Shown here piece after piece: positions 1 through 64,000 of a stretch of DNA of 64,000 nucleotides. Both the position numbers and the translations under genes were made by a program. The notes under the pieces are model-generated. The model did not search any database. It was not told the origin of the DNA and was given only the letters and a program-made list of their open reading frames with translations. Source of the DNA: Pseudomonas cichorii (lineage in GTDB: Bacteria > Pseudomonadota > Gammaproteobacteria > Pseudomonadales > Pseudomonadaceae). The stretch is taken from NCBI RefSeq assembly GCF_018343775.1, contig NZ_CP074349.1:5857501-5921500 (forward strand), in the 5' to 3' direction. Position 1 is the first letter of the stretch. The number at the start of each line of letters is the position of its first letter.

Positions 1-623
1 ATCGCTGGAGCACTCAGCCCGGCCCAGCCTTTCTCCAGGACGAAGCCGCGAATGTCGCCCTCGTCATCCTTGCCCCAGACCACAAACACATCCGCGATAG
101 GGCTATTGGTGATCCACATCTTGCTGCCGCTCAGGCGATACCCACCCTCGACCTTGCGCGCCCGGGTGATCATCGCACCCGGATCGGAACCGTGATCAGG
201 CTCGGTGAGGCCGAAACAGCCGATCCACTCGCCGGACGCCAGTTTTGGCAGGTACTTCTGCTTCTGGGCCAGGGTGCCGAACTCATTGATCGGCACCATC
301 ACCAGAGAAGACTGAACACTCATCATTGAGCGATAGCCCGAATCGACGCGCTCCACTTCCCGCGCAATCAGTCCGTAGCTCACGTAATTCAGGCCGCTGC
401 CGCCGAACTCTTCCGCAATGGTCGCACCCAGCAAGCCGACCTCGCCCATTTCACGAAAAATGGCAGGATCGGTCTGCTCATGACGAAAGGCTTCAAGCAC
501 CCGGGGAGCGAGCTTGCTTTGGGCGAACTGTTCAGCACTGCGCATCACCATGCGCTCTTCTTCTGTGAGCTGTTGATCCAGCAGCAGCGGATCAATCCAG
601 TTGAAGCTTGCTTTACCACCCAT
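1..623 (-). CDS. gcdH: Glutaryl-CoA dehydrogenase (3' part outside window)
   Basis: Flavin-dependent acyl-CoA dehydrogenase that oxidises and decarboxylates glutaryl-CoA to crotonyl-CoA in lysine/glutarate catabolism. The visible N-terminal 207 residues begin [19 protein letters not shown] and carry the acyl-CoA dehydrogenase N-terminal and middle segments, including [14 protein letters not shown] and the [17 protein letters not shown] stretch expected for the FAD/substrate pocket. The ATG at 623 is taken as start because the protein then begins exactly like Pseudomonas GcdH. The reading frame is open to the window edge. A LysR gene starts divergently 157 bases away, the usual gcdH-gcdR arrangement. 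The catalytic glutamate lies outside the window. Confidence 0.95.
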
Positions 624-779
624 GACTCACTCCTCGCGTCGCTCGCAAATGTTGTGAAGTGATCCTAGACCCGCTTTCACAAGGCGACAAACGACGATTA
701 CTCAAGCTCTTGTGCTAATTTCTCACTCCGTGATTCGTATAAACGCCAGATCTATCAACGACGAGTGAGGCCAGCGTAC

Positions 780-1688
780 ATGCGGCGAAAAATACCCAGC
801 ACAGCCGCACTCGTCAGCTTCGAGTCCGCCGCTCGCCACGAGAGCTTTACCAAGGCGGCACACGAACTGTCGCTGACCCAGAGCGCCATCTGCCGGCAGA
901 TCGGCAGCCTGGAAGAATTCCTGGGCATCGAACTGTTCCGACGCTCCAGGCGTGGCGTGAAGCTGACCGAAGCCGGCCTTTCCTATAGCCGTCGCGTTGC
1001 CGCGCAATTGGATGCGGTGGAGCGCGACACGCTGTCGATCATGGGTCAGCAAGGCGCCAGTGTGATTGAACTGGCGGTCGTGCCCACCTTCGGCACGCAA
1101 TGGCTGCTGCCACGGCTCAAGGATTTCCAGCAGCGCCACCCTGAAGTCACGGTCAACCTCACCAACCGGACTCGCCCCTTCCTGTTTGCCGATACGGATT
1201 TCGACGCCGCAATCTACTTTGGCGATGCCGACTGGCCGGGCACCGAGGCCCATCGCCTCATGAGCGAGAACCCCATGCCGATCTGCAGCCCGGCTCTCAT
1301 GCAAGGACGGCACAGCCTGGATACCAGGCAAATCGCCGAGATGCCACTGCTGCAACAGACCACGCGGCCTTACGCCTGGCGACAGTGGTTCAACGCGCAG
1401 CACCTGAATATCCCTCGCGACATGACAGGCCCTCGGTACGAGCTATTCTCCATGCTTGCCCAGGCAGCCATGCACGAGATGGGAATTGCCCTGATTCCTC
1501 CCTTTCTGATTCAACGCGAGTTACAGGAAAAGCGACTGGTCATTGCCAACACCCATGCACTCTCCAGCATCAAGGCCTATCACTTGATGATTCCGGAGCG
1601 AAAAGTCGAATCAGCGTCTCTGCGCGCATTCCGGGATTGGCTGATCGATCAGGCAAAAGACTACAGGCTGCCACCAGCAAGGGATTGA
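780..1688 (+). CDS. gcdR: LysR-family regulator, GcdR/GcvA type
   Basis: LysR-type transcriptional regulator, 302 residues. The N-terminal helix-turn-helix spans about residues 5-65 (FESAARHESFTKAAHELSLT), followed by a GcvA-like substrate-binding domain. It lies divergent from gcdH, so its probable job is glutarate-responsive control of gcdH and glutaryl-CoA transfer, as described for GcdR in pseudomonads. A GTG at 765 would add five residues; the ATG at 780 is preferred because homologues begin MRRKIPSTAALVSFE. Target specificity is inferred from context only. Confidence 0.9.
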   Translation: MRRKIPSTAALVSFESAARHESFTKAAHELSLTQSAICRQIGSLEEFLGIELFRRSRRGVKLTEAGLSYSRRVAAQLDAVERDTLSIMGQQGASVIELAVVPTFGTQWLLPRLKDFQQRHPEVTVNLTNRTRPFLFADTDFDAAIYFGDADWPGTEAHRLMSENPMPICSPALMQGRHSLDTRQIAEMPLLQQTTRPYAWRQWFNAQHLNIPRDMTGPRYELFSMLAQAAMHEMGIALIPPFLIQRELQEKRLVIANTHALSSIKAYHLMIPERKVESASLRAFRDWLIDQAKDYRLPPARD

Positions 1689-2121
1689 GCACCGAAACCA
1701 GAAAGTAGTGATGCCTTATAAACACCTACAAATATAAGGTTTTGTCGCTTGAGGACAATCTTTCACCATGACGCAAAAATTGACTGATGCTCTTTATTTA
1801 CGGGGTCTTTGGCTGTTTTTGAAGCGTTTCGGGCAAATCCCTGAAAAATTCCTCTTTTCCACAATTTTCAGATGGAATCTCCTGATAGGCCTATAAATAA
1901 AGGCTTACAGCCATCACTTGCGACAATAGGTCACAGGATGACTTGTAGTTAATTTATAGTCTCGTTACAGAATGTGTTGAAGCGCCCAGACTTCAATTGC
2001 AGAATGCTCCGCCCCCAAGGCTTTCAAGGCCTGGGGGCATGCTGATCGGCCACCCCAGATGCACCAGCCGTAGTGCGCTGGCCTATTTATGAAGATAAAA
2101 AGATCACGCAGGAGATTTGAC
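1689..2121. other. Noncoding region upstream of pnt operon
   Basis: No convincing gene in 433 bases. The first 280 bases are AT-rich; from about 2008 to 2080 two short GC-rich hairpins can be drawn (GCCCCCAAGGC paired with GCCTGGGGGC near 2012-2039, and CCAGC paired with GCTGG near 2066-2083). The region presumably contains the pnt promoter and leader. I could not place a convincing -35/-10 pair. Confidence 0.5.
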
Positions 2122-3243
2122 GTGCACATTGGTGTTCCTCTTGAAACCCAAACGGGTGAAACACGGGTTGCTGCCACCCCGGAAACCATCAAAAAGCTGA
2201 TCAGCCAAGGCCATAGAATCACTGTGCAAAGCGGAGCGGGCATCCATGCCAGCGTGCCAGACAGTGCCTATGAAGCGGCGGGCGCCACCATCGGTGGAGC
2301 AAGCGAAGCCTTCGCAGGTGAGCTTATCCTCAAGGTCACAGCCCCCAACGACAGCGAACTGGCTCTGATAAAGAGCGGCACGATCGTCATCGGGATGCTT
2401 AACCCGTTCAATAACGAAACCATCGCCAGGCTGGCCGAACGCGGCATCACCGCTTTCGCCCTGGAAGCGGCGCCGCGCACCTCCCGTGCGCAAAGCCTCG
2501 ATGTGCTTTCGTCCCAGGCCAATATCGCCGGCTACAAGTCCGTACTGCTGGCAGCCCATCACTACCCGCGCTTCATGCCGATGCTGATGACTGCTGCAGG
2601 CACCGTGAAAGCCGCTCGGGTTCTGGTGCTCGGTGCCGGTGTTGCCGGGTTGCAGGCCATTGCCACGGCCAAGCGACTGGGCGCTGTAGTAGAGGCTTCC
2701 GACGTGCGACCTGCTGTCAAAGAGCAGATCGAGTCTCTGGGTGCCAAATTCATCGACGTACCGTACGAAACCGATGAAGAGCGCGAGTGCGCCGAAGGGG
2801 TTGGCGGTTACGCACGTCCAATGCCTGCGAGCTGGATGCAGCGTCAGGCCGTCGCCGTGCATGAGCGCGCCAAGCTGTCTGACATTGTGATCACGACCGC
2901 ACTGATCCCAGGCCGCAAGGCACCGGTGCTGCTCAGTGCCGAAACCGTGGCACAGATGAAGCCCGGCTCGGTAGTCATCGATCTGGCCGCGGCACAAGGC
3001 GGCAATTGCCCGCTGACAGTGGCCGATCAGGTGGTGGTGGAGCACGGCGTGACCCTCGTCGGCCATACCAACCTGCCCGCCCTGGTCGCGGCTGACGCCT
3101 CGGCGCTGTACGCACGCAACCTGCTGGACTTCATGAAGCTGCTGTTCGACAAGGACGGCCAGTTGCAGATCAATCTCGAAGACGACATCGTCGCCGCGTG
3201 CCTGATGTGCCGCGACGGCCAAGTCATTCGCAAGAACGGCTGA
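2122..3243 (+). CDS. pntAA: NAD(P) transhydrogenase subunit alpha part 1
   Basis: NAD(H)-binding soluble domain (domain I) of the membrane-bound proton-translocating transhydrogenase, which uses the proton gradient to reduce NADP+ with NADH. 373 residues. An alanine dehydrogenase/PNT N-terminal domain ([19 protein letters not shown]) is followed by the NAD-binding Rossmann motif [12 protein letters not shown] and the [15 protein letters not shown] segment. The GTG at 2122 is chosen because AGGAG lies 7 bases upstream and family members begin MHIGVP; the ATG at 2089 has no ribosome site. First gene of a three-gene operon in which the alpha subunit is split, as usual in pseudomonads. Confidence 0.96.
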
Positions 3244-3253
3244 GGACAAGACA

Positions 3254-3574
3254 ATGGAAGAGTTGATCTCCCCTGGTATCTATAACCTGATCATTTTTGT
3301 ACTGGCGATCTATATCGGTTACCACGTGGTCTGGAACGTGACGCCTGCCCTGCATACGCCGCTGATGGCCGTGACCAACGCCATTTCCGCCATCGTGATT
3401 GTCGGCGCAATGCTCGCTGCCGCCCTGACGGTCACGCCGCTGGGCAAGATCATGGGCACGCTTGCCGTGGCCCTGGCTGCCGTGAATGTGTTCGGCGGTT
3501 TTCTGGTCACCCGGCGCATGCTGGAAATGTTCAAGAAAAAAGCACCCAAGGCAAAAGACGAGGTGCAGAAGTAA
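3254..3574 (+). CDS. pntAB: NAD(P) transhydrogenase subunit alpha part 2
   Basis: Short integral membrane protein of 106 residues, the split-off membrane part of the alpha subunit (domain IIa). Four hydrophobic segments are visible, beginning [20 protein letters not shown], and the C-terminus is lysine-rich ([10 protein letters not shown]), so cytoplasmic. It contributes part of the proton channel together with PntB. The stop codon overlaps the start of pntB by one base (TAATG), which indicates translational coupling. Confidence 0.95.
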
Positions 3575-5028
3575 TGAGCATGAATCTGGTCACCCTGCTG
3601 TACCTGGTCGCTTCGATCTGCTTCATTCAGGCGCTTAAAGGACTCTCGCACCCTACAACTTCCCGTCGCGGCAACCTGTTCGGCATGCTGGGCATGGGCC
3701 TGGCCGTGATCACCACCGTCGGCCTGGTCTTCAAGCTGGCGGCCCTTTCGACCGTCGAAGGCACCAGCGCGGGCATTGGCTATATCGTGGTCGGCCTGCT
3801 GGTCGGTGGCACGGCGGGGTCGATCATGGCCAAGCGTGTCGAGATGACCAAAATGCCGGAGCTGGTCGCCTTCATGCACAGCATGATCGGTCTTGCAGCG
3901 GTGTTCATTGCGATTGCCGCCGTCGTGGAGCCACAATCGCTGGGCATCGTGCGCAACCTTGGCGATGCGATACCCACCGGTAACCGCCTGGAGCTGTTCC
4001 TCGGCGCCGCCATCGGGGCAATCACCTTTTCCGGATCGGTGATCGCCTTCGGCAAGCTGTCGGGCAAGTACAAATTCCGTCTGTTCCAGGGCACACCGGT
4101 ACAGTTTGCCGGGCAGCACAAGCTGAACCTGATTCTCGGGCTGGCCACGCTGTTCTTTGGCCTGACGTTCACGTTCACCGGCAACCTGACCGCCTTCGCA
4201 ATCATGCTGGCCCTGGCCTTCGTGATCGGCGTGCTGCTGATCATCCCGATTGGCGGCGCGGACATGCCCGTGGTGGTGTCGATGCTCAACAGCTATTCGG
4301 GCTGGGCAGCGGCAGGTATCGGCTTTTCGCTGAACAACTCGATGCTGATCATTGCCGGCTCGCTGGTGGGCTCTTCGGGTGCGATTCTGTCCTACATCAT
4401 GTGCAAAGCCATGAACCGCTCATTCTTTAACGTGATCGGTGGCGGCTTCGGCGGCGCAACCGAAGCCGGTGGCCCGGCGAATGCCAAGGAAGCGCGTCCG
4501 GTCAAATCCGGTTCGGCCGACGATGCTACTTTCCTGCTGACCAACGCCGACACCGTGATCATCGTCCCGGGCTACGGCCTGGCAGTCGCACGGGCGCAGC
4601 ATGCACTCAAAGAACTGACTGAGAAGCTGACCCATCACGGCGTCACCGTGAAATACGCCATCCACCCGGTAGCAGGCCGTATGCCTGGGCATATGAACGT
4701 GCTGCTGGCCGAGGCCGAAGTGCCTTATGACCAGGTGTTCGAGATGGAAGACATCAACTCCGAGTTCGGTCAGGCCGATGTGGTGCTGGTGCTGGGCGCC
4801 AACGACGTGGTCAACCCGGCAGCCCGCAACGACCCCAAATCGCCGATTGCCGGGATGCCGATTCTCGAAGCCTTCAAGGCCAAGACGATCATCGTCAACA
4901 AGCGCTCCATGGCCAGCGGTTATGCCGGTCTGGACAACGAACTGTTCTATATGGATAAAACCATGATGGTGTTCGGAGACGCCAAAAAGGTGATCGAGGA
5001 CATGGTTAAGGCTGTGGAAAACGCTTAG
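3574..5028 (+). CDS. pntB: NAD(P) transhydrogenase subunit beta
   Basis: Beta subunit (484 residues): about nine membrane helices (domain IIb, residues 1-290) followed by the soluble NADP(H)-binding domain III (residues about 300-484). The nucleotide-binding motif VIIVPGYGLAVARAQ and the later VLVLGANDVVNPAARNDP are the domain III signatures. Length and order match the family. It is the last gene of the pnt operon; a strong intrinsic terminator follows 18 bases after the stop. Confidence 0.96.
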   Translation: MSMNLVTLLYLVASICFIQALKGLSHPTTSRRGNLFGMLGMGLAVITTVGLVFKLAALSTVEGTSAGIGYIVVGLLVGGTAGSIMAKRVEMTKMPELVAFMHSMIGLAAVFIAIAAVVEPQSLGIVRNLGDAIPTGNRLELFLGAAIGAITFSGSVIAFGKLSGKYKFRLFQGTPVQFAGQHKLNLILGLATLFFGLTFTFTGNLTAFAIMLALAFVIGVLLIIPIGGADMPVVVSMLNSYSGWAAAGIGFSLNNSMLIIAGSLVGSSGAILSYIMCKAMNRSFFNVIGGGFGGATEAGGPANAKEARPVKSGSADDATFLLTNADTVIIVPGYGLAVARAQHALKELTEKLTHHGVTVKYAIHPVAGRMPGHMNVLLAEAEVPYDQVFEMEDINSEFGQADVVLVLGANDVVNPAARNDPKSPIAGMPILEAFKAKTIIVNKRSMASGYAGLDNELFYMDKTMMVFGDAKKVIEDMVKAVENA

Positions 5029-5045
5029 CCTCAATTCGCTTCAGA

Positions 5046-5080
5046 AAAGCCCCAGTGCGTTCTGCGCCTGGGGCTTTTTT
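5046..5080 (+). terminator. Rho-independent terminator of pnt operon
   Basis: AAAAGCCCCAG paired with CTGGGGCTTTTTT around a GC-rich loop. It follows pntB directly and ends in a run of six T. Confidence 0.9.
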
Positions 5081-5209
5081 ACATTCCGCGTAACAGTGTT
5101 TTGCCTTGAAAGGCCCTGATTAGAGGCCTCCAATGCGACCTTGGTCGCGGGACGGAAAATCCCTGAATCTCTAGACTTGACCCTCGCTTCCACCTTCGAG
5201 ACAGAATCC

Positions 5210-6703
5210 ATGTACCGCGACCGTATCCGCTTGCCTTCTTTGATGAGCAAGGTAATGAGTGCAGCAGATGCCGCTGCCTTGATTGAAGATGGCATGACCG
5301 TCGGCATGAGCGGCTTCACCCGCGCCGGTGAAGCCAAGGCCGTTCCCCACGCATTGGCCGAACGCGCCAGAGTGTCGCCACTCAAGATCAGCCTGATGAC
5401 CGGCGCCAGCCTGGGCAACGATCTGGACAAGCAGTTGACCGAAGCCGGCGTGCTGTCTCGTCGCATGCCCTTCCAGGTCGACAATACGCTGCGCAAAGCC
5501 ATCAATAACGGTACGGTCATGTTCATAGACCAGCACCTGTCCGATACCGTTGAACAGTTGCGCAACCGCCAGATCAAGGCAGTGGATCTGGCCGTCATCG
5601 AATGCGTGGCGATTACCGAAGAAGGCCATCTGGTGCTGAGCACTTCGGTCGGCAACTCGGCCAGCTTCGCGATCCTGGCCAAGCAGGTGATCGTGGAGAT
5701 CAACCTGTCACAGCCGCTGGAGCTGGAAGGCCTGCACGACATCTATATCCCCAGCTATCGGCCGACCCGCCTGCCGATTCCGGTCCTGGATGCCGACTCA
5801 CGCATTGGCAGCAGCGCCGTGAAGATCGACCCGGCAAAGATCGTCGGTATTGTCATCAGCGATCAGGGCGACTCACCTTCAACTTTACTGCCGCCGGATG
5901 CCGAGACCCAGGCCATCGCCAACCATCTGGTGGAGTTCTTCAAGAAGGAAGTGCGCGAAGACCGGCTGACCAACCAGTTGATGCCGTTGCAGGCCGGGAT
6001 CGGCACCATCGCCAATGCCGTGATGCACGGCCTGCTGGATTCGCCGTTCCATGACATGACCATGTATTCCGAAGTGCTGCAGGACTCGACTTTCGACCTG
6101 TTCGATGCCGGCAAACTGAGCTTCGCATCCGGCAGCTCCATGACCCTGTCCGCCGCCAAGCACGAGCAAGTGTTCTCGGATTTCAATCGCTACAAGTCAC
6201 GCCTGGTGCTGCGCCCCCAAGAGATCTCCAACCACCCTGAAGTCATTCGCCGCCTGGGCATTATCGGCATCAACACGGCACTGGAATTCGACCTGTACGG
6301 CAACGTGAACTCGACCCACGTCTGCGGTACCCGGATGATGAACGGCATCGGCGGCTCCGGCGACTTCTCGCGCAATGCCCACCTGGCCATCTTCGTCACC
6401 AAATCCATCGCCAAGGGCGGTTCGATTTCCAGCGTGGTGCCGATGGTGAGCCATGTCGACCACACCGAGCACGATGTAGACATCCTCGTGACCGAGCAGG
6501 GCCTGGCCGATCTGCGCGGCCTGGCACCTCGCGAACGCGCACGGATCATCATCGACAATTGTGTGCATCCAGACTATCGCGAGGCTCTGAATCAATACTT
6601 TGCGGCCGCCTGCGCCATCGGCGGACACACCCCGCACATCCTGCGCGAAGCACTGAGTTGGCACATCAACCTGGAAGAGACTGGTCGCATGCTGCCGACC
6701 TGA
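5210..6703 (+). CDS. Acetyl-CoA hydrolase / succinate CoA-transferase family protein
   Basis: Class I CoA-transferase (497 residues) of the Cat1/AarC/acetyl-CoA hydrolase family, expected to move CoA between acetyl-CoA (or another short acyl-CoA) and a dicarboxylate, or to hydrolyse it. Features: N-terminal CoA-transferase fold with GMTVGMSGFTRAGEAKAVP, the MYSEVLQDS segment expected to carry the catalytic glutamate, and the GIGGSGDFSRNA oxyanion-loop motif in the C-terminal half. The ATG at 5210 is chosen because homologues start MYRDRIRLPSL. Monocistronic: a terminator lies upstream and a noncoding region downstream. Which acid it uses in the cell cannot be read from the sequence. Confidence 0.9.
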   Translation: MYRDRIRLPSLMSKVMSAADAAALIEDGMTVGMSGFTRAGEAKAVPHALAERARVSPLKISLMTGASLGNDLDKQLTEAGVLSRRMPFQVDNTLRKAINNGTVMFIDQHLSDTVEQLRNRQIKAVDLAVIECVAITEEGHLVLSTSVGNSASFAILAKQVIVEINLSQPLELEGLHDIYIPSYRPTRLPIPVLDADSRIGSSAVKIDPAKIVGIVISDQGDSPSTLLPPDAETQAIANHLVEFFKKEVREDRLTNQLMPLQAGIGTIANAVMHGLLDSPFHDMTMYSEVLQDSTFDLFDAGKLSFASGSSMTLSAAKHEQVFSDFNRYKSRLVLRPQEISNHPEVIRRLGIIGINTALEFDLYGNVNSTHVCGTRMMNGIGGSGDFSRNAHLAIFVTKSIAKGGSISSVVPMVSHVDHTEHDVDILVTEQGLADLRGLAPRERARIIIDNCVHPDYREALNQYFAAACAIGGHTPHILREALSWHINLEETGRMLPT

Positions 6704-7023
6704 GGAACACAGTTGCAAGTGAGCAAGAGGTTTCTTGGCTCACTTTCCAGTGTCACTCAACCTATCTTAAAAAAACTGTACTTCTGTACCGGTCAAAAAA
6801 CGGCTAAAAACAGCAAAACCCACCACGCCCGACCACAAAATGCACCATATAAGTGCTCACCGGTACAGTTGCCCCATTTATGAACAAAACAGTGCCTATA
6901 AACAGTTAACTGAACCATCACAATACAAATGAACTGTGTCTATAGATACTGGCCGACTGAGAGGAAGATAGGCACCAGTCAAGTCATTCTCTAAACCCGC
7001 CACAAGCGGAAGGAAGTCACACC
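6704..7023 (+). promoter_or_regulatory. AT-rich upstream region of DUF1127 gene with repeated GTACAGT half-sites
   Basis: 320 bases without a gene. ACTGTAC (6775-6781), CTGTACCGGT (6784-6793) and the dyad-related ACCGGTACAGTT (6859-6870) occur here, with looser matches AACAGTTAACTG (about 6901-6912) and AACTGTGTC (about 6932-6940). This looks like a multi-site operator for the small gene that starts at 7024. The binding protein is not identified; GntR/MocR-type regulators are one possibility. Confidence 0.45.
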
Positions 7024-7239
7024 ATGGAACGTACAGTCAGTTCCGACCTGTTCAACGAAAGCACCGTCAACACCGCTCAAGCTGCATGGCCTCTGCGCGT
7101 ACTCGCCAACCTGATGCTCTGGCAGCGTCGTCTCTCCAGCCGCCACCAACTGGCTCGCCTGGATGCACGTCTGCTCGCCGACGCAGGTATCAGCGAAGCA
7201 CAGCGTTACGAAGAGCTGAGCAAGCCGTTCTGGCGCTAA
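7024..7239 (+). CDS. DUF1127 domain small protein
   Basis: 71-residue protein with a C-terminal DUF1127 (YjiS-like) motif: W-Q-R-R near residues 36-39, then LARLDARLLADAGIS and the terminal KPFWR. Proteins of this type are small arginine-rich cytoplasmic factors; some have been linked to RNA-related or phosphate-stress functions in other proteobacteria, but the role of this one is unknown. A good ribosome site (GGAAGGA) lies 8 bases before the ATG. It has its own regulatory region and its own terminator, so it is a single-gene transcript. Confidence 0.85.
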   Translation: MERTVSSDLFNESTVNTAQAAWPLRVLANLMLWQRRLSSRHQLARLDARLLADAGISEAQRYEELSKPFWR

Positions 7240-7299
7240 CTCAAGCGCCCGCTGGTCCAGACCTCACAGGTCTCTCACCAGCACCCCAAATTGTTTAAC

Positions 7300-7334
7300 A
7301 CAAGGCCCGTCTCAGACAACCGAGACGGGCCTTG
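7300..7334 (+). terminator. Hairpin terminator after DUF1127 gene
   Basis: Perfect 12-bp stem AAGGCCCGTCTC / GAGACGGGCCTT with an 8-base loop, followed by a weak T-rich stretch (TGTCGTTTG). Confidence 0.75.
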
Positions 7335-7362
7335 TCGTTTGTGGACTGAAATATCCCGGAAC

Positions 7363-7403
7363 AGGTACAGTTTTACCAACAGGAATAAATACCTGTACAG
7401 TTT
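7363..7403. repeat. Two further GTACAGTTT half-sites
   Basis: AGGTACAGTTTT (7363-7374) and CCTGTACAGTTT (7392-7403) repeat the motif seen upstream of the DUF1127 gene, but here they lie behind its terminator. The rest of 7335-7593 shows no gene; its right end must include the promoter of the DUF2388 gene at 7594. Confidence 0.5.
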
Positions 7404-7593
7404 GGCGCACGGCGGCTGACACCCGGGAAGCCTCATTCGCTACCAGCAGAGATGCAGAGAATGTACGGGGGCTCTTCCCGGATAAATCCGGTTCCACGTA
7501 AACCATTCGCCTACCGGCCTGCACCCTGCAATGACAATCTCATGACGGCTGCGATAGGCTAATGCCCACTCCGTCACACTTTGGAATTCCACC

Positions 7594-7911
7594 ATGACTC
7601 TGTTCCGTATCCTCGCTGCAGCCGCACTGCTGACAGCGGCTGCCAGTGCAAGCGCCACCAGCTTCATCGTCACTACCGATGCAGTCGTGGGCGCAGTGGC
7701 AGCTTCCAGCGAAGCCACTTCCGATGCCTCTTCTTCCTTGAGAGACGACAAGATCGTCCGTGCCGCCCGTGACGAAGCTGCCAGCTTCGTGGCCAGCGAA
7801 GGCGACATCCGCGGTGCTCAACTGGAAGGCGCGTTCCAGCACATTCGCCAGCAATACCCGAACCTGAGCGCAACAGATACACAACTGGCCCAGGCCATTC
7901 TGGCCATCTAA
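7594..7911 (+). CDS. DUF2388 exported protein, copy 1
   Basis: 105-residue exported protein: signal peptide MTLFRILAAAALLTAAASASA, then the DUF2388 domain with the conserved run ARDEAASFVASEGDIRGAQL and C-terminal LAQAILAI. No catalytic residues are evident. DUF2388 proteins are small, of unknown function and mainly reported from pseudomonads. It is the first of three tandem paralogues in the same direction. Confidence 0.85.
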   Translation: MTLFRILAAAALLTAAASASATSFIVTTDAVVGAVAASSEATSDASSSLRDDKIVRAARDEAASFVASEGDIRGAQLEGAFQHIRQQYPNLSATDTQLAQAILAI

Positions 7912-7983
7912 GCCAGTCCTGGGGTAGCTCCAGGGCTGGCATTGCGCTAGCCTTGGACCTCGTTTTTCCAGCCATTGAAAGCC

Positions 7984-8289
7984 ATGCGTTTATTACCTCT
8001 TCTGTTTGCAGCTCCAGTCGCCAGCCTGATCTGGGTCAGCCCGGCTCAGGCCTTTGATACGACGACACAGAGCCTGGTCATTACCGGATACGTCACCACT
8101 CAGGTCACCACTGCGCCTTTCGACAGAAAACTGATCCTGGCCGCTCAGGATGATGCAGCGGCGTTCGTTGCCACTGACGGCCAGATCCGCGGTGTCCGAC
8201 TGGAGTCAGCATTGCGCAACCTGCGAAACACCCAGTCAAAACTTCATGCCAGCGACCTTGAACTGGCAGAAACAATCCTCGTCCAATAG
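7984..8289 (+). CDS. DUF2388 exported protein, copy 2
   Basis: 101-residue paralogue of its two neighbours. Signal peptide MRLLPLLFAAPVASLIWVSPA, then a DUF2388 domain with AAQDDAAAFVATDGQIRGVRL and C-terminal LELAETILVQ. A TTG at 7975 could give three more residues; the ATG at 7984 is preferred because it opens the signal peptide. It lacks the Ser/Thr-rich linker of copy 1. Function unknown; it probably arose by tandem duplication. Confidence 0.8.
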   Translation: MRLLPLLFAAPVASLIWVSPAQAFDTTTQSLVITGYVTTQVTTAPFDRKLILAAQDDAAAFVATDGQIRGVRLESALRNLRNTQSKLHASDLELAETILVQ

Positions 8290-8325
8290 TCACTTTCGAC
8301 CTCTTTGCGTAACTGGAGACGTTAC

Positions 8326-8646
8326 ATGCGTACCCCGCTGATTGCCGCTACCCTTGGCCTGCTAGTAATGGCAGACATTGCCCAGGCCCAGACCGTCGTG
8401 GCCACGAGCAATATCATCGTTCGCGCTTTCGGTCGTTCCATCGACTTCACCTCGGACACCACGACCTCCATTCGCGACTCCAAGGTCGTTATCCAGGCCA
8501 AAGACGACGCCGCCAGCTATGTCGCCAGCGACGGTGACATCCACGGCGCGCAACTCGATGCCGCTTTCGATACCCTGCGCACCCGCGTGCCTGAAGCACG
8601 TGATGCCAGTGACCGGACACTGGCCGAAGCCATTCTCGCTCTGTGA
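8326..8646 (+). CDS. DUF2388 exported protein, copy 3
   Basis: 106-residue third tandem DUF2388 protein: signal peptide MRTPLIAATLGLLVMADIAQA, then IQAKDDAASYVASDGDIHG and C-terminal LAEAILAL. The ATG at 8326 is used because CTGGAG lies 8 bases upstream. Its stop codon overlaps the GTG start of the DUF4105 gene by four bases (GTGA), so the two are translationally coupled and probably act in the same exported process. Confidence 0.85.
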   Translation: MRTPLIAATLGLLVMADIAQAQTVVATSNIIVRAFGRSIDFTSDTTTSIRDSKVVIQAKDDAASYVASDGDIHGAQLDAAFDTLRTRVPEARDASDRTLAEAILAL

Positions 8647-10604
8647 GACGACTTGGCGCCTGGCTGCTTGCCGGCGCATTGTCGCTGGTCGCACCCCATG
8701 CTCTTGCCAGCCTGACGCTTGAGCTGCAGACCGACGACCTGACCCCAGCCCAACAACATGCGAGCCAGACACTCCTTGATGAAGCCATGCGCGCCCTGCC
8801 GCCAAGCTTCATCAAGGATCTGGACCGGCGTGTTGAAGTGCGCTGGTCCGGCGATATGCCTGAAAACGCCTATGGCCAGGCTGCCGGTCCCTACCAGCTT
8901 TATCTCAATACAAAACTGCTGGCGCCGTTGACCGACGGCTCGGCAGCCACCACCCAGACCGGACGCCCTCACGGCACGGTCCGGCGTGAAATGCTCGCCA
9001 CGGTTCTGCACGAGCTGACCCACGTCTACGATCGCGCCCGCCTGTGGTCTTCAACGCAGCGCGCCCTGATTTTCCGCTGCTCACGCCAGAACAGTTCAGC
9101 AGGTAACATTGGCCTGCCTGACAGTTGCCGTGGCGAAACCGAGCGACGCTTCACCCTGAGCGATGATCCGCGCCTGCTGGACCTGGCAGGCTGGCCGCAA
9201 TATGTCGGCCGACGCGGCGAGCGGGAGGAACACAACGGGCAGGTCGCACGCAGCCCGGACATCTACGAAACCACCAGCCCGCTGGAATTCGTGGCCGTGA
9301 ACATGGAGTACTTCCTGCTCGACCCGGCCTACGCCTGCCGCCGTCCGGCCCTGTACGCCTACTACAAGGAACATTTCGGCTGGGCTCCGCCGCAGAAAGA
9401 CGAGTGCCCGTCCTTCTTCCCGTACCTGAATGCGGGGAGCGATTTCGGACGCGAACCTCTGGGCAAGCTTGATCCGGAGCGGGTCTATGAAGTCGACTAC
9501 CTGCTGGCTGAAGCCAACCAGAACTGGGTAAGCCGCTGGGGCCACAGCATGTTGCGCCTGGTGATCTGCAAGCCGGGACGACCACGCGGGCCTGATTGCC
9601 GCCTGGACCTGGATCAACATCTGGTCCTGTCTTACCGTGCATTCGTGGGCGATGTGCAACTGTCCAGCTGGGACGGCCTGATGGGAGCTTATCCGTCGCG
9701 ACTGTTTGTGCTGCCGCTGGCCCAGGTCATCGACGAATACACCAAGACCGAACTGCGCAGCCTCGCCTCCGTGCCGATCAAACTGTCCCGCCCGGAAATC
9801 GAAGGGCTGGTGCAACATGCGGCCGAGATGCACTGGAGTTACGACGGCAACTATTACTTCCTGTCCAACAACTGTGCTGTGGAAAACCTCAAGCTGCTAC
9901 GCAGCGGCACCCACAACCCCAAACTTGTCGGCCTGGACAGCATCCTGCCCAACGGTTTGCTGGAAGTGCTCAAAGGCCGCGGTCTTGCCGACACCAGCGT
10001 GCTGGACGATCCAAAGGAAGCGCTGCGCATGGGTTATCGCTTCGACTCCTATCGCGACCGCTATCAGGCGATGTTCGAGGTCTTGAAGAAGCATCTGCCC
10101 ATCCCGCAGACCACCGTCGAAGACTGGCTGCTGCTGTCAGCCAAAGAACGCAGCCAGTGGTTCGATAAAGCCGATCTGCGCACCAGTGCCGCCATTCTGC
10201 TGCTGGAACAGGCAAGCCTGCGCCGGCAATTGCTGCTGGCCCAGGACGAAGTGAAACAACGCTATCTCGGAGCAAGGGAACAGAAAGACGGCAGCGTCTC
10301 CCAGGCGTCAAAGACGCTGCAAGAGATTCTCGCCAGCAGCGGCTTTCTCAGCCGTCCAGCCGAATTGCTGGGCAGCAGCGGTTATGGATTGCCACAGGCG
10401 GGCGAGTGGCAGCGACTTGAAGCAGAGAGCAGCCAGCGCCAGAAGCAATTGAAGCGTCTGACCGGCGATCTCGACAAGGAAGTACGTGCCTTGCTTGAGC
10501 CGGAACGCGCCACTGAAATCGCGGCCAACGAAGCCAATCTCAAACAGATGGGTGAACATTTGCGCGAGCTTCACAAAGCCGCAGGCGGGTTGCAGCTGCC
10601 TTGA
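8643..10604 (+). CDS. Large exported DUF4105 (Lnb-type) protein with HEXXH motif
   Basis: 653-residue protein with signal peptide MRRLGAWLLAGALSLVAPHA. Residues 123-127 (HELTH, in VLHELTHVYDRA) form an HEXXH zinc-metalloprotease-like motif. The middle part contains the DUF4105 / Lnb N-terminal periplasmic domain, recognised by NQNWVSRWGHSMLRLVICK and the YYFLSNNCAVENLKLL segment with its conserved Asn-Asn-Cys. The last 150 residues are helical and probably coiled coil. Translationally coupled to the DUF2388 gene upstream. A periplasmic or outer-surface enzyme is likely; the substrate is unknown. The HEXXH motif could be structural only, because no third zinc ligand can be assigned. Confidence 0.8.
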   Translation: MRRLGAWLLAGALSLVAPHALASLTLELQTDDLTPAQQHASQTLLDEAMRALPPSFIKDLDRRVEVRWSGDMPENAYGQAAGPYQLYLNTKLLAPLTDGSAATTQTGRPHGTVRREMLATVLHELTHVYDRARLWSSTQRALIFRCSRQNSSAGNIGLPDSCRGETERRFTLSDDPRLLDLAGWPQYVGRRGEREEHNGQVARSPDIYETTSPLEFVAVNMEYFLLDPAYACRRPALYAYYKEHFGWAPPQKDECPSFFPYLNAGSDFGREPLGKLDPERVYEVDYLLAEANQNWVSRWGHSMLRLVICKPGRPRGPDCRLDLDQHLVLSYRAFVGDVQLSSWDGLMGAYPSRLFVLPLAQVIDEYTKTELRSLASVPIKLSRPEIEGLVQHAAEMHWSYDGNYYFLSNNCAVENLKLLRSGTHNPKLVGLDSILPNGLLEVLKGRGLADTSVLDDPKEALRMGYRFDSYRDRYQAMFEVLKKHLPIPQTTVEDWLLLSAKERSQWFDKADLRTSAAILLLEQASLRRQLLLAQDEVKQRYLGAREQKDGSVSQASKTLQEILASSGFLSRPAELLGSSGYGLPQAGEWQRLEAESSQRQKQLKRLTGDLDKEVRALLEPERATEIAANEANLKQMGEHLRELHKAAGGLQLP

Positions 10605-10605
10605 A

Positions 10606-10983
10606 TCAGTTGGCCTTCTTTTTCGGTTTCAGGTATTTGGTCAGGCCCTGAAACCACATCACCAGCGAAGTATTGCCCTTGATCTGGATGTCCTTGTCCT
10701 GAATCCCCTTCATGAACGCCAGTTGCTTGTTACTGGCCTGCATCGTGGCAAACCCGAAGGCCGCGTCGCGAAAGACAATGGCGAATGCAGGTTCGGCAAC
10801 CACGCCACCGGCACTGCGGATGCGCTGGCCACTGACGATGAAATGACGAGCGACCTTGCCATCGGCAGTCTGCAACTGAAAGGTCAGCTCCTTGTCGGCA
10901 AGCTGCTGCTGAAACGCAGGATTGGTACGGCTGGCCCGAGCCATCAGAAGGCCCAGCATCCAGAGCAGGAAACGAAACTTCAT
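10606..10983 (-). CDS. Small exported hypothetical protein
   Basis: 125 residues. Begins MKFRFLLWMLGLLMARAS, a signal peptide or anchor, followed by a compact domain (LTFQLQTADGKVARHF, AFAIVFRDAAFGFATM) and a lysine-rich tail KPKKKAN. The fold resembles SCP2-like small lipid-binding domains, but this is only an impression. The ATG at 10983 is preferred over 10989 because GAGG is better spaced from it. Convergent with the DUF4105 gene, with one base between the stop codons. No function assigned. Confidence 0.65.
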   Translation of the reverse strand: MKFRFLLWMLGLLMARASRTNPAFQQQLADKELTFQLQTADGKVARHFIVSGQRIRSAGGVVAEPAFAIVFRDAAFGFATMQASNKQLAFMKGIQDKDIQIKGNTSLVMWFQGLTKYLKPKKKAN

Positions 10984-11126
10984 ACACATTGCCTCAGCAG
11001 AAAGTCAGCCCGGTCAGAGCGATTGGTGAGGCAGTGTAGCGGGTTATTGGCGGCAATCCTGTAGGACAATCGTGTTTTTCGGCGAAGATCGAATCATTTC
11101 TTATAAACGCAATCCTGAGCAATAAA

Positions 11127-11160
11127 AAACGGGCACCCCATCCAATGGGTGTGCCCGTTT
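11127..11160 (-). terminator. Intrinsic terminator of hupN
   Basis: Stem AAACGGGCAC / GTGCCCGTTT, extended across one bulge to the loop, with a T-run on the minus strand. It lies 40 bases after the hupN stop. Confidence 0.85.
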
Positions 11161-11199
11161 CAATGACTGCTCGCCTCCCGCCAAGGCGCGCAGTGAATG

Positions 11200-11475
11200 T
11201 TATGGATTGACGCTGTCTTTCAGAGCCTTGCCAGGCTTGAAGGCAACGGTATTGCTGGCTTTGATTTTCACCGGTTCACCCGTTTGCGGGTTCTTGCCGG
11301 TGCGGGCACCGCGATGGCGTTGCAGGAAGGTACCGAAGCCCACCAGGGTCACGCTGTCCTTGCGGTGCAGTGCGCCGGTGATTTCTTCAAGAATGGCGTT
11401 GAGAACGCGATTGGACTGTTCTTTGGTGAGATCCGCTTTTTCAGCAATAGCGGCTGCAATATCTGGTTTACGCAT
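11200..11475 (-). CDS. hupN: HU-family DNA-binding protein
   Basis: 91-residue histone-like HU subunit that bends DNA and organises the nucleoid. The dimerisation helices (MRKPDIAAAIAEKADLTKE) are followed by the core VGFGTFLQRHR and the DNA-binding beta arm RTGKNPQTGEPVKI. The sequence and position next to the rubredoxin genes correspond to the HupN type, as distinct from HupA and HupB. Single gene with its own terminator. Confidence 0.92.
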   Translation of the reverse strand: MRKPDIAAAIAEKADLTKEQSNRVLNAILEEITGALHRKDSVTLVGFGTFLQRHRGARTGKNPQTGEPVKIKASNTVAFKPGKALKDSVNP

Positions 11476-11665
11476 GTATGAAGCCTCTTTACGGTTTTTT
11501 GTTTTTATGTCCCGTACTGCCTGGGTAAAGCAGCGACAAGGTGCCGCGACGGCTCTACGTAGCGGCAGACGTAACCGAGGATGGCATGCCGTTGAGGCAC
11601 GCGCCAGTACATGCTTAACGTTTATAGGACGAAAAAAGCGACATATCCGACAAAACGCCCCATAT

Positions 11666-12814
11666 TCAGGGCAATAGAGGGGGTAACGTCTTGTTCAGGG
11701 CCAGTTTCTCCGACACTGAGGCTCCCGTCAGGGCGTAGCCCAGCAACTGGCCTTCGGCGTCATGACACACGGCCTTGATGTCCGCGCCCTCGCCTTCGAC
11801 ACTCCAGCTTCCTTCGGTCCCGCGAGGAGGTGGCGAAACCACCAGAGGGCAAACCGGCGTCTTTACGGTGATAGGCATCGGGCCATATTTCACTGCCGTC
11901 GGCGTACCGGCGAGTGTCTGCGCCAAGGCACGGGCACAGCTCATCAACGGCATGACGTACAACAGGTTCAGACCATCGACCTCAGCACAATCGCCCAAGG
12001 CATAGATGTTGGCGTGCGAGGTCTGCAGGTGCCGATCAACCACGACACCGCGCCCGGTGAGTAAACCGGCAGCAGCAGCCAGATCGACTCGTGGACGCAG
12101 GCCGATGGCCGAGACGACCAGATCGCAGGCAATCACCTGCCCGTCGGACAGGTGCGCTTCAAGTGTCTGTTCATTGCGCTGAAGACGGCTAAGGATCGGC
12201 CCCAGATGGAAACGGGCGCCAATACCTTCGAGCCCCGCCTGCACCGCAGCCGCAGCAGCGGGAGGCAACAGGGTCGGCATGACCTGCTCGCAGGGCGCGA
12301 CCAGATCGACCTCATAGCCGCCAAGGATCAGGTCGTTGGCAAACTCACAACCAATCAGGCCTGCGCCCAGGATCAGAACCCGCTTTTTGCCTGCCGCCGC
12401 CTCGCGGAAGCGGGCGTAATCTTCAAGATCGTTGATGGGGAAAATGGCGTCCTGCGCATCCCCTTCCACAGGAACCCGAATGGTTTCCGCGCCCCATGCC
12501 AGCACCAGATCGCGGTAGTACACCGCCTCTTCGCCGATCCACAGTCGCTTGTGGCCGGGATCGATGCCGCTGATGCGGGTATGGGTGCGAACGTGCGCCT
12601 TGAGCTGATCTGCCATGGCGCCGGGTTGTGCCATGCTCAGTTCGTCGGCTTGCTTGTTCTTGCCAAAGCCGGTGGACAGCATGGGCTTGGAGTAGGAGCG
12701 GCCATCATCGGCCGTAATGAGCAACAGCGGTGTTTCGCCGTCCAGTTTGCGAAACTCACGGGCGAGGTTGTAGCCCGCAAGGCCGGTACCGATGATGACG
12801 ACAGGTGCGCTCAT
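11666..12814 (-). CDS. Rubredoxin-NAD(+) reductase
   Basis: 382-residue FAD- and NADH-binding oxidoreductase that passes electrons from NADH to rubredoxin. FAD motif [12 protein letters not shown] at residues 5-16; NADH motif [15 protein letters not shown] near residue 145; second FAD motif [14 protein letters not shown] near residue 270. The ATG at 12814 is chosen because GAGAAG precedes it; five extra residues are possible from 12829. The rubredoxin gene lies just upstream in the same direction. This pair supports alkane hydroxylation or oxidative-stress electron transfer in other pseudomonads. Confidence 0.92.
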
Positions 12815-12833
12815 TACTTCTCTCATCAAAAAA

Positions 12834-12868
12834 GTGTGGGAAGCCGCTTGCTGGCGAAAAAGGCCAGT
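12834..12868. repeat. REP-like palindrome
   Basis: GTGGGAAGCCGCTTGCTGGC followed by GAAAAAGGCCAG, a member of the Pseudomonas family of extragenic palindromes, between the rubredoxin and reductase genes. Confidence 0.55.
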
Positions 12869-12892
12869 GAAGCCGGCAGATATTCTGCTGGA

Positions 12893-13060
12893 TCAGCCGA
12901 TTTCAATCATTTCAAAGTCGATCTTGCCGACACCGCAATCCGGGCAAAGCCAGTCTTCGGGTACATCTTCCCAGCGAGTGCCGGGCGCAATACCGTCATC
13001 GGGCCAGCCATCGGCTTCGTTGTAGATAAGGCCACAGACAATGCATTGCCACTTTTTCAT
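12893..13060 (-). CDS. Rubredoxin
   Basis: 55-residue iron protein that carries one electron to its partner enzymes. Two cysteine pairs bind the iron: [15 protein letters not shown] (Cys6, Cys9) and [14 protein letters not shown] (Cys39, Cys42). Length and spacing are exactly those of classical rubredoxins. It lies directly upstream of the rubredoxin reductase gene with the same orientation, separated by a REP-like palindrome, and the two probably form one operon. Confidence 0.95.
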
Positions 13061-13273
13061 GGTTCGGGTCCCTCGATGATCAGGCTAAATACTGGCGCAG
13101 CGGTCTATTGCCACTGGCTCGTGTTTCTGGAGTCAAATCCCCGCGAGGGTTGTACTGTCCACAGCACTCATATGCAAGCCTGTTTGTGATACCAGGTGCA
13201 CGACCAATCGTCGGTCAGCCCCGGCAATCATGCTAAGCTCCCACTTCTTGTTGACTGCCGATAATCGCTTACC

Positions 13274-13834
13274 GTGTCCCAGCAAAACCCCGCATTGCCT
13301 GCCCCCGTATGGCTTGAACACGAGCAACTGGCCAATGTGCCGGGGCCCTTGATTCTCGACTGGCTGTTCAATCAGGACTCCCTGACCCGACGCCTGACGC
13401 GCCTGTCGTCAGACGGCTTCAGCGTCACGCTGCTGTTTGAAGGCTGGCAGCCGTTGCGCCCCGACGAATGCACCGCTCTTGAGCTACCCGAGGCCAGTCT
13501 GGGCTGGGTGCGTGAAGTGTATTTGCGCGGTCGCGGCGAAAAGTGGGTATTCGCCCGCAGCGTCGCGGCCCGCAGTGCCTTGCTCGAAGGCGGCTTGAAC
13601 ATGGATGAACTGGGCACACGCTCGCTGGGCGAGTTACTGTTCAGCGACAAGGCCTTCGAGCGCGGCCCGCTGCAAGTCTGCCGCTACCCTGAGGCCTGGC
13701 TGCCCGAAGCGGATGCCACCAGCGATCTGTGGGCTCGCCGTTCGTGCTTCAGCCGTGGCCCGCTGAGCGTGCTGGTTGCCGAGATTTTTCTGCCCAGTTT
13801 CTGGAACGCCCTCAAGAACGAGGAACACTCCTGA
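13274..13834 (+). CDS. ubiC: Chorismate pyruvate-lyase
   Basis: 186-residue cytoplasmic enzyme that removes pyruvate from chorismate to give 4-hydroxybenzoate, the first step of ubiquinone synthesis. Family signatures are [32 protein letters not shown], and the C-terminal RPLGELLF-like segment ([16 protein letters not shown]). Starts with GTG. Its stop overlaps the ubiA start by one base (TGATG), showing coupled expression. Confidence 0.93.
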
Positions 13835-14724
13835 TGTACCTGTCGTTGCTCAAATCCCTCAATCGCCTGAACCCTCGCGCCTGGGACTTCATCCAGCTGA
13901 CCCGCATCGACAGGCCGATTGGCGTCTACCTGCTGCTATGGCCAACGCTCTGGGCCTTGTGGATTGCCGGTGAGGGCTCACCCTCGCTGGCCAATGTGCT
14001 GATTTTCGTGACCGGCGTGTTTCTGATGCGTGCCGCCGGCTGCGTCATCAACGACTTCGCTGACCGCAAGGTGGATGGCCATGTAAAACGCACCGAGCAG
14101 CGCCCGCTGGTCAGCGGCAAGGTCAGTTCGCGGGAAGCACTGGCGCTGTTCGCCATTCTGGTGACCCTGAGCTTCCTGCTGGTGCTGCTGACCAATTCGA
14201 CGACTGTCTGGCTGTCGTTCGGCGGGCTGGCGCTGGCTGCCTGTTATCCGTTCATGAAACGTTATACCTATTACCCGCAAGTGGTACTGGGTGCTGCATT
14301 CTCGTGGGGAATGCCCATGGCCTTCACCGCAGAAACAGGCGCATTGCCTGCCGCCGCCTGGCTGCTTTACATCGCCAACCTGTTGTGGACCGTGGCCTAC
14401 GACACTTACTACGCCATGGTGGACCGCGACGACGATCTGAAAATCGGCGTGAAATCCACTGCCGTGCTGTTCGGGGATGCCGACCGCATCATCATCCTGA
14501 CGCTGCAAGGCCTGGCACTGGGTTGCCTGATACTCGCTGGCATTCGCTTCGAGCTGGGCGCCTTTTTCTACACAGGCCTGCTGGTGGCCGCCGGCTGTTT
14601 TGCCTGGGAGTACTGGAGCACCCGCCTCAAGGACCGGGACGCCTGTTTCAAGGCTTTCCTGCATAACCACTGGGCCGGACTGGCCATCTTCCTGGGGATT
14701 GTGGCGGACTACGCACTGCGCTGA
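13834..14724 (+). CDS. ubiA: 4-hydroxybenzoate octaprenyltransferase
   Basis: 296-residue membrane prenyltransferase that attaches the polyprenyl tail to 4-hydroxybenzoate. The two Asp-rich motifs binding Mg-diphosphate are visible: [11 protein letters not shown] (residues about 72-82) and [12 protein letters not shown] (residues about 190-201). About eight hydrophobic helices. The ATG at 13834 overlaps the ubiC stop. Homologues begin [22 protein letters not shown], which supports this start. Confidence 0.95.
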
Positions 14725-14754
14725 TTTCGGCCCTCGTGCTAGCCTCATCTCAAG

Positions 14755-14772
14755 ATGTCACACGACTGCAAT
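14755..14772 (+). promoter_or_regulatory. PHO box of phoBR
   Basis: ATGTCAC-ACGA-CTGCAAT fits two 7-base PhoB half-sites separated by 4 bases (consensus CTGTCAT twice). A -10-like TATCTA follows at about 14781, at the distance expected when the PHO box replaces the -35. It indicates autoregulation of phoB by phosphate limitation. Confidence 0.75.
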
Positions 14773-14824
14773 ATTTCCGTTATCTAATGCGCCCCAAGAC
14801 AGTTAAATGACAAGAGGTTCGAGC

Positions 14825-15514
14825 ATGGCTGGCAGGAGCATCCTGATCGTTGACGACGAAGCCCCCATTCGTGAAATGATCGCCGTCGCACTGGAAATGG
14901 CTGGCTATGACTGCATGGAGGCGGAAAACTCCCAGCAGGCCCACGCAATCATCGTCGACCGCAAGCCAGACCTCATCCTGCTGGACTGGATGCTGCCCGG
15001 CACATCCGGTATCGAGCTGGCGCGACGCCTCAAGCGCGACGAACTGACCGGTGACATCCCGATCATCATGCTGACGGCCAAGGGCGAAGAGGACAACAAG
15101 ATCCAGGGCCTGGAAGTCGGCGCCGACGATTACATCACCAAGCCGTTCTCCCCACGGGAGCTGGTTGCCCGCCTGAAAGCCGTGCTGCGCCGTGCAGGCC
15201 CGAGCGATGGCGAAGCGCCGATAGAAGTCGGCGGCCTGCTGCTCGACCCGGTCAGCCACCGCGTGACCATCGATGGCAAGCCTGCGGAAATGGGCCCTAC
15301 CGAATACCGTCTGCTGCAGTTCTTCATGACCCACCAGGAACGTGCCTACACTCGCGGCCAATTGCTGGATCAAGTATGGGGAGGCAACGTGTATGTCGAA
15401 GAGCGTACCGTGGACGTCCACATCCGGCGCCTGCGCAAAGCCCTGGGTGATGCTTACGAGAATCTGGTACAAACCGTGCGCGGCACCGGTTATCGCTTTT
15501 CCACCAAAAGCTGA
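14825..15514 (+). CDS. phoB: Phosphate regulon response regulator PhoB
   Basis: 229-residue OmpR-family response regulator. The receiver domain has the acidic pair Asp10-Asp11, phosphoacceptor Asp54 ([10 protein letters not shown]) and Lys106-region ([11 protein letters not shown]); the C-terminal winged helix binds PHO boxes ([17 protein letters not shown]). Activated by PhoR when phosphate is scarce, it drives pstSCAB-phoU, found 12-18 kb downstream. The ATG at 14825 is chosen over 14807 because homologues start [16 protein letters not shown]. Confidence 0.97.
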
Positions 15515-15577
15515 GAGCCGTTTGCGTAGAGACACAAGGCAGCGGCCAATGTGTACCCGTCAAGGATGTACCTTTAA

Positions 15578-16900
15578 TTGAATCGAAACTGGCACGGCAC
15601 GCTGATACGCCACATGTTGCTGCTGGTCACCGCCTGCCTCGTGGTCGGCCTGATCAGTGGCGAGTACGGCTGGAGCCTGGCTATCGGGCTGGGGCTTTAC
15701 CTGGCCTGGACCCTCAAGCAACTGCTGCGCCTGCATGAATGGCTGAGCAACCACAGCACTGACGAGCCGCCACCTGACGGCTATGGCCTGTGGGGCGAAG
15801 TCTTCGACAGCATCTATCACCTGCAACGCCGGGATCAGCGCGTACGGGGTCGCCTGCAGGCGGTCATCGACCGGGTCCAGGAATCCACCGCAGCCTTGCG
15901 CGATGCGGTCATCATGCTCGACAGCGAGGGCAACCTGGAATGGTGGAACCGCGCTGCCGAAACGCTTCTGGGCCTCAAGACGCCTCAAGACAGCGGCCAG
16001 CCGGTCACCAACCTGGTACGCCATCCACGCTTCAAGGAATACTTCGCGCTGGGCAACTACAGCGAGCCGCTGGAAATCCCCTCGCCAACCAAGGACCACC
16101 TGCGCATCCAGTTGCTGATCACCCGCTACGGCAACAACGAGCACCTGATGCTGGTGCGCGATGTCACGCGGATCCATCAACTGGAACAGATGCGCAAAGA
16201 TTTCGTCGCCAACGTTTCCCACGAGCTGCGCACGCCGCTGACAGTGATCTTCGGCTATCTGGAAACGCTGCTCGACAACGTCGAAGAGGTCAATCCGCGC
16301 TGGGTGCGGGCCTTGCAGCAGATGCACCAGCAAGGCGGGCGCATGCAGACGCTGCTCAACGACTTGCTGCTGCTGGCCAAGCTCGAAGCCACTGACTACC
16401 CCTCGGACAACCATCCGGTCGCCGTGGTGACACTGCTCAAGACCATCAAGGCCGACGCCAAGGCGTTGTCAGCCAGCAAGAATCACCAGATCACCCTCGA
16501 TGTGGAAAGCGACATGCAGCTCAAGGGCAGCGAAACCGAGCTGCGCAGCGCATTTTCCAACCTGATCTTCAATGCCGTGAAATACACGCCAGCGGAAGGC
16601 AATATCCGTATTCGCTGGTGGACCGATGACCGCGGCGCACACCTGAGCGTGCACGACTCGGGCATCGGCATCGAAACCAAGCACCTGCCGCGTCTGACCG
16701 AGCGTTTCTATCGCGTCGACACCAGCCGCGCCTCCAATACCGGCGGTACCGGCCTGGGCCTGGCGATCGTGAAGCATGTGTTGCTGCGCCATCGCGGCAC
16801 ACTTGAAATCAACAGCGTAATGGGCAAAGGCAGCGTATTTACCTGCCATTTCGCCGCCATTCAGTTGGCAAAACCCGGAGATGTGGATCCAGACTACTAG
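15578..16900 (+). CDS. phoR: Phosphate regulon sensor histidine kinase PhoR
   Basis: 440-residue membrane histidine kinase. Two N-terminal hydrophobic segments (residues 10-47), a PAS domain (about 100-200), the H-box with phosphoacceptor His215 (ANVSHELRTPL), and the ATPase with N-box NAVKYTP, G1 DSGIGI and G2 GGTGLGLAIV. It phosphorylates PhoB and is held inactive by PhoU and the Pst transporter when phosphate is plentiful. The start is a TTG at 15578 with AAGGA 11 bases upstream; the protein then begins MNRNWHGTLIRH like other Pseudomonas PhoR proteins. Confidence 0.96.
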   Translation: MNRNWHGTLIRHMLLLVTACLVVGLISGEYGWSLAIGLGLYLAWTLKQLLRLHEWLSNHSTDEPPPDGYGLWGEVFDSIYHLQRRDQRVRGRLQAVIDRVQESTAALRDAVIMLDSEGNLEWWNRAAETLLGLKTPQDSGQPVTNLVRHPRFKEYFALGNYSEPLEIPSPTKDHLRIQLLITRYGNNEHLMLVRDVTRIHQLEQMRKDFVANVSHELRTPLTVIFGYLETLLDNVEEVNPRWVRALQQMHQQGGRMQTLLNDLLLLAKLEATDYPSDNHPVAVVTLLKTIKADAKALSASKNHQITLDVESDMQLKGSETELRSAFSNLIFNAVKYTPAEGNIRIRWWTDDRGAHLSVHDSGIGIETKHLPRLTERFYRVDTSRASNTGGTGLGLAIVKHVLLRHRGTLEINSVMGKGSVFTCHFAAIQLAKPGDVDPDY

Positions 16901-16925
16901 GCAAGCTCGCTGCGAGCCGCTACAT
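16901..16925. repeat. Degenerate REP-like palindrome
   Basis: GCAAGCTCGCTGCGAGCCGC, with the dyad GCTCGC-TGCGAGC, directly behind phoR. It may also act as a weak terminator; there is no T-run. Confidence 0.4.
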
Positions 16926-17000
16926 TGCCTCGTTCATGGCGCCATTTCCTGTGCCGCACGCCCTTATCTTTGAATACAACGGATTCCGCAAAACCCCACC

Positions 17001-18341
17001 ATGGACCCATCCCCTAGTTTCACGACGGCTTCACTCTTCGCCGATTTCGGCATGATTCTTTTTGCACTGTTCCTGGTCCTGCTCAACGGCTTCTTCGTTG
17101 CAGCAGAGTTCGCCATGGTCAAACTGCGCTCGACCCGCGTCGAGGCCATCGCCAAGAAAAACGGCTGGAGCGGCCACATCCTGCGCACGGTTCACGGGCA
17201 ACTGGATGCCTACCTGTCGGCCTGCCAGTTGGGTATTACCCTCGCGTCTCTCGGCCTGGGCTGGGTCGGTGAACCTGCCTTCGCCCACTTGCTGGAACCG
17301 CTGCTCAGTGCGATGGGCGTGGAATCCGCAGAAGTGATCAGAGGCGTGTCGTTCTTCACCGCATTCTTCATCATTTCCTACCTGCATATCGTGATCGGTG
17401 AACTGGCGCCCAAATCCTGGGCCATTCGCAAGCCCGAGCTGCTGTCGCTGTGGACCGCCGTGCCGCTGTATCTGTTCTACTGGCTGATGTACCCGGCCAT
17501 CTACCTGCTCAACGCCAGCGCTAACGCTATCCTGCGCATTGCCGGTCAGGGCGAGCCCGGCCCGCATCATGAACACAGCTACAGCCGCGACGAGCTGAAA
17601 CTGATCCTGCACTCCAGCCGTGGCCAGGACCCCAGCGATCAGGGCATGCGCGTGCTGGCTTCGGCCGTGGAAATGGGCGAGCTGGAAGTGGTCGACTGGG
17701 CCAACTCCCGCGAAGACCTGGTTTCCCTGGATTGCAACGCACCGCTCAAGGAAATCCTGGCCCAGTTCCGTCGTCACAAATTCAGCCGTTATCCGGTCTA
17801 CGATGCCGAGAACAACGAGTTCGTCGGCCTGCTTCACATCAAGGATCTGCTGCTGGAACTGGCGGCACTGGACCATATTCCGGAATCCTTCAACCTCTCC
17901 GAACTGATCCGCCCGCTGGAGCGCGTCTCACGGCACATGCCGCTGTCGCAACTGCTGGAGCAGTTCCGCAAGGGTGGCGCGCATTTCGCGCTGGTGGAAG
18001 AAGCTGACGGCAAGATCATCGGCTACCTGACCATGGAAGACGTGCTGGAAGTGCTGGTCGGCGACATCCAGGACGAGCACCGCAAGGTCGAACGCGGCAT
18101 CCTCGCCTACCAGCCGGGCAAGCTGCTGGTACGGGGCGATACCCCGCTCTTCAAGGTCGAACGCCTGCTGGGCATCGATCTGGACCACATCGAGGCCGAA
18201 ACCCTGGCCGGCCTGATCTACGAAACCCTGAAACGGGTGCCGGAAGAGGAAGAGCAGATGGAAGTCGAAGGCCTGCGCATCATCATCAAGAAGATGAAAG
18301 GTCCGAAGATCGTGCTGGCCAAGGTGCTGAAGATCGACTGA
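17001..18341 (+). CDS. CNNM/hemolysin-family membrane protein with CBS domains
   Basis: 446-residue protein with a DUF21 (CNNM) transmembrane domain at residues 10-200 (FALFLVLLNGFFVAAEFAMV, then ITLASLGLGWVGEPAF), a pair of CBS domains (about 220-340) and a C-terminal CorC/HlyC transporter-associated domain (about 350-440). Family members are linked to magnesium or other divalent ion efflux. It stands between phoR and an M23 peptidase, a position conserved in pseudomonads, but no direct phosphate role is shown by the sequence. Confidence 0.9.
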   Translation: MDPSPSFTTASLFADFGMILFALFLVLLNGFFVAAEFAMVKLRSTRVEAIAKKNGWSGHILRTVHGQLDAYLSACQLGITLASLGLGWVGEPAFAHLLEPLLSAMGVESAEVIRGVSFFTAFFIISYLHIVIGELAPKSWAIRKPELLSLWTAVPLYLFYWLMYPAIYLLNASANAILRIAGQGEPGPHHEHSYSRDELKLILHSSRGQDPSDQGMRVLASAVEMGELEVVDWANSREDLVSLDCNAPLKEILAQFRRHKFSRYPVYDAENNEFVGLLHIKDLLLELAALDHIPESFNLSELIRPLERVSRHMPLSQLLEQFRKGGAHFALVEEADGKIIGYLTMEDVLEVLVGDIQDEHRKVERGILAYQPGKLLVRGDTPLFKVERLLGIDLDHIEAETLAGLIYETLKRVPEEEEQMEVEGLRIIIKKMKGPKIVLAKVLKID

Positions 18342-18352
18342 TAGCGTTCGCT

Positions 18353-18377
18353 CCGTGGGAGCGAATTTATTCGCGAA
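18353..18377. repeat. REP palindrome
   Basis: CCGTGGGAGCGAATTTATTC followed by GCGAA: the GGAGCGAATTTATTCGCGA type typical of P. syringae-group genomes, between two convergent genes. Confidence 0.75.
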
Positions 18378-18380
18378 GCC

Positions 18381-19283
18381 CTAATTCCCGCCCACGGCGA
18401 AATTGGGCAGGCTCTGGACCGGCGAGGCGAATTCATAGGGAATGGATTCCAGCGCCTGACCCGTATTGCGCTGGATGACAAAGTGCAAATGCGGGCCGGT
18501 GCTGTTGCCGGTATTGCCAGAGCGCGCCAGCGGGCTGCCGACGCGCACTTGCTGGCCTTCCCTGACACTCACCGAGCCACGCATCAGGTGCAGATAGACG
18601 CCCATAGTGCCGTCATTGTGCAGGATTCGCACGAAATTGCCTGACGGGTTCGAGCCTCGGCCAGTCTGATTGTTCTCGACCTTCACTACCGTGCCTGCAC
18701 GCGCCGCGATGATGGGCGTGCCTTCCGGCATGGCGATGTCCATCGCGTAACGCCCCTTCGGGCCGTAATGGCTGTATTTGCCGCCAGGCCCCTGAGTCAG
18801 TCGGAACGGCCCGCCCACCCACGGCAAAGGATACTTGTAGGCCTGCGTAGCCCGCTTAGAGTCTCCCAGAGTGGAAGTCAGTATCGAGGCGTAGTTCATG
18901 GCCTTGCCCGTCTGTTTGGGGCTCAGCACGATCATGCGTTCGTTACTGCGCGCAGGCACGGTGCGGCGAATGGTTGACGACGATCCCGTCACCCCGAGCA
19001 CGTTGCTCAGCCCGGAAAGCTTGAGCTCAACCTCGACCGGCGCATACAGATCGTTGCGCACATAAAGGCTGTGGACACCGCCTTCCTTCTTGACGCTCAG
19101 ATGCACCTGCTTCTCGAAATGCTCGACCATCCGGTCCCTGAACACCACGACAGAAGCACCGGGTGCAGGACGGTCGGAAAACGAAACGACGCCATCTGCA
19201 TCGACGGTTTTATAAATCGTGACCGCACCCGCCGTTTGTACGGCCAGCGTCAGGGCAGTCAGGATCAGCAGGCGTTCAAGCAT
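18381..19283 (-). CDS. Exported M23-family peptidase
   Basis: 300 residues. Signal peptide MLERLLILTALTLAVQTAGA, a DUF4124-like N-terminal stretch (IYKTVDADGVVSFSDRPAPG), then a C-terminal LytM/M23 domain. The zinc-site motifs are present: HYGPKGRYAMD (His and Asp ligands) and GPHLHF. It should be active on cell-wall peptide crosslinks in the periplasm. Homologues lie in the same place near phoR and phoU in other pseudomonads. Confidence 0.9.
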   Translation of the reverse strand: MLERLLILTALTLAVQTAGAVTIYKTVDADGVVSFSDRPAPGASVVVFRDRMVEHFEKQVHLSVKKEGGVHSLYVRNDLYAPVEVELKLSGLSNVLGVTGSSSTIRRTVPARSNERMIVLSPKQTGKAMNYASILTSTLGDSKRATQAYKYPLPWVGGPFRLTQGPGGKYSHYGPKGRYAMDIAMPEGTPIIAARAGTVVKVENNQTGRGSNPSGNFVRILHNDGTMGVYLHLMRGSVSVREGQQVRVGSPLARSGNTGNSTGPHLHFVIQRNTGQALESIPYEFASPVQSLPNFAVGGN

Positions 19284-19404
19284 CAGAAATGTTCTGGGTC
19301 ACGGACAAGAGCGGCCAAGCCTAGCAGCGTTGAGCGCAGAAATGGACACCGCGATATCAATCGATAATCGTAGAGGCGTCAAGAAACACACGCCATGGTG
19401 CCGC

Positions 19405-19431
19405 TGTGCGGTGCTCCCGGCACACCGCACA
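19405..19431. terminator. Hairpin between toxin gene and M23 gene
   Basis: Perfect 9-bp stem TGTGCGGTG / CACCGCACA. No T-run on either strand, so its role as terminator of the large gene is uncertain. The 160 bases from 19284 to 19443 hold no open frame suitable for an immunity protein. Confidence 0.45.
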
Positions 19432-19443
19432 GGTCAGGGTCCG

Positions 19444-22400
19444 TTACGAAAAGGTGTAATTTTTCAGGTAGGTCACGGAAAACAGGGCGTCAGGAAAATC
19501 CAGTTTCAAGCGAGGCAGCACGAATCCGCCACAGGATCGACAGGTATCGAGCACGGTAAAGAATCTGATATGGGTCAAGCGCGTCGTCGCCATATCCTCT
19601 TTCAACACGGTTGCGATCAATCGCTCTGCATCGAGGTCGCGGCTGAAATCCCGAATTACCGTGCGGGCAGCATCCCTGACCACCGGCAGGCTGGTAAACC
19701 GGGGATCGGGCTCGCGGCTTGCCATTCGGGCACGGGCATCGCGGAATATGACCCCGTCCAGGATCTGCTCGGTCGTTTCGGCAGAATCGATCCGTAATTT
19801 AAGGCCCCTGGCTTTCTCCCCCCCCGAAAGCGCGTAATACACGACCCGCTCCCCGGACTCGGTATAAACCTGGGCAAAGGAAAGGTTGGCACCCTTGATC
19901 TGGCTCAGAATCGCGTTGGTAGCCTTGGAGGTAATAATGCTCTGCATATTCAGCTCTACCCATTTTCCTTTTGAGCCCGCTACCGGCAAAAGCCTGTTGA
20001 GAACTTCCAGGATATGCTGCTTTTCGGGCACGCTTCTCTGAGCAATCTTCTTGAAGTCAGGAATGCACTGCTTGGCAAGCTCCACGAATTTCTTCTGGAT
20101 TTCTTCACCCGCCAGAATTTCACTGGCAAATCTCAGAAGTGAATTTTCCTCCCCATTGGTAATACACCACCGCGCATAGTCATCATAAGAAGTGATCTGC
20201 GGGGTCAAGGAAACTTTCCACGCATCCCGTTCGGCATCATCGAGCATATCAAAGAGCAAACGTGCGATATTTTCCCGATCTGTCTCTATATTCGGACGCT
20301 CCCGCACCAATCGGTATTTCTCCGATACCCGAATGAATTCATTGATCTCGTCAACCTCAGTGACGCGAGAAAACTTCAACTCAATGCGATTACTTTCAGG
20401 CACTCGGGCCTTATAGAACGCACCCGTGTCAGGCTCGACGAAAATCCAGTCTGTGTTCACAAATTGAAGGCGCATGCCGCGCAGGGTTCGAGTATCACTG
20501 ACCCCTTGGGCTATGGCCCCGAATTCGATAACCGGGGCAAATTCATAAACGAAAGCGGTATCTTGAGGCGTAAAGTTGGGCGGTACACCCAATTTGCCCT
20601 CAGCCGACAAGATCCCATCCAGCTCCGGCAAGTAAACCGGTGTTTCGGGCAACGAAAAAAGCTCCCGTTCTTCCTGTGAAAGAGGCACGACCATTTTCCC
20701 TGTCGAGGCCTGTGCCGAAGTCGATGGCGTCACTTCAGTCGATTCGGCCCATTTGCAGAACTTTCCTTCATAGACAAAGACATCGAGACGTTGCGAAGTC
20801 TCTCCAGCGCCTGTCGTCAGGGTGGCCAGCGTGAACTCACGGGCATCAATGGCATGACTCGGGTATTTGCCGGTTCGCTTGGGGGAAAGCGATCCAGGCT
20901 TCACGGGCTCAGGCGTCGGCGTGACCAGTTTTACACCTGTCGCGCAGGGCACCGACTCCAGGTTGCGACGAAACCTGCACAGGTTCTCGGTTTCCTCCAG
21001 CCAGCCAGCCCGGGAAGAAACCTTGCTGGCCGATAGCTTACGCATGGCAGCACCCGGCGTGCCAGCATCCAGATGATAGACCTCGCCATCCACAAGGATA
21101 TCGAACACACCTTCCTCTCTTTCGATGACCTGCACGACACAGCTGTCGGCGATACGAATTTCAGTAAAGCCCTCCACTTTCGAGACCACCGGTAAAACCA
21201 CCGGATAGTGACCACGAACAATGCCGTCGGCGGCGGACGACATTGAGAACTCCCGCGGCCTGCTGCCTGAAACAGATGTCAGCTGTTTTCCGAACACTGC
21301 ATCGGACTCAGGATCAAGCAACCTGAAATCCGGCTCTTGCGCTGTACCGATATTGCGCACGACCACATCGGATCGGCCATCGACAATCACCCGCTTATCC
21401 AGCGCTTTAACCTTGGGGCGCCAAGGGTGCTCCACACTGTCGGAGATCCGGTACATGCCCTTGTCGAGGCTGATGCCGCCGTCCAGAAAGACTTGCGAAG
21501 CAAAGATTTTTTTCAGCGAAGGCACTTGTTCCAGCAACCGCGACCAGCCAAGCCTGCCAACATTCAGCGCGGACTTTCCTGCGTCACGCACAATAAACAG
21601 TGCGCTTTGCTCTGCAAGCCCTGCGATCAGACGAGCCACCGCTTTACCAGTCAGCTTAAATACCGACAGAACGCTCATTTCACCGGCCTTGATGACAATC
21701 CGCGCCGTGGAACCGGCAAATTGCCCGGCCGGAATCAACGCAAAGGCCACCTCCATCACACAGCCGATGACGACACCGGCAGAGTGCTCTCCATGGGCCA
21801 GATCCGTGATACAGCCATAAAAAGGGATCAGCAAGCATGCGGCGATATCGGCATATTCGCGCTCTTTGGCCCAAAGTTGCTCCCATTGAGTCGCATGCTC
21901 ATGTTCGGCCCTGCTCCTTTCCAGAAAGCTGGTAAACAAGTGACCCGCCGCAACCTGCACAAAAGCTTCAAGCCTGGCCTGCTCACTGCCGTCAGGCAGG
22001 TAAATCAGTTCGGCGCAAGGAATCAACACGCCTTGACGTGGCTGGTGATAGGCCACCGAAGAGCGTGATGCGGTCCCTTTCAGGTACGCATCGCCATCAA
22101 ATGGCAACAATGGCGTCACCCGGGCCTTGGCGACATTTGCGGCATTGCGCTCTCTCTTCTCGACGGTTTCCAAGATATTTCCGCTAAAACCGGTGTCGGG
22201 CTCGACCTGGTAGTGGAAGCGTTGAGCGACTTTTCGGACCACACCGCCAGCAGGAATCAACTCATAGAAAATCTCAGCGGCCGTGTGATCGTGAAAGTCC
22301 GCTTGATGATCGCCCGGCTGGCAACGAATGAAGAGCCCGTGAACACCCTCTTCGGCACCGAAAGCCACCCGACTCACTTCGCTGGTCGAGTTCAGCAACG

Positions 22401-24690
22401 CTGTGCGATCGGCTGCCTGCATCTCGGCCAGCAACCGGGTCATGACCCTGGCTTCAGCGCGGATCAACGCTTGCTGGAATGCGTCGAACGCGCTGGCGTA
22501 GGCTTCGGGAATCGTCGGTTTTCCCGGTATGTACGCCTCTCCCATCATCACCAGTTCCAGCACACTGGCTTGCGGACGTCCGACAGCCAGCAGACGATCA
22601 ATGGAGTAGGAGTCTGCGATGGTGAAGCCGTGCTCCTGCAGGATTGGCCAGCCGTGAAGCTTGATGGAGAGTTCCCAGATCCGGCGATCAACATGGGCAT
22701 CGGTCAGCATTTGCTCGGCAAGACGCTTGCGATCCGGCGGCTTGATGCTCAGTAAATCATTCAGCTCTGAGGCATGAAGCGCCTGTTGTTGCTGGAGGTA
22801 ACTCAAGGCCTGACTGATTTGCGCGGCGCTTGCCTGATCAATGTTGTCAGAGCCAGACCATTCAATACCGCCATGGGCAATGGCATAGCGCAAAGCCGGA
22901 ATGGCCAGCGTCCTTGCCCACAAGGCATGGACATTGGCATCACTTGATTGGGTCAGTTCGGAGCTGATCCCGATCAGGTCATCAAACTGAGGGGCCTGGG
23001 AATGGCCCGGCCGCATGCTTTCAACCAGAGCAACGCCATGCAACAAGGCCACGCTTTGCAGCGATCGCCCATATTGCAGGTGATCGGGGACACCTTCCAC
23101 CAGCAGTTCAGGCATGGCTTCACGCGCAAACAGGTAATAAAGCATGTCGAGCGTCGATGACGATACCGTGGGCTGACGCGCCTTGATATCCGCCCGCACC
23201 CTGGCGCAAAGCTGCACATGGCTGTACTCACAGACCCACGTGCAGCGAAGCGTCTTTTCCAGTGGCTCGGCAAAAGTCCGGGTTGCGCCAAGGAAGTAAT
23301 CGACAATGGCGCGCCCCGCCAACGCCTGAGTGATAACCGGCGAAGCCTGTTCGTGTGCCAGTGCTCCGTACCACTGCATGCTGTTGAGCAACGGGGCAAA
23401 CATGGATCTGAAGCGTGCAGTCTGGATCAGCGCATGCCAGGTTTGCGAAGGCCTCCAACGCAAGACACTCGCATCGCCATCAGCCCGGCACAGCAAACCG
23501 ATGCCCAATTGCTGGAACAGAACATCGGCATCACGCACGGGGCTCCAGGAGTCCAGCGGCGGGACATGGACATTCAACCCAAGGCCGGTTGGCAGCGAAT
23601 GGCTCAACTCGGGGCTCGATTGCAGCTGCGACGTCAGCAACAGAGTGGCCAACGCAATAGCTGAATCGAACACCAGGCCTGAATGCGTGAAACGCAGCTC
23701 AGTCCCCAGCGAGAGCGCACGCATGCCGGGAGCACCCTTTGCATTGGCGATGGCCAGGGGCAACCAGGATTCGTCATCGGGGTTCACGGCATACGCTGCT
23801 ACCTTGCGATAAAACTCGGTCCGGCTGACGACAGGTATCGGCGTCAGGAAATCGATCTGCAAGCCCTCGCAAGGCGAGGCTATCTGCGAACCCGCTTTCA
23901 GATAGAACTCGAACAGCCACCAGGTCGCAATTGCTGCCAGCTTCTGATCGAGGGCATCCGATAAGGATTTGTCGCGATACTCGCCGGGCGGCAACATTTC
24001 GGCAATGGCATCACACAACACACTCAACGGGCGTCGGGCTTGCTCGTCTCTGGATGCAGCGATGCCGTTATAAAGCGAACGCCCTGAGCTGCGCGCGATC
24101 CATTCACCGATTGGCATCAAGCGGGCACCACGTTTGAATTGCACCATCCACAGGCGCAGGTCTTGCGGGACAGCCATCAATAACCCGCGCAGTTCGGGAT
24201 AGTCCTTGGGGTCCAGCACAACATCCGCTCCCCGATAAGGGCGAAGCCCGTACAGGTAAGCGCTTAGCTGCGCTCTGGCCGTTTCAGTGGTGACAGCCGA
24301 TTCATCGAGCCAGGCAAGTCGTGCGAAAAACTGATGCACCATCCAGGGTGTCACCTCTGCCAGAGGTGTTTCCATTGCATCGGCGTACAGCTTCCAGGCT
24401 TTTTCGCTTTGGTAAATCAGGAACAGCTTCTGGCCCTGAAGCGACTTCGGGTGTACAGGGTTCGTGTTCGAGAAGCTCGTATCCTCGCCAAGCAAGTGCT
24501 GGAGAACGAGCCTGGCCACTCGAAAATGCTCTTCAGGCAAAGCCTGAGCATCGACCATATAGTGTTCGGCAGGATCGACGCCCAGGGCGTGATGGATATT
24601 GAAAAACAATCGACAGGAGCTGATGGTTTGAATATTCAGCGGTTGAATTGCGGTAGGCGTCATTTGAGTAGTCTCGTATGCATATGTCAT
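19444..24690 (-). CDS. Giant toxin-like protein with C-terminal deaminase domain
   Basis: 1748-residue protein with no signal peptide. The first 900 residues are mainly helical and of unknown fold. A hydrophobic stretch near residues 950-1060 (ACLLIPFYGCITDLAHGEHS, then VIGCVMEVAFALIPAGQF) resembles the central segment of the large Mcf/dermonecrotic-type Pseudomonas toxins. The last 65 residues carry a zinc-deaminase signature: RDLDAERLI (Asp1687, Glu1689), then DTCRSCGG (Cys1717, Cys1720) and LDFPDALFSVTYL, as in the BURPS668_1122-like toxin deaminases, which act on nucleic acid or nucleotide bases. I infer a polymorphic-toxin architecture: long delivery region plus C-terminal warhead. No immunity gene is adjacent. 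A start at 24663 is also possible. It interrupts the otherwise conserved phosphate block. Confidence 0.7.
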   Translation of the reverse strand: MTYAYETTQMTPTAIQPLNIQTISSCRLFFNIHHALGVDPAEHYMVDAQALPEEHFRVARLVLQHLLGEDTSFSNTNPVHPKSLQGQKLFLIYQSEKAWKLYADAMETPLAEVTPWMVHQFFARLAWLDESAVTTETARAQLSAYLYGLRPYRGADVVLDPKDYPELRGLLMAVPQDLRLWMVQFKRGARLMPIGEWIARSSGRSLYNGIAASRDEQARRPLSVLCDAIAEMLPPGEYRDKSLSDALDQKLAAIATWWLFEFYLKAGSQIASPCEGLQIDFLTPIPVVSRTEFYRKVAAYAVNPDDESWLPLAIANAKGAPGMRALSLGTELRFTHSGLVFDSAIALATLLLTSQLQSSPELSHSLPTGLGLNVHVPPLDSWSPVRDADVLFQQLGIGLLCRADGDASVLRWRPSQTWHALIQTARFRSMFAPLLNSMQWYGALAHEQASPVITQALAGRAIVDYFLGATRTFAEPLEKTLRCTWVCEYSHVQLCARVRADIKARQPTVSSSTLDMLYYLFAREAMPELLVEGVPDHLQYGRSLQSVALLHGVALVESMRPGHSQAPQFDDLIGISSELTQSSDANVHALWARTLAIPALRYAIAHGGIEWSGSDNIDQASAAQISQALSYLQQQQALHASELNDLLSIKPPDRKRLAEQMLTDAHVDRRIWELSIKLHGWPILQEHGFTIADSYSIDRLLAVGRPQASVLELVMMGEAYIPGKPTIPEAYASAFDAFQQALIRAEARVMTRLLAEMQAADRTALLNSTSEVSRVAFGAEEGVHGLFIRCQPGDHQADFHDHTAAEIFYELIPAGGVVRKVAQRFHYQVEPDTGFSGNILETVEKRERNAANVAKARVTPLLPFDGDAYLKGTASRSSVAYHQPRQGVLIPCAELIYLPDGSEQARLEAFVQVAAGHLFTSFLERSRAEHEHATQWEQLWAKEREYADIAACLLIPFYGCITDLAHGEHSAGVVIGCVMEVAFALIPAGQFAGSTARIVIKAGEMSVLSVFKLTGKAVARLIAGLAEQSALFIVRDAGKSALNVGRLGWSRLLEQVPSLKKIFASQVFLDGGISLDKGMYRISDSVEHPWRPKVKALDKRVIVDGRSDVVVRNIGTAQEPDFRLLDPESDAVFGKQLTSVSGSRPREFSMSSAADGIVRGHYPVVLPVVSKVEGFTEIRIADSCVVQVIEREEGVFDILVDGEVYHLDAGTPGAAMRKLSASKVSSRAGWLEETENLCRFRRNLESVPCATGVKLVTPTPEPVKPGSLSPKRTGKYPSHAIDAREFTLATLTTGAGETSQRLDVFVYEGKFCKWAESTEVTPSTSAQASTGKMVVPLSQEERELFSLPETPVYLPELDGILSAEGKLGVPPNFTPQDTAFVYEFAPVIEFGAIAQGVSDTRTLRGMRLQFVNTDWIFVEPDTGAFYKARVPESNRIELKFSRVTEVDEINEFIRVSEKYRLVRERPNIETDRENIARLLFDMLDDAERDAWKVSLTPQITSYDDYARWCITNGEENSLLRFASEILAGEEIQKKFVELAKQCIPDFKKIAQRSVPEKQHILEVLNRLLPVAGSKGKWVELNMQSIITSKATNAILSQIKGANLSFAQVYTESGERVVYYALSGGEKARGLKLRIDSAETTEQILDGVIFRDARARMASREPDPRFTSLPVVRDAARTVIRDFSRDLDAERLIATVLKEDMATTRLTHIRFFTVLDTCRSCGGFVLPRLKLDFPDALFSVTYLKNYTFS

Positions 24691-24789
24691 GCGGCGAGAC
24701 AAACTGAATAGGCAAGAACCAGCCTCCGAAACCGGAAAACCAGCATTTATTGCGCAGGAAAGTTCTGAAACGGGAAATGCCTAAGACAT

Positions 24790-24841
24790 CGTTCGCGGAT
24801 AAATCCGCTCCTACGACAGGAGCGAATTCATTCGAGAAGAG
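24790..24841. repeat. Pair of REP palindromes in opposite orientation
   Basis: TTCGCGGATAAATCCGCTCC followed by its inverted partner AGGAGCGAATTCATTCGAGA. It lies between the large toxin gene and the response regulator gene, marking the upstream edge of the toxin locus. Confidence 0.7.
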
Positions 24842-24849
24842 GTCAGCAA

Positions 24850-25743
24850 TCAGGCGCCAGGAACGAAGTGCTTCTGGGCAGTGCCGCGGGCGATCAGGCG
24901 CGACAGGTAGTCCATCTTCTGGGCATCCTGGTCGACGAAGCGGAAGGACACTTGCAACCATTCGCTGTCAGGTTTCTGCTCAAAGGCTGCGACGGAATGC
25001 AGGTAGCCGTTCAAACGCGCGACTTCATTGCTCTCGCCCTGCTCAAGATCCAGGACGGCACTGTCGAGAACCTGCGGCAGCGCATCGCTGCGACGTACGA
25101 GCAGCGATGCTTCCTTCAGGCTCAAGGCCTTGATCACGCACGGCTGAATACCATTAGGCAGGCGCAACTGTCCTTGCCCGCGACCTGCAGGCTCCGCCGC
25201 CTTGGCAACCACAGGCGGCGCCTTGGCAATACCGGCCGATGCCTGGGCAGGCGCGGCACTGCGGACCACTTCGGCCTTGCCACCGGTCAATGCACTCAGG
25301 GAGTCATTGAGCGGAGAGTTCATGCGCGCCGGAGCACTGGACATCACCAGATCAAGCTTGCCCACCTTGGCCAGGGCTTTCTTGACCTTGGTCAGCAACT
25401 GTTCGTTGGTGAACGGCTTGCCGACGAAATCGGTTACGCCAGCCTGAATGGCCTGAACAACGTTTTCCTTGTCGCCACGGCTGGTCACCATGATGAATGG
25501 CACGGTCTTGAGGTAACTGTCTTGCTCACGGCACCAGGCCAACAGCTCCAGGCCCGACATTTCGGGCATTTCCCAGTCGCAGAGAATCAGATCGAAGGTC
25601 TCGCGAACCAGCAACGCCTGAGCCTTGCGACCGTTGACCGCATCCTCGGTATGAATACCGGGGAAATAATTGCGCAGCCCTTTTTTTACCAAGTCGCGGA
25701 TGAAAGTCGCGTCATCCACCACCAATACACTGACTTTACTCAT
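24850..25743 (-). CDS. Response regulator with C-terminal PilZ-like domain
   Basis: 297 residues. A receiver domain (residues 4-125) with the acidic pair Asp10-Asp11, phosphoacceptor Asp56 (LILCDWEMPEMSG), and Lys in VGKPF; a low-complexity Ala/Pro linker (about 150-185); and a C-terminal domain of about 110 residues (QPCVIKALSLKEASLLVRRS) that could be PilZ-like, though no RxxxR motif is clear. The ATG at 25743 is chosen because GGAGCG precedes it and MSKVSVLVVDD is a normal receiver start. It sits next to phoU as in other pseudomonads. Not a DNA-binding regulator on this evidence. Confidence 0.85.
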   Translation of the reverse strand: MSKVSVLVVDDATFIRDLVKKGLRNYFPGIHTEDAVNGRKAQALLVRETFDLILCDWEMPEMSGLELLAWCREQDSYLKTVPFIMVTSRGDKENVVQAIQAGVTDFVGKPFTNEQLLTKVKKALAKVGKLDLVMSSAPARMNSPLNDSLSALTGGKAEVVRSAAPAQASAGIAKAPPVVAKAAEPAGRGQGQLRLPNGIQPCVIKALSLKEASLLVRRSDALPQVLDSAVLDLEQGESNEVARLNGYLHSVAAFEQKPDSEWLQVSFRFVDQDAQKMDYLSRLIARGTAQKHFVPGA

Positions 25744-25904
25744 CGACGCTCCTGCGGGCGTGTTCACCTTGAAGGTGAACTGCGGTATGCCAACACGCCC
25801 TTTGTTTCGGCAAGCATAGCGTTGGAGGGTAGCCAACTGCCATATTGAATGACTGCGCCAGCACGGAAGTTCGCGGGCGGTTACAAATCTTAATCCCCTG
25901 AACG

Positions 25905-25935
25905 AAAAACGCCCAGCAAGTGCCGGGCGTTTTTT
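25905..25935 (-). terminator. Intrinsic terminator of the pst-phoU operon
   Basis: AAAAACGCCCAGC and GCCGGGCGTTTTTT form a stem with a T-run on the minus strand, 11 bases after the phoU stop. Confidence 0.85.
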
Positions 25936-25946
25936 CGCAGGCAATC

Positions 25947-26708
25947 TTAATTATCGTCAGTCTTACCCGGAACATTAGAGGTTTCGCTCAGGATACCCTG
26001 TACTTCTTCTTTCATGCGCTTGAGACCCATGTGGCGCACGTCCGTACCACGTACCAGATAGATCACCAGCTCGGAAATATTACGGGCGTGGTCACCGATA
26101 CGCTCCAGCGAGCGCAGGACCCAGATCACGTTCAGTACACGGGAGATCGAGCGCGGATCTTCCATCATGTAGGTCGCCAGCTCACGCAGCGCCGTCTTGT
26201 ATTCGCGGTCGATGATCTTGTCGTACTGGGCGACGGACAGGGCCAGTTCGGCGTCGAAGCGTGCGAACGAGTCCAGCGCATCGCGGACCATGTTGCGGAC
26301 CTGGTCGCCGATATGACGCACTTCCACATAACCACGCGGCGACTCACCCTCTTCGCACAGCTGGATGGCACGACGGGCGATCTTGGTGGCTTCATCACCG
26401 ATGCGCTCCAGGTCGATAACCGACTTGGAGATGCTGATGATCAGGCGCAGGTCGGAAGCCGCAGGCTGGCGACGGGCAAGAATGCGCAGGCATTCTTCAT
26501 CGATGTTGCGCTCCATCTGGTTGATCCGGTCGTCGACTTCCCGGACCCGCTGGGCAAGGCCCGAGTCGGCTTCGATCAGGGCCGTGACGGCATCGTTGAC
26601 CTGCTTCTCGACCAGGCCACCCATTTCGAGCAAGTGGCTGCGAACTTCTTCGAGTTCGGCGTTGAACTGTTGCGAGATGTGATGTGTATGGCTGTCTTTG
26701 TGGATCAT
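25947..26708 (-). CDS. phoU: Phosphate signalling protein PhoU
   Basis: 253-residue cytoplasmic helical protein with two PhoU repeats (residues about 15-110 and 120-215), each with the acidic metal-binding ER-IGDEA/ERIGDHARN pattern (DLERIGDEATKIARR and LERIGDHARNISELV). Represses PhoR-PhoB signalling when phosphate is plentiful, through contact with PstB and PhoR. Last gene of the pst operon. Confidence 0.96.
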   Translation of the reverse strand: MIHKDSHTHHISQQFNAELEEVRSHLLEMGGLVEKQVNDAVTALIEADSGLAQRVREVDDRINQMERNIDEECLRILARRQPAASDLRLIISISKSVIDLERIGDEATKIARRAIQLCEEGESPRGYVEVRHIGDQVRNMVRDALDSFARFDAELALSVAQYDKIIDREYKTALRELATYMMEDPRSISRVLNVIWVLRSLERIGDHARNISELVIYLVRGTDVRHMGLKRMKEEVQGILSETSNVPGKTDDN

Positions 26709-26778
26709 GCTGGGTGTCCTTGGAACGTCCGGTTAATTGCGAAAACGCAGCGGTGGTTCAGGGCTGACGGAGCACGTC

Positions 26779-27612
26779 CTAGCCGTAACGACCGGTGATG
26801 TAGTCTTCTGTCTGCTTTTTGGTCGGGTTGGTGAACAAGGTATCCGTATCACCGAACTCGACGAGTTTGCCCATGTGCATAAAAGCGGTGTAATCAGAAA
26901 CCCGTGCCGCCTGCTGCATGTTGTGGGTAACGATCACAATGGTGTATTTGGATTTCAGTTCGTAGATCAGCTCTTCAACTTTCAGCGTCGAAATCGGATC
27001 GAGCGCCGAACAGGGCTCGTCGAGCAGCAGGACTTCCGGCTCCACGGCGATAGTGCGGGCAATCACCAGACGCTGCTGCTGACCGCCGGACAGGCCAAGC
27101 GCCGACTCATGCAGCCGGTCCTTGACCTCATCCCACAAGGCCGCACCTTTGAGTGCCCACTCGACAGCTTCATCGAGTACGCGCTTCTTGTTGATCCCTT
27201 GAAGACGCAGGCCGTAGACCACGTTCTCGTAGATCGTTTTGGGGAACGGGTTCGGCTTCTGGAACACCATGCCGACGCGACGGCGCAGCTCGGCGACTTC
27301 CTCGCCCTTGCTGTAGATGTTGTGGCCGTAGAGGTTGATGGCGCCTTCCACACGACAGCCATCGACCAGATCGTTCATGCGATTGAAGGTGCGCAGCAGC
27401 GTCGACTTGCCGCAACCGGACGGGCCAATGAACGACGTCACCTTCTGCTTGGGAATATTCAGGCTGACATCGAACAGCGCCTGCTTTTCACCGTAGAACA
27501 GATTCAGGCCCGGCACTTCGATTGCCACGATTTCATCGGCCAGATGCAAACCTGACTTGTTGCGCCCCAGGGCCGACAGATTGACGCCGTGGTTTGAGCC
27601 TTCGTGTTGCAT
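26779..27612 (-). CDS. pstB: Phosphate ABC transporter ATP-binding protein PstB
   Basis: 277-residue ABC ATPase of the high-affinity phosphate importer. Walker [10 protein letters not shown] (residues 63-71), signature [13 protein letters not shown], Walker [14 protein letters not shown] and the switch histidine in [13 protein letters not shown] are all intact. It begins with a 30-residue extension usual for Pseudomonas PstB. Located between phoU and pstA in one operon. Confidence 0.97.
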
Positions 27613-27679
27613 GGATTGCTCCTGTGCGAACTTTTCGCATCATCGAACCGCCCTGCCAGTGCGGGGCGGGACTTTCGGA

Positions 27680-29350
27680 TCAGTTGTCGAGCGCCTTGTA
27701 CTTCTCGCGCAAATGGTTACGAATGGCGACCGCCGACAGGTTGAGCAAGGCGATCACCAGCACCAGCAGCAAGGCCGTGGCATACACCAGCGGACGTGCG
27801 GCCTCGACATTGGGGCTCTGGAAGCCCACGTCATAAATATGGAAACCCAGGTGCATGATCTTCTGATCCAGATGCAGGTAGGGGTAGTTGCCATCCAGCG
27901 GCAGAGACGGTGCCAGCTTGACCACACCCACCAGCATCAAGGGCGCAACCTCGCCTGCAGCACGGGCCACCGCCAGGATCAGACCGGTCATCATTGCCGG
28001 GCTGGCCATGGGCAGGACGATTTTCCACAGGGTCTCGGCCTTGGTTGCACCCAGCGCCAGCGAACCTTCACGCAGGCTCAACGGGATACGCGCCAGACCT
28101 TCCTCGGTGGCCACGATCACCACCGGAACCGCCAGCAACGCCAGGGTCAGCGATGCCCACAACAGACCGGGCGTGCCGAAAGTCGGCGCAGGCAGCGCTT
28201 CGGGGAAGAACAGGTGGTCCAGAGAACCGCCCAGCACATAGACAAAAAAGCCCAGGCCAAACACGCCATAGACAATGGCCGGCACACCGGCCAGGTTGTT
28301 CACGGCAATGCGGATCAGTCGCGTGACCGTGCCCTGGCGTGCGTACTCACGCAGATAGACCGCTGCGAGCACGCCAAACGGGGTGACAATCACAGCCATG
28401 ATCAGCGTCATCATCACCGTGCCGAAAATGGCCGGGAAAATGCCACCTTCGGTGTTGGCTTCCCGTGGGTCTTCGCTCAGGAATTCCCAGAGTTTCTTGA
28501 AGTAGAAACCGATCTTGGTGAAGAACCCCATGGCATTGGGCTGATAGGCATGCACCACTTTGCCCAGACTGATCTCCACCTCTTTACCGTTGGCCTCGCG
28601 GACGGTCAGGCTGTCCCGGTCGAACGCCTGATGCAGGCCGCCAAGCCGCTCTTCGATCACTTTATAGCGGGCATCCAGTTCAGCCCGTTCGGCAGCCATG
28701 TCCGCCTGGGCCGTCGCATCGAGCCGGCCTTCCAGCTCCAGCTTGCGGGCCTGCAGGCGCAGACGCTCGATACCGTGGTTGATGGCGCCAATGTCTTTCT
28801 TTTCCAGGCTGTAAAGCTCGTCGGCCAGCTTCTCGACCCGCTTGATACGCTCTTGCAGGGTCGGCCAGGCCGCTTCGCCTTCAGCCACTACCGTACCGTT
28901 TTCCTTGACGTTGACCAGATAGCCGTAGAAGTTGCCCCACTCACGACGCTCAAGGGTCATCAGTTCGGCAGGCAGGCTCTGTTCGGTCAGCCATTCACCG
29001 ACCACCCAGGTGAAATCGCTGGGGTTCAGGTCGCGGTTGCCGACCTTGAACAGCTCGCGGGTCATGAATTCGGGGCCGCTGTCCGGCACTGGCAAGCCAG
29101 CACCCTTGAGGCGCGCAAGCGGAACCTGCTCCTGCTCGACCAGCTCGCCCACCAGCACATGCGGCGGCTGACCGGGCACATCGTATTGCGCATGCACCAG
29201 ATCCGCTGGCCAGAAATGCCCCAGGCCACGCACGGCAATCACCGCCAGCAGCCCGATGGTCATGATCACCGCGATGGAAACAGCGCCCGCACTCAGCCAG
29301 ACGCCGGGGGCGCCGCTTTTGAACCAGCTCTTGAGAGAGTCCCGTTTCAC
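27680..29350 (-). CDS. pstA: Phosphate ABC transporter permease PstA (extended)
   Basis: 556-residue inner-membrane permease. One N-terminal helix (residues about 15-45) is followed by a soluble, partly coiled-coil insert of about 230 residues (helix-rich around ERIKRVEKLADELYSLEKKD), then the standard permease core with five helices and the EAA loop (LALGATKAETLWKIVLPMAS). Classical PstA is about 300 residues, so this is the enlarged form found in many pseudomonads. Separated from pstC by 15 bases. Confidence 0.95.
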   Translation of the reverse strand: MKRDSLKSWFKSGAPGVWLSAGAVSIAVIMTIGLLAVIAVRGLGHFWPADLVHAQYDVPGQPPHVLVGELVEQEQVPLARLKGAGLPVPDSGPEFMTRELFKVGNRDLNPSDFTWVVGEWLTEQSLPAELMTLERREWGNFYGYLVNVKENGTVVAEGEAAWPTLQERIKRVEKLADELYSLEKKDIGAINHGIERLRLQARKLELEGRLDATAQADMAAERAELDARYKVIEERLGGLHQAFDRDSLTVREANGKEVEISLGKVVHAYQPNAMGFFTKIGFYFKKLWEFLSEDPREANTEGGIFPAIFGTVMMTLIMAVIVTPFGVLAAVYLREYARQGTVTRLIRIAVNNLAGVPAIVYGVFGLGFFVYVLGGSLDHLFFPEALPAPTFGTPGLLWASLTLALLAVPVVIVATEEGLARIPLSLREGSLALGATKAETLWKIVLPMASPAMMTGLILAVARAAGEVAPLMLVGVVKLAPSLPLDGNYPYLHLDQKIMHLGFHIYDVGFQSPNVEAARPLVYATALLLVLVIALLNLSAVAIRNHLREKYKALDN

Positions 29351-29365
29351 TAAGTTCTGCCTTCC

Positions 29366-31651
29366 TTAAAGCGACGAGTATTTCTTGCGCAGGCGCTGAC
29401 GAATCAGCTCTGCCAGGGTGTTCATGACAAAAGTGAACACCAGCAGCACCAGCGCCGCCAGGAACAGCACGCGATAGTGACTGCCTCCCACTTCCGACTC
29501 GGGCATTTCTACAGCAACGTTGGCCGCCAGGGTGCGCATGCCCTCGAACAGGTTCATGTCCATGATCGGCGTGTTACCGGTGGCCATCAGCACGATCATG
29601 GTTTCACCCACGGCACGGCCCATGCCGATCATCAGCGCCGAGAAGATGCCGGGGCTTGCGGTCAGGATCACCACGCGGGTGAGGGTTTGCCAGGGCGTCG
29701 CGCCCAGGGCCAGCGAGCCCAGGGTCAGGCTGCGCGGCACGCTGAAGACGGCATCTTCGGCAATCGAGTAGATATTGGGGATGACCGCAAACCCCATGGC
29801 GATGCCGACGACCAGTGCATTGCGCTGATCGTAGGTGATGCCCAGGTCATTGCTGATCCACATGCGCATGTCGCCACCGAAGAACCAGTTTTCCAGATGC
29901 GGGCTCATACTCAATGAGAACCAGCCCACCAGCACCACCACTGGCAGCAGAATCGCGCTCTCCCAACCGTCAGGCACACGCAGACGAATCGACTCGGGCA
30001 GACGGGTCCACAGGAAGCCCGCCAACAGGATGCCGATGGGCGTCAACAGCAGCAGGCTGAAGATGCCGGGCAAATGGCCTTCCAGATACGGCGCCAGGAA
30101 CAATCCGGCAAAGAAGCCGAGGATCACCGTCGGCATCGCTTCCATCAGCTCGATGACCGGCTTGACCTTGCGGCGCATGCCCGGCGCCATGAAGTAAGCG
30201 GTATAGATCGCGGCAGCAATGGCCAGCGGCGCAGCCAGGATCATGGCGTAGAACGCGGCTTTCAACGTGCCATAGGTCAGCGGCGCGAGGCTCAGCTTGG
30301 GCTCGAAATCGCTGTTGGACGCCGTGGACTGCCAGACATACTGAGGCGAATCGTAGTTTTCATACCAGACCTTGCCCCACAGCGAACTCCAGGACACTTC
30401 CGGGTGCGGGTTATCCAGCGTCATGGGGAGCAGCAGGCCTGAACTCTCGACCAGAATCTGGTTGGCCCGTGGCGACAACGCCAGAATGCCCGAGCCTTCC
30501 ACCACCTGATCGACCAGCAAGGTGCGATGGGCCGTGCTGTGAAATACGCCCAGCTTGCCCGAAGCATCGAGCGCGATGAAACCCTTGCGACGCTGCTCGG
30601 CCCTGATCTGCACGATCGGTGCGTGGCTCATCTTGAAGTCGCGAACGCGCATGAAGCGTTGTTCGCCATCGGTGTCACGGGCCATGAACCACTGGCTCAT
30701 GCTGCCCTTGGAGTTACCGATGATCAGTGAAATGCCGCCCACCAGTTGAGCGCTGGCGGTGATTTCCGCGTTACCGTCTTCCAGTAGCTTGTAACGACCA
30801 TTGAGGGTGCGATCCCGCAGGCTGAACACGTCGGCCTGGGCACGACCGTTGATCACATACAGCCATTGCTGGCGAGGATCGATATAGATGGCTTTGACGG
30901 CAGCGGACATCTGCGGCAGATCGATACGGCTCTGCTCGCGGGTCATCTCGCCCGTCATCATGTTCTCGGTCTGCTCCAGGGCCAGAACGTGCAACTGGGT
31001 GCCGGTTGAACCTGCAACCTTGAGATTGTCGCCACTGGCGCTGACGGTAACGTACTCCACCGGCCGGCCCTGATCGTCCAGCACCAGCGGCGTCTCGCCG
31101 TAAGGCCAGGCAATGCTCGGCGTGATGGTTTTCTTGTTGTCCGGATATGTCGTCTGGTAAGCATGCTTGAAGATCAGCACCTGACCATTGGACAGACCCA
31201 GAGCAATCAGCGGCGCGCCGGGCTGGTCCTTGCCGATGGACGCAACGCTCACACCGGCTGGCAGCGGCAGGCTGATGCGCTGCAGTTCGCTGCCTTCCCT
31301 GATATCAAAGAAGATCACTTCGCCCTTGTCGGAAACCCGCATGCCGATCTGGTTCTGCTCTTCGATGCTAATCATCAGCGGCTTGCCCGCGTCCTGCATC
31401 CAGGTAGCGTTCAGCGGCGTCTTGACGCTCAGGCTGGCCCCCTTGAACAACGGCGCGACGACATAGGCGAGGTAGAAAAAGATCAGCGTGATAGCGGCCA
31501 GCACGGCAAGACCACCCACGGCGACATACCAGCGGGTCAGGCGGTCCTTGAAAGCACGAACGCGGCGCTTGCGCAGCATCTCGGGCGTATTGAAATCAAT
31601 GCGCGCTGGAGGTGAACTCTGATTCATTCTCGATTTAGCCAGATCATTCAT
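29366..31651 (-). CDS. pstC: Phosphate ABC transporter permease PstC (extended)
   Basis: 761-residue permease. After a first membrane helix (residues about 45-70) comes a periplasmic insert of about 380 residues with repeated beta-strand patterns suggesting a propeller-like fold (for example GLSNGQVLIF, ASGKLGVFHS). The C-terminal 300 residues are the permease core with the EAA loop (LTLGSLALGATPWQTLTRVV). Standard PstC is about 320 residues. The role of the insert is unknown; a phosphate-binding or partner-binding role is inferred only. Confidence 0.95.
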   Translation of the reverse strand: MNDLAKSRMNQSSPPARIDFNTPEMLRKRRVRAFKDRLTRWYVAVGGLAVLAAITLIFFYLAYVVAPLFKGASLSVKTPLNATWMQDAGKPLMISIEEQNQIGMRVSDKGEVIFFDIREGSELQRISLPLPAGVSVASIGKDQPGAPLIALGLSNGQVLIFKHAYQTTYPDNKKTITPSIAWPYGETPLVLDDQGRPVEYVTVSASGDNLKVAGSTGTQLHVLALEQTENMMTGEMTREQSRIDLPQMSAAVKAIYIDPRQQWLYVINGRAQADVFSLRDRTLNGRYKLLEDGNAEITASAQLVGGISLIIGNSKGSMSQWFMARDTDGEQRFMRVRDFKMSHAPIVQIRAEQRRKGFIALDASGKLGVFHSTAHRTLLVDQVVEGSGILALSPRANQILVESSGLLLPMTLDNPHPEVSWSSLWGKVWYENYDSPQYVWQSTASNSDFEPKLSLAPLTYGTLKAAFYAMILAAPLAIAAAIYTAYFMAPGMRRKVKPVIELMEAMPTVILGFFAGLFLAPYLEGHLPGIFSLLLLTPIGILLAGFLWTRLPESIRLRVPDGWESAILLPVVVLVGWFSLSMSPHLENWFFGGDMRMWISNDLGITYDQRNALVVGIAMGFAVIPNIYSIAEDAVFSVPRSLTLGSLALGATPWQTLTRVVILTASPGIFSALMIGMGRAVGETMIVLMATGNTPIMDMNLFEGMRTLAANVAVEMPESEVGGSHYRVLFLAALVLLVFTFVMNTLAELIRQRLRKKYSSL

Positions 31652-31705
31652 GCGCGCACACCGTAACGGCCTTATATGACAAAAACATTACAGTAAGGTG
31701 ACGCA

Positions 31706-31741
31706 AAAAAGCCCGCCGCCCAGGAAAACCGGCAGCGGACT
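31706..31741 (-). terminator. Intrinsic terminator between pstS and pstC
   Basis: On the minus strand CCGCTGCCGG pairs imperfectly with GGGCGGCGGG and is followed by CTTTTTT. It probably attenuates read-through so that pstS is made in excess over the membrane genes. Confidence 0.75.
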
Positions 31742-31789
31742 GTTCAATTGCTTGCGAGGCCAATCCTTCAGCCTCCCCTCATGTTGCTG

Positions 31790-32788
31790 TTATTTCGAAG
31801 CGACACCCGAGGTACCTTGCAGGCCCAGATCGGCCAATGCCTTTTCCACCACGCGGGACGGCAACGGAATGTAGCCGTCCTTCATCACCACTTCCTGGCC
31901 CTGTCTGGACAGCACCAGTTTCAGAAATTCGGCTTCCAGCGGCGCCAGAGGCTTGTTTGGCGCCTTGTTCACATACACGTAGAGGAAACGCGACAACGGA
32001 TAAGTACCGTTCAAGGCGTTGGCTTCATTGTCCTCGACGAACGCTGAGCCTTCCTTCTTGGCCAGCGGTACAGTCTTGACGCTGGAAGTCTTGTAGCCGA
32101 TACCCGAGTAACCGATGCCGTTCAGCGAACTGCTGATGGCGCTGACCACCGAAGCGGACCCCGGCTGCTCGTTGACGTTGGCCTTGAAGTCACCTTTGCA
32201 CAGCGCCTCTTCCTTGAAGTAGCCATAGGTGCCGGACACCGAGTTACGGCCAAACAACTGGATCGGCTTGCTCGCCAGGTCGCCGGTCACGCCGACCTCG
32301 CCCCAGGTCTTCGCATCGGCCTTGGCACCGCACAGGCGGGTCACGGAAAAAATCGCGTCCACTTGCTGCATGGTCAGGCCCTTGATCGGGTTGTCCTTAT
32401 GAACGAACACGGCCAAGGCATCCACGGCGACCGGGATGGCGGTCGGTTTGTAGCCGTGCTTCAACTCGAACGCCGACAGCTCGCCGTCCTTCATCTTGCG
32501 GCTCATCGGCCCGAGGTTGGCAGTGCCTTCCGTCAGGGCTGGCGGCGCAGTGGACGAGCCGGCGGCCTGAATCTGGATGTTCACGCTTGGGTATTCTTTC
32601 TTGTAGGCCTCGGCCCACAGGGTCATCAGGTTTGCCAAGGTATCGGAACCCACACTGGAGAGGTTTCCGGATACACCCGTGGTTTTTGCGTAAGGCTTGA
32701 TCGCAGGGTCAACAGCAGCGAAGGAATTGGCTGTCGCAACTGCGGCGGCAGCAAATGTCAGTGCGGTCATCCAGCTCTTGAATGTCAT
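31790..32788 (-). CDS. pstS: Phosphate-binding periplasmic protein PstS
   Basis: 332-residue periplasmic binding protein of the high-affinity phosphate importer. Signal peptide [20 protein letters not shown], then the PstS pattern [31 protein letters not shown] (phosphate loop) and [15 protein letters not shown] (second phosphate loop). The ATG at 32788 is chosen because it opens the signal peptide; an open frame continues 70 codons upstream but has no start signal. A PHO box lies 70 bases upstream. First gene of pstSCAB-phoU. Confidence 0.96.
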
Positions 32789-32858
32789 GCCTTGCGCTCC
32801 TGCAGGGTATGTAGAGGATCTGCGACCTGCCTTCATTGGAGGGTCGTATGAATACTCT

Positions 32859-32876
32859 ATGAATTGATTGTGACAA
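32859..32876 (-). promoter_or_regulatory. PHO box upstream of pstS
   Basis: Minus strand TTGTCAC-AATC-AATTCAT: two half-sites resembling CTGTCAT with 4-base spacing. A TATTCAT-type -10 follows within 10 bases. Confidence 0.7.
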
Positions 32877-32883
32877 TAAGATG

Positions 32884-32919
32884 AAAAGGCCGTCCCCCTT
32901 TCGGGATGACGGCCTTTAT
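32884..32919 (-). terminator. Intrinsic terminator of MHS transporter gene
   Basis: AAAAGGCCGTC paired with GACGGCCTTT across a CT-rich loop, 30 bases after the stop of the transporter gene. Confidence 0.85.
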
Positions 32920-32948
32920 CCAAGACAAAATGCTTCAGCGAGAGGCTA

Positions 32949-34238
32949 TCAGCGCTTCTTGGAGAGCAGATACAGACCCAGCGCCATACCCAGGCCACTC
33001 AACGCCGCCACGTACCAGGCCGGAGCCATCGGGCTGGTCTTGAGCATGAGGGTCACGACCATCGGGGTCAGGCCGCCGAAGATGGCATACGCCACGTTGT
33101 AGGAGAACGAAAGCCCCGAGAAACGCACCACAGGCGGGAACGCCTTGACCATCACGTACGGCACGGCGCCGATGGTGCCGACGAACAGACCGGTCACGGC
33201 ATACAGCGGGAACAGCCAGTCCGGATGCGCGGCCAGCACATGGTAGAAAGTCCAGGAGCTGATCAACAGACCCGCGCTGCCCAGCAGCAATACCAGGCCC
33301 GCGCCGATACGATCCGCCAGCGCACCCGCACCGATGCAACCCAGACTCAGGAGAACGATTGCCAGGCTGTTGGCCTTCAAGGCAGTGGCTGCCGGGAATT
33401 CATACTTGGTCTGCAGCAGGGTCGGTGTCATCAGAATAACGACGATAATCCCGGCCGACAGCAGCCAGGTCAGCAGCATCGACAGCACCACGGCACCGCG
33501 ATGATCACGCAGTACGCCTTTGAGCGGCAGTTCTTCGGCCAGCGCCTTGCGCTGTTGCAGTTCGGCAAACACTGGGGTTTCGTGCAGTAGACGACGCAGG
33601 TAGACCGACATCAGGCCGAACACACCGCCCAGCAGGAAAGGGATGCGCCATGCGTAGTCGGAAACCTCGACCGGCGTATAGATGCTGTTGATCACGGTAG
33701 CGACCAGCGAACCGATCAGGATCCCCGCCGTCAGACCGGCCGTCAGCGTGCCACAGGCATAACCGACATAACGGGCCGGAACGTGCTCGGACACGAATAC
33801 CCAGGCGCCCGGCACTTCACCGCCGATGGCTGCGCCCTGAATGACGCGCATCAACAGCAGCAGGATCGGCGCCCACATGCCGATCTGGGCGTAGGTTGGC
33901 AGCAGACCCATGATCAGGGTCGGCACGGCCATCATGAAAATGCTCAGGGTGAACATTTTCTTGCGGCCCAGCAGGTCACCGAAGTGCGCCATGATGATGC
34001 CGCCCAGCGGTCTTGCCAGATAACCGGCAGCAAAAATGCCGAAGGTCTGCATCATGCGCAGCCAGTCGGGCATGTCCGCCGGGAAGAACAGCTTCCCGAC
34101 CACCGCCGCGAAGAAGACGAAAATGATGAAGTCGTAAAACTCCAGCGCCCCACCCAGGGCTGAAAGCGACAGGGTTTTGTAATCGCTGCGGGTCAAAGGC
34201 CGCGCGGACTTCGCGGAATCTAAAGGTACGGATGACAT
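32949..34238 (-). CDS. MFS transporter, metabolite:H+ symporter type
   Basis: 429-residue, 12-helix major facilitator protein. [15 protein letters not shown] in helix 1, the [20 protein letters not shown] motif between helices 2 and 3, and the [14 protein letters not shown] segment are typical of the MHS (ProP/KgtP/citrate-like) branch. Substrate probably an organic acid or compatible solute; not defined by the sequence. It occupies the same place next to pstS in other pseudomonads but has its own terminator, so it is transcribed separately. Confidence 0.88.
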
Positions 34239-34670
34239 GACAAGGCTTCTCTTTGGGCTTTTCTTTGAATGAGCGAACGACAGCTACGCTGGCTGCGACG
34301 GGGTGGCGTGCAGAAGCGATTGTCCGGGGCAATTGTGCAGATAGGCACCAAAATTGCGTGTACAGGCAGTCTTGTCACCTGTAGAGGTCAGGCAAGATAG
34401 CAAATTGTTTCAAAAAACACCTAGCAGAAGCGGCGCTCGGTAAAAAGAAAGCCCAATGGTCGTGCTGTGACGCAACGCCCGATATACTCGCAGACCGTCA
34501 CGCGCATCGGGAAACTGCGCAAAAACCTCTTTAGCCAGCGGCTTTCGCAGAGTTTCCCTTTTGGAGCCATAGGTCGGCTGAACGCACAATGTTCATCGAC
34601 GTAGTTTTGAATGGCACCTGTCAACCGCGGTAGAAAACAATGAGAGTCATGGGTCAGAGGCACCCTAGGC
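34239..34670. other. Noncoding region between MFS and thioesterase genes
   Basis: 432 bases between two divergently oriented genes, with no supported gene. A long-loop hairpin GGGAAACTGCG / CGCAGAGTTTCCC followed by TTTT lies at about 34509-34562 and could be a terminator or a leader structure of the thioesterase transcript. The rest shows nothing I can name. Confidence 0.4.
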
Positions 34671-35072
34671 ATGATTGAGCTCGAACAAGAAGATCCAACC
34701 CCACAAGGCGACCTGGCCTTGCAAATTACGGCCCTGCCCCGTGAGACCAATGGTTTCGGCGATATCTTTGGCGGTTGGCTGGTGTCACAGATGGACCTGG
34801 CAGGCACCGCAATGGCCAGCAAGATCGCGGGCGGACGTGTCGCGACCGTTGCGATCGACCGCATGGCATTCCTGGTTCCGGTGGCCGTTGGCGAACAGCT
34901 TTCCTTCTATACACGGACCCTGGAAGTCGGCCGTACCTCGATCAAGATGATGGTCGAAGTCTGGAGCGACGACCCGTTGAGCAGCGAATGGCGCAAGGTC
35001 ACCGAAGCCGTGTTCGTCTTCGTGGCCATCGACAGCAGTGGCCGGACACGTTCGGTCCCGGCACGGCGGTAA
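34671..35072 (+). CDS. Acyl-CoA thioesterase, YciA-like
   Basis: 133-residue single hotdog-fold thioesterase. The pattern ETNGFGDIFGGWLVSQMDLAG is the active-site helix of the YciA/acyl-CoA hydrolase branch (Asn/Gly-Asp region), followed by VATVAIDRMAFLVPVAVGEQ. Hydrolyses short to medium acyl-CoA to free acid and CoA. Cytoplasmic, single gene; the next gene starts 93 bases later in the same direction. Confidence 0.9.
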   Translation: MIELEQEDPTPQGDLALQITALPRETNGFGDIFGGWLVSQMDLAGTAMASKIAGGRVATVAIDRMAFLVPVAVGEQLSFYTRTLEVGRTSIKMMVEVWSDDPLSSEWRKVTEAVFVFVAIDSSGRTRSVPARR

Positions 35073-35165
35073 ATAGTCGTTCGGGCAGAGACTGGCCGGT
35101 TAAGGCTAAACTCCTCGACCTTGAAAGCGTCTATTCATGTCACGGTCCTTGAGTGAGAACTTCGC

Positions 35166-36065
35166 ATGCCAACACCGCAGGTTGAATCCGTAAAATACGA
35201 CGAGCTGAATTGCTGGCGTATCCGTCATGGCGATGCAGAGCTGCTGGTTGCCCAGCAAGGCGCGCATATCCTCAGTTATCAGGTCGCAGGCCAGGAGCCT
35301 CTGATCTGGCTGAACGACGGTGCGCTGTTCAAGCAAGGCAAGCCGATTCGTGCCGGCATCCCGGTTTGCTGGCCATGGTTCGGCAGCCTGGAGCGCAACC
35401 CGCAAAGCGTGCAGGCGATGCGCCAGAGCAGCGAACCCGCCAAAGCCCACGGGGAAGTCCGCACGCTGGACTGGGAACTGCTGGGGATTGGTGAAGATGG
35501 CGATGCGCTGCTGGTGGAGTTCGTCCTGCCGCAGGCTGAAGGCCATCTACCCGGCTGGCCACACAACGTTGCCCTGAAACTCAGCATCCGCCTGGACCAT
35601 GCACTCAATGTCAGCCTGGTCAGCTACAACAACGGAAGCGAAACCGTAAGCTTCAGCCAGGCGCTGCACACTTACTTCGCAATCAGCGATATTCACCAGA
35701 TCCACATCGAAGGCCTCGATGGCCTGCGCTATATCGAAACCCTGGAAAACTGGGAAGAACGCCAGCAAAGCGGCGACCTGACGTTCGTCGGCGAAACCGA
35801 CCGTATCTACAAAGATACGCCGCCATTGCTCAGCATCGTCGATCCAGAGTGGAAGCGCCGGGTTCACATCCAGACCAGCGGCTCGAAATCCGCTGTCCTG
35901 TGGAACCCGTGGATCGAAAAAACCAGCAAGCTCGCCGACATGAAGCCCGAGGGCTGGCAGCGCATGGTCTGCGTCGAAACCGCCAACGTGCTGGACGATG
36001 TCGTGACCCTGGCCCCGCAGGACATGCATGTCCTGGGGATCAGTATCTGGAGTGAAGCGCTCTAA
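35166..36065 (+). CDS. D-hexose-6-phosphate mutarotase (YeaD type)
   Basis: 299-residue aldose-1-epimerase-fold enzyme that interconverts alpha and beta glucose 6-phosphate. Signatures: RAGIPVCWPWFG (catalytic loop), HGEVRTLDWELL (His), LHTYFAISD, and the C-terminal VCVETANVLDDVVTL with the general-base Glu. Convergent with the DUF3299 gene, nine bases between stops; hairpin AAAGGTCCG / CGGACCTTT at 36077-36108 overlaps the end of that gene and could serve both as terminator. Confidence 0.92.
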   Translation: MPTPQVESVKYDELNCWRIRHGDAELLVAQQGAHILSYQVAGQEPLIWLNDGALFKQGKPIRAGIPVCWPWFGSLERNPQSVQAMRQSSEPAKAHGEVRTLDWELLGIGEDGDALLVEFVLPQAEGHLPGWPHNVALKLSIRLDHALNVSLVSYNNGSETVSFSQALHTYFAISDIHQIHIEGLDGLRYIETLENWEERQQSGDLTFVGETDRIYKDTPPLLSIVDPEWKRRVHIQTSGSKSAVLWNPWIEKTSKLADMKPEGWQRMVCVETANVLDDVVTLAPQDMHVLGISIWSEAL

Positions 36066-36074
36066 ACCCGGCTA

Positions 36075-36611
36075 TCAAAGGTCCGAGTCGACCACGACGC
36101 GGACCTTTGAAGCATCCATCGCATAGGCCGCATCGGCCAGATCGTTACTGACCTTCTCAACTTTCAGCGTACCCACTACCCACAAAGGTGTGTAGATATC
36201 ATCCAGTTTCAGGCCTTTGGGGTAACGAACCAGCACCAGTTGGTTTGGAGGCGGTGGCGGCACGTGAATGCAAGCGCCCGGATAAGGGACGAGAAAGAAT
36301 AAAGTGCTATGGCCCTTGGCATCGGTTTCCAGCGGCACCGGATAACCGCCGAGGCGGATCGTCTTGCCATTCATGTCGGCCACAGTCTTGGTCGAATACA
36401 TGACGGCGGGCAGCCCTTTGCTCTGCTTCAAACCACCCTTGCTGTCGAAGGTCCCCATGGCTTCCGGGGAGTTGTGGTCGATCTCGGGCATGGCTTCGAG
36501 GGCTTTCTGGTCCGACTTGGGCATGAGTTCAAGCCAGTCGGTCTCGGGAATCTCGGCATGCACAAGCCCGGATACCAGTAGCAGGGTCATCAATAGAAAA
36601 CGACGCATCAT
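36075..36611 (-). CDS. DUF3299 exported protein
   Basis: 178-residue protein with signal peptide MMRRFLLMTLLLVSGLVHA and a DUF3299 domain (IRLGGYPVPLETDAKGHS, then FFLVPYPGACIHVPPPPPNQ). The cysteine/histidine in GACIHVPPPPPNQ is strongly conserved in this family, which is often encoded with lipoprotein-release-like ABC systems for metal or thiamine uptake; none is present here. Start may be 36611 or 36608 (two adjacent ATGs). Confidence 0.85.
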   Translation of the reverse strand: MMRRFLLMTLLLVSGLVHAEIPETDWLELMPKSDQKALEAMPEIDHNSPEAMGTFDSKGGLKQSKGLPAVMYSTKTVADMNGKTIRLGGYPVPLETDAKGHSTLFFLVPYPGACIHVPPPPPNQLVLVRYPKGLKLDDIYTPLWVVGTLKVEKVSNDLADAAYAMDASKVRVVVDSDL

Positions 36612-36680
36612 AAAGCTCGGCAAAGTGGAAAATACTGCCGCGCATTCTAGCCCTCTGCGCACAGAGGGCCAGATGAAAAA

Positions 36681-36929
36681 TCAGCTCTTCTTTTTAATCA
36701 TGCCGAAGATAAACAACAGGATGATTGCACCGACCAGCGCGCCCAGGAAACCTGCGCCCTCACCCGCCTGATAGATGCCCAGCGCCTGACCGCCATAGGT
36801 CGCAGCCAGAGAACCGCCAATGCCCAGCAGAATGGTCATGATCCAGCCCATGCTGTCATCGCCTGGCTTGAGAAAGCGTGCCAGCAGGCCAACGATCAAG
36901 CCGATAAAGATGGTTCCGATAATGCCCAT
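36681..36929 (-). CDS. GlsB/YeaQ/YmgE small membrane protein
   Basis: 82 residues with three hydrophobic segments. GTIFIGLIVGLLARFLKPG, then GWIMTILLGIGGSLAATYGG and GFLGALVGAIILLFIFGMI, identify the transglycosylase-associated/stress-response family. Inner-membrane protein, single gene. The precise function of the family is not established. Confidence 0.9.
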   Translation of the reverse strand: MGIIGTIFIGLIVGLLARFLKPGDDSMGWIMTILLGIGGSLAATYGGQALGIYQAGEGAGFLGALVGAIILLFIFGMIKKKS

Positions 36930-37057
36930 GTATTTCCCCTGTCTGTGTTGAACACGCCAAGGCCTGATGGCAGCGTTGGCTTACTGCTATCTGAGAACAC
37001 GGAGAGAGGATTGGTTCCAGGCCCTTTGAAAACAAAGGACCTGGAATCAGCAGGCAA

Positions 37058-38140
37058 TCAGTTTTGAATCAGTGCCTCGACCTGCTTGACCTGACGGTCC
37101 AGGGTCGCACGATCAGCGCTGCGCACGGTGGCATGGCCAACCTTGCGACCGGCCTTGAAGGCTTTGCCGTAGTGATGCAGATGGCAGTCATCGATGGCGA
37201 TGACCTTGTCCACGGCTGGCACTTCACCGATGAAGTTCAGCATGGCGCTCTCACCGACCTTGGCCGTGGAGCCCAGTGGCAGACCGGCAACCGCCCGCAG
37301 GTGGTTCTCGAACTGGCTGCACTCGGCACCTTCGGTGGTCCAGTGTCCGGAGTTGTGGACACGCGGCGCGATTTCGTTGGCTTTCAGGCCGCCATCGACT
37401 TCAAAGAATTCGAAGGCCAGCACACCCACGTAATCCAGTTGCTTCAGAACCCGACCGACGTAATCTTCGGCCAGCGCCTGCAACGGGTGATCGGTACTGG
37501 CGATGGAAATGCGCAGGATGCCGTTCTCGTGAGTGTTGTGTACCAGCGGATAGAAGCGTGTTTCACCATCGCGGGCACGCACGGCAATCAACGAAACCTC
37601 ACCGGTGAAAGGTACGAAACCTTCCAGCAGGCAAGGCACGCTGCCCAGCTCGGCAAAGGTATTGACCACATCGGCAGCCGTGCGCAGGACTTTCTGGCCC
37701 TTGCCGTCGTAACCCAGGGTGCGGGTTTTCAGCACGGCAGGCAGGCCGATGCTGGCGACAGCAGCGTCCAGGTCCGACTGCGACTGGATATCCGCGAACG
37801 CAGGCGTCGGGATGCCCAAGTCCTTGAACATGCTTTTCTCGAACCAGCGATCGCGAGCGATGCGCAAGGCGTCGGCGCTCGGATAGACCGGCACGAACTG
37901 TGACAGGAACGCCACGGTTTCGGCTGGCACGCTTTCAAACTCGAACGTCACCAGATCGACTTCATCGGCCAACTGACGCAGGTGATCCAGATCGCCGTAA
38001 TCGGCACGCAGATGCTCACCCAGCGCAGCAGCGCAAGCATCCGGTGCGGGGTCGAGAAAGGCGAAGTTCATACCCAGCGGCGTACCTGCCAAAGCCAACA
38101 TGCGGCCTAGCTGGCCGCCACCGATTACACCGATCTTCAT
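37058..38140 (-). CDS. purK: 5-(carboxyamino)imidazole ribonucleotide synthase
   Basis: 360-residue ATP-grasp enzyme that makes N5-CAIR from AIR, bicarbonate and ATP in purine synthesis. Begins MKIGVIGGGQLGRMLALAG with the nucleotide-binding Gly-rich loop; ATP-grasp segments KTRTLGYDGKGQKVL and FEFFEVDGGLKANEIAPRVH (metal ligands) are intact. Stop is followed by a perfect-arm hairpin at 37015-37046 without T-run. The gene starts nine bases after the purE stop, so purE-purK is one operon. Confidence 0.95.
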   Translation of the reverse strand: MKIGVIGGGQLGRMLALAGTPLGMNFAFLDPAPDACAAALGEHLRADYGDLDHLRQLADEVDLVTFEFESVPAETVAFLSQFVPVYPSADALRIARDRWFEKSMFKDLGIPTPAFADIQSQSDLDAAVASIGLPAVLKTRTLGYDGKGQKVLRTAADVVNTFAELGSVPCLLEGFVPFTGEVSLIAVRARDGETRFYPLVHNTHENGILRISIASTDHPLQALAEDYVGRVLKQLDYVGVLAFEFFEVDGGLKANEIAPRVHNSGHWTTEGAECSQFENHLRAVAGLPLGSTAKVGESAMLNFIGEVPAVDKVIAIDDCHLHHYGKAFKAGRKVGHATVRSADRATLDRQVKQVEALIQN

Positions 38141-38149
38141 GGAAAAACC

Positions 38150-38641
38150 TCAGGCGTGGCGCGGGTCTGGATTGTCCAGCACGCTGTCTGTCTGCTCAGT
38201 GCGGAATTTCTTCAGCACTGCATGGAATTGAGGATGCTTGGCGCCCAGGATACTGGCGGACAACAGGGCGGCGTTGATCGCGCCTGCCTTGCCGATGGCC
38301 AGGGTCGCCACAGGAATGCCTGCAGGCATCTGCACGATGGACAGCAGGGAATCGACGCCCGACAGCATCGATGACTGAACCGGAACGCCCAGCACCGGCA
38401 AGTGTGTCTTGGCAGCACACATGCCCGGTAAGTGAGCAGCACCGCCAGCACCGGCGATGATCACTTCGATACCACGGCCTTCGGCTTCTTCAGCGTACTG
38501 AAAAAGCAGATCCGGCGTCCGGTGGGCAGACACCACTTTGACTTCATACGGGATGCCGAGCTTTTCCAGCATATCGGCGGTGTGGCTAAGGGTGGACCAA
38601 TCGGACTTGGAGCCCATGATCACGCCAACCAGTGCGCTCAT
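38150..38641 (-). CDS. purE: 5-(carboxyamino)imidazole ribonucleotide mutase
   Basis: 163-residue class I PurE that moves the carboxylate of N5-CAIR to give [23 protein letters not shown] with the catalytic His, and [10 protein letters not shown] are visible. The ATG at 38641 is chosen because GAGAGG precedes it and homologues begin [15 protein letters not shown]; five further residues are possible. A promoter and leader with an intrinsic terminator lie upstream. Confidence 0.95.
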
Positions 38642-38675
38642 CGTCGTGCCTCTCATCGGGCGCCCGCAGGCGCGT

Positions 38676-38762
38676 CAAAAAACAACAAGCCACGCGGGAG
38701 GACCGGCGTGGCTTGTTGTACGAATAATGGCCGATTCAACCGGCCAAAGGCCGCGCAGTATA
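38676..38762 (-). promoter_or_regulatory. purEK promoter and terminator-containing leader
   Basis: On the minus strand a -10 TATACT (revcomp of 38757-38762) preceded by GAGG is followed by a hairpin GGCCG/CGGCC (38729-38745) and then a 14-bp perfect stem ACAACAAGCCACGC / GCGTGGCTTGTTGT (38682-38719) and a T-run (38676-38681). The run ends 35 bases before the purE start. No gene on this strand lies upstream that would need this terminator, so transcription attenuation of purEK is the likely explanation. Confidence 0.6.
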
Positions 38763-39077
38763 CCTCAAAGCGCAAGGATGACAGCCCCCCTGACGACCAT
38801 CTGCACAAGGACCTTGCCGACAGCCCGTAAAGCAGCCCCGTGAATGACAAATCCGCAGCAGAACAGACCATGTGAAAACGCAGCATGACCGAGCGCAGCA
38901 GTTTTCACACAGCCTGAGAAATTCCTACAGGCTGCGTCCACCCTCCACTACTTCTCACGAAGTAAAGGCCAACTGACAACCTCTCAAAATTTCCTGTTAC
39001 CTCTTGATCTCACCCACCCGATGAACGGCATGAGTCGTTCAAATAAACACTGCAACTCTGTTAATGGATTAACTTAT

Positions 39078-39719
39078 ATGAAAATGAATTTCAAAAGACT
39101 CGCGGTCCTGCTCGGTGCAGTGCTGCTGTTGAACTTCCCGCCGGCCTACGCCAACGAGGTAAAGGAAAAACGCCCGCTGTTCCTGTATGTATTTCTGCAT
39201 GACGACATACCTGCTTTTGAACGGACCGACCTGAAGCGTGATTACTTTTCATGGATGATCAAGGACCTCGAAAGCTTTACAGGTCGCAGGGTCTATCTCG
39301 ATATCATCGAGAAAAAGTCAACGCTGAGCGGCTTCGCCTACAAGACCACTGACCTGAAAAGAGGCAAACAGGAATGGGATCATCTCGTGGACCAGTATAT
39401 TCAGGAGAACAATCTTCCCCGAAACGGAACAACCAAATACCTGCTGTTGACTCGCCACCCCGTCAACAAAAAAATCCTGGGTTATACCCGCGAGAAGCAT
39501 TATACGGCGATAGCCTCCATGCAGACGTATGCCGCGGCAGCCCATGAAATAGGTCATATGCTGGGCGGCACTCATGAGCACTCGGAAGTGTTATTCCGAG
39601 GTGGCTGGTGGTGTGAAACCAACATAACGCCCACTCGGGAAAAGATAAGATCCAATTGTTATGTCTACAGCGACAAGAACAAAAAGATCATCGCCGAACA
39701 TTTGAATCAATTCCCGTAA
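39078..39719 (+). CDS. Small exported metzincin-like zinc protein
   Basis: 213 residues with signal peptide at residues 1-25 (hydrophobic LAVLLGAVLLLNFPPAYA). Residues 156-166 are HEIGHMLGGTH, the metzincin zinc motif HEXXHXXGXXH, with three His ligands and the catalytic Glu. A Met-turn methionine is not evident in the remaining 47 residues, where Cys179 and Cys194 could pair. I know no named family for it. The ATG at 39078 is chosen because it opens the signal peptide; a start at 39021 would put 19 polar residues in front. Ribosome site is weak. Confidence 0.7.
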   Translation: MKMNFKRLAVLLGAVLLLNFPPAYANEVKEKRPLFLYVFLHDDIPAFERTDLKRDYFSWMIKDLESFTGRRVYLDIIEKKSTLSGFAYKTTDLKRGKQEWDHLVDQYIQENNLPRNGTTKYLLLTRHPVNKKILGYTREKHYTAIASMQTYAAAAHEIGHMLGGTHEHSEVLFRGGWWCETNITPTREKIRSNCYVYSDKNKKIIAEHLNQFP

Positions 39720-39750
39720 ACCCGTCTGCAAACTCAACAGGCGCTACGCG

Positions 39751-40653
39751 TTATTGTGCAGCGCCGCCCTCCAGCTTGCGCCACAGCAACCGGACATTGG
39801 CCTTGCGCACCAGGGCGCAGCGATACAGGCGGATTTCCAGCGGGACGTGCCAGTGCGGCCCGCCACAGACGACCAGTTCGCCACGCTCAAGCTCGGCCCG
39901 CACGCTCAAATGCGGCACCCAGGCAATCCCCAACCCTTCAAGCGCCATGCCTTTGAGGCTGTCGGCCATTGCCGTTTCATAAACCGTGGTGAAACGCAGG
40001 TTGCGCTGACGCAGCAACAGATTCACCGAACGCCCGAGAAAAGCACCGGCGCTGTAGGCCAGCAGCGGCACACTCTGTTCATTCTCCAGATCGAACAGTG
40101 GCTGGCCATTGGCATCGGCAGCACAGACCGGCAGCATTTCGGTGTGGCCCAGATGCAGCGAAGGGAATATCTCCGCGTCCATCTGCAAGGCAGCATCCGG
40201 ATCATAGAACGCAAGCATCAGGTCGCAGCCGCCTTCGCGCAATGCATGCACCGCGTCGCCCACGTTGGTCGCCACCAGCCGGGTCGCGATGTTCAAGCCA
40301 TCGTTACGCAACTGGGCGATCCAGCGGGGAAAAAAACCGAGCGCCAGGGAGTGCGCAGCCGCTACCTGAATAACCTCACCTTGCCCGCCTTCCAGATGAT
40401 GCAGGTGACGCACCACTTCACCCAACTGCTCGACGACCGTGCGCGCCGTCACCAGAAACAACTGTCCGGCAGCCGTCAGTTCAATGGGGGTCCGAGAGCG
40501 GTTGACCAGCGTCAGCCCAAGGGCCGACTCCAGACTGCGGATGCGGCGGCTGAAGGCTGGCTGCGTCACGAAACGACGCTCGGCCGCCTGGGAAAAACTG
40601 CGGGTGGCAGCCAGGGCACTGAAATCTTCCAGCCATTTGCTTTCCAGGTTCAT
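39751..40653 (-). CDS. LysR-family regulator, HypT-like
   Basis: 300-residue LysR regulator: helix-turn-helix at residues 5-65 (LAATRSFSQAAERRFVTQPA) and a substrate-binding domain. The pattern FVTQPAFSRRIRSLE recalls the HypT/YjiE branch. It lies divergent from aspA, 414 bases away, with REP palindromes between, so it may control the aspartate module, but this is an inference. The ATG at 40653 is chosen because GGAGGA lies 4-9 bases upstream; 13 more residues are possible from 40692. Confidence 0.85.
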   Translation of the reverse strand: MNLESKWLEDFSALAATRSFSQAAERRFVTQPAFSRRIRSLESALGLTLVNRSRTPIELTAAGQLFLVTARTVVEQLGEVVRHLHHLEGGQGEVIQVAAAHSLALGFFPRWIAQLRNDGLNIATRLVATNVGDAVHALREGGCDLMLAFYDPDAALQMDAEIFPSLHLGHTEMLPVCAADANGQPLFDLENEQSVPLLAYSAGAFLGRSVNLLLRQRNLRFTTVYETAMADSLKGMALEGLGIAWVPHLSVRAELERGELVVCGGPHWHVPLEIRLYRCALVRKANVRLLWRKLEGGAAQ

Positions 40654-40693
40654 CACGTCCTCCCGGACATTCGGGGCATGAATGAAAGACATT

Positions 40694-40786
40694 CGGTAGG
40701 AGCGAATTTATTCGCGAGAGGCCCGCCTACACGAAGAAGATGCTCGCCTTCAATGACGTCTCGCGGATAAATCCGCTCCCACTGCG
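40694..40786. repeat. Pair of REP palindromes in opposite orientation
   Basis: GGTAGGAGCGAATTTATTCG then, about 50 bases on, TCGCGGATAAATCCGCTCCC: a classic inverted REP doublet in the 413-base spacer (40654-41067) between the LysR gene and aspA. No gene is seen in the remainder of the spacer, which must hold the aspA promoter. Confidence 0.75.
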
Positions 40787-41067
40787 CAACGTCCAGACAG
40801 GACATGCCCCCTTTAACCGGGACATTCACTTTGCACACGCCCATTCATTCTGCCGCGCAATTTGCCAGATAACGTCGCCTCTGCGACAAAAACAAATACA
40901 AGTGCGACATTTTGTCCTGTTTACGAACAAAGAGAAACCCACGTCACATGTGCATTATGCCGTTATTGCATAGGGCAGCGTTTAACAGCATTGGTCAACT
41001 TCCAGCTCAAACCCCAACATTCGCGGCGTTCCGGCATTGTTGTGCCTTATTTGAGATAATCTCTATC

Positions 41068-42492
41068 ATGTCCTCGCCTGCATCACTGCGCATCGAAAAA
41101 GACCTGCTTGGTGTTCTCGAAGTACCTGCTCACGCTTACTACGGTATCCAGACCCTGCGAGCAGTGAATAACTTCCACCTCTCCGGTGTACCACTTTCGC
41201 ATTACCCGAAACTGGTCGTTGGACTGGCGATGGTCAAGCAGGCGGCAGCTGATGCAAACCATGCTCTGGGCCACCTCAACGATGCCAAGTACGCAGCCAT
41301 CAGCGAAGCTTGCGCACGTTTGATCCGCGGCGACTTCCACGACCAGTTCGTGGTCGACATGATTCAGGGCGGCGCTGGCACTTCAACCAACATGAATGCC
41401 AACGAAGTCATCGCCAACATCGCGCTTGAAGCCATGGGCTTCGAGAAAGGCGAATACAAGCATCTGCACCCGAACAACGACGTAAACATGGCTCAGTCGA
41501 CCAACGACGCCTACCCGACGGCAATCCGTCTGGGCCTGCTGTTGGGTCATGACGCCATGCTCGCAAGCCTCGAAAGCCTGATCCAGTCTTTCGCAGCCAA
41601 GGGCGAAGAATTCAACCACGTTCTGAAAATGGGCCGTACCCAGTTGCAGGACGCGGTTCCAATGACCCTGGGTCAGGAATTCCGCGCCTTCGCCACCACC
41701 TTGACCGAAGACCTGAACCGCCTGCGCACTCTGGCTCCAGAGCTGCTGACCGAAGTGAACCTGGGCGGTACTGCAATCGGTACGGGCATCAACGCCGACC
41801 CGGGCTATCAGAAGCTGGCAGTAGAGCGTCTGGCAATCATCAGCGGCCATCCGCTGGTTCCAGCCGCCGACCTGATCGAAGCGACGTCCGACATGGGCGC
41901 TTTCGTGCTGTTCTCCGGCATGCTCAAGCGTACCGCCGTCAAACTCTCGAAGATCTGCAACGACCTGCGCCTGCTGTCCAGCGGTCCACGCACCGGCATC
42001 AACGAAATCAACCTGCCAGCGCGTCAGCCAGGCAGCTCGATCATGCCAGGCAAGGTCAACCCGGTCATTCCGGAAGCCGTCAACCAGGTAGCCTTTGAAA
42101 TCATCGGCAACGACCTGGCCCTGACCATGGCAGCCGAAGGCGGCCAGTTGCAGCTCAACGTGATGGAGCCGCTGATCGCCTACAAGATTTTCGATTCGAT
42201 CCGCCTGCTGCAACGCGCCATGGACATGCTGCGCGAACACTGCATCGTCGGCATCACTGCAAACGAACAGCGCTGCCGTGAACTGGTCGAGCACTCGATC
42301 GGTCTGGTCACCGCCCTGAACCCTTACATCGGTTACGAAAACTCGACCCGTATCGCCCGCATTGCCCTGGAAAGTGGCCGCGGTGTACTGGAACTGGTCC
42401 GCGAAGAAGGCTTGCTCGACGACGCGATGCTCGATGACATCCTGCGTCCGGAGAACATGATCGCTCCGCGCCTCGCTCCCCTGAAGGCCTGA
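41068..42492 (+). CDS. aspA: Aspartate ammonia-lyase
   Basis: 474-residue member of the fumarase/aspartase superfamily; releases ammonia from aspartate to give fumarate. The signature GSSIMPGKVNP (catalytic serine loop), the TSTNMNANEVIAN region and GRTQLQDAVPMTLGQEF are intact. The ATG at 41068 is chosen because homologues begin MSS-x-ASLRIEKDLLG-like; the open frame extends upstream without a start signal. First gene of an asparagine/aspartate degradation module with the transporter and asparaginase that follow, but with its own terminator. Confidence 0.96.
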   Translation: MSSPASLRIEKDLLGVLEVPAHAYYGIQTLRAVNNFHLSGVPLSHYPKLVVGLAMVKQAAADANHALGHLNDAKYAAISEACARLIRGDFHDQFVVDMIQGGAGTSTNMNANEVIANIALEAMGFEKGEYKHLHPNNDVNMAQSTNDAYPTAIRLGLLLGHDAMLASLESLIQSFAAKGEEFNHVLKMGRTQLQDAVPMTLGQEFRAFATTLTEDLNRLRTLAPELLTEVNLGGTAIGTGINADPGYQKLAVERLAIISGHPLVPAADLIEATSDMGAFVLFSGMLKRTAVKLSKICNDLRLLSSGPRTGINEINLPARQPGSSIMPGKVNPVIPEAVNQVAFEIIGNDLALTMAAEGGQLQLNVMEPLIAYKIFDSIRLLQRAMDMLREHCIVGITANEQRCRELVEHSIGLVTALNPYIGYENSTRIARIALESGRGVLELVREEGLLDDAMLDDILRPENMIAPRLAPLKA

Positions 42493-42554
42493 CCGAAAAT
42501 GCTTTTCGCAACATGCTCACCAGGTTGAGGGCCTAGACACCCCTCACCTTTTGG

Positions 42555-42588
42555 GGGTCTGGGAGTGATTCTCCAGACCCTTTTTTTT
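42555..42588 (+). terminator. Intrinsic terminator after aspA
   Basis: GGGTCTGGGAG paired with CTCCAGACCC and followed by eight T. Confidence 0.92.
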
Positions 42589-42774
42589 GCCTGCTTGCTG
42601 ACGACCCAAAGGAGGGCATCAAGCACCTGAAAAGCCCGTTTTTGCTGACGTCCTGGCAAAAACATTCGTTTCGCACCGCAAATGAAGATTCAGTTACACA
42701 ACAAAGCGGCTACAGACGTAAAAACTTTGCACCGGTATAGTGCGCCCCCTCAAAAGTAGCGAGGAATAACAAAA

Positions 42775-44226
42775 ATGTTGGAAATGATTAACGACTTCCT
42801 CTCGGGAAAGGTCCTCATCGTCCTTATCGTAGGCCTTGGTGGTTACTTCACGATCCGCTCGCGTTTCGTTCAGTTTCGTCACTTCTTTCACATGTTCGCG
42901 GTTTTTCGCGACAGCTTGCGTAGCAGCTCGGGGCAACTGAGTTCGTTCCAGGCACTGATGCTCAGCCTTGCAGGTCGCGTCGGAGCAGGCAACATCGCAG
43001 GTGTCGGCCTTGCCGTGACACTGGGCGGCCCAGGTGCCGTATTCTGGATGTGGGTGACCGCACTGGTCGGCATGTCCAGCAGCTTCATCGAGTGTTCTCT
43101 CGCTCAGCTCTACAAACGCAAGGACTCCGAAGGCCAGTTCCGCGGCGGTCCATCGTTCTACATCCAGCACGGCCTGGGCAAGCGCTGGCTGGGCATGGTC
43201 ATGGCAGTATTACTGATCATGACCTTCGGTCTTTCCTTCAACGGCCTGCAATCCCATGCCGTGACCGACTCGCTCAATAGCGCTTTCGGCGTCGACCACA
43301 CGACCACCGGTATCTGTCTGGTCGTCCTGCTGGGCCTGGCGTTCATCGGTGGCATCAAGCGTATCGCGGCCATTTCCGACCTGCTGGTACCGGTCAAGAC
43401 CCTGGCCTACATCGCGGTCACCATCTATGTCATCGCCATTCAGATCGAACACGTTCCAGGCATGCTGCTGACCATCGTCAAAAGCGCCTTCGGTCTTGAC
43501 CCGGTGTTTGGCGGCCTGATCGGCAGCGCAATCGTGATGGGCGTGAAACGTGGCGTTTTCGCCAACGAAGCCGGTCTGGGTAGCGCCCCGAACGTTGCAG
43601 CCGTCGCTCAGGTCGACCACCCGGTTTCCCAAGGCGTGGTTCAGGCGTTCAGCGTATTCCTCGACACCTTCCTGATCTGCACCTGCACCGCCTTGCTGAT
43701 CCTGCTGTCCGGTATCTATGACGTAGGCTACAGCGGCAACGGTATCGTTCTGGCGCAGAACTCTCTGGCAGCCGTAGTGGGCGACTGGGGCCGGATCTTC
43801 ATCAGCGTTGCGCTGGCACTGTTCGTATTCACCTCGATCCTCTACAACTACTACCTGGGCGAAAACAGCCTGCGCTTCCTGGTAGGCGAGAAGATCCAGG
43901 CCATCGTCGGCTTCCGCATCGTAGTTCTGGCTCTGATCTTCTGGGGCGCAGTGGTTGACCTCAAGACGGTGTTTGCCTTCGCCGACATCGCCATGACCCT
44001 GCTGGCCTTCGTCAACCTGATCGCCCTGGCCCTGCTGTTCAAGGTCGCCATGCGCATCCTGCGTGACTACGATGAGCAGCGTAAGGCAGGCATCAAGACG
44101 CCGGTCTTCGACTCCAGCAAGTTCCCGGATCTGGATCTGGACCGCAACGCATGGCCAGCCAACCCGACTCAACAGCCTCAGACTGGTGCTGAAGCGGCAG
44201 GCAAACCTGCTTCACAAGCTCACTAA
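42775..44226 (+). CDS. Alanine/glycine:cation symporter family protein
   Basis: 483-residue AGCS-family transporter with about 11 hydrophobic helices. GRVGAGNIAGVGLAVTLGGP and FANEAGLGSAPNVAAV are the family signatures. Moves a small amino acid with Na+ or H+. Between aspA and an asparaginase gene, so it may bring in asparagine or aspartate, though most characterised members carry alanine or glycine. The asparaginase gene begins 26 bases after the stop, so the two are co-transcribed. Confidence 0.9.
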   Translation: MLEMINDFLSGKVLIVLIVGLGGYFTIRSRFVQFRHFFHMFAVFRDSLRSSSGQLSSFQALMLSLAGRVGAGNIAGVGLAVTLGGPGAVFWMWVTALVGMSSSFIECSLAQLYKRKDSEGQFRGGPSFYIQHGLGKRWLGMVMAVLLIMTFGLSFNGLQSHAVTDSLNSAFGVDHTTTGICLVVLLGLAFIGGIKRIAAISDLLVPVKTLAYIAVTIYVIAIQIEHVPGMLLTIVKSAFGLDPVFGGLIGSAIVMGVKRGVFANEAGLGSAPNVAAVAQVDHPVSQGVVQAFSVFLDTFLICTCTALLILLSGIYDVGYSGNGIVLAQNSLAAVVGDWGRIFISVALALFVFTSILYNYYLGENSLRFLVGEKIQAIVGFRIVVLALIFWGAVVDLKTVFAFADIAMTLLAFVNLIALALLFKVAMRILRDYDEQRKAGIKTPVFDSSKFPDLDLDRNAWPANPTQQPQTGAEAAGKPASQAH

Positions 44227-44252
44227 CCACCGAAATGCCGCAGGAGAGAACC

Positions 44253-45257
44253 ATGGCTCATGATGCACCCCGACCCGCTCAGCGAGTGATGGTTCTTTAC
44301 ACCGGCGGCACCATCGGCATGCAAGCCAGCGCCAATGGCCTGGCTCCAGCGTCCGGTTTCGAGGCAAGGATGGCCGGGCAACTGGCCGACCTTCCTGGAC
44401 TGGTCGTGCCGCAGTGGCGTTTTCGCGAGATGTCACCTCTGATCGACAGCGCCAACATGACGCCCGATTACTGGTTACGCCTGCGCGAAGCGGTGATCGA
44501 AGCCGTGGATGTGGATGGCTGTGACTCAGTGCTGGTGCTGCATGGCACCGACACACTGGCCTACAGCGCTGCCGCAACGAGCTTCCAGTTGCTGGGACTC
44601 AATGCGCCAGTGGTGTTCACCGGCTCCATGCTGCCAGCCGGTGTGCCGGACAGCGATGCCTGGGAAAACGTCAACGGTGCCTTGCTTGCCTTGGGCTCTG
44701 GTCTGGCATCGGGTGTTCACCTGTACTTCCACGGCGAACTGCTGGCACCGACCCGCTGCGCGAAAATCCGCAGCTTCGGTCGTCATCCGTTCGCACCGCT
44801 GCAACGCTCGCGTGGCGGCCAGGCTGCCTCGTCATTGCCTGAGGCGCTGGATTATCGCCAGCCCAAGACGCTGGCAAATGTCGCGGCATTGCCACTGTTT
44901 CCCGGTATCGGGGCAGCGCAGATCGATGGCCTGATCGACAGCGGCATCAAAGGTCTGGTGCTTGAATGCTACGGCAGCGGCACCGGCCCGAGCGATAATC
45001 CGGCGTTCCTTGCCAGCCTGGAGCGAGCACAACAACAGGGCATTTGCGTGGTTGCGATCACTCAATGCCATGAAGGCGGTGTCGAACTGGACGTCTACGA
45101 AGCAGGCAGCCGCCTGCGCGGCGTGGGCGTTCTTTCCGGTGGCGGCATGACCCGCGAAGCAGCGCTTGGCAAACTGCATGCGCTGCTGGGTGCTGGTTTG
45201 AAGATTGAAGAAGTCCGGCGTCTGGTGGAGCTGGATCTGTGTGGAGAGCTGCGTTAA
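44253..45257 (+). CDS. L-asparaginase (type I-like)
   Basis: 334-residue asparaginase/glutaminase-family enzyme that hydrolyses asparagine to aspartate and ammonia. First catalytic Thr in YTGGTIGMQ, second in LHGTDTLAYSA; the C-terminal LECYGSGTGPSDNP segment matches the type I branch. No signal peptide, so cytoplasmic. The ATG at 44253 is chosen because CAGGAGAG precedes it. Feeds aspartate to AspA, encoded 3 kb upstream. Confidence 0.93.
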   Translation: MAHDAPRPAQRVMVLYTGGTIGMQASANGLAPASGFEARMAGQLADLPGLVVPQWRFREMSPLIDSANMTPDYWLRLREAVIEAVDVDGCDSVLVLHGTDTLAYSAAATSFQLLGLNAPVVFTGSMLPAGVPDSDAWENVNGALLALGSGLASGVHLYFHGELLAPTRCAKIRSFGRHPFAPLQRSRGGQAASSLPEALDYRQPKTLANVAALPLFPGIGAAQIDGLIDSGIKGLVLECYGSGTGPSDNPAFLASLERAQQQGICVVAITQCHEGGVELDVYEAGSRLRGVGVLSGGGMTREAALGKLHALLGAGLKIEEVRRLVELDLCGELR

Positions 45258-45293
45258 GCAGCTCGTCACCACAACAGAACCTAGTAGCAGCAT

Positions 45294-46898
45294 CTAAAAG
45301 GTAGCAGCACTGCTACCTTTTTCATTTGCAACAAACACTGTATTCCCTCCTTCCTGCCACTTGATGACCTTGTTCGGGTCAGCCTCGCTGCGCACGATGC
45401 ATTTCCATTCATAGCGGGTATTGTCGGCAAGCCGGATCTGCCCTTTCCAGACGGGATACTGGCTCACATCACTCAGGCGCACCGCCCGTGCCGGGTTCCA
45501 CTCACCCAGCTCGAAGCCCGCCCCCACGACATAAACGCCCTCGCCCACCTGGGTTTCGCCCTTGTCGCAACGAAACTGCACATCGACCCCTTTGGCCCGC
45601 CAGATTCGTATGGCACCGTTGTCGCCCGCCACCAATGCCTGGCTGAAACTGCCCGGCACACTCTCGCTCTTGAAGTTGGAGCCCAGCGCTACCAGCAGCA
45701 TCTGGTGCGAGCCTGTCACTTCGGCCACCAACCCTGAATAGTTGTCCATAAAGCTGATCGCGGAATCGGCCTTGATACCCGCAGTGCGGCGTATCTCTAT
45801 CAACTGGCGCAGCAGTTGGCCACGCGGCCAGTCATACATGTCCGGCCAATACACCGTTGGCGTTCCGGGGCTGCTGAGAATATAGGCGTAGGCCTGGTCG
45901 CGAAGATTTTCAGGTAATGACCAGTGATGCTGGCCGCCGTTGGCTCCCGGCGAATAACCGGTGTCGTGGTTATCCACAAAGGTCATGGCAGCGGCACGCC
46001 ATGCAGGATCGGGATTACCGTTGAGGCCATATCGCCATTCGGCGAGCCCGGCATTCTGCATACGCTCTTTGAGCGCGAAGTCGAATACCGTGCAATGCGA
46101 CTGATCGGACCAGACTTTCAGACCATCCTGCCAAGTGGCGTTATGTCGCCAGTCGTTGGCGGGATACTCGTTCGGCGCTTTCCAGAGTTCGCCGACACAG
46201 AAATGCTGATCGCCGAAGGCCTTCATCCAGTTATCCACCGTCGTCGCACTGTAGCCTTTTACAAAATCGAAACGCAGGCCGTCGGCGGAATAGTGATCGC
46301 GCAGGTTCAGGAACTCGTTCTTGAAGAGGTTGAACACTTCAGGCTTTTGCGTATTGAGATCGGCATCACCGCCCATGAACGGATCGCCATCGTCACACTG
46401 GTCGCAGCCATCACGCCAATCCGTCTTGTCACTCAGGGATTCCTTGAGCGCAGGCCCGACATGCTGGCGGTCCATATGATTGGGCACCACGTCATAGATC
46501 ACTTTGACAGTGGCGGCGCTCAAGGCATCGACCGCTTGCCGGAGTTCGGCATCGCTGCCATAAGCACTGTTCTTGTCGAAGTCCTGCCAGAAATACCCCT
46601 CGCCACCCCCTGAAGCACCGGTCCCCGGATCGCTCCAGCGCGAAGTATCACGCCAGGGCACCGGCATCCAGACCGAGGTAAAGCCATCGGCGCGGATCTG
46701 CGCAGCCATGGTCTTGAGCGTGCTGTACCAACTCCCGGGGCTTGAGCGGCTGGAATTCCAGTGAAACCCCTGCAGCACGATTTCATCATTGCCATCGCTA
46801 CGAGTGCCCTCGGGGGTATTGCCGCGAAGATCTTCTGCACTGGAGACCTGAGCCACCAGCAGAAGGATTGAAATCGCACCGAGCTTGAAAAGGTTCAT
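45294..46898 (-). CDS. Secreted maltotetraose-forming alpha-amylase
   Basis: 534-residue GH13 amylase close to the maltotetraohydrolase (G4-amylase, AmyP) of P. stutzeri. Signal peptide MNLFKLGAISILLLVAQVSS; catalytic residues in DGLRFDFVKGY (nucleophile Asp), FCVGELWKAPNEYP (acid/base Glu) and FVDNHDTGYSPG (third Asp). The C-terminal 95 residues form a CBM20 starch-binding domain (VDVQFRCDKGETQVGEGVYV, then GELGEWNP-like). Exported enzyme releasing maltotetraose from starch. The ATG at 46898 is chosen because GAGGAG precedes it. Last codons overlap the bidirectional terminator. Confidence 0.93.
   Translation of the reverse strand: MNLFKLGAISILLLVAQVSSAEDLRGNTPEGTRSDGNDEIVLQGFHWNSSRSSPGSWYSTLKTMAAQIRADGFTSVWMPVPWRDTSRWSDPGTGASGGGEGYFWQDFDKNSAYGSDAELRQAVDALSAATVKVIYDVVPNHMDRQHVGPALKESLSDKTDWRDGCDQCDDGDPFMGGDADLNTQKPEVFNLFKNEFLNLRDHYSADGLRFDFVKGYSATTVDNWMKAFGDQHFCVGELWKAPNEYPANDWRHNATWQDGLKVWSDQSHCTVFDFALKERMQNAGLAEWRYGLNGNPDPAWRAAAMTFVDNHDTGYSPGANGGQHHWSLPENLRDQAYAYILSSPGTPTVYWPDMYDWPRGQLLRQLIEIRRTAGIKADSAISFMDNYSGLVAEVTGSHQMLLVALGSNFKSESVPGSFSQALVAGDNGAIRIWRAKGVDVQFRCDKGETQVGEGVYVVGAGFELGEWNPARAVRLSDVSQYPVWKGQIRLADNTRYEWKCIVRSEADPNKVIKWQEGGNTVFVANEKGSSAATF
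45297..45322. terminator. Bidirectional terminator between asparaginase and amylase genes
   Basis: AAAAGGTAGCAG / CTGCTACCTTTTT is a 12-bp perfect stem with A/T flanks on both sides, so it ends both convergent transcripts. It lies inside the last nine codons of the amylase gene. Confidence 0.85.
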
Positions 46899-47353
46899 GG
46901 CGATACTCCTCAGGAAGAAGGAAGTTATCGCCAGAGTAGGCACCGTCTGTGGGCGTGTAACCTGATAGAACTGACAGGGAGTCCTTTCAATTGGTTACGA
47001 AAAAGCTATTTCTTATTCCAATAATAGAATTTCTTATCTATGCCTTACCTCTAACGAGTATTTCCTGGACATAACCAACATCCCTTCCACAAAAGTAAAT
47101 GTAACGTGTCATTTCTAAAAAATAGAATACTTAATCCTACAAAGTCCTACATGAAGATCGTGAAATGACTGCGCAAGTTCAAAAATCACAATAAATCGAT
47201 GCCCGAACTTTCCTACACTGAGAATTAAAAATAACCAAATTTTGGTCAGTAATCCCACGCGCCCACGAATTCTGGGGGTTGACTGATCAAACGATATTAA
47301 GCAAATTCAAGACGGCCTCGGAAAAGAGGACAAACCCAATAAGGAGAAATGCA
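46899..47353. other. AT-rich noncoding region upstream of the biosynthetic cluster
   Basis: 455 bases, sharply richer in A and T than the amylase gene beside it. It marks the left edge of the acquired segment. Contents seen: TTCTA-A5-TAGAA at about 47113-47128, the perfect dyad at 47235-47247, and TTGACT at 47280-47285 as a possible -35 without a good -10 at 16-18 bases. No gene supported. Confidence 0.5.
47235..47247. promoter_or_regulatory. Palindrome, possible operator
   Basis: ACCAAATTTTGGT, a perfect 6-1-6 dyad, 33 bases before a TTGACT -35-like element and 119 bases before the small peptide gene. No cluster-encoded regulator exists, so any binding protein is encoded elsewhere. Confidence 0.4.
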
Positions 47354-47431
47354 ATGAAAAGCGCTAAATATTTGTTCGTAAAGAACCAAGACTTTGACAA
47401 GCCTAAAGAGTTCAGGTCGCAAGCCTGGTGA
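47354..47431 (+). CDS. 25-residue peptide, candidate biosynthetic precursor
   Basis: Very small gene: ATG to TGA, 25 residues beginning MKSAKYLFVKNQDFDKPKEF and ending Arg-Ser-Gln-Ala-Trp. AAGGAG lies exactly 7 bases upstream of the ATG, the best ribosome site of the whole region. Composition is charged (five Lys, one Arg, two Asp, one Glu) with five aromatic residues (Tyr6, Phe8, Phe14, Phe20, Trp25). It is followed by a hairpin and then the radical SAM gene, an order common for ribosomally made precursors whose transcript is more abundant than that of the enzymes. Alternative: a regulatory leader peptide. I recognise no known family. Confidence 0.6.
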   Translation: MKSAKYLFVKNQDFDKPKEFRSQAW

Positions 47432-47449
47432 TCGCTAATCACTGATAAT

Positions 47450-47484
47450 CGTGCACTGTCGATTAAGTAATCGTGCAGTGCACG
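47450..47484 (+). terminator. Attenuating hairpin between peptide and radical SAM genes
   Basis: CGTGCACTG / CAGTGCACG, a perfect 9-bp stem with a 17-base loop and no T-run. It lies 18 bases after the peptide stop and 15 before the next ATG. It may stabilise the 3' end of the short transcript or lower read-through. Confidence 0.55.
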
Positions 47485-47498
47485 AGCTAGGATCAAAC

Positions 47499-48914
47499 AT
47501 GAAGATTATTGGGCGAGACTTGCTACCCTTTGACATACAGTACCCGGTCTATAATTTTTTCTACCCGAACTCAGGCATTGCCGTTGAAAAAGCATCGATA
47601 GCTAATATCATTGAAAACTCTTCAAAAAACGCTAAATATAGAGCGATTTATATACACATACCTTTCTGTGACACGCTGTGCTCTTTTTGTCCTTTTACTC
47701 GAGGAAGAGTAACAGACAGCAATATCATAGAGCTCTATGTTCAAGCACTCATCAATGAGATTCAATGGAAAGCTCAGGAATATAATTTAAGTCAACCACC
47801 TATCAATGCAATATTTTTCGGTGGCGGAACGCCCTCTATGATGTCCGCAGAACAAATTGAACGCGTGGGTCATGTGCTGCACAAAAACTTTAATCTTACC
47901 CACGTAAAGGAATTTTCTTTTGAAATAGAAGTAAAAAGCCTTACACAGGAAAAAGCTCAAGCCATGCGACAGATTGGTGTAACACACCCAAGGTTCGGCC
48001 TACAAAGCTTTTCAAAGAAATGGAGAGATATCTTTACGTTAACTGCAACCTTAGAGCAGATTTATAATAGCTTAAATATTCTGAGCAAGAAATTCGACAA
48101 CATTTCAGTGGACATACTGTATGGCATGTCGGGACATACAGAAGAAGAATTGATATCCGACTTAAAACACGCTAGTGACACAGGTGTCAGCAATATAGAT
48201 ATTTACCCTATTGATAATATAATGACTCAACCAGCATTGCATAGAACGCTGAAAAAGCTGAACCACCTACCGACATCAGCAACAAGAAAGCTGTCAATGA
48301 ATGTGCTGGCGGACACTTATCTACGGTCAAGAGGATACATGCCACACAACGGCCATGGCTACCGCAATGTTGGAATTGAAGAGGTTAAAAATGACATTGT
48401 AATAGATACCTATAGGTTTGAATATCATGAACACGTATACGGCTATCAAGACCATGACTTGCTTGGATTTGGAGTCAGTGCAATCAGTAGTCTTAATGGT
48501 GCCAAACTTATCAACACCAATCAAAGAAGCAAATATATCTCTCAATTCACACAAAATAATAATCCAGAAAACACATTTCATGTCACTCAGCATAGTTCAG
48601 AGCTGGACCTATTGAGGCCTCTCGCCCTGCGGCTTCCATATTTTGGCTCGGTCGATAAATCCAGAATGCGCTATGACTCAATACCTGCTGAATCAAAACT
48701 TAAAATTGAACAACTAAAAAATGCTGGGCTCATCATCGAAAATAGCCACCAGCTTAACCTGACAAAAACAGGATGGCATAACTATGTCAACCTCATGTAT
48801 TACCTGCTTCCTGATATCGAACAGCACGCACTGGATAACTTTATTGCAGAACAATTAACAGGATCGGCACGAGATATCACTAAAAATGAAATTCTATTTT
48901 CTACCGGGGCATAA
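47499..48914 (+). CDS. HemN-like radical SAM protein
   Basis: 471-residue radical SAM enzyme. YIHIPFCDTLCSFC gives the [4Fe-4S] ligands Cys57, Cys61, Cys64 (CxxxCxxC); GGGTPS at 108-113 and SVDILYGMSGHTEEEL match the HemN/coproporphyrinogen-oxidase-like branch, and the C-terminal 110 residues look like a HemN C-terminal domain. HemN-like proteins include methyltransferases, cyclopropane-forming enzymes and haem-degrading enzymes, so the reaction cannot be predicted. Start at ATG 47499 with AGGA 7 bases upstream. Gene context (peptide, two decarboxylases, exporter) argues against haem synthesis. AT-rich codon use unlike the flanking genes. Confidence 0.85.
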   Translation: MKIIGRDLLPFDIQYPVYNFFYPNSGIAVEKASIANIIENSSKNAKYRAIYIHIPFCDTLCSFCPFTRGRVTDSNIIELYVQALINEIQWKAQEYNLSQPPINAIFFGGGTPSMMSAEQIERVGHVLHKNFNLTHVKEFSFEIEVKSLTQEKAQAMRQIGVTHPRFGLQSFSKKWRDIFTLTATLEQIYNSLNILSKKFDNISVDILYGMSGHTEEELISDLKHASDTGVSNIDIYPIDNIMTQPALHRTLKKLNHLPTSATRKLSMNVLADTYLRSRGYMPHNGHGYRNVGIEEVKNDIVIDTYRFEYHEHVYGYQDHDLLGFGVSAISSLNGAKLINTNQRSKYISQFTQNNNPENTFHVTQHSSELDLLRPLALRLPYFGSVDKSRMRYDSIPAESKLKIEQLKNAGLIIENSHQLNLTKTGWHNYVNLMYYLLPDIEQHALDNFIAEQLTGSARDITKNEILFSTGA

Positions 48915-48952
48915 ACAAGACGTATCCCCCTTATTTAGAGGTTCAACACCTT

Positions 48953-49345
48953 ATGGACACTTCTCATCCAGCATTTTCTGGCACACATATTTTTGGACAG
49001 CTCTCGGGATTAGATTTCGAGCTTTTAAATGATCTTCGCTTTTTAGAAGGCAGTTTGCTTGATTCAATATCCATCGGTGGGGCGACTGTATGCGGCTATA
49101 TTTCCAAAAAATTTGAACCACAAGGTGCCACCACATTAATTCTACTTTCAGAGTCGCATGCCTCAATCCATACATACCCAGAAATAGGCTGCCTGTTTTT
49201 CGATATATTTACATGCGGTGACTGTAGCCCTGACTTAATGGTCGACTCGCTGATACTGAAACTAAAACCAACCACAATAAGCAAGTCCTCTATCGTACGT
49301 CACTTATGCCCTGACAGCAGCGGCTTACCGCCTGAGCATATCTAA
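48953..49345 (+). CDS. S-adenosylmethionine decarboxylase-like pyruvoyl enzyme
   Basis: 130-residue proenzyme of the prokaryotic SpeD/SpeH family. LSESHASIHTYPE gives the Glu67-Ser68 self-cleavage site that forms the pyruvoyl group and His73; FDIFTCGD gives Cys88. The spacing Ser-5-His-15-Cys is identical to that of Thermotoga AdoMet decarboxylase (63, 68, 83). It should convert SAM to the aminopropyl donor decarboxylated SAM. Some SpeD homologues have changed substrate to ornithine or arginine, so activity is not certain. It starts 38 bases after the radical SAM gene. Confidence 0.85.
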   Translation: MDTSHPAFSGTHIFGQLSGLDFELLNDLRFLEGSLLDSISIGGATVCGYISKKFEPQGATTLILLSESHASIHTYPEIGCLFFDIFTCGDCSPDLMVDSLILKLKPTTISKSSIVRHLCPDSSGLPPEHI

Positions 49346-49468
49346 GCGACTATTATAATAGCTTTGCACATCCTGCACATACTTTTGAACCCGCCTACTT
49401 TTTTTGAATTCGGCCAGCGCTTCTATTACGAAAACCTATCTATAAAGGTGGGACCATCGAGGTATTAA

Positions 49469-50719
49469 ATGCTAACGATTATTCTTAATAAAAAGCTACT
49501 CCCGCTATCCTTATCAAGCCTTATATCAAAAACAGGAGATTATGCATATGAAATAGCTTTTGCGCTGATTGCTTTAGACCTGCTCTCCTTCAATTATCTA
49601 CACATCGGGCTCGTCTATTTTTTCAGATTTTTGCCTTATCTTTTCACTGGCCCGATAGGGGGATGGTTGGCCGATGGACGGCCTTATAAAACGAACATGA
49701 TTTTTAGTGATCTATTACGATGTGCCGTCGCTGCCGTTCTATATACCTTATACTACTTTGGATTACTCGAAATTTTCACACTGGTTATTTGCTCAATGAT
49801 AATGACCATAGGGCGAAGTTTATTTCAACCCAGCTTTCGGTCTTACCTACCAACTATTCTCGATGAAAAAGACTTACCCGCGGGTAATAGTCTAATGCAA
49901 ATAATAGAGGATATATCCTCTATCCTAGGCCCTGTAATATTTTCACTAATAATAACATTTGGGGACAAAAGCCATATCATTCTCATGTACACGATAGGTT
50001 ATTTTTTTTCGATAATAGCTTTATCACGACTGCATCTAAACGTCCCCGAATCCAAAAGTGATTTTACATTTTCGACGGTATTGAATGACACCTGTAACGC
50101 TCTCACGAAAATGTACGACCACAATCATAACCTACTGATGGTCATTGGCGGAACTTCTGTCTGTGTTTTGTTTACCGCATCGTTGCTACGGTTTGTTCTT
50201 CCTGCATCAATTATTGAAATCTATCACGACGAGGTATTAGTAGGTTATTTATTTTCACTTATGTCTGCGGGCACAGTAGTGGGTGGCCTGAGCTATACGG
50301 CACTTATAAAAAACACCACACCAACACAATTAATGAATGCCTGGATGATTTATGGCTTGCTCTTCATGCTGGTATCCATAGCTCTAAAATTCAGTTTTAT
50401 ATTTGCTGCCACTCTCATTATATTCTTGGGCTTTTCAGGCGCAATTGTGGATATTTCCATCATCACTAACATTCAATCACTTTCAACTAAAGATGAGTTA
50501 GGGAAGAATTATGGAATTCACTCAACTGTTGCCAACGCCTGTGAGGCAGCATCAGGGCTTATATCCGGTGCCTTCACATTATTCATTGGCGGAGCATCAT
50601 TTCCGATTATTGCATTACTCATTGCAGCTGCAGCCAAATATACAAACTTTAAAATCAAAAGGTCTAACCATGAAAAAAACAAAACCGCAAAACACAGGGT
50701 CTTTGAAAGCGCAGACTAA
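49469..50719 (+). CDS. MFS exporter
   Basis: 416-residue major facilitator protein with about 12 hydrophobic helices (SLISKTGDYAYEIAFALIAL, then FLPYLFTGPIGGWLADGRPY at the 2-3 loop). It resembles the MFS_3/EntS-type exporters that accompany small-molecule biosynthesis, and I infer that it secretes the cluster product. GAGG lies 6 bases before the ATG. Its last 50 bases overlap the start of the ornithine decarboxylase gene in another frame, which implies coupled translation. Confidence 0.85.
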   Translation: MLTIILNKKLLPLSLSSLISKTGDYAYEIAFALIALDLLSFNYLHIGLVYFFRFLPYLFTGPIGGWLADGRPYKTNMIFSDLLRCAVAAVLYTLYYFGLLEIFTLVICSMIMTIGRSLFQPSFRSYLPTILDEKDLPAGNSLMQIIEDISSILGPVIFSLIITFGDKSHIILMYTIGYFFSIIALSRLHLNVPESKSDFTFSTVLNDTCNALTKMYDHNHNLLMVIGGTSVCVLFTASLLRFVLPASIIEIYHDEVLVGYLFSLMSAGTVVGGLSYTALIKNTTPTQLMNAWMIYGLLFMLVSIALKFSFIFAATLIIFLGFSGAIVDISIITNIQSLSTKDELGKNYGIHSTVANACEAASGLISGAFTLFIGGASFPIIALLIAAAAKYTNFKIKRSNHEKNKTAKHRVFESAD

Positions 50720-52568
50720 TAGTCATCCTTTACCCCCCTTCTTCAACGCTCTTACTCGGTATGTTTCCAAAAACAATGTCACCTTTGCATGCCCAGGCCA
50801 TCAGGGTATAGACTTTTTCTCGAAGCATCCGGCAGGAAAGACATTCTTGGATTTTTTCGGAGAGAATTTATTCAGAGCGGATGTGCCTCACGCTGACCCT
50901 GTACTTGGAGAACTACTAAGCCATGGAGGCCCGCCAGGGAAGGCCGAAGAATATGCAGCCACAGTTTTTAACGCCGATAAAACCTATTTTGTTCTTAACG
51001 GAACATCCGCATCTAATAAAGTCGTTGCGAATGCACTACTGACGCCGGGTGACATTGTGCTGTTTGATAGAAACAATCATAAATCCTGCTATCACGGCGC
51101 GTTGATTCTGGCAGGAGCGACTCCTGTCTATTTAGAAACCTCCCGCAATGATTTTGGGCTTATTGGCGGAATACCAGAGCATTGTTTTGAAGAGTCCTAT
51201 CTTCGAGAAAAACTGAAGCTTGTTGCTCCTGAGCAAGCCTTGAAGCCTCGACCATTTAGACTCGCTATTCTCCAACTAGGAACATGGGATGGTACGGTTT
51301 ACAACGCTAAAGAAGTCATAGCAAAAATAGGACATCTCTGCGAGTACGTGCTTTTTGATTCTGCATGGCTAGGTTACGAGCAGTTTATACCGGTGATGCG
51401 TGATTGCTCCCCTCTCCTGCTGAACCTTACTGGCTCCGACCCCGGCGTCATTGTCACCCAATCAGTTCACAAACAGTTAGCAGGCTTTTCACAAGCTTCA
51501 CAAATCCATAAAAAGGACAATCATATTAAGCAAGCGCCACACTACTGCAACCATGATCGCTTCAATAATTCTTTTATGTTACATGCCTCCACAAGCCCTT
51601 TTTACCCTCTATTCGCGTCGCTGGATATCAATGCAAAGATCCACTCAGAAGGCAGCGGGAAGCGCCTCTGGGAAGAATGCGTTCGGTTGGGAGTAGAAGC
51701 ACGAAAAGCCATATTTTCCTCATGTAAAATGATAAAACCCTTCATCCCCTCTCACATTGAAAATAAATCCTGGCAAAGCTTTGACACTCACACCATTGTG
51801 AATGACTTGCGCTTCTTCACATTCGGCAAAGATGAAGCCTGGCACAATTTTTCAGGCTATGGCAACTCTCAATATCTTTTAGATCCTTGCAAGCTTCTGT
51901 TAACCACGCCCGGAGTCAATGCAACAACGGGAAACTATGAGGAATTTGGAGTTCCTGCTACCATTCTAGCGCATTATTTGCGTGAAAACGGTATTGTTCC
52001 CGAAAAAAGCGACCTTAATTCCATCGTTTTTTTATTAACACCCGCCTTGTCACGCTCAAAAATTGACATCCTCGTTTCCAAACTACGCCAGTTTGAGCTT
52101 CACTTGGATAAAAACTCACCTTTAAAAAAGGTTATTCCAAGTACTTATAGAAAACATAAAAATCGATATGCAAACTACACGATATTAGACATTTGCCAAG
52201 AAATGCACTCCCTGTATTCCTTATACAATTTTAAAAAACTACAACGCGACATGTTCAGCGAGTCATATTTTCCACATGTGGATATGCATCCTTATAAGGC
52301 TAATCTCAAATTAATTCGAGGCGAGGTAGAATTAATTCCTTTGAGATTGGCGGAGGGTAGAGTAGCTGCCGAAGGCGCTGTACCTTATCCACCAGGTATT
52401 ATCTGCATTGCTCCAGGGGAGCGTTGGGGAGGACCCGTTTTCGATTATATTCTTTCCATTGAACACATCATGAATAGCTTTCCCGCTTTTGGCCCAGATG
52501 TCCAAGGTGTACACATACAGATCGGAAACAATAAAAAACAGGAGTTTTATGTCTATGTTGTTAAATAG
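50670..52568 (+). CDS. PLP-dependent ornithine decarboxylase, short form
   Basis: 632-residue fold-type I decarboxylase that converts ornithine to putrescine. The core is very close to SpeC/SpeF: ATFACPGHQ-like TFACPGHQGIDFFSKHPAG, NADKTYFVLNGTSASNKVV, LFDSAWLGYEQFIP (Asp230 binds the PLP ring nitrogen) and TQSVHKQLAGFSQASQIH with the PLP lysine Lys268. Enterobacterial SpeC/SpeF are about 710-730 residues; the missing part is the N-terminal wing domain used in dimer/decamer assembly. Start ATG 50670 with AAAGG 7 bases upstream. Last gene of the cluster, followed by an intrinsic terminator. Confidence 0.92.
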   Translation: MKKTKPQNTGSLKAQTNSHPLPPFFNALTRYVSKNNVTFACPGHQGIDFFSKHPAGKTFLDFFGENLFRADVPHADPVLGELLSHGGPPGKAEEYAATVFNADKTYFVLNGTSASNKVVANALLTPGDIVLFDRNNHKSCYHGALILAGATPVYLETSRNDFGLIGGIPEHCFEESYLREKLKLVAPEQALKPRPFRLAILQLGTWDGTVYNAKEVIAKIGHLCEYVLFDSAWLGYEQFIPVMRDCSPLLLNLTGSDPGVIVTQSVHKQLAGFSQASQIHKKDNHIKQAPHYCNHDRFNNSFMLHASTSPFYPLFASLDINAKIHSEGSGKRLWEECVRLGVEARKAIFSSCKMIKPFIPSHIENKSWQSFDTHTIVNDLRFFTFGKDEAWHNFSGYGNSQYLLDPCKLLLTTPGVNATTGNYEEFGVPATILAHYLRENGIVPEKSDLNSIVFLLTPALSRSKIDILVSKLRQFELHLDKNSPLKKVIPSTYRKHKNRYANYTILDICQEMHSLYSLYNFKKLQRDMFSESYFPHVDMHPYKANLKLIRGEVELIPLRLAEGRVAAEGAVPYPPGIICIAPGERWGGPVFDYILSIEHIMNSFPAFGPDVQGVHIQIGNNKKQEFYVYVVK

Positions 52569-52590
52569 TCATGTCTCTCCGTGACGAGCG

Positions 52591-52623
52591 GGCGTTATCG
52601 CTACATTAATGGTAACGCCTTTT
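52591..52623 (+). terminator. Intrinsic terminator of the biosynthetic cluster
   Basis: GGCGTTA / TAACGCC stem followed by TTTT, 23 bases after the decarboxylase stop. Confidence 0.8.
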
Positions 52624-52636
52624 AAGATCGCGATTC

Positions 52637-52684
52637 ATTCGCGAAGAAGAGTATGCGTTTTAATCTTAAATCCTCTTCGCGAAT
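52637..52684. repeat. Inverted repeat at right edge of AT-rich segment
   Basis: ATTCGCGAAGA and TCTTCGCGAAT, an 11-bp perfect inverted repeat spaced by 26 bases and related to half of a REP element. It sits where base composition returns to normal, directly before the end of the bestrophin gene, and may serve as its terminator. Confidence 0.55.
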
Positions 52685-52691
52685 ACAATCA

Positions 52692-53570
52692 TCACTCGGC
52701 CCATACGATACTTTCCTTCCGCGCATCCCTGAGCATCGAATCCAGATTACGCTCGATGTTCTCGCACAGCGCGGTCATCTGGATTTCGTGTTCGCTGGCA
52801 CGAAACGGGCTTTGCAGGTCTGTACCGATCTTTTCGATGGCCAGCAGCATGAAGCCCACGACCGTCGACGCCAGCGGCGTGAACCAGCCGAGGGTTTCCA
52901 CCAGACCGATAGGCACGATCAGGCAGAACAGGGTGATGAACAACCTGGGGAATGCGACGTAGGGATACGGCAGCGGGGTGTTGGCAATCCGCTCCATGCC
53001 GCCCTGGCAGTTGGAGAGATCCACCATCGTCGATTCGAGGCGCGCCAGGCGAATGCTGTCCAGTCGCCCGGCCTTGTATTCGTTGGCAATCAGTGCAGCG
53101 CTGGCATTGAGCAGGTCGTTGGGGAAGTTATTGGTGTCCAGACGGCGCTCGAACTCTTCGCGGGGAATCAGGGCCTGTATATCGGCCTTGGTGATGTCAC
53201 CCTTCAAATGCGCCGCCAGGGCTTTCACGTAAGCCACATGGCGACGCAGTAACAACGCCTTGATCGGATTGATGCCGTCCTCATCATCGATCAGCGTCAA
53301 TGCCTGACGGGAGAAGCTGCGGGAGCTGTTGACCAGTGCGCCCCACAAGGTTCGGGCTTCCCACCAGCGGTTGTAGGCGCTGGAGTTACGAAAGCTGATC
53401 AACACCACCAGGGACGAACCCAGCAGCGTCAACGGCATCGATGGCAGGGTGATCTTGCGCTCCAGGTACAACATGAAGTCGACCGTCACAATCACGTCCC
53501 AGATCAGCAGCCAGAAAAGCGACCACCCCACATAACCGATTGTCTTGTTCAGAAACCGGCACTTCTCCAT
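52692..53570 (-). CDS. Bestrophin-family membrane protein
   Basis: 292-residue bestrophin/YneE-type channel protein. Hydrophobic helix pairs near residues 15-70 and 200-245, with the family pattern SFRNSSAYNRWWEARTLWG and the WFTPLASTVVGFMLLAIEKIG segment, followed by a conserved acidic/Pro tail. Probably an anion or cation channel of the inner membrane. Five more residues are possible from a TTG at 53585, which has a comparable ribosome site. Confidence 0.88.
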   Translation of the reverse strand: MEKCRFLNKTIGYVGWSLFWLLIWDVIVTVDFMLYLERKITLPSMPLTLLGSSLVVLISFRNSSAYNRWWEARTLWGALVNSSRSFSRQALTLIDDEDGINPIKALLLRRHVAYVKALAAHLKGDITKADIQALIPREEFERRLDTNNFPNDLLNASAALIANEYKAGRLDSIRLARLESTMVDLSNCQGGMERIANTPLPYPYVAFPRLFITLFCLIVPIGLVETLGWFTPLASTVVGFMLLAIEKIGTDLQSPFRASEHEIQMTALCENIERNLDSMLRDARKESIVWAE

Positions 53571-53707
53571 GATCGCCTGACGCAAAGAATCACCTCGTCG
53601 ATAAAAGTGCGGGACTGCAAATACCCGACCTACTACCGAGGGTTTGAATGCCTTTAGCGCAGATGGTTCGCCATCGACCGCTTTTTATGCCAGACAATCG
53701 GACGCAC

Positions 53708-54919
53708 TCAGCAGCCGCTCAAGGCCACTTGAGGGCGTTCCGAAGCGAAAAAGAATGGCCGGAAACGGACACCGACAACGTTGCCGGCATAAGCCGCCAT
53801 CAGCCACAGCCAGCCATGCAGACTGCCCGAGGCAATACCGCTGAAGTACGCGCCAATGTTGCAGCCATAAGCCAGACGAGAACCGTAACCCAGCAGCAGA
53901 CCGCCCACCACGGCAGCGATCAGCGAGCGCGCCGGGATATTCAGATTCGGTGCAAAACGCCCCGCCAGCCCGGCAGCCAGCAAGGCCCCGATCATGATGC
54001 CGACGTCCATCACGCTGGTAATGTCTTCCCAGACCGGAGCCGCCAGCGCCTTGGCATTAGCAGGCATCTGCCAGAATGCCCAGCTGCCGACATCCACGCC
54101 AAGGCTGCCTGCCACTTTGGCACCCCACAGGGCGAAAGCCGACGTGATACCCCAAGGCCGTCCGGCCAGCGCCAGAGTCGCATAGTTCAGCAACGCCAGG
54201 GCCACCGCACCCCAGACCAGAATCCAGGGACCGCGCACGAAGCGCTGCAGGCCACGGTGCTCACTGGTGACAGGCGCTTCAAGCTCGCCATGACGGCGTT
54301 TTTCCAGGCGTACCGTCAGCCACGCAATGAACGCGAATACCGCCAGGCTCAGGCCAAGAGCGGGTATCACGCCAAAGCTTTTGACGATGGACGTGGCCGG
54401 GAAGGATGGCAGCGAGAACCACCAGTCGACATGGTGAGTCGCAATCAGGGAGCCGAGAATGAAGAACAGCAGAGTCACCAGCATCCGCGCATTGCCGCCA
54501 CCGGCAGTGAACAGTGTTCCCGAGGCACACCCGCCGCCCAGTTGCATCCCGATACCAAAGATGAACGCTCCGAACACCACCGAAACACCTGCCGGTGCGA
54601 CCAGCCCGTTTACCGGCTGACCAAACAGCGTGCCCGCGCCCAATGCCGGGAAGAACAGCACAACCGCCAACGCCAGCATGACCATCTGGGCACGCAAGCC
54701 TGCGCCACGTCGCTCCTTGATGAAGACCCGCCACGCAGATGTGAAACCGAATGCAGCGTGATAAAGCGTAAGGCCCAGTGCAGCACCCACGATCAGCAAC
54801 AGCACCTGACGCACATTGGTGCTACTGAGCAAAAAAAGCGCAGCGAACAACAGCAGTAGAACAGCGACCAACGTCGCACCGGGCTTGCGCGAAGGCGCAG
54901 CCGAAAGGGAAGTACTCAT
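53708..54919 (-). CDS. YeeE/YedE-family transporter
   Basis: 403-residue inner-membrane protein with two homologous YeeE/YedE halves and 10-12 hydrophobic helices. The conserved cysteines lie in GMQLGGGCASGTLFTAGGG and GYGSRLAYGCNIGAYFSG, the positions used for thiosulfate relay in TsuA. Probably takes up thiosulfate or a related sulfur compound. No TusA-like or rhodanese partner gene is adjacent. The fragment upstream of 54919 to 55012 holds only the spacer to the MocR gene. Confidence 0.9.
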   Translation of the reverse strand: MSTSLSAAPSRKPGATLVAVLLLLFAALFLLSSTNVRQVLLLIVGAALGLTLYHAAFGFTSAWRVFIKERRGAGLRAQMVMLALAVVLFFPALGAGTLFGQPVNGLVAPAGVSVVFGAFIFGIGMQLGGGCASGTLFTAGGGNARMLVTLLFFILGSLIATHHVDWWFSLPSFPATSIVKSFGVIPALGLSLAVFAFIAWLTVRLEKRRHGELEAPVTSEHRGLQRFVRGPWILVWGAVALALLNYATLALAGRPWGITSAFALWGAKVAGSLGVDVGSWAFWQMPANAKALAAPVWEDITSVMDVGIMIGALLAAGLAGRFAPNLNIPARSLIAAVVGGLLLGYGSRLAYGCNIGAYFSGIASGSLHGWLWLMAAYAGNVVGVRFRPFFFASERPQVALSGC

Positions 54920-55012
54920 TGGGAAAATCTCAGCAGGGAAAACAGTCCCGCGCAGTATATCCCCTCGTTGTACGCCACTGGGGCTCTGGTCCGATAACCA
55001 CGGCCCTGTCGA

Positions 55013-56569
55013 TCACCAGACCCGACGCAACCTGGCCAATGCATCGGCAATGGCAGCTTCCGGTACGCCTGCAAATCCGAGGACCAGCCCGGCGCGGTTA
55101 TCCACAGGATCGGCGGAGTCCGGCAGCCAGTAATCGCTCAAGGCATTGATTTCGACATCGACACTCTCGGCCTTTTCGATCAGTTCGCGCTCACGGGCCA
55201 GGCTGTCCACGCGGACCATGACGTGCAAGCCGGCCACGACCCTGGGCATCGCGCCACAGCCCGGAAGATTATCCGGCCAGCCTTCCAGCAGTGCATTGCG
55301 ACGGCTCAAGGCCGCACGGCGCATACGCCGAATATGACGCTGGAAGTGACCGGTCGCGATAAATTGCGCCATCACCGCCTGGGTGCTGACCTCGGAATGG
55401 CGCATGTCCACGCCCCGACGCTGGCTGAACGGCTTGACCAAACCCTGAGGCAAGACCAGATACCCGAGACGCAACGCCGGAAAAACCACTTTGCCGAACG
55501 TCCCGACATACAGAACCCGCCCTGCCCCATCCAGCGCCGCCAAGGGTGCCAGCGGCGCGCCGCTGTAGCGGTACTCGCCGTCGTAGTCATCCTCGACGAT
55601 CCAGCCCTGGTTGTTTTTTGCCCAGGCCAGCAGTTCCAGCCGGCGAGCCAGGCTCATGACCACACCGGTCGGGTATTGATGGGAGGGCGTGACGTAAGCC
55701 AGTTTGCAGTCGATCTGTTGCAGATCCGCACAGCGCATGCCGTCTTCATCCACAGCAATACCCTGCAACCTCGCCCCCGCAACAGCAAAGGCATGACCCG
55801 CCGCACGATAGCCAGGGTTTTCCACAGCAACCCCGTCGCCAGCCTCCAGCAGCAACTGTGCACAAAGGCTTATGGCCTGTTGTGCGCCATTGGTGATCAC
55901 TATTTGTTCAGCCGAGCAATGCAACCCGCGAGACGAGCGCAGGTACAAGGCAATCAGCTCTCTAAGTCGCCACTCTCCGGCAGCCTCGCCATAGCCCAGC
56001 AGTTGAAGGTCCGGCTTGCGCCAGAAAGCTGCATTCAGCTTGCCCCATATGGCAAAAGGGAAGAGATCGAACGCCGGCACACCCACCCGGAATGCACGTG
56101 GCGCGCTCTTGATCGGGGTACTCAAATGATGCTTTTGCAGAAGCTCCATCGCTGGGCTGTGGATAACTTGATCCGGCGCATTTTGAAGATTTTCGGAGGG
56201 AAATGTGGATAAACATGTGTATAACCTTGTTGATAAGCCTGTGGATAGTTCAGTGGATAATTTTTTCGCAGGTGAACTTTCAACAACCACTGTTTTATCA
56301 GGCAACTGAGCGACATAGGTCCCGTCACCAATACGCCCTTCAATGAAGCCTTCAGCGTAAAGCTGGTCGTAGGCACGCATCACGCTGTTGCGAGAAATCG
56401 ACAACGACTCGGCCAGGTCACGGCTGGCCGGCAGGCGCGTGCCACTGCCAAGGCCGCCATCGAGAATCCGCTGACGCAAGACCTGATAAAGCTGGCGACT
56501 CAAGCCCCTGCGCCTGTCCAGTTCGATACCGGCGAGGTTCAAGGGAAACGCGGGAGAGCCTGAAAGCAT
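55013..56569 (-). CDS. MocR/PdxR-family PLP-binding transcriptional regulator
   Basis: 518-residue GntR-type regulator fused to an aminotransferase-like domain. Winged helix at residues 15-80 (LPASRDLAESLSISRNSVMR); aminotransferase domain from about 155, with ENPGYRAAGHAF, the WIVEDDYDGEYRY segment and the PLP lysine in YVGTFGKVVFP. The linker (residues about 95-145) contains the four-residue repeat Leu-Ser-Thr-X five times, an unusual low-complexity stretch whose DNA reads as DnaA boxes. Divergent from the paiB-like gene and likely to control it. Effector unknown. Confidence 0.9.
   Translation of the reverse strand: MLSGSPAFPLNLAGIELDRRRGLSRQLYQVLRQRILDGGLGSGTRLPASRDLAESLSISRNSVMRAYDQLYAEGFIEGRIGDGTYVAQLPDKTVVVESSPAKKLSTELSTGLSTRLYTCLSTFPSENLQNAPDQVIHSPAMELLQKHHLSTPIKSAPRAFRVGVPAFDLFPFAIWGKLNAAFWRKPDLQLLGYGEAAGEWRLRELIALYLRSSRGLHCSAEQIVITNGAQQAISLCAQLLLEAGDGVAVENPGYRAAGHAFAVAGARLQGIAVDEDGMRCADLQQIDCKLAYVTPSHQYPTGVVMSLARRLELLAWAKNNQGWIVEDDYDGEYRYSGAPLAPLAALDGAGRVLYVGTFGKVVFPALRLGYLVLPQGLVKPFSQRRGVDMRHSEVSTQAVMAQFIATGHFQRHIRRMRRAALSRRNALLEGWPDNLPGCGAMPRVVAGLHVMVRVDSLARERELIEKAESVDVEINALSDYWLPDSADPVDNRAGLVLGFAGVPEAAIADALARLRRVW
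56158..56260. repeat. Tandem DnaA-box-like array inside the MocR linker
   Basis: On the plus strand TGTGGATAA at 56158-56166 and 56204-56212 and TGTGTATAA at 56216-56224 fit the DnaA-box consensus TTWTNCACA on the reverse strand; TGTTGATAA (56228), TGTGGATAG (56240) and AGTGGATAA (56252) each differ at one base. The last five start exactly 12 bases apart. On the coding strand each box reads TTA-TCC-ACA, that is Leu-Ser-Thr. Confidence 0.8.
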
Positions 56570-56658
56570 GGAATTGGTCCTATGAAATCTATCGTTAATG
56601 GCTCTTACAAGGAACCAATAGCTTGCCTAGGATTTAGCCATTAACCAAGGACATTGCC

Positions 56659-57282
56659 ATGTACACGCCCAAAGCCTTCAGTGAGAACGACACGCTGCAG
56701 TTGCAGGACTTGATGGAGCAGACACGTCTGGCGATTCTCGTCACTCAGGACGAAGACGGCTTGCAGGCGACGCACCTGCCACTGTTACTGAGCCGCGAAC
56801 AAGGCCCCAACGGCACGCTCTACGGGCACCTGGCCAAAGCCAATCCTCAATGGCGAGCACTCGAAAAACCGACTGAGGTCATGGTGATATTCCCCGGTGG
56901 CGATGCCTATGTGAGCCCGTCCTTTTACCCGAGCAAGGCGGAGCACGAAAAAGTCGTACCGACCTGGAATTACCTGGCCGTTCACGCTTATGGCCAGGCC
57001 GAGGTCTTCACTGATCCCGAGCGCCTGCACCAACTGGTCGGCCGTCTCACCGACAAGCATGAATCCCGTCGTGCCCAGCCCTGGTCCATCAATGATGCAC
57101 CGGCCGAGTACATCGAAAAGATGCTGGGCGCGATTGTCGGCTTTGCCTTGCCCATCGAACGCTTGCAGGGCAAACGCAAACTCAGCCAGAACCGCAGCGC
57201 CCCGGATATTAAGGGGGTACGCGATGGCCTGGCTGCCAGCCATGATCCAAAAGACCAGGAAATCGCTCGCTTGATGAGCTGA
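56659..57282 (+). CDS. FMN-binding negative regulator, PaiB family
   Basis: 207-residue PaiB-type protein with a split-barrel flavin-binding fold. MYTPKAFSENDTLQLQDLME, FPGGDAYVSPSFYPSKAEHE and PTWNYLAVHAYGQAEVF are family signatures. Bacillus PaiB was named as a sporulation regulator; its relatives in proteobacteria bind FMN and probably act on small molecules. First gene of an operon with two N-acetyltransferases (12 and 17 bases apart), divergent from the MocR regulator. Confidence 0.9.
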   Translation: MYTPKAFSENDTLQLQDLMEQTRLAILVTQDEDGLQATHLPLLLSREQGPNGTLYGHLAKANPQWRALEKPTEVMVIFPGGDAYVSPSFYPSKAEHEKVVPTWNYLAVHAYGQAEVFTDPERLHQLVGRLTDKHESRRAQPWSINDAPAEYIEKMLGAIVGFALPIERLQGKRKLSQNRSAPDIKGVRDGLAASHDPKDQEIARLMS

Positions 57283-57293
57283 AGGAGATTGTC

Positions 57294-57740
57294 ATGACCG
57301 CAGTTCAAATCCGCCCCGTAACAGCCGACGATCACGGCGCATGGCTGCCGTTGTGGCAGGCCTATCTGCGCTTCTACAAGACCGAACTGGCCGATGGCGT
57401 CAGTGATGTCACCTGGCAGCGCATCCTGGACCCCGCCGAAACCACCCACTCGGCATTGGCCTGGCTGGATGGCAAAGCAGTGGGCATGGTGAACTTCATC
57501 TACCATCGCTCCAACTGGAGCATCAAGAATGCCTGTTATCTACAGGACTTGATCGTGGCCCCCGAACAACGCGGTACCGGCATCGGCAGGCGGTTGATCG
57601 AACATGTCTACGCTACAGCCAAGGCCAACGATTGCGACAAGGTTCACTGGCTGACCCACGAAACCAACACCACGGCCATTCAGCTTTACGAACGCATCGC
57701 AGAACGCGGCGGCTACATTCAATTTCGCAAGGCCCTTTAA
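57294..57740 (+). CDS. GNAT-family N-acetyltransferase 1
   Basis: 148-residue GNAT enzyme that transfers acetyl from acetyl-CoA to an amine. The acetyl-CoA loop VAPEQRGTGIGRRLIEHV (Q/RxxGxG/A) lies at residues about 88-105, followed by the beta-bulge and the VHWLTHETNTTAIQLYERIA helix. Substrate unknown. GGAG lies 8 bases before the ATG; middle gene of the paiB operon. Confidence 0.88.
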   Translation: MTAVQIRPVTADDHGAWLPLWQAYLRFYKTELADGVSDVTWQRILDPAETTHSALAWLDGKAVGMVNFIYHRSNWSIKNACYLQDLIVAPEQRGTGIGRRLIEHVYATAKANDCDKVHWLTHETNTTAIQLYERIAERGGYIQFRKAL

Positions 57741-57756
57741 GGCAGGAAGTCTGCTC

Positions 57757-58428
57757 ATGTCCGATATCCCGCTCCACTGGCAACCCGCAACACTTCCCGG
57801 CGGCACGATGCTGGAAGGCCGTTTCATTCGCCTGGAAAAACTCGACCCGCTACGCCATGGCGACGATCTGTGGCTTGCGCTCAATGGTCCGAACTCCGAT
57901 CCAAAGCTCTGGGATTACCTGCCTTACGGCCCGTTCAACGAACGCGAGGCTTTCGATGCCTGGCTGGAGCGACATGCCAAGGACACTGACCCGTGGTTCT
58001 ACAGCGTGGTCGATCAGGCCACAGGCATGACCGAAGGTGTGATCAGCCTGATGTCCATCGTCGCCGCCCATGGCCGTATTGAAATAGGCCACGTGACCTT
58101 TGGTGCCAGCATGCAACGCACCCCCAAAGGCACAGAAGCCATCTACTTGCTGGCCCGGGAAGCCTTTGCTCTGGGCAACCGCCGACTGGAGTGGAAATGC
58201 AACGCCAATAACGCCCGCTCCCGGCGTGCGGCAGATCGCTTCGGCTTCAGCTACGAAGGGCTCTTTCGCCAGCATATGGTGACTAAAGACGTGAACCGCG
58301 ATACCGCCTGGTATTCGATCATCGACAGCGAATGGCCCGAACTGCAAAAGGCTTTCGAGGCCTGGCTGGCTGTGGATAACTTCAAGGATGGGCAGCAGAT
58401 TAAGGGACTGGAAGCGTTTCGCGGATGA
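57757..58428 (+). CDS. GNAT-family N-acetyltransferase 2 (RimJ/RimL type)
   Basis: 223-residue acetyltransferase of the PF13302-like RimJ/RimL branch. LEGRFIRLEKLDPLRHGDDL, YSVVDQATGMTEGVISLM and EWKCNANNARSRRAADRFGF are the typical blocks; the last contains the acetyl-CoA-contacting helix. Substrate unknown; relatives act on small amines, peptides or antibiotics. Last gene of the paiB operon. Confidence 0.88.
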   Translation: MSDIPLHWQPATLPGGTMLEGRFIRLEKLDPLRHGDDLWLALNGPNSDPKLWDYLPYGPFNEREAFDAWLERHAKDTDPWFYSVVDQATGMTEGVISLMSIVAAHGRIEIGHVTFGASMQRTPKGTEAIYLLAREAFALGNRRLEWKCNANNARSRRAADRFGFSYEGLFRQHMVTKDVNRDTAWYSIIDSEWPELQKAFEAWLAVDNFKDGQQIKGLEAFRG

Positions 58429-58436
58429 CCGGGAAA

Positions 58437-58464
58437 TAAAAAAGGGGAGCCACATGTGCTCCCC
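58437..58464 (-). terminator. Intrinsic terminator of oadA
   Basis: GGGGAGC / GCTCCCC stem with a run of seven T on the minus strand. It is also usable as a weak end for the convergent acetyltransferase operon. Confidence 0.8.
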
Positions 58465-58490
58465 CGAGGAAAATCGTTGATTCGCGAAAT

Positions 58491-58520
58491 GGCCTTTCGC
58501 GAATGAATTCGCTCCTACAG
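58491..58520. repeat. REP palindrome
   Basis: TTTCGCGAATGAATTCGCTC followed by CTACAG, the same REP class as at 18353, 24790 and 40694, between the oadA stop and its terminator. Confidence 0.7.
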
Positions 58521-58528
58521 CGTTGCTG

Positions 58529-60334
58529 TCATTCGATCTCGACCAGGATCTCGCCAGGGTTGACCCGGTCGCCTTTGGCAACATGAATGGCAACCACCTT
58601 GCCGGCGATGGAGGCCTGGACTTCGGTTTCCATTTTCATCGCTTCAGTGATCAGCACGGCCTGACCGGCCTTGACGGTGTCGCCTTCCTTGACCAGCACG
58701 TCGACGATGTTGCCGGGCATGGTGGTGCTGACATGACCCGGTGCATGAGCTTGTTTGCGCTTGCTGGCACCGCCGCCGACGAATTCGTTGAGCGGCTCGA
58801 ACACCACTTCTTCCGGCATGCCGTCGATGGACAGGTAGAAGTGACGCTTGCCCTCGGCCTTGACACCTACGCCGGTGATATCCACACGGTAGGTTTCGCC
58901 GTGAACGTCGATCACGAACTCGGTCGGCACACCTTCGCCGCCCACCTTTGCGACGCTGCCCGCTTCCGGAATCGGCAACAGTTCTTCAGGTTTCAGGGTG
59001 CCCGCAGCGCGCTCTTCGAGGAACTTGCGGCCGATGTCCGGGAACATGGCGTAAGTCAGCACGTCTTCTTCGGATTGCGCGAGGTCACCGACTTCGCCAC
59101 GCAGCTTGGTCATTTCCGGCTTGAGCAGATCGGCCGGGCGCACATCGATCAGGTCTTCGTTGCCGATGGCCTGACGACGCAGCTTGGCGTCCACTTCACC
59201 CGGCGCCTTGCCGTAACCGCCTTGCAGGTACAGCTTCACTTCGTTGGTGATGGTTTTGTAACGCTCGCCCGCCAGCACGTTGAAAAACGCCTGGGTGCCA
59301 ACGATCTGGGAAGTCGGTGTCACCAGCGGCGGATAGCCCAGATCCTTGCGGACACGCGGGATCTCGGCCAGCACTTCGCCCATACGGCTGAGAGCGCCCT
59401 GCTCCTTGAGCTGGTTGGCCAGGTTGGAAATCATGCCGCCCGGCACCTGATTGACCTGTACGCGGGTGTCGACTGCGGTGAACTCGCTCTCGAACTGGTG
59501 GTACTTCTTGCGCACGGCGTAGAAGCACAAGCCGATTTCCTGCAACAGTTCCAGATCGAGCCCGGTGTCGAACTCGCTGCCCTTGAGAGCCGCGACCATG
59601 GATTCGGTGCCTGGATGGCTGGTGCCCCAGGCGAAGCTGGAGATGGCCGTATCGATATGGTCGGCTCCGTTTTCGACAGCCTTGAGCTGACACATGGCCG
59701 CCAGACCTGCGGTGTCATGGGAGTGGATAAAGACCGGAAGCGATTGCTCGGCCTTCAATGCCTTGACCAGTTCGCCCGTGGCGTAAGGGGTCAGCAGACC
59801 GGCCATGTCCTTGATCGCCACCGAGTCGCAACCCATGGCCTCCATTTGCCTGGCCTGTTCCACGAAGGCGCTGATGGTATGCACCGGGCTGGTGGTGTAA
59901 GCGATGGTGCCCTGGGCATGTTTACCCGCCGCTTTCACGGCCTCAATGGCGACTTTCAGGTTACGCACATCGTTCATGGCGTCGAAGATACGGAACACAT
60001 CGATACCGTTTTCCGCCGCCTTGGCGACAAACGCCTTCACCACGTCATCGCTGTAGTGGCGGTAGCCCAGCAGGTTCTGGCCGCGCAGCAGCATTTGCAG
60101 ACGGGTGTTGGGCAAGGCCACACGCAACTGGCGCAGGCGCTCCCACGGGTCTTCTTTCAGAAACCGCACACAGGCATCAAAGGTCGCACCGCCCCACACT
60201 TCCAGCGACCAGTAGCCGACCTTGTCGAGCTTGTCGCAGATCGGCAGCATGTCTTCGGTACGCATGCGGGTCGCCAGCAACGATTGGTGAGCGTCGCGCA
60301 GGATAGTGTCGGTGACAAAGATTTTCTTGGACAT
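58529..60334 (-). CDS. oadA: Pyruvate carboxylase subunit B (oxaloacetate decarboxylase alpha-like)
   Basis: 601-residue biotin-carrying subunit. N-terminal carboxyltransferase TIM barrel (residues 5-270: TDTILRDAHQSLLATRMRTED, with metal ligands at HSHDTAGLA), PYC_OADA domain (about 290-470), and C-terminal biotinyl domain (about 525-600) with the biotinylated Lys in EAMKMETEV. With the biotin carboxylase encoded next to it, it forms two-subunit pyruvate carboxylase, which replenishes oxaloacetate. The name pycB is also used. Confidence 0.95.
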   Translation of the reverse strand: MSKKIFVTDTILRDAHQSLLATRMRTEDMLPICDKLDKVGYWSLEVWGGATFDACVRFLKEDPWERLRQLRVALPNTRLQMLLRGQNLLGYRHYSDDVVKAFVAKAAENGIDVFRIFDAMNDVRNLKVAIEAVKAAGKHAQGTIAYTTSPVHTISAFVEQARQMEAMGCDSVAIKDMAGLLTPYATGELVKALKAEQSLPVFIHSHDTAGLAAMCQLKAVENGADHIDTAISSFAWGTSHPGTESMVAALKGSEFDTGLDLELLQEIGLCFYAVRKKYHQFESEFTAVDTRVQVNQVPGGMISNLANQLKEQGALSRMGEVLAEIPRVRKDLGYPPLVTPTSQIVGTQAFFNVLAGERYKTITNEVKLYLQGGYGKAPGEVDAKLRRQAIGNEDLIDVRPADLLKPEMTKLRGEVGDLAQSEEDVLTYAMFPDIGRKFLEERAAGTLKPEELLPIPEAGSVAKVGGEGVPTEFVIDVHGETYRVDITGVGVKAEGKRHFYLSIDGMPEEVVFEPLNEFVGGGASKRKQAHAPGHVSTTMPGNIVDVLVKEGDTVKAGQAVLITEAMKMETEVQASIAGKVVAIHVAKGDRVNPGEILVEIE

Positions 60335-60351
60335 GTTCGGAGCTCCTTATG

Positions 60352-60429
60352 GCGGCAAGCTTCAAGCTATAAGTGGCAAGCAAGAACCCATCGGCTTTTA
60401 CTTGCAGCTTGTTGCTTAAAGCTTGCCGC
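60352..60429. repeat. Inverted repeat between pycA and oadA
   Basis: GCGGCAAGCTT (60352-60362) and AAGCTTGCCGC (60419-60429) are perfect 11-bp arms; the interior has further imperfect CAAGC/GCTTG copies. It resembles the dispersed CAAGCTTCAAGC-type repeats found in pseudomonads and splits the two genes of one operon. Confidence 0.65.
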
Positions 60430-60437
60430 TCACACAT

Positions 60438-61859
60438 TCATAGACCTGCATGGGCGGCGATGGCGGCGGCGATGGCCAGGGCCAGCTCTTCGGGTTTGCG
60501 CTTGATCGAGTAGTTGGTCAGTTCAGGGTGGCTTTCAACGAAGCTGGTGTTGAACTGGCCGCTGCGGAATTCCGGATTGCGCAGGATTTCCTGGTAATAG
60601 GCTGCAGTGGTCTTCACGCCCTGCAGGCGCATGTCGTCCAGCGCACGCAGACCGCGGTCCATCGCCTCTTCCCAGGTCAGCGCCCAGACAATCAGTTTCA
60701 GGCACATGGAGTCGTAGAACGGCGGAATCGTGTACCCGGTGTAGATCGCCGTATCGGTCCGCACGCCAGGCCCGCCGGGCGCGTAATAGCGGGTGATCTT
60801 GCCGAAGCTGGGCAGGAAGTTGTTCTTCGGGTCTTCGGCATTGATCCGGAATTGCAGGGCAAAACCGCGATGAATGATGTCTTCCTGCTTGATCGACAGC
60901 GGCTGGCCGGACGCAATGCGAATCTGCTCGCGCACGATGTCGATGCCGGTGATCTCTTCGGTGATCGTGTGCTCAACCTGAACCCGGGTGTTCATCTCCA
61001 TGAAATACACCTCGCCATCGGCGAGCAGGAATTCCACGGTCCCGGCATTCTCGTAACCCACCGCCTTGGCGGCACGCACCGACAGGTCGCCGATATAGGC
61101 GCGCTGTTCAGGTGTCAGTTGCGGGCTGGGGGCGATTTCGATCAGCTTCTGGTTGCGACGCTGGATGGAGCAATCACGCTCGAACAGATGCACCACATTG
61201 CCGAAGCTGTCACCGAGGATCTGCGCCTCGATGTGCTTGGGATTGACGATGCACTTTTCCAGGAAAACTTCCGCCGAGCCGAAAGCCTTGGTGGCTTCGG
61301 AAATCACCCGTGGGAAAGCCTGCTCCAGTTCGTCGCGGCTGTTGCAGCGGCGAATGCCACGGCCACCACCACCGGAAGTCGCCTTGAGCATCACCGGATA
61401 ACCGATACGATCGCCTTCAAGCAAGGCTTCCTGGATATCCGCAACGTTGCCTTCCGTGCCCGGCGTGACTGGCACGCCAGCCTTTATCATGCTGCGGCGC
61501 GCTTCGGTCTTGTCGCCCATGCGGCGAATGACTTCTGCGGACGGGCCGATGAACTTCACGCCGCGCTCTGCGCAGATTTCCGCCAGTTCGGCGTTTTCCG
61601 AGAGGAAGCCGTAACCGGGATGCAGCGCATCGCATCCAGTTTCCACTGCCAGGTTCACCAGCTTGCGCGGGTTCAGGTAACCGGCGAGAGGTTCAGCGCC
61701 AATGCTATAGGCTTCGTCGGCACGTTTGACATGCAAGGCATGCCGGTCGGCGTCCGAAAAGATCGCAACCGAGCGAATGCCCATTTCGGCGCATGCACGC
61801 ACGATCCGGACAGCAATCTCTCCACGGTTGGCGATCAGGATTTTTGTTATCACTGGCAT
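60438..61859 (-). CDS. pycA: Pyruvate carboxylase subunit A (biotin carboxylase)
   Basis: 473-residue ATP-grasp biotin carboxylase. ILIANRGEIAVRIVRAC at the N-terminus, the Gly-rich ATP loop KATSGGGGRGIRRC, FMEMNTRVQVEHTITE with metal- and biotin-binding Glu/Arg, and the C-terminal biotin carboxylase domain are intact. It carboxylates the biotin on the OadA subunit. A start at 61871 is also possible. Divergent from pycR; 217 bases of promoter region lie between. Confidence 0.95.
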   Translation of the reverse strand: MPVITKILIANRGEIAVRIVRACAEMGIRSVAIFSDADRHALHVKRADEAYSIGAEPLAGYLNPRKLVNLAVETGCDALHPGYGFLSENAELAEICAERGVKFIGPSAEVIRRMGDKTEARRSMIKAGVPVTPGTEGNVADIQEALLEGDRIGYPVMLKATSGGGGRGIRRCNSRDELEQAFPRVISEATKAFGSAEVFLEKCIVNPKHIEAQILGDSFGNVVHLFERDCSIQRRNQKLIEIAPSPQLTPEQRAYIGDLSVRAAKAVGYENAGTVEFLLADGEVYFMEMNTRVQVEHTITEEITGIDIVREQIRIASGQPLSIKQEDIIHRGFALQFRINAEDPKNNFLPSFGKITRYYAPGGPGVRTDTAIYTGYTIPPFYDSMCLKLIVWALTWEEAMDRGLRALDDMRLQGVKTTAAYYQEILRNPEFRSGQFNTSFVESHPELTNYSIKRKPEELALAIAAAIAAHAGL

Positions 61860-62076
61860 TTCCTCGACCATAAGGACTATCGAACCGGCAGAGCCGGTCG
61901 GCGCAGGGGCCGCATGACGCAGTGTAGTTACTGACTTTTTGTAACTGCGTATGTGACTGAATGACGCAGGGCCACCCTATTCCTGATCATCGATTAATAA
62001 AAATGAGTAAAAATTGGGATAGGCATAAGCAAAAGCTTATAGTCAGCACTTCAGCCATTGGCAGGAGTTGTTGAGC

Positions 62077-63030
62077 ATGCGTAAGTCATTGATGCGTATG
62101 ACATTGCGTCAGTTGCGAATTTTCAATGAAGTGTGCGACCTGCGCTCCTACAGTCGCGCCGCAGAGGAAATGTCCCTCACTCAGCCGGCTGTCAGCCTGC
62201 AGATCCGACAGCTTGAAGAGCTGATCGGACAGCCGCTGTTCGAGTATGTCGGCAAAAAACTCTACCTGACCGAAGCCGCCGAAGCGCTGCAACTGGCCAG
62301 CCGTGACATCTTCGGCCGCCTGGAAAGCCTGGATATGCAGCTTTCCGACATGCAGGGCTCATTGCAGGGCCAGTTGAAACTGGCCATCGAGTCGAGCTGC
62401 AAATATTTCATCCCGCACGTGTTCGCAGCCTTCAAGCGCCAGCACCCGGAAGTCATCCTCAACCTGACCGTGGTCAACCGCGCCATGGTCATCCGGCGCC
62501 TGTCGGACAACCGCGACGATCTGGTGGTGATGTCCATGGTGCCTCAGGACATGGGCCTGGAGTTCCTGCCTTTTCTCAACAACCCGATTGTCGCCGTCGC
62601 ACCGGCGAACCATCCGCTGTGTGATCGGGAACAACTGAGCCTGAAAGACCTGGAGCCCTGGCCGCTGCTGATTCGCGAATCAGGGTCAGGGACACGAAGA
62701 GCCTGTGAGGAGTACGTCAAGGAAAAGCGCGTGCATTTCACCCAGACACAGGAAGTGTCATCCAGCGAAGCACAACGCGAATGCGTGGTCGCCGGGCTCG
62801 GGCTGGCGCTGCTGACCCGTCACGCCGTCAGCATGGAACTCGCCACCGGCGCCCTCAAGGAACTGCCAGTGGCCGAGTTACCGCTTTACCGAAGCTGGTG
62901 CGTGGTACAAGCCAGGGATAAACGCCTGTCTCCCGTCGCTCACGCCTTCCTTGCGTTCATCCGCACCGAACGTGCGCAGATCAGCCAGCTTGTCGAACGC
63001 TTCGACGGGCGTCCTCGGACGGCTGGTTAG
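62077..63030 (+). CDS. pycR: LysR-family regulator PycR
   Basis: 317-residue LysR regulator, helix-turn-helix at residues about 9-65 (RSYSRAAEEMSLTQPAVSLQ) and a CbbR-like substrate-binding domain. Lies divergent from pycA exactly as PA5437 (PycR), a known regulator of pyruvate carboxylase and virulence in P. aeruginosa. The ATG at 62077 is chosen because GCAGGAG lies 9 bases upstream. Its last 50 bases overlap the convergent small gene. Confidence 0.9.
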   Translation: MRKSLMRMTLRQLRIFNEVCDLRSYSRAAEEMSLTQPAVSLQIRQLEELIGQPLFEYVGKKLYLTEAAEALQLASRDIFGRLESLDMQLSDMQGSLQGQLKLAIESSCKYFIPHVFAAFKRQHPEVILNLTVVNRAMVIRRLSDNRDDLVVMSMVPQDMGLEFLPFLNNPIVAVAPANHPLCDREQLSLKDLEPWPLLIRESGSGTRRACEEYVKEKRVHFTQTQEVSSSEAQRECVVAGLGLALLTRHAVSMELATGALKELPVAELPLYRSWCVVQARDKRLSPVAHAFLAFIRTERAQISQLVERFDGRPRTAG

Positions 63031-63202
63031 CCTGCCAGTGGTTGCCGGTCATGCTGTCCATGTAATCGCAGAGGTCCTGATTGAGCTGCCGCGCTTCGCA
63101 GTAGCTTTCAATCGCGCGACGAAACTCCATTCGGCGCTGGTCTTCCTGTTGACGACGAGTCTTGACGGTGCTGTTGGGTAAGTCATCGTAATGCCGAGCC
63201 AT
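62981..63202 (-). CDS. Small PA3496-like protein
   Basis: 73-residue charged protein beginning MARHYDDLPNSTVKTRRQQE, with a central helix RRMEFRRAIESYCEARQLNQ and no signal peptide or membrane segment. It resembles the PA3496 family (putative envelope integrity). The ATG at 63202 is chosen because GGGAGACAGGAC precedes it. Its 3' end overlaps pycR on the opposite strand by 50 bases. Confidence 0.7.
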   Translation of the reverse strand: MARHYDDLPNSTVKTRRQQEDQRRMEFRRAIESYCEARQLNQDLCDYMDSMTGNHWQANQPSEDARRSVRQAG

Positions 63203-63296
63203 GTCCTGTCTCCCAATACGTTGCGGGAGTACAGAGTGGCGCGAGGGCATGACGATCAGGCGGCGAATGCGTGACAAGTTGATGAAGGTTCGACCC

Positions 63297-64000
63297 TCAA
63301 TCCTCGTGGGCCTTCACCGACTTGGGCGAGAGTCGCAGGCTGCGCAGACTGCGTTTGACGCTCTTGAGGTGGTTGACCAGGCTCGGACCGCGAGCCATGG
63401 CGACGCCCATTGCCAGCACATCGATCACCACCAGATGCGCGATGCGCGAAGTCAGCGGGGTGTAGATTTCGGTGTCTTCGTGTACATCGATGGCCAGATT
63501 GACCGACGACAGCTCGGCCAGAGGTGTCTGGCTCGGGCATAGCGTGATGAGTGTGGCGCCGCTTTCGCGAACCAGGTTCGCCGAAATCAGCAGATCCTTG
63601 GAGCGACCGGACTGGGAAATGCACACCGCGACGTCGGTTGGCTTCAAAGTCACTGCCGACATTGCCTGCATGTGCGGGTCCGAGTAGGCCGCAGCGCTCA
63701 GCAACAGGCGAAAGAACTTGTGCTGGGCATCGGCCGCCACCGCACCCGACGCACCGAAACCATAGAACTCCACACGATTGGCGCCCGCCATGGCGGTCAC
63801 GGCCAGTTGCAAGGCATGGGGATCGAGGTTTTCACGCACTTCCATCAAGGTGTGCAGCGTGGTGTCGAAAATCTTCAGGCTGTAATCGGCAACCGAATCG
63901 TCTTCGTGAATCGCGAACTGGCCGAAACTCGCTCCGGCGGCAAGGCTCTGCGCCAGCTTGAGCTTGAGGTCCTGAAAGCCCGTGCAACCGATGGCGCGAC
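63297..64000 (-). CDS. RpiR-family regulator (5' part outside window)
   Basis: Partial MurR/RpiR-type regulator, 233 residues visible. TGFQDLKLKLAQSLAAG is the end of the helix-turn-helix region; the SIS sugar-phosphate domain follows (VEFYGFGASGAVAADAQHK, VCISQSGRSKDLL). It resembles HexR but is not the canonical HexR encoded with zwf; its position beside pycR recalls PA5438 in P. aeruginosa, whose neighbour is a second glucose-6-phosphate dehydrogenase gene. Ligand probably a sugar phosphate. The reading frame is open to the window edge. Confidence 0.88.
   Translation of the reverse strand, partial: RAIGCTGFQDLKLKLAQSLAAGASFGQFAIHEDDSVADYSLKIFDTTLHTLMEVRENLDPHALQLAVTAMAGANRVEFYGFGASGAVAADAQHKFFRLLLSAAAYSDPHMQAMSAVTLKPTDVAVCISQSGRSKDLLISANLVRESGATLITLCPSQTPLAELSSVNLAIDVHEDTEIYTPLTSRIAHLVVIDVLAMGVAMARGPSLVNHLKSVKRSLRSLRLSPKSVKAHED

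Follow-up and report, generated by a model that had tools for sequence, protein, structure and literature searches.

What is made by a short operon in which a HemN-like radical SAM enzyme and two enzymes of polyamine metabolism follow a gene for a peptide of only 25 residues, and can a HemN-type enzyme decarboxylate or alkylate the terminal Trp of such a peptide? The question is raised by a locus in a stretch of 64,000 nucleotides of the Pseudomonas cichorii genome (the window). The answer favoured here is that the operon is probably a compact, horizontally moving unit for the synthesis of a RiPP or a peptide-scaffold small molecule by an apparently undescribed pathway, and that the peptide, judged from its sequence and conservation, would quite probably be the substrate of that pathway.

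The five genes all lie on the + strand, at the positions given in the initial annotation, and are tightly spaced or overlapping, with intergenic gaps of 67, 38, 123 and -50 nt. The peptide gene, which opens the cluster (47354-47431; MKSAKYLFVKNQDFDKPKEFRSQAW), has a Shine-Dalgarno sequence, AAGGAG. It is followed by the genes for the radical SAM enzyme (471 aa; 47499-48914), a SpeD protein (130 aa; 48953-49345), an MFS exporter (416 aa; 49469-50719; over the cut-off of PF07690) and an ornithine decarboxylase-like protein (ODC; 632 aa; 50670-52568). The start of the radical SAM gene was taken at 47499, while the list of open reading frames gives an upstream GTG at 47451. The intrinsic terminator proposed to close the cluster is upheld in part: a hairpin search finds a hairpin followed by TTTT at 52590-52623 on the + strand, but a consensus scan of 46800-53000 did not list it and returned four terminator-like sites versus 5.1 in shuffles, i.e. 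fewer. Pfam searches of the four larger proteins agree with the earlier remark that the cluster has no regulator, spermidine synthase or peptidase of its own.

The low GC content already noted in the initial annotation could be traced to a segment of 5,722 bp (47008-52729), which contains the whole five-gene cluster and has 41.2% GC, the 5-kb flanks having 58.5% and 58.8%. A close relative, G018, lacks the cluster: its flanks, which are 92.6% and 95.8% identical to those of the window, are only 58 bp apart (L058, 10632-10689), so that a single insertion or deletion brackets the entire cluster. No repeats of use were found at the insertion ends.

For the comparison, 15 loci with a radical SAM gene of this family were collected. 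Co-occurrence of the four enzyme genes, on which the initial annotation had staked its cluster idea, is seen in 10 of these, in Pseudomonas (at four genomic sites) and on a Xenorhabdus plasmid. The MFS gene adjoins the radical SAM gene in 14 of the 15 and a SpeD with its catalytic residues is present in 11. The composition of the set also varies. On a Glaesserella plasmid a P450 takes the place of the decarboxylase; in L005 (as in the damaged L004) ODC is lacking and a P450 is present, L005 retaining peptide, SpeD, radical SAM and MFS genes; in L007 peptide and radical enzyme are retained, the protein at the SpeD position having no catalytic Ser, His or Cys and matching AdoMet_dc only at E 0.08; and the operon of L008 has no SpeD. 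Homologues of the radical SAM protein also occur in Pantoea, Trinickia, Vibrio, Photorhabdus and cyanobacteria (among the 120 matches listed of 2607).

Wider sampling through class, phylum, family and second-genus draws added only one cluster, the distant G592, a scan of genome contigs returned a single locus, an enterobacterial centre sought through gyrB in 162 genomes was not found, and a search for Escherichia coli copies of the Glaesserella cluster gave no match at the DNA level. P450 matches in Pantoea were set aside, as they cover the protein in part and, around the one examined, no radical SAM gene is annotated over 16 kb. A phage or defence origin was also rejected: the 11 loci from a scan of viral contigs all encode radical SAM proteins that are only distantly related (25-36% identity along part of the query), none of the phage records covers 80% of the query, and PADLOC gave one weak match of 20.5 bits. 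Among the matches listed in the open-licence PMC literature no title concerns this cluster, from which it does not follow that the cluster is unpublished.

The evidence that carries the favoured reading is the conservation of the tiny gene. In 13 of the 15 loci, which span Pseudomonadota and Bacillota (Pseudomonas, Xenorhabdus, Glaesserella, Alicyclobacillus and Cytobacillus), the operon opens with a Shine-Dalgarno-preceded reading frame of 10-29 codons with a hairpin behind it; an encoded peptide thus conserved together with modifying enzymes is what is expected of a RiPP precursor. Twelve of the 13 peptides end in Trp directly before the stop codon, that of L008 ending in Leu; as background, only 18 of 370 Shine-Dalgarno-preceded ATG reading frames of 8-40 codons, counted in the examined sequences of over 10 kb and including the true peptides, end in Trp. 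In an alignment of ten distinct peptides M1, A4, F8 and W25 (window numbering) are invariant. Most of the codon changes are silent: for seven Pseudomonas loci, pN/pS summed over all (non-independent) pairs is 0.16, which argues that the amino acids are conserved and not the RNA alone. A protease or export gene is common, not universal, in RiPP clusters; here the MFS exporter is present, and no peptidase was found among the cluster proteins.

The peptide might, nevertheless, be a regulatory leader rather than a substrate, acting by attenuation or ribosome arrest, with stalling at the last codons controlling the hairpin and, hence, an operon for a small molecule. The hairpin lies between the peptide gene and the first enzyme gene (47449-47485, + strand), and region 47425-47510 folds with z = -3.99 versus shuffles; all 13 peptide-bearing loci have a hairpin behind the peptide gene, although the shuffle test refers to that of the window only. 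The single C-terminal Trp near a hairpin would suit a leader, as would the arrangement in L005, L020, L021, L023 and L024, where the stem begins 12 nt or less from the first base of the stop codon and the hairpin runs into a clear T-rich stretch, much like an intrinsic terminator (the stretch being weaker in L006, L019 and L025). Furthermore, cis-acting leaders may also be conserved in their amino acids, and in microcin C binding of the ribosome to mccA induces termination behind it (excerpt of PMC6495379), so that a precursor gene can also be regulatory. However, no T run accompanies the hairpin of the window or those of L009, L022, L007 and L008 and, thus, intrinsic attenuation cannot be general. 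Eleven of the 13 peptides have just one codon for Trp, conservation is as good at the N-terminal motif (A4, F8) as at the C-terminal end, and the peptides of the two most distant loci, L007 (MRDIVWDIVW) and L008 (MKKEWVALKNEWVAL), are internally repeated as in multi-core precursors. A known RNA element was rejected, as Rfam gave nothing for 46900-53000 at E values up to 1. A purely regulatory peptide is, therefore, considered unlikely.

The two decarboxylases suggest a different solution. The SpeD protein scores over the cut-offs of PF02675 and TIGR03330 and, with the sequence ESHASIHTYPE...TCG, contains the catalytic residues Ser (pyruvoyl), His and Cys as well as the Pro that reportedly distinguishes AdoMet decarboxylase from the arginine decarboxylase branch (excerpt of PMC10407285), the Pro being assigned by its position after HTY; it is, thus, predicted to be AdoMet decarboxylase-like. 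The ODC belongs to the SpeF/OKR type, scoring over the cut-offs of PF01276/PF03711 and NF010092 and under that of TIGR04301, and aligns over 601 residues with the Lactobacillus enzyme (1ord), from 1ord residue 106 on and, therefore, without the N-terminal wing domain. It keeps SVHKQ, NNHKS, FDSAW and PEKSD, which we take to be the motifs of the PLP Lys, His and Asp and of the Glu of the PEK motif. Those of L006 and L019-L025, eight ODCs in all, are longer (683-733 aa). Other AdoMet_dc and Spermine_synth matches are found in the host genome, outside the cluster.

With these conserved residues and motifs, the two enzymes could form a polyamine module, raising putrescine and decarboxylated SAM for the host spermidine synthase or for an unusual polyamine, which the radical SAM enzyme would modify and the MFS protein export. 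Such a module is quite improbable, as it leaves the conserved peptide unexplained, no aminopropyltransferase gene is seen within the clusters and the host has further SpeD- and SpeE-family matches. L005 does without ODC while the rest of its set remains, and the ODC of the seven loci L019-L025 has a changed loop. Therefore, of the polyamine-related or peptide-scaffolded metabolite initially envisaged, the first half is weakened by clusters in which no spermidine synthase was seen, the exchange of ODC for a P450 and the loop, while the second is strengthened by the conserved tiny gene and its near-universal terminal Trp.

The radical SAM protein has the HemN fold and belongs to a clade of its own (support 99/97), apart from the host HemN, the host HemW and two HutW proteins; grouping with haem-pathway HemN, on which the initial annotation would have given up the cluster idea, is not what the tree gives. 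It also scores under the NCBIfam cut-offs for HemN (121.7 bits versus 324.95), HemW and HutW. A set for haem use with a haem-degrading ChuW/HutW-type enzyme, as the naming of the Xenorhabdus record would have it, is hardly credible and was rejected by scores and tree, for TIGR04107 (ChuW/HutW), although the best-scoring NCBIfam model, gives 178.8 bits versus a cut-off of 400 and 552.7 and 570.4 bits for two annotated HutW proteins, and no hutX or haem transporter is found among the cluster genes.

If the peptide is the substrate, the chemistry of HemN itself offers a precedent. HemN takes a hydrogen from the carbon next to the pyrrole in pyrrole-CH2-CH2-COO-, after which a vinyl group is formed with loss of CO2. 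The corresponding group of a peptide ending in Trp is pyrrole-CH2-CH(NH-peptide)-COO-, from which this chemistry would yield a vinyl-indole enamide at the C-terminus. In the pathway proposed, the 25-residue peptide would be made in excess, its gene being separated from the enzyme genes by the hairpin, and would be bound by the enzymes through its N-terminal motif SAxxxF. The radical SAM enzyme, with two SAM-type molecules as in HemN, would then act on the C-terminal Trp, the enamide being the favoured outcome and one-carbon or aminopropyl transfer to the indole the alternative. SpeD would provide decarboxylated SAM, which could serve the radical enzyme as its second SAM or else donate an aminopropyl group; the PLP decarboxylase, or the P450 of the Glaesserella/Klebsiella version, might tailor the product or supply an amine; and the MFS protein would export the product, host peptidases trimming the peptide. 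The product would probably be an antibacterial or signalling small peptide. That Trp specifically undergoes a HemN-type decarboxylation is, however, a tentative and rather doubtful assignment.

The active site bears on these choices. C57, C61 and C64 (CxxxCxxC), E142, Q169, D205 and Y51 are kept in 117 of 117 aligned rows, the Tyr being the residue that stacks on the second SAM (excerpt of PMC12871812), and the residues of the two SAM sites are partly kept in comparison with the class C radical SAM methylases, which bind two SAM molecules and put a methylene radical on an sp2 carbon. The position of NocN R153, which holds the second SAM by its methionine end (same excerpt), is His in 116 of 117 rows. 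The replacement would suit a SAM without carboxylate, but might also reflect a second SAM posed as in HemN, which retains the Arg although, according to PMC12871812, the methionine end there forms no direct hydrogen bond with the protein. At the position of R171, which in NocN is the Arg for the first SAM's carboxylate, Leu (L181) is found, again in 116 of 117 rows, and the idea of decarboxylated SAM does not explain this; some other residue changes are common to HemW or HutW. Both replacements, together with an identity of 21% and the separate clade, set the enzyme apart from HemN. NocN is not among the structural matches listed, which is uninformative. Moreover, decarboxylated SAM cannot be universal, given the SpeD-place protein of L007 and the operon of L008. 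Thus, a RiPP class of new type, with a HemN-family enzyme using SpeD-made decarboxylated SAM on the encoded C-terminal Trp of a peptide of 23-29 residues, is a speculative extension in which we place little confidence; we know of no radical SAM enzyme that takes decarboxylated SAM as co-substrate, and in such a class haem-type propionate decarboxylation would have been carried over directly, in evolution, to a peptide C-terminus.

Short precursors as substrates of radical SAM or P450 enzymes are also known from the PQQ, mycofactocin and biarylitide clusters, with other radical SAM families and no SpeD or ODC. In microcin C (mccABCDE), MccC is an MFS pump, the aminopropyl donor is SAM-derived and a domain of MccE is a PLP decarboxylase. 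The likeness includes a tiny precursor gene in first position, a terminator hairpin after it, between mccA and mccB, modifying enzymes, an export pump and, in one version of the pathway proposed, aminopropyl decoration (excerpt of PMC6495379). However, its precursor has 7 residues and ends in Asn, versus 23-29 residues and Trp here, an MccF-type immunity gene is absent here, and radical SAM and SpeD proteins stand in place of the MccB adenylyltransferase, whose ThiF-like domain is absent among the four proteins (Pfam/NCBIfam). NosN and NocN are HemN-type dual-SAM enzymes that act on an indole-bearing RiPP (excerpt of PMC12871812), but with NocN only the radical SAM domain aligns well by sequence, and R153, Y96 and S225 are His, Phe and Asp here. 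In pearlins and ammosamide, much as proposed here, a C-terminal Trp on a peptide scaffold is modified and released (excerpt of PMC12715798); there it is added by a PEARL enzyme, whereas here it is encoded, with no PEARL, flavoenzyme or peptidase gene.

If the favoured reading is correct, polyamine enzymology (SpeD, ODC) would be linked with radical peptide chemistry, and the natural-product system would be scattered, mobile and very small (about 5 kb with a tiny precursor). Most gene callers would miss a precursor gene this short, and public records name the cluster enzymes after haem or polyamine roles.

All five genes that the initial annotation described as an acquired cluster, namely those for a tiny peptide, a HemN-like radical SAM protein, the S-adenosylmethionine decarboxylase SpeD, an MFS exporter and an ornithine-decarboxylase-like protein (ODC), are present as placed on the + strand of the window (5857501-5921500 of a 5.98-Mb single-contig genome). 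The boundaries of the segment were set by the genome of a close relative, in which a search for the radical SAM family gave no match: two long alignments end at window positions 47007 and 52730, and their partners in the relative lie 58 bp apart. The cluster segment (47008-52729) has been inserted in one lineage or deleted from the other; no integrase-like gene was seen within it, and a search for repeats at its ends found none of use. The distribution of the cluster is thin. With a match threshold of E 1e-50, and counting the window's own genome in every draw, matches were obtained in 9/398 genomes of a genus draw, 2/369 of a class draw and 1/398, 1/328 and 1/57 of phylum, family and relatives draws, respectively, while a second genus draw gave 5/239, all five known already. 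The closest of the radical SAM proteins among the matches listed (87%) carries a P. cichorii label.

The gene set nevertheless recurs. Fifteen loci, each with a radical SAM gene of the family, were examined: the window, L009 (P. gingeri), L019-L025 (other Pseudomonas), plasmids of Klebsiella (L004), Glaesserella (L005) and Xenorhabdus (L006), L007 (Alicyclobacillus), L008 (Cytobacillus) and L026. The four enzyme genes, whose co-occurrence the initial annotation had proposed to check, are found together in 10 of them (the window, L009, L006 and L019-L025), the SpeD of L019 having been overlooked by BLAST and recovered by reading the sequence. The other sets consist of SpeD, radical SAM, P450 and MFS in L005; radical SAM, MFS and a P450 that an ISL3 transposase gene splits in L004, with neither SpeD nor peptide upstream, its start being seemingly cut off by an insertion element; radical SAM, a degenerate SpeD-like protein and MFS in L007; and radical SAM, MFS and a DinB-family protein in L008. 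L026, on a contig of just 6,846 bases, has a radical SAM gene with an internal stop and zero partner genes. L019-L025 are not seven independent cases, because only two genomic sites are found among them (one common to L019, L021, L022, L023 and L024, another to L020 and L025); with the window, L009, L006 and L005, the SpeD-bearing clusters occupy six separate sites.

The order is rSAM-SpeD in the window and L009 and SpeD-rSAM in the other loci. In 11/11 loci with a catalytic SpeD, including L005, which has no ODC, SpeD is next to the radical SAM gene or overlaps it, so that its link to the radical enzyme is closer than its link to ODC. The P450 and ODC seem to be alternatives to each other as tailoring enzymes. 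The TPG...GVPA loop of ODC (window residues 402-432 as reference) is retained in the window, L009 and L006, and is altered, shortened or lost in L019-L025, which suggests that the substrate there has changed, perhaps to one other than ornithine. In the place of SpeD, the Alicyclobacillus plasmid encodes a 132-aa protein (L007:9519-9917), alignable with SpeD, which has none of the catalytic residues Ser, His and Cys and matches PF02675 at E 0.08.

The tiny gene is also conserved. Among short ORFs extracted upstream of the first enzyme gene and then checked, one preceded by a Shine-Dalgarno sequence was present in 13/15 loci, and none was found upstream in L004 and L026. Examples of the peptides are MKSAIELFKTDVTGVTTKGVCMW in Pseudomonas, MNAKSAKGFFKKNQQATSRVKEFGTRACW in P. 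gingeri, MESAMELFEVDINDCDLQGLCMW in Xenorhabdus, MENAIELFVSRKNEEHYDFNNVAW in Glaesserella, MRDIVWDIVW in Alicyclobacillus and MKKEWVALKNEWVAL in Cytobacillus. Trp is the last residue in 12/13, against a background of 18/370 comparable ORFs, a count that includes the true peptides; the tripeptide ends vary ahead of it (CMW, CLW, ACW, QAW, VAW, IVW). In an alignment of ten distinct peptides from 11 loci (L023 being identical to L024, and L007 and L008 excluded as too divergent), M1, A4, F8 and W25 are invariant and S3 is found in 9/10. The peptide genes of L019-L025 give pN 0.094 and pS 0.590, summed over non-independent pairs of the seven loci. A hairpin follows the peptide gene in 13/13 loci. 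The raw energies of the best local folds range from -13.9 to -24.4 kcal/mol, and the window stretch has a z of -3.99 in a shuffle comparison. As assigned by reading the sequences, the T-rich run after it is clear in L005, L020, L021, L023 and L024, weaker in L006, L019 and L025, and absent in the window, L009, L022, L007 and L008.

The radical SAM family forms a separate clade, and the enzyme has, as modelled, the HemN fold. Its SAM-site residues (window numbering) were hand-counted from a profile alignment onto the NocN numbering of PMC12871812, over 117 family rows (the window and 116 of 120 listed database matches). Y51 (NocN Y34, HemN Y56), E142, Q169 and D205 (NocN D196) are invariant in 117/117. 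The positions of NocN Y96 and S225 hold F106 and D234 in all rows, that of R153 holds H163 in 116/117 (Arg in one) and that of R171 holds L181 in 116/117 (Ile in one). R165 is present in 117/117 and in L007, Ser being found at this position in HemN, HemW, HutW and L008, the last of which retains Arg at 163. Not all these changes are special to the family: HemW likewise has Phe at 106, with Ile at 181, and HutW likewise has Asp at 234. The clearest family mark is the R-to-H change at 163 together with R165, a combination compatible with a second SAM without its carboxylate. The Xenorhabdus gene L006:8001-9410 (AP028979.1) is annotated hutW; its protein scores 162.2 bits vs a HutW cut-off of 400.

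HemN converts a pyrrole propionate to a vinyl group, a SAM-derived methylene radical abstracting H from the beta carbon and promoting decarboxylation (PMC12871812). A Trp-ending peptide carries this same group (ring carbon, CH2, CH and COO-, with the indole pyrrole), and, by chemical analogy, HemN-type chemistry on it would require Trp to be last and leave the preceding residues free to vary. We infer that the peptide is the substrate of the pathway, as we do the reaction, the role of decarboxylated SAM, the product and its use. The closest known systems are the microcin C operon in logic (PMC6495379) and ammosamide in using a peptide's terminal Trp (PMC12715798). Among the titles listed by searches of the open-licence literature, none was on this gene set, which may nonetheless have been published.

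Decayed and partial relatives were also encountered. The Glaesserella MFS gene (L005:4196-5406) is split in two pieces and the Klebsiella P450 gene (L004:7376-9805) is interrupted by the ISL3-family transposase gene, both signs of decay. L026 is a distant homologue (36%), its internal stop being TAG, adjoined on the same strand by a 615-aa ORF, by eye a B12-type radical SAM protein, and also by a 369-aa ORF, by eye CFA-synthase-like. A stretch of plasmid pHS-Rec (L061) has annotated P450 and MFS genes, with no SpeD or radical SAM annotated. The Glaesserella P450 is matched by 64 Pantoea plasmid records; the five Pantoea records among the matches listed are all P. agglomerans and cover just P450 residues 205-353 at about 50%. 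In the one record examined, the match (L060:8007-8471) lies near no annotated radical SAM gene and is perhaps a remnant.
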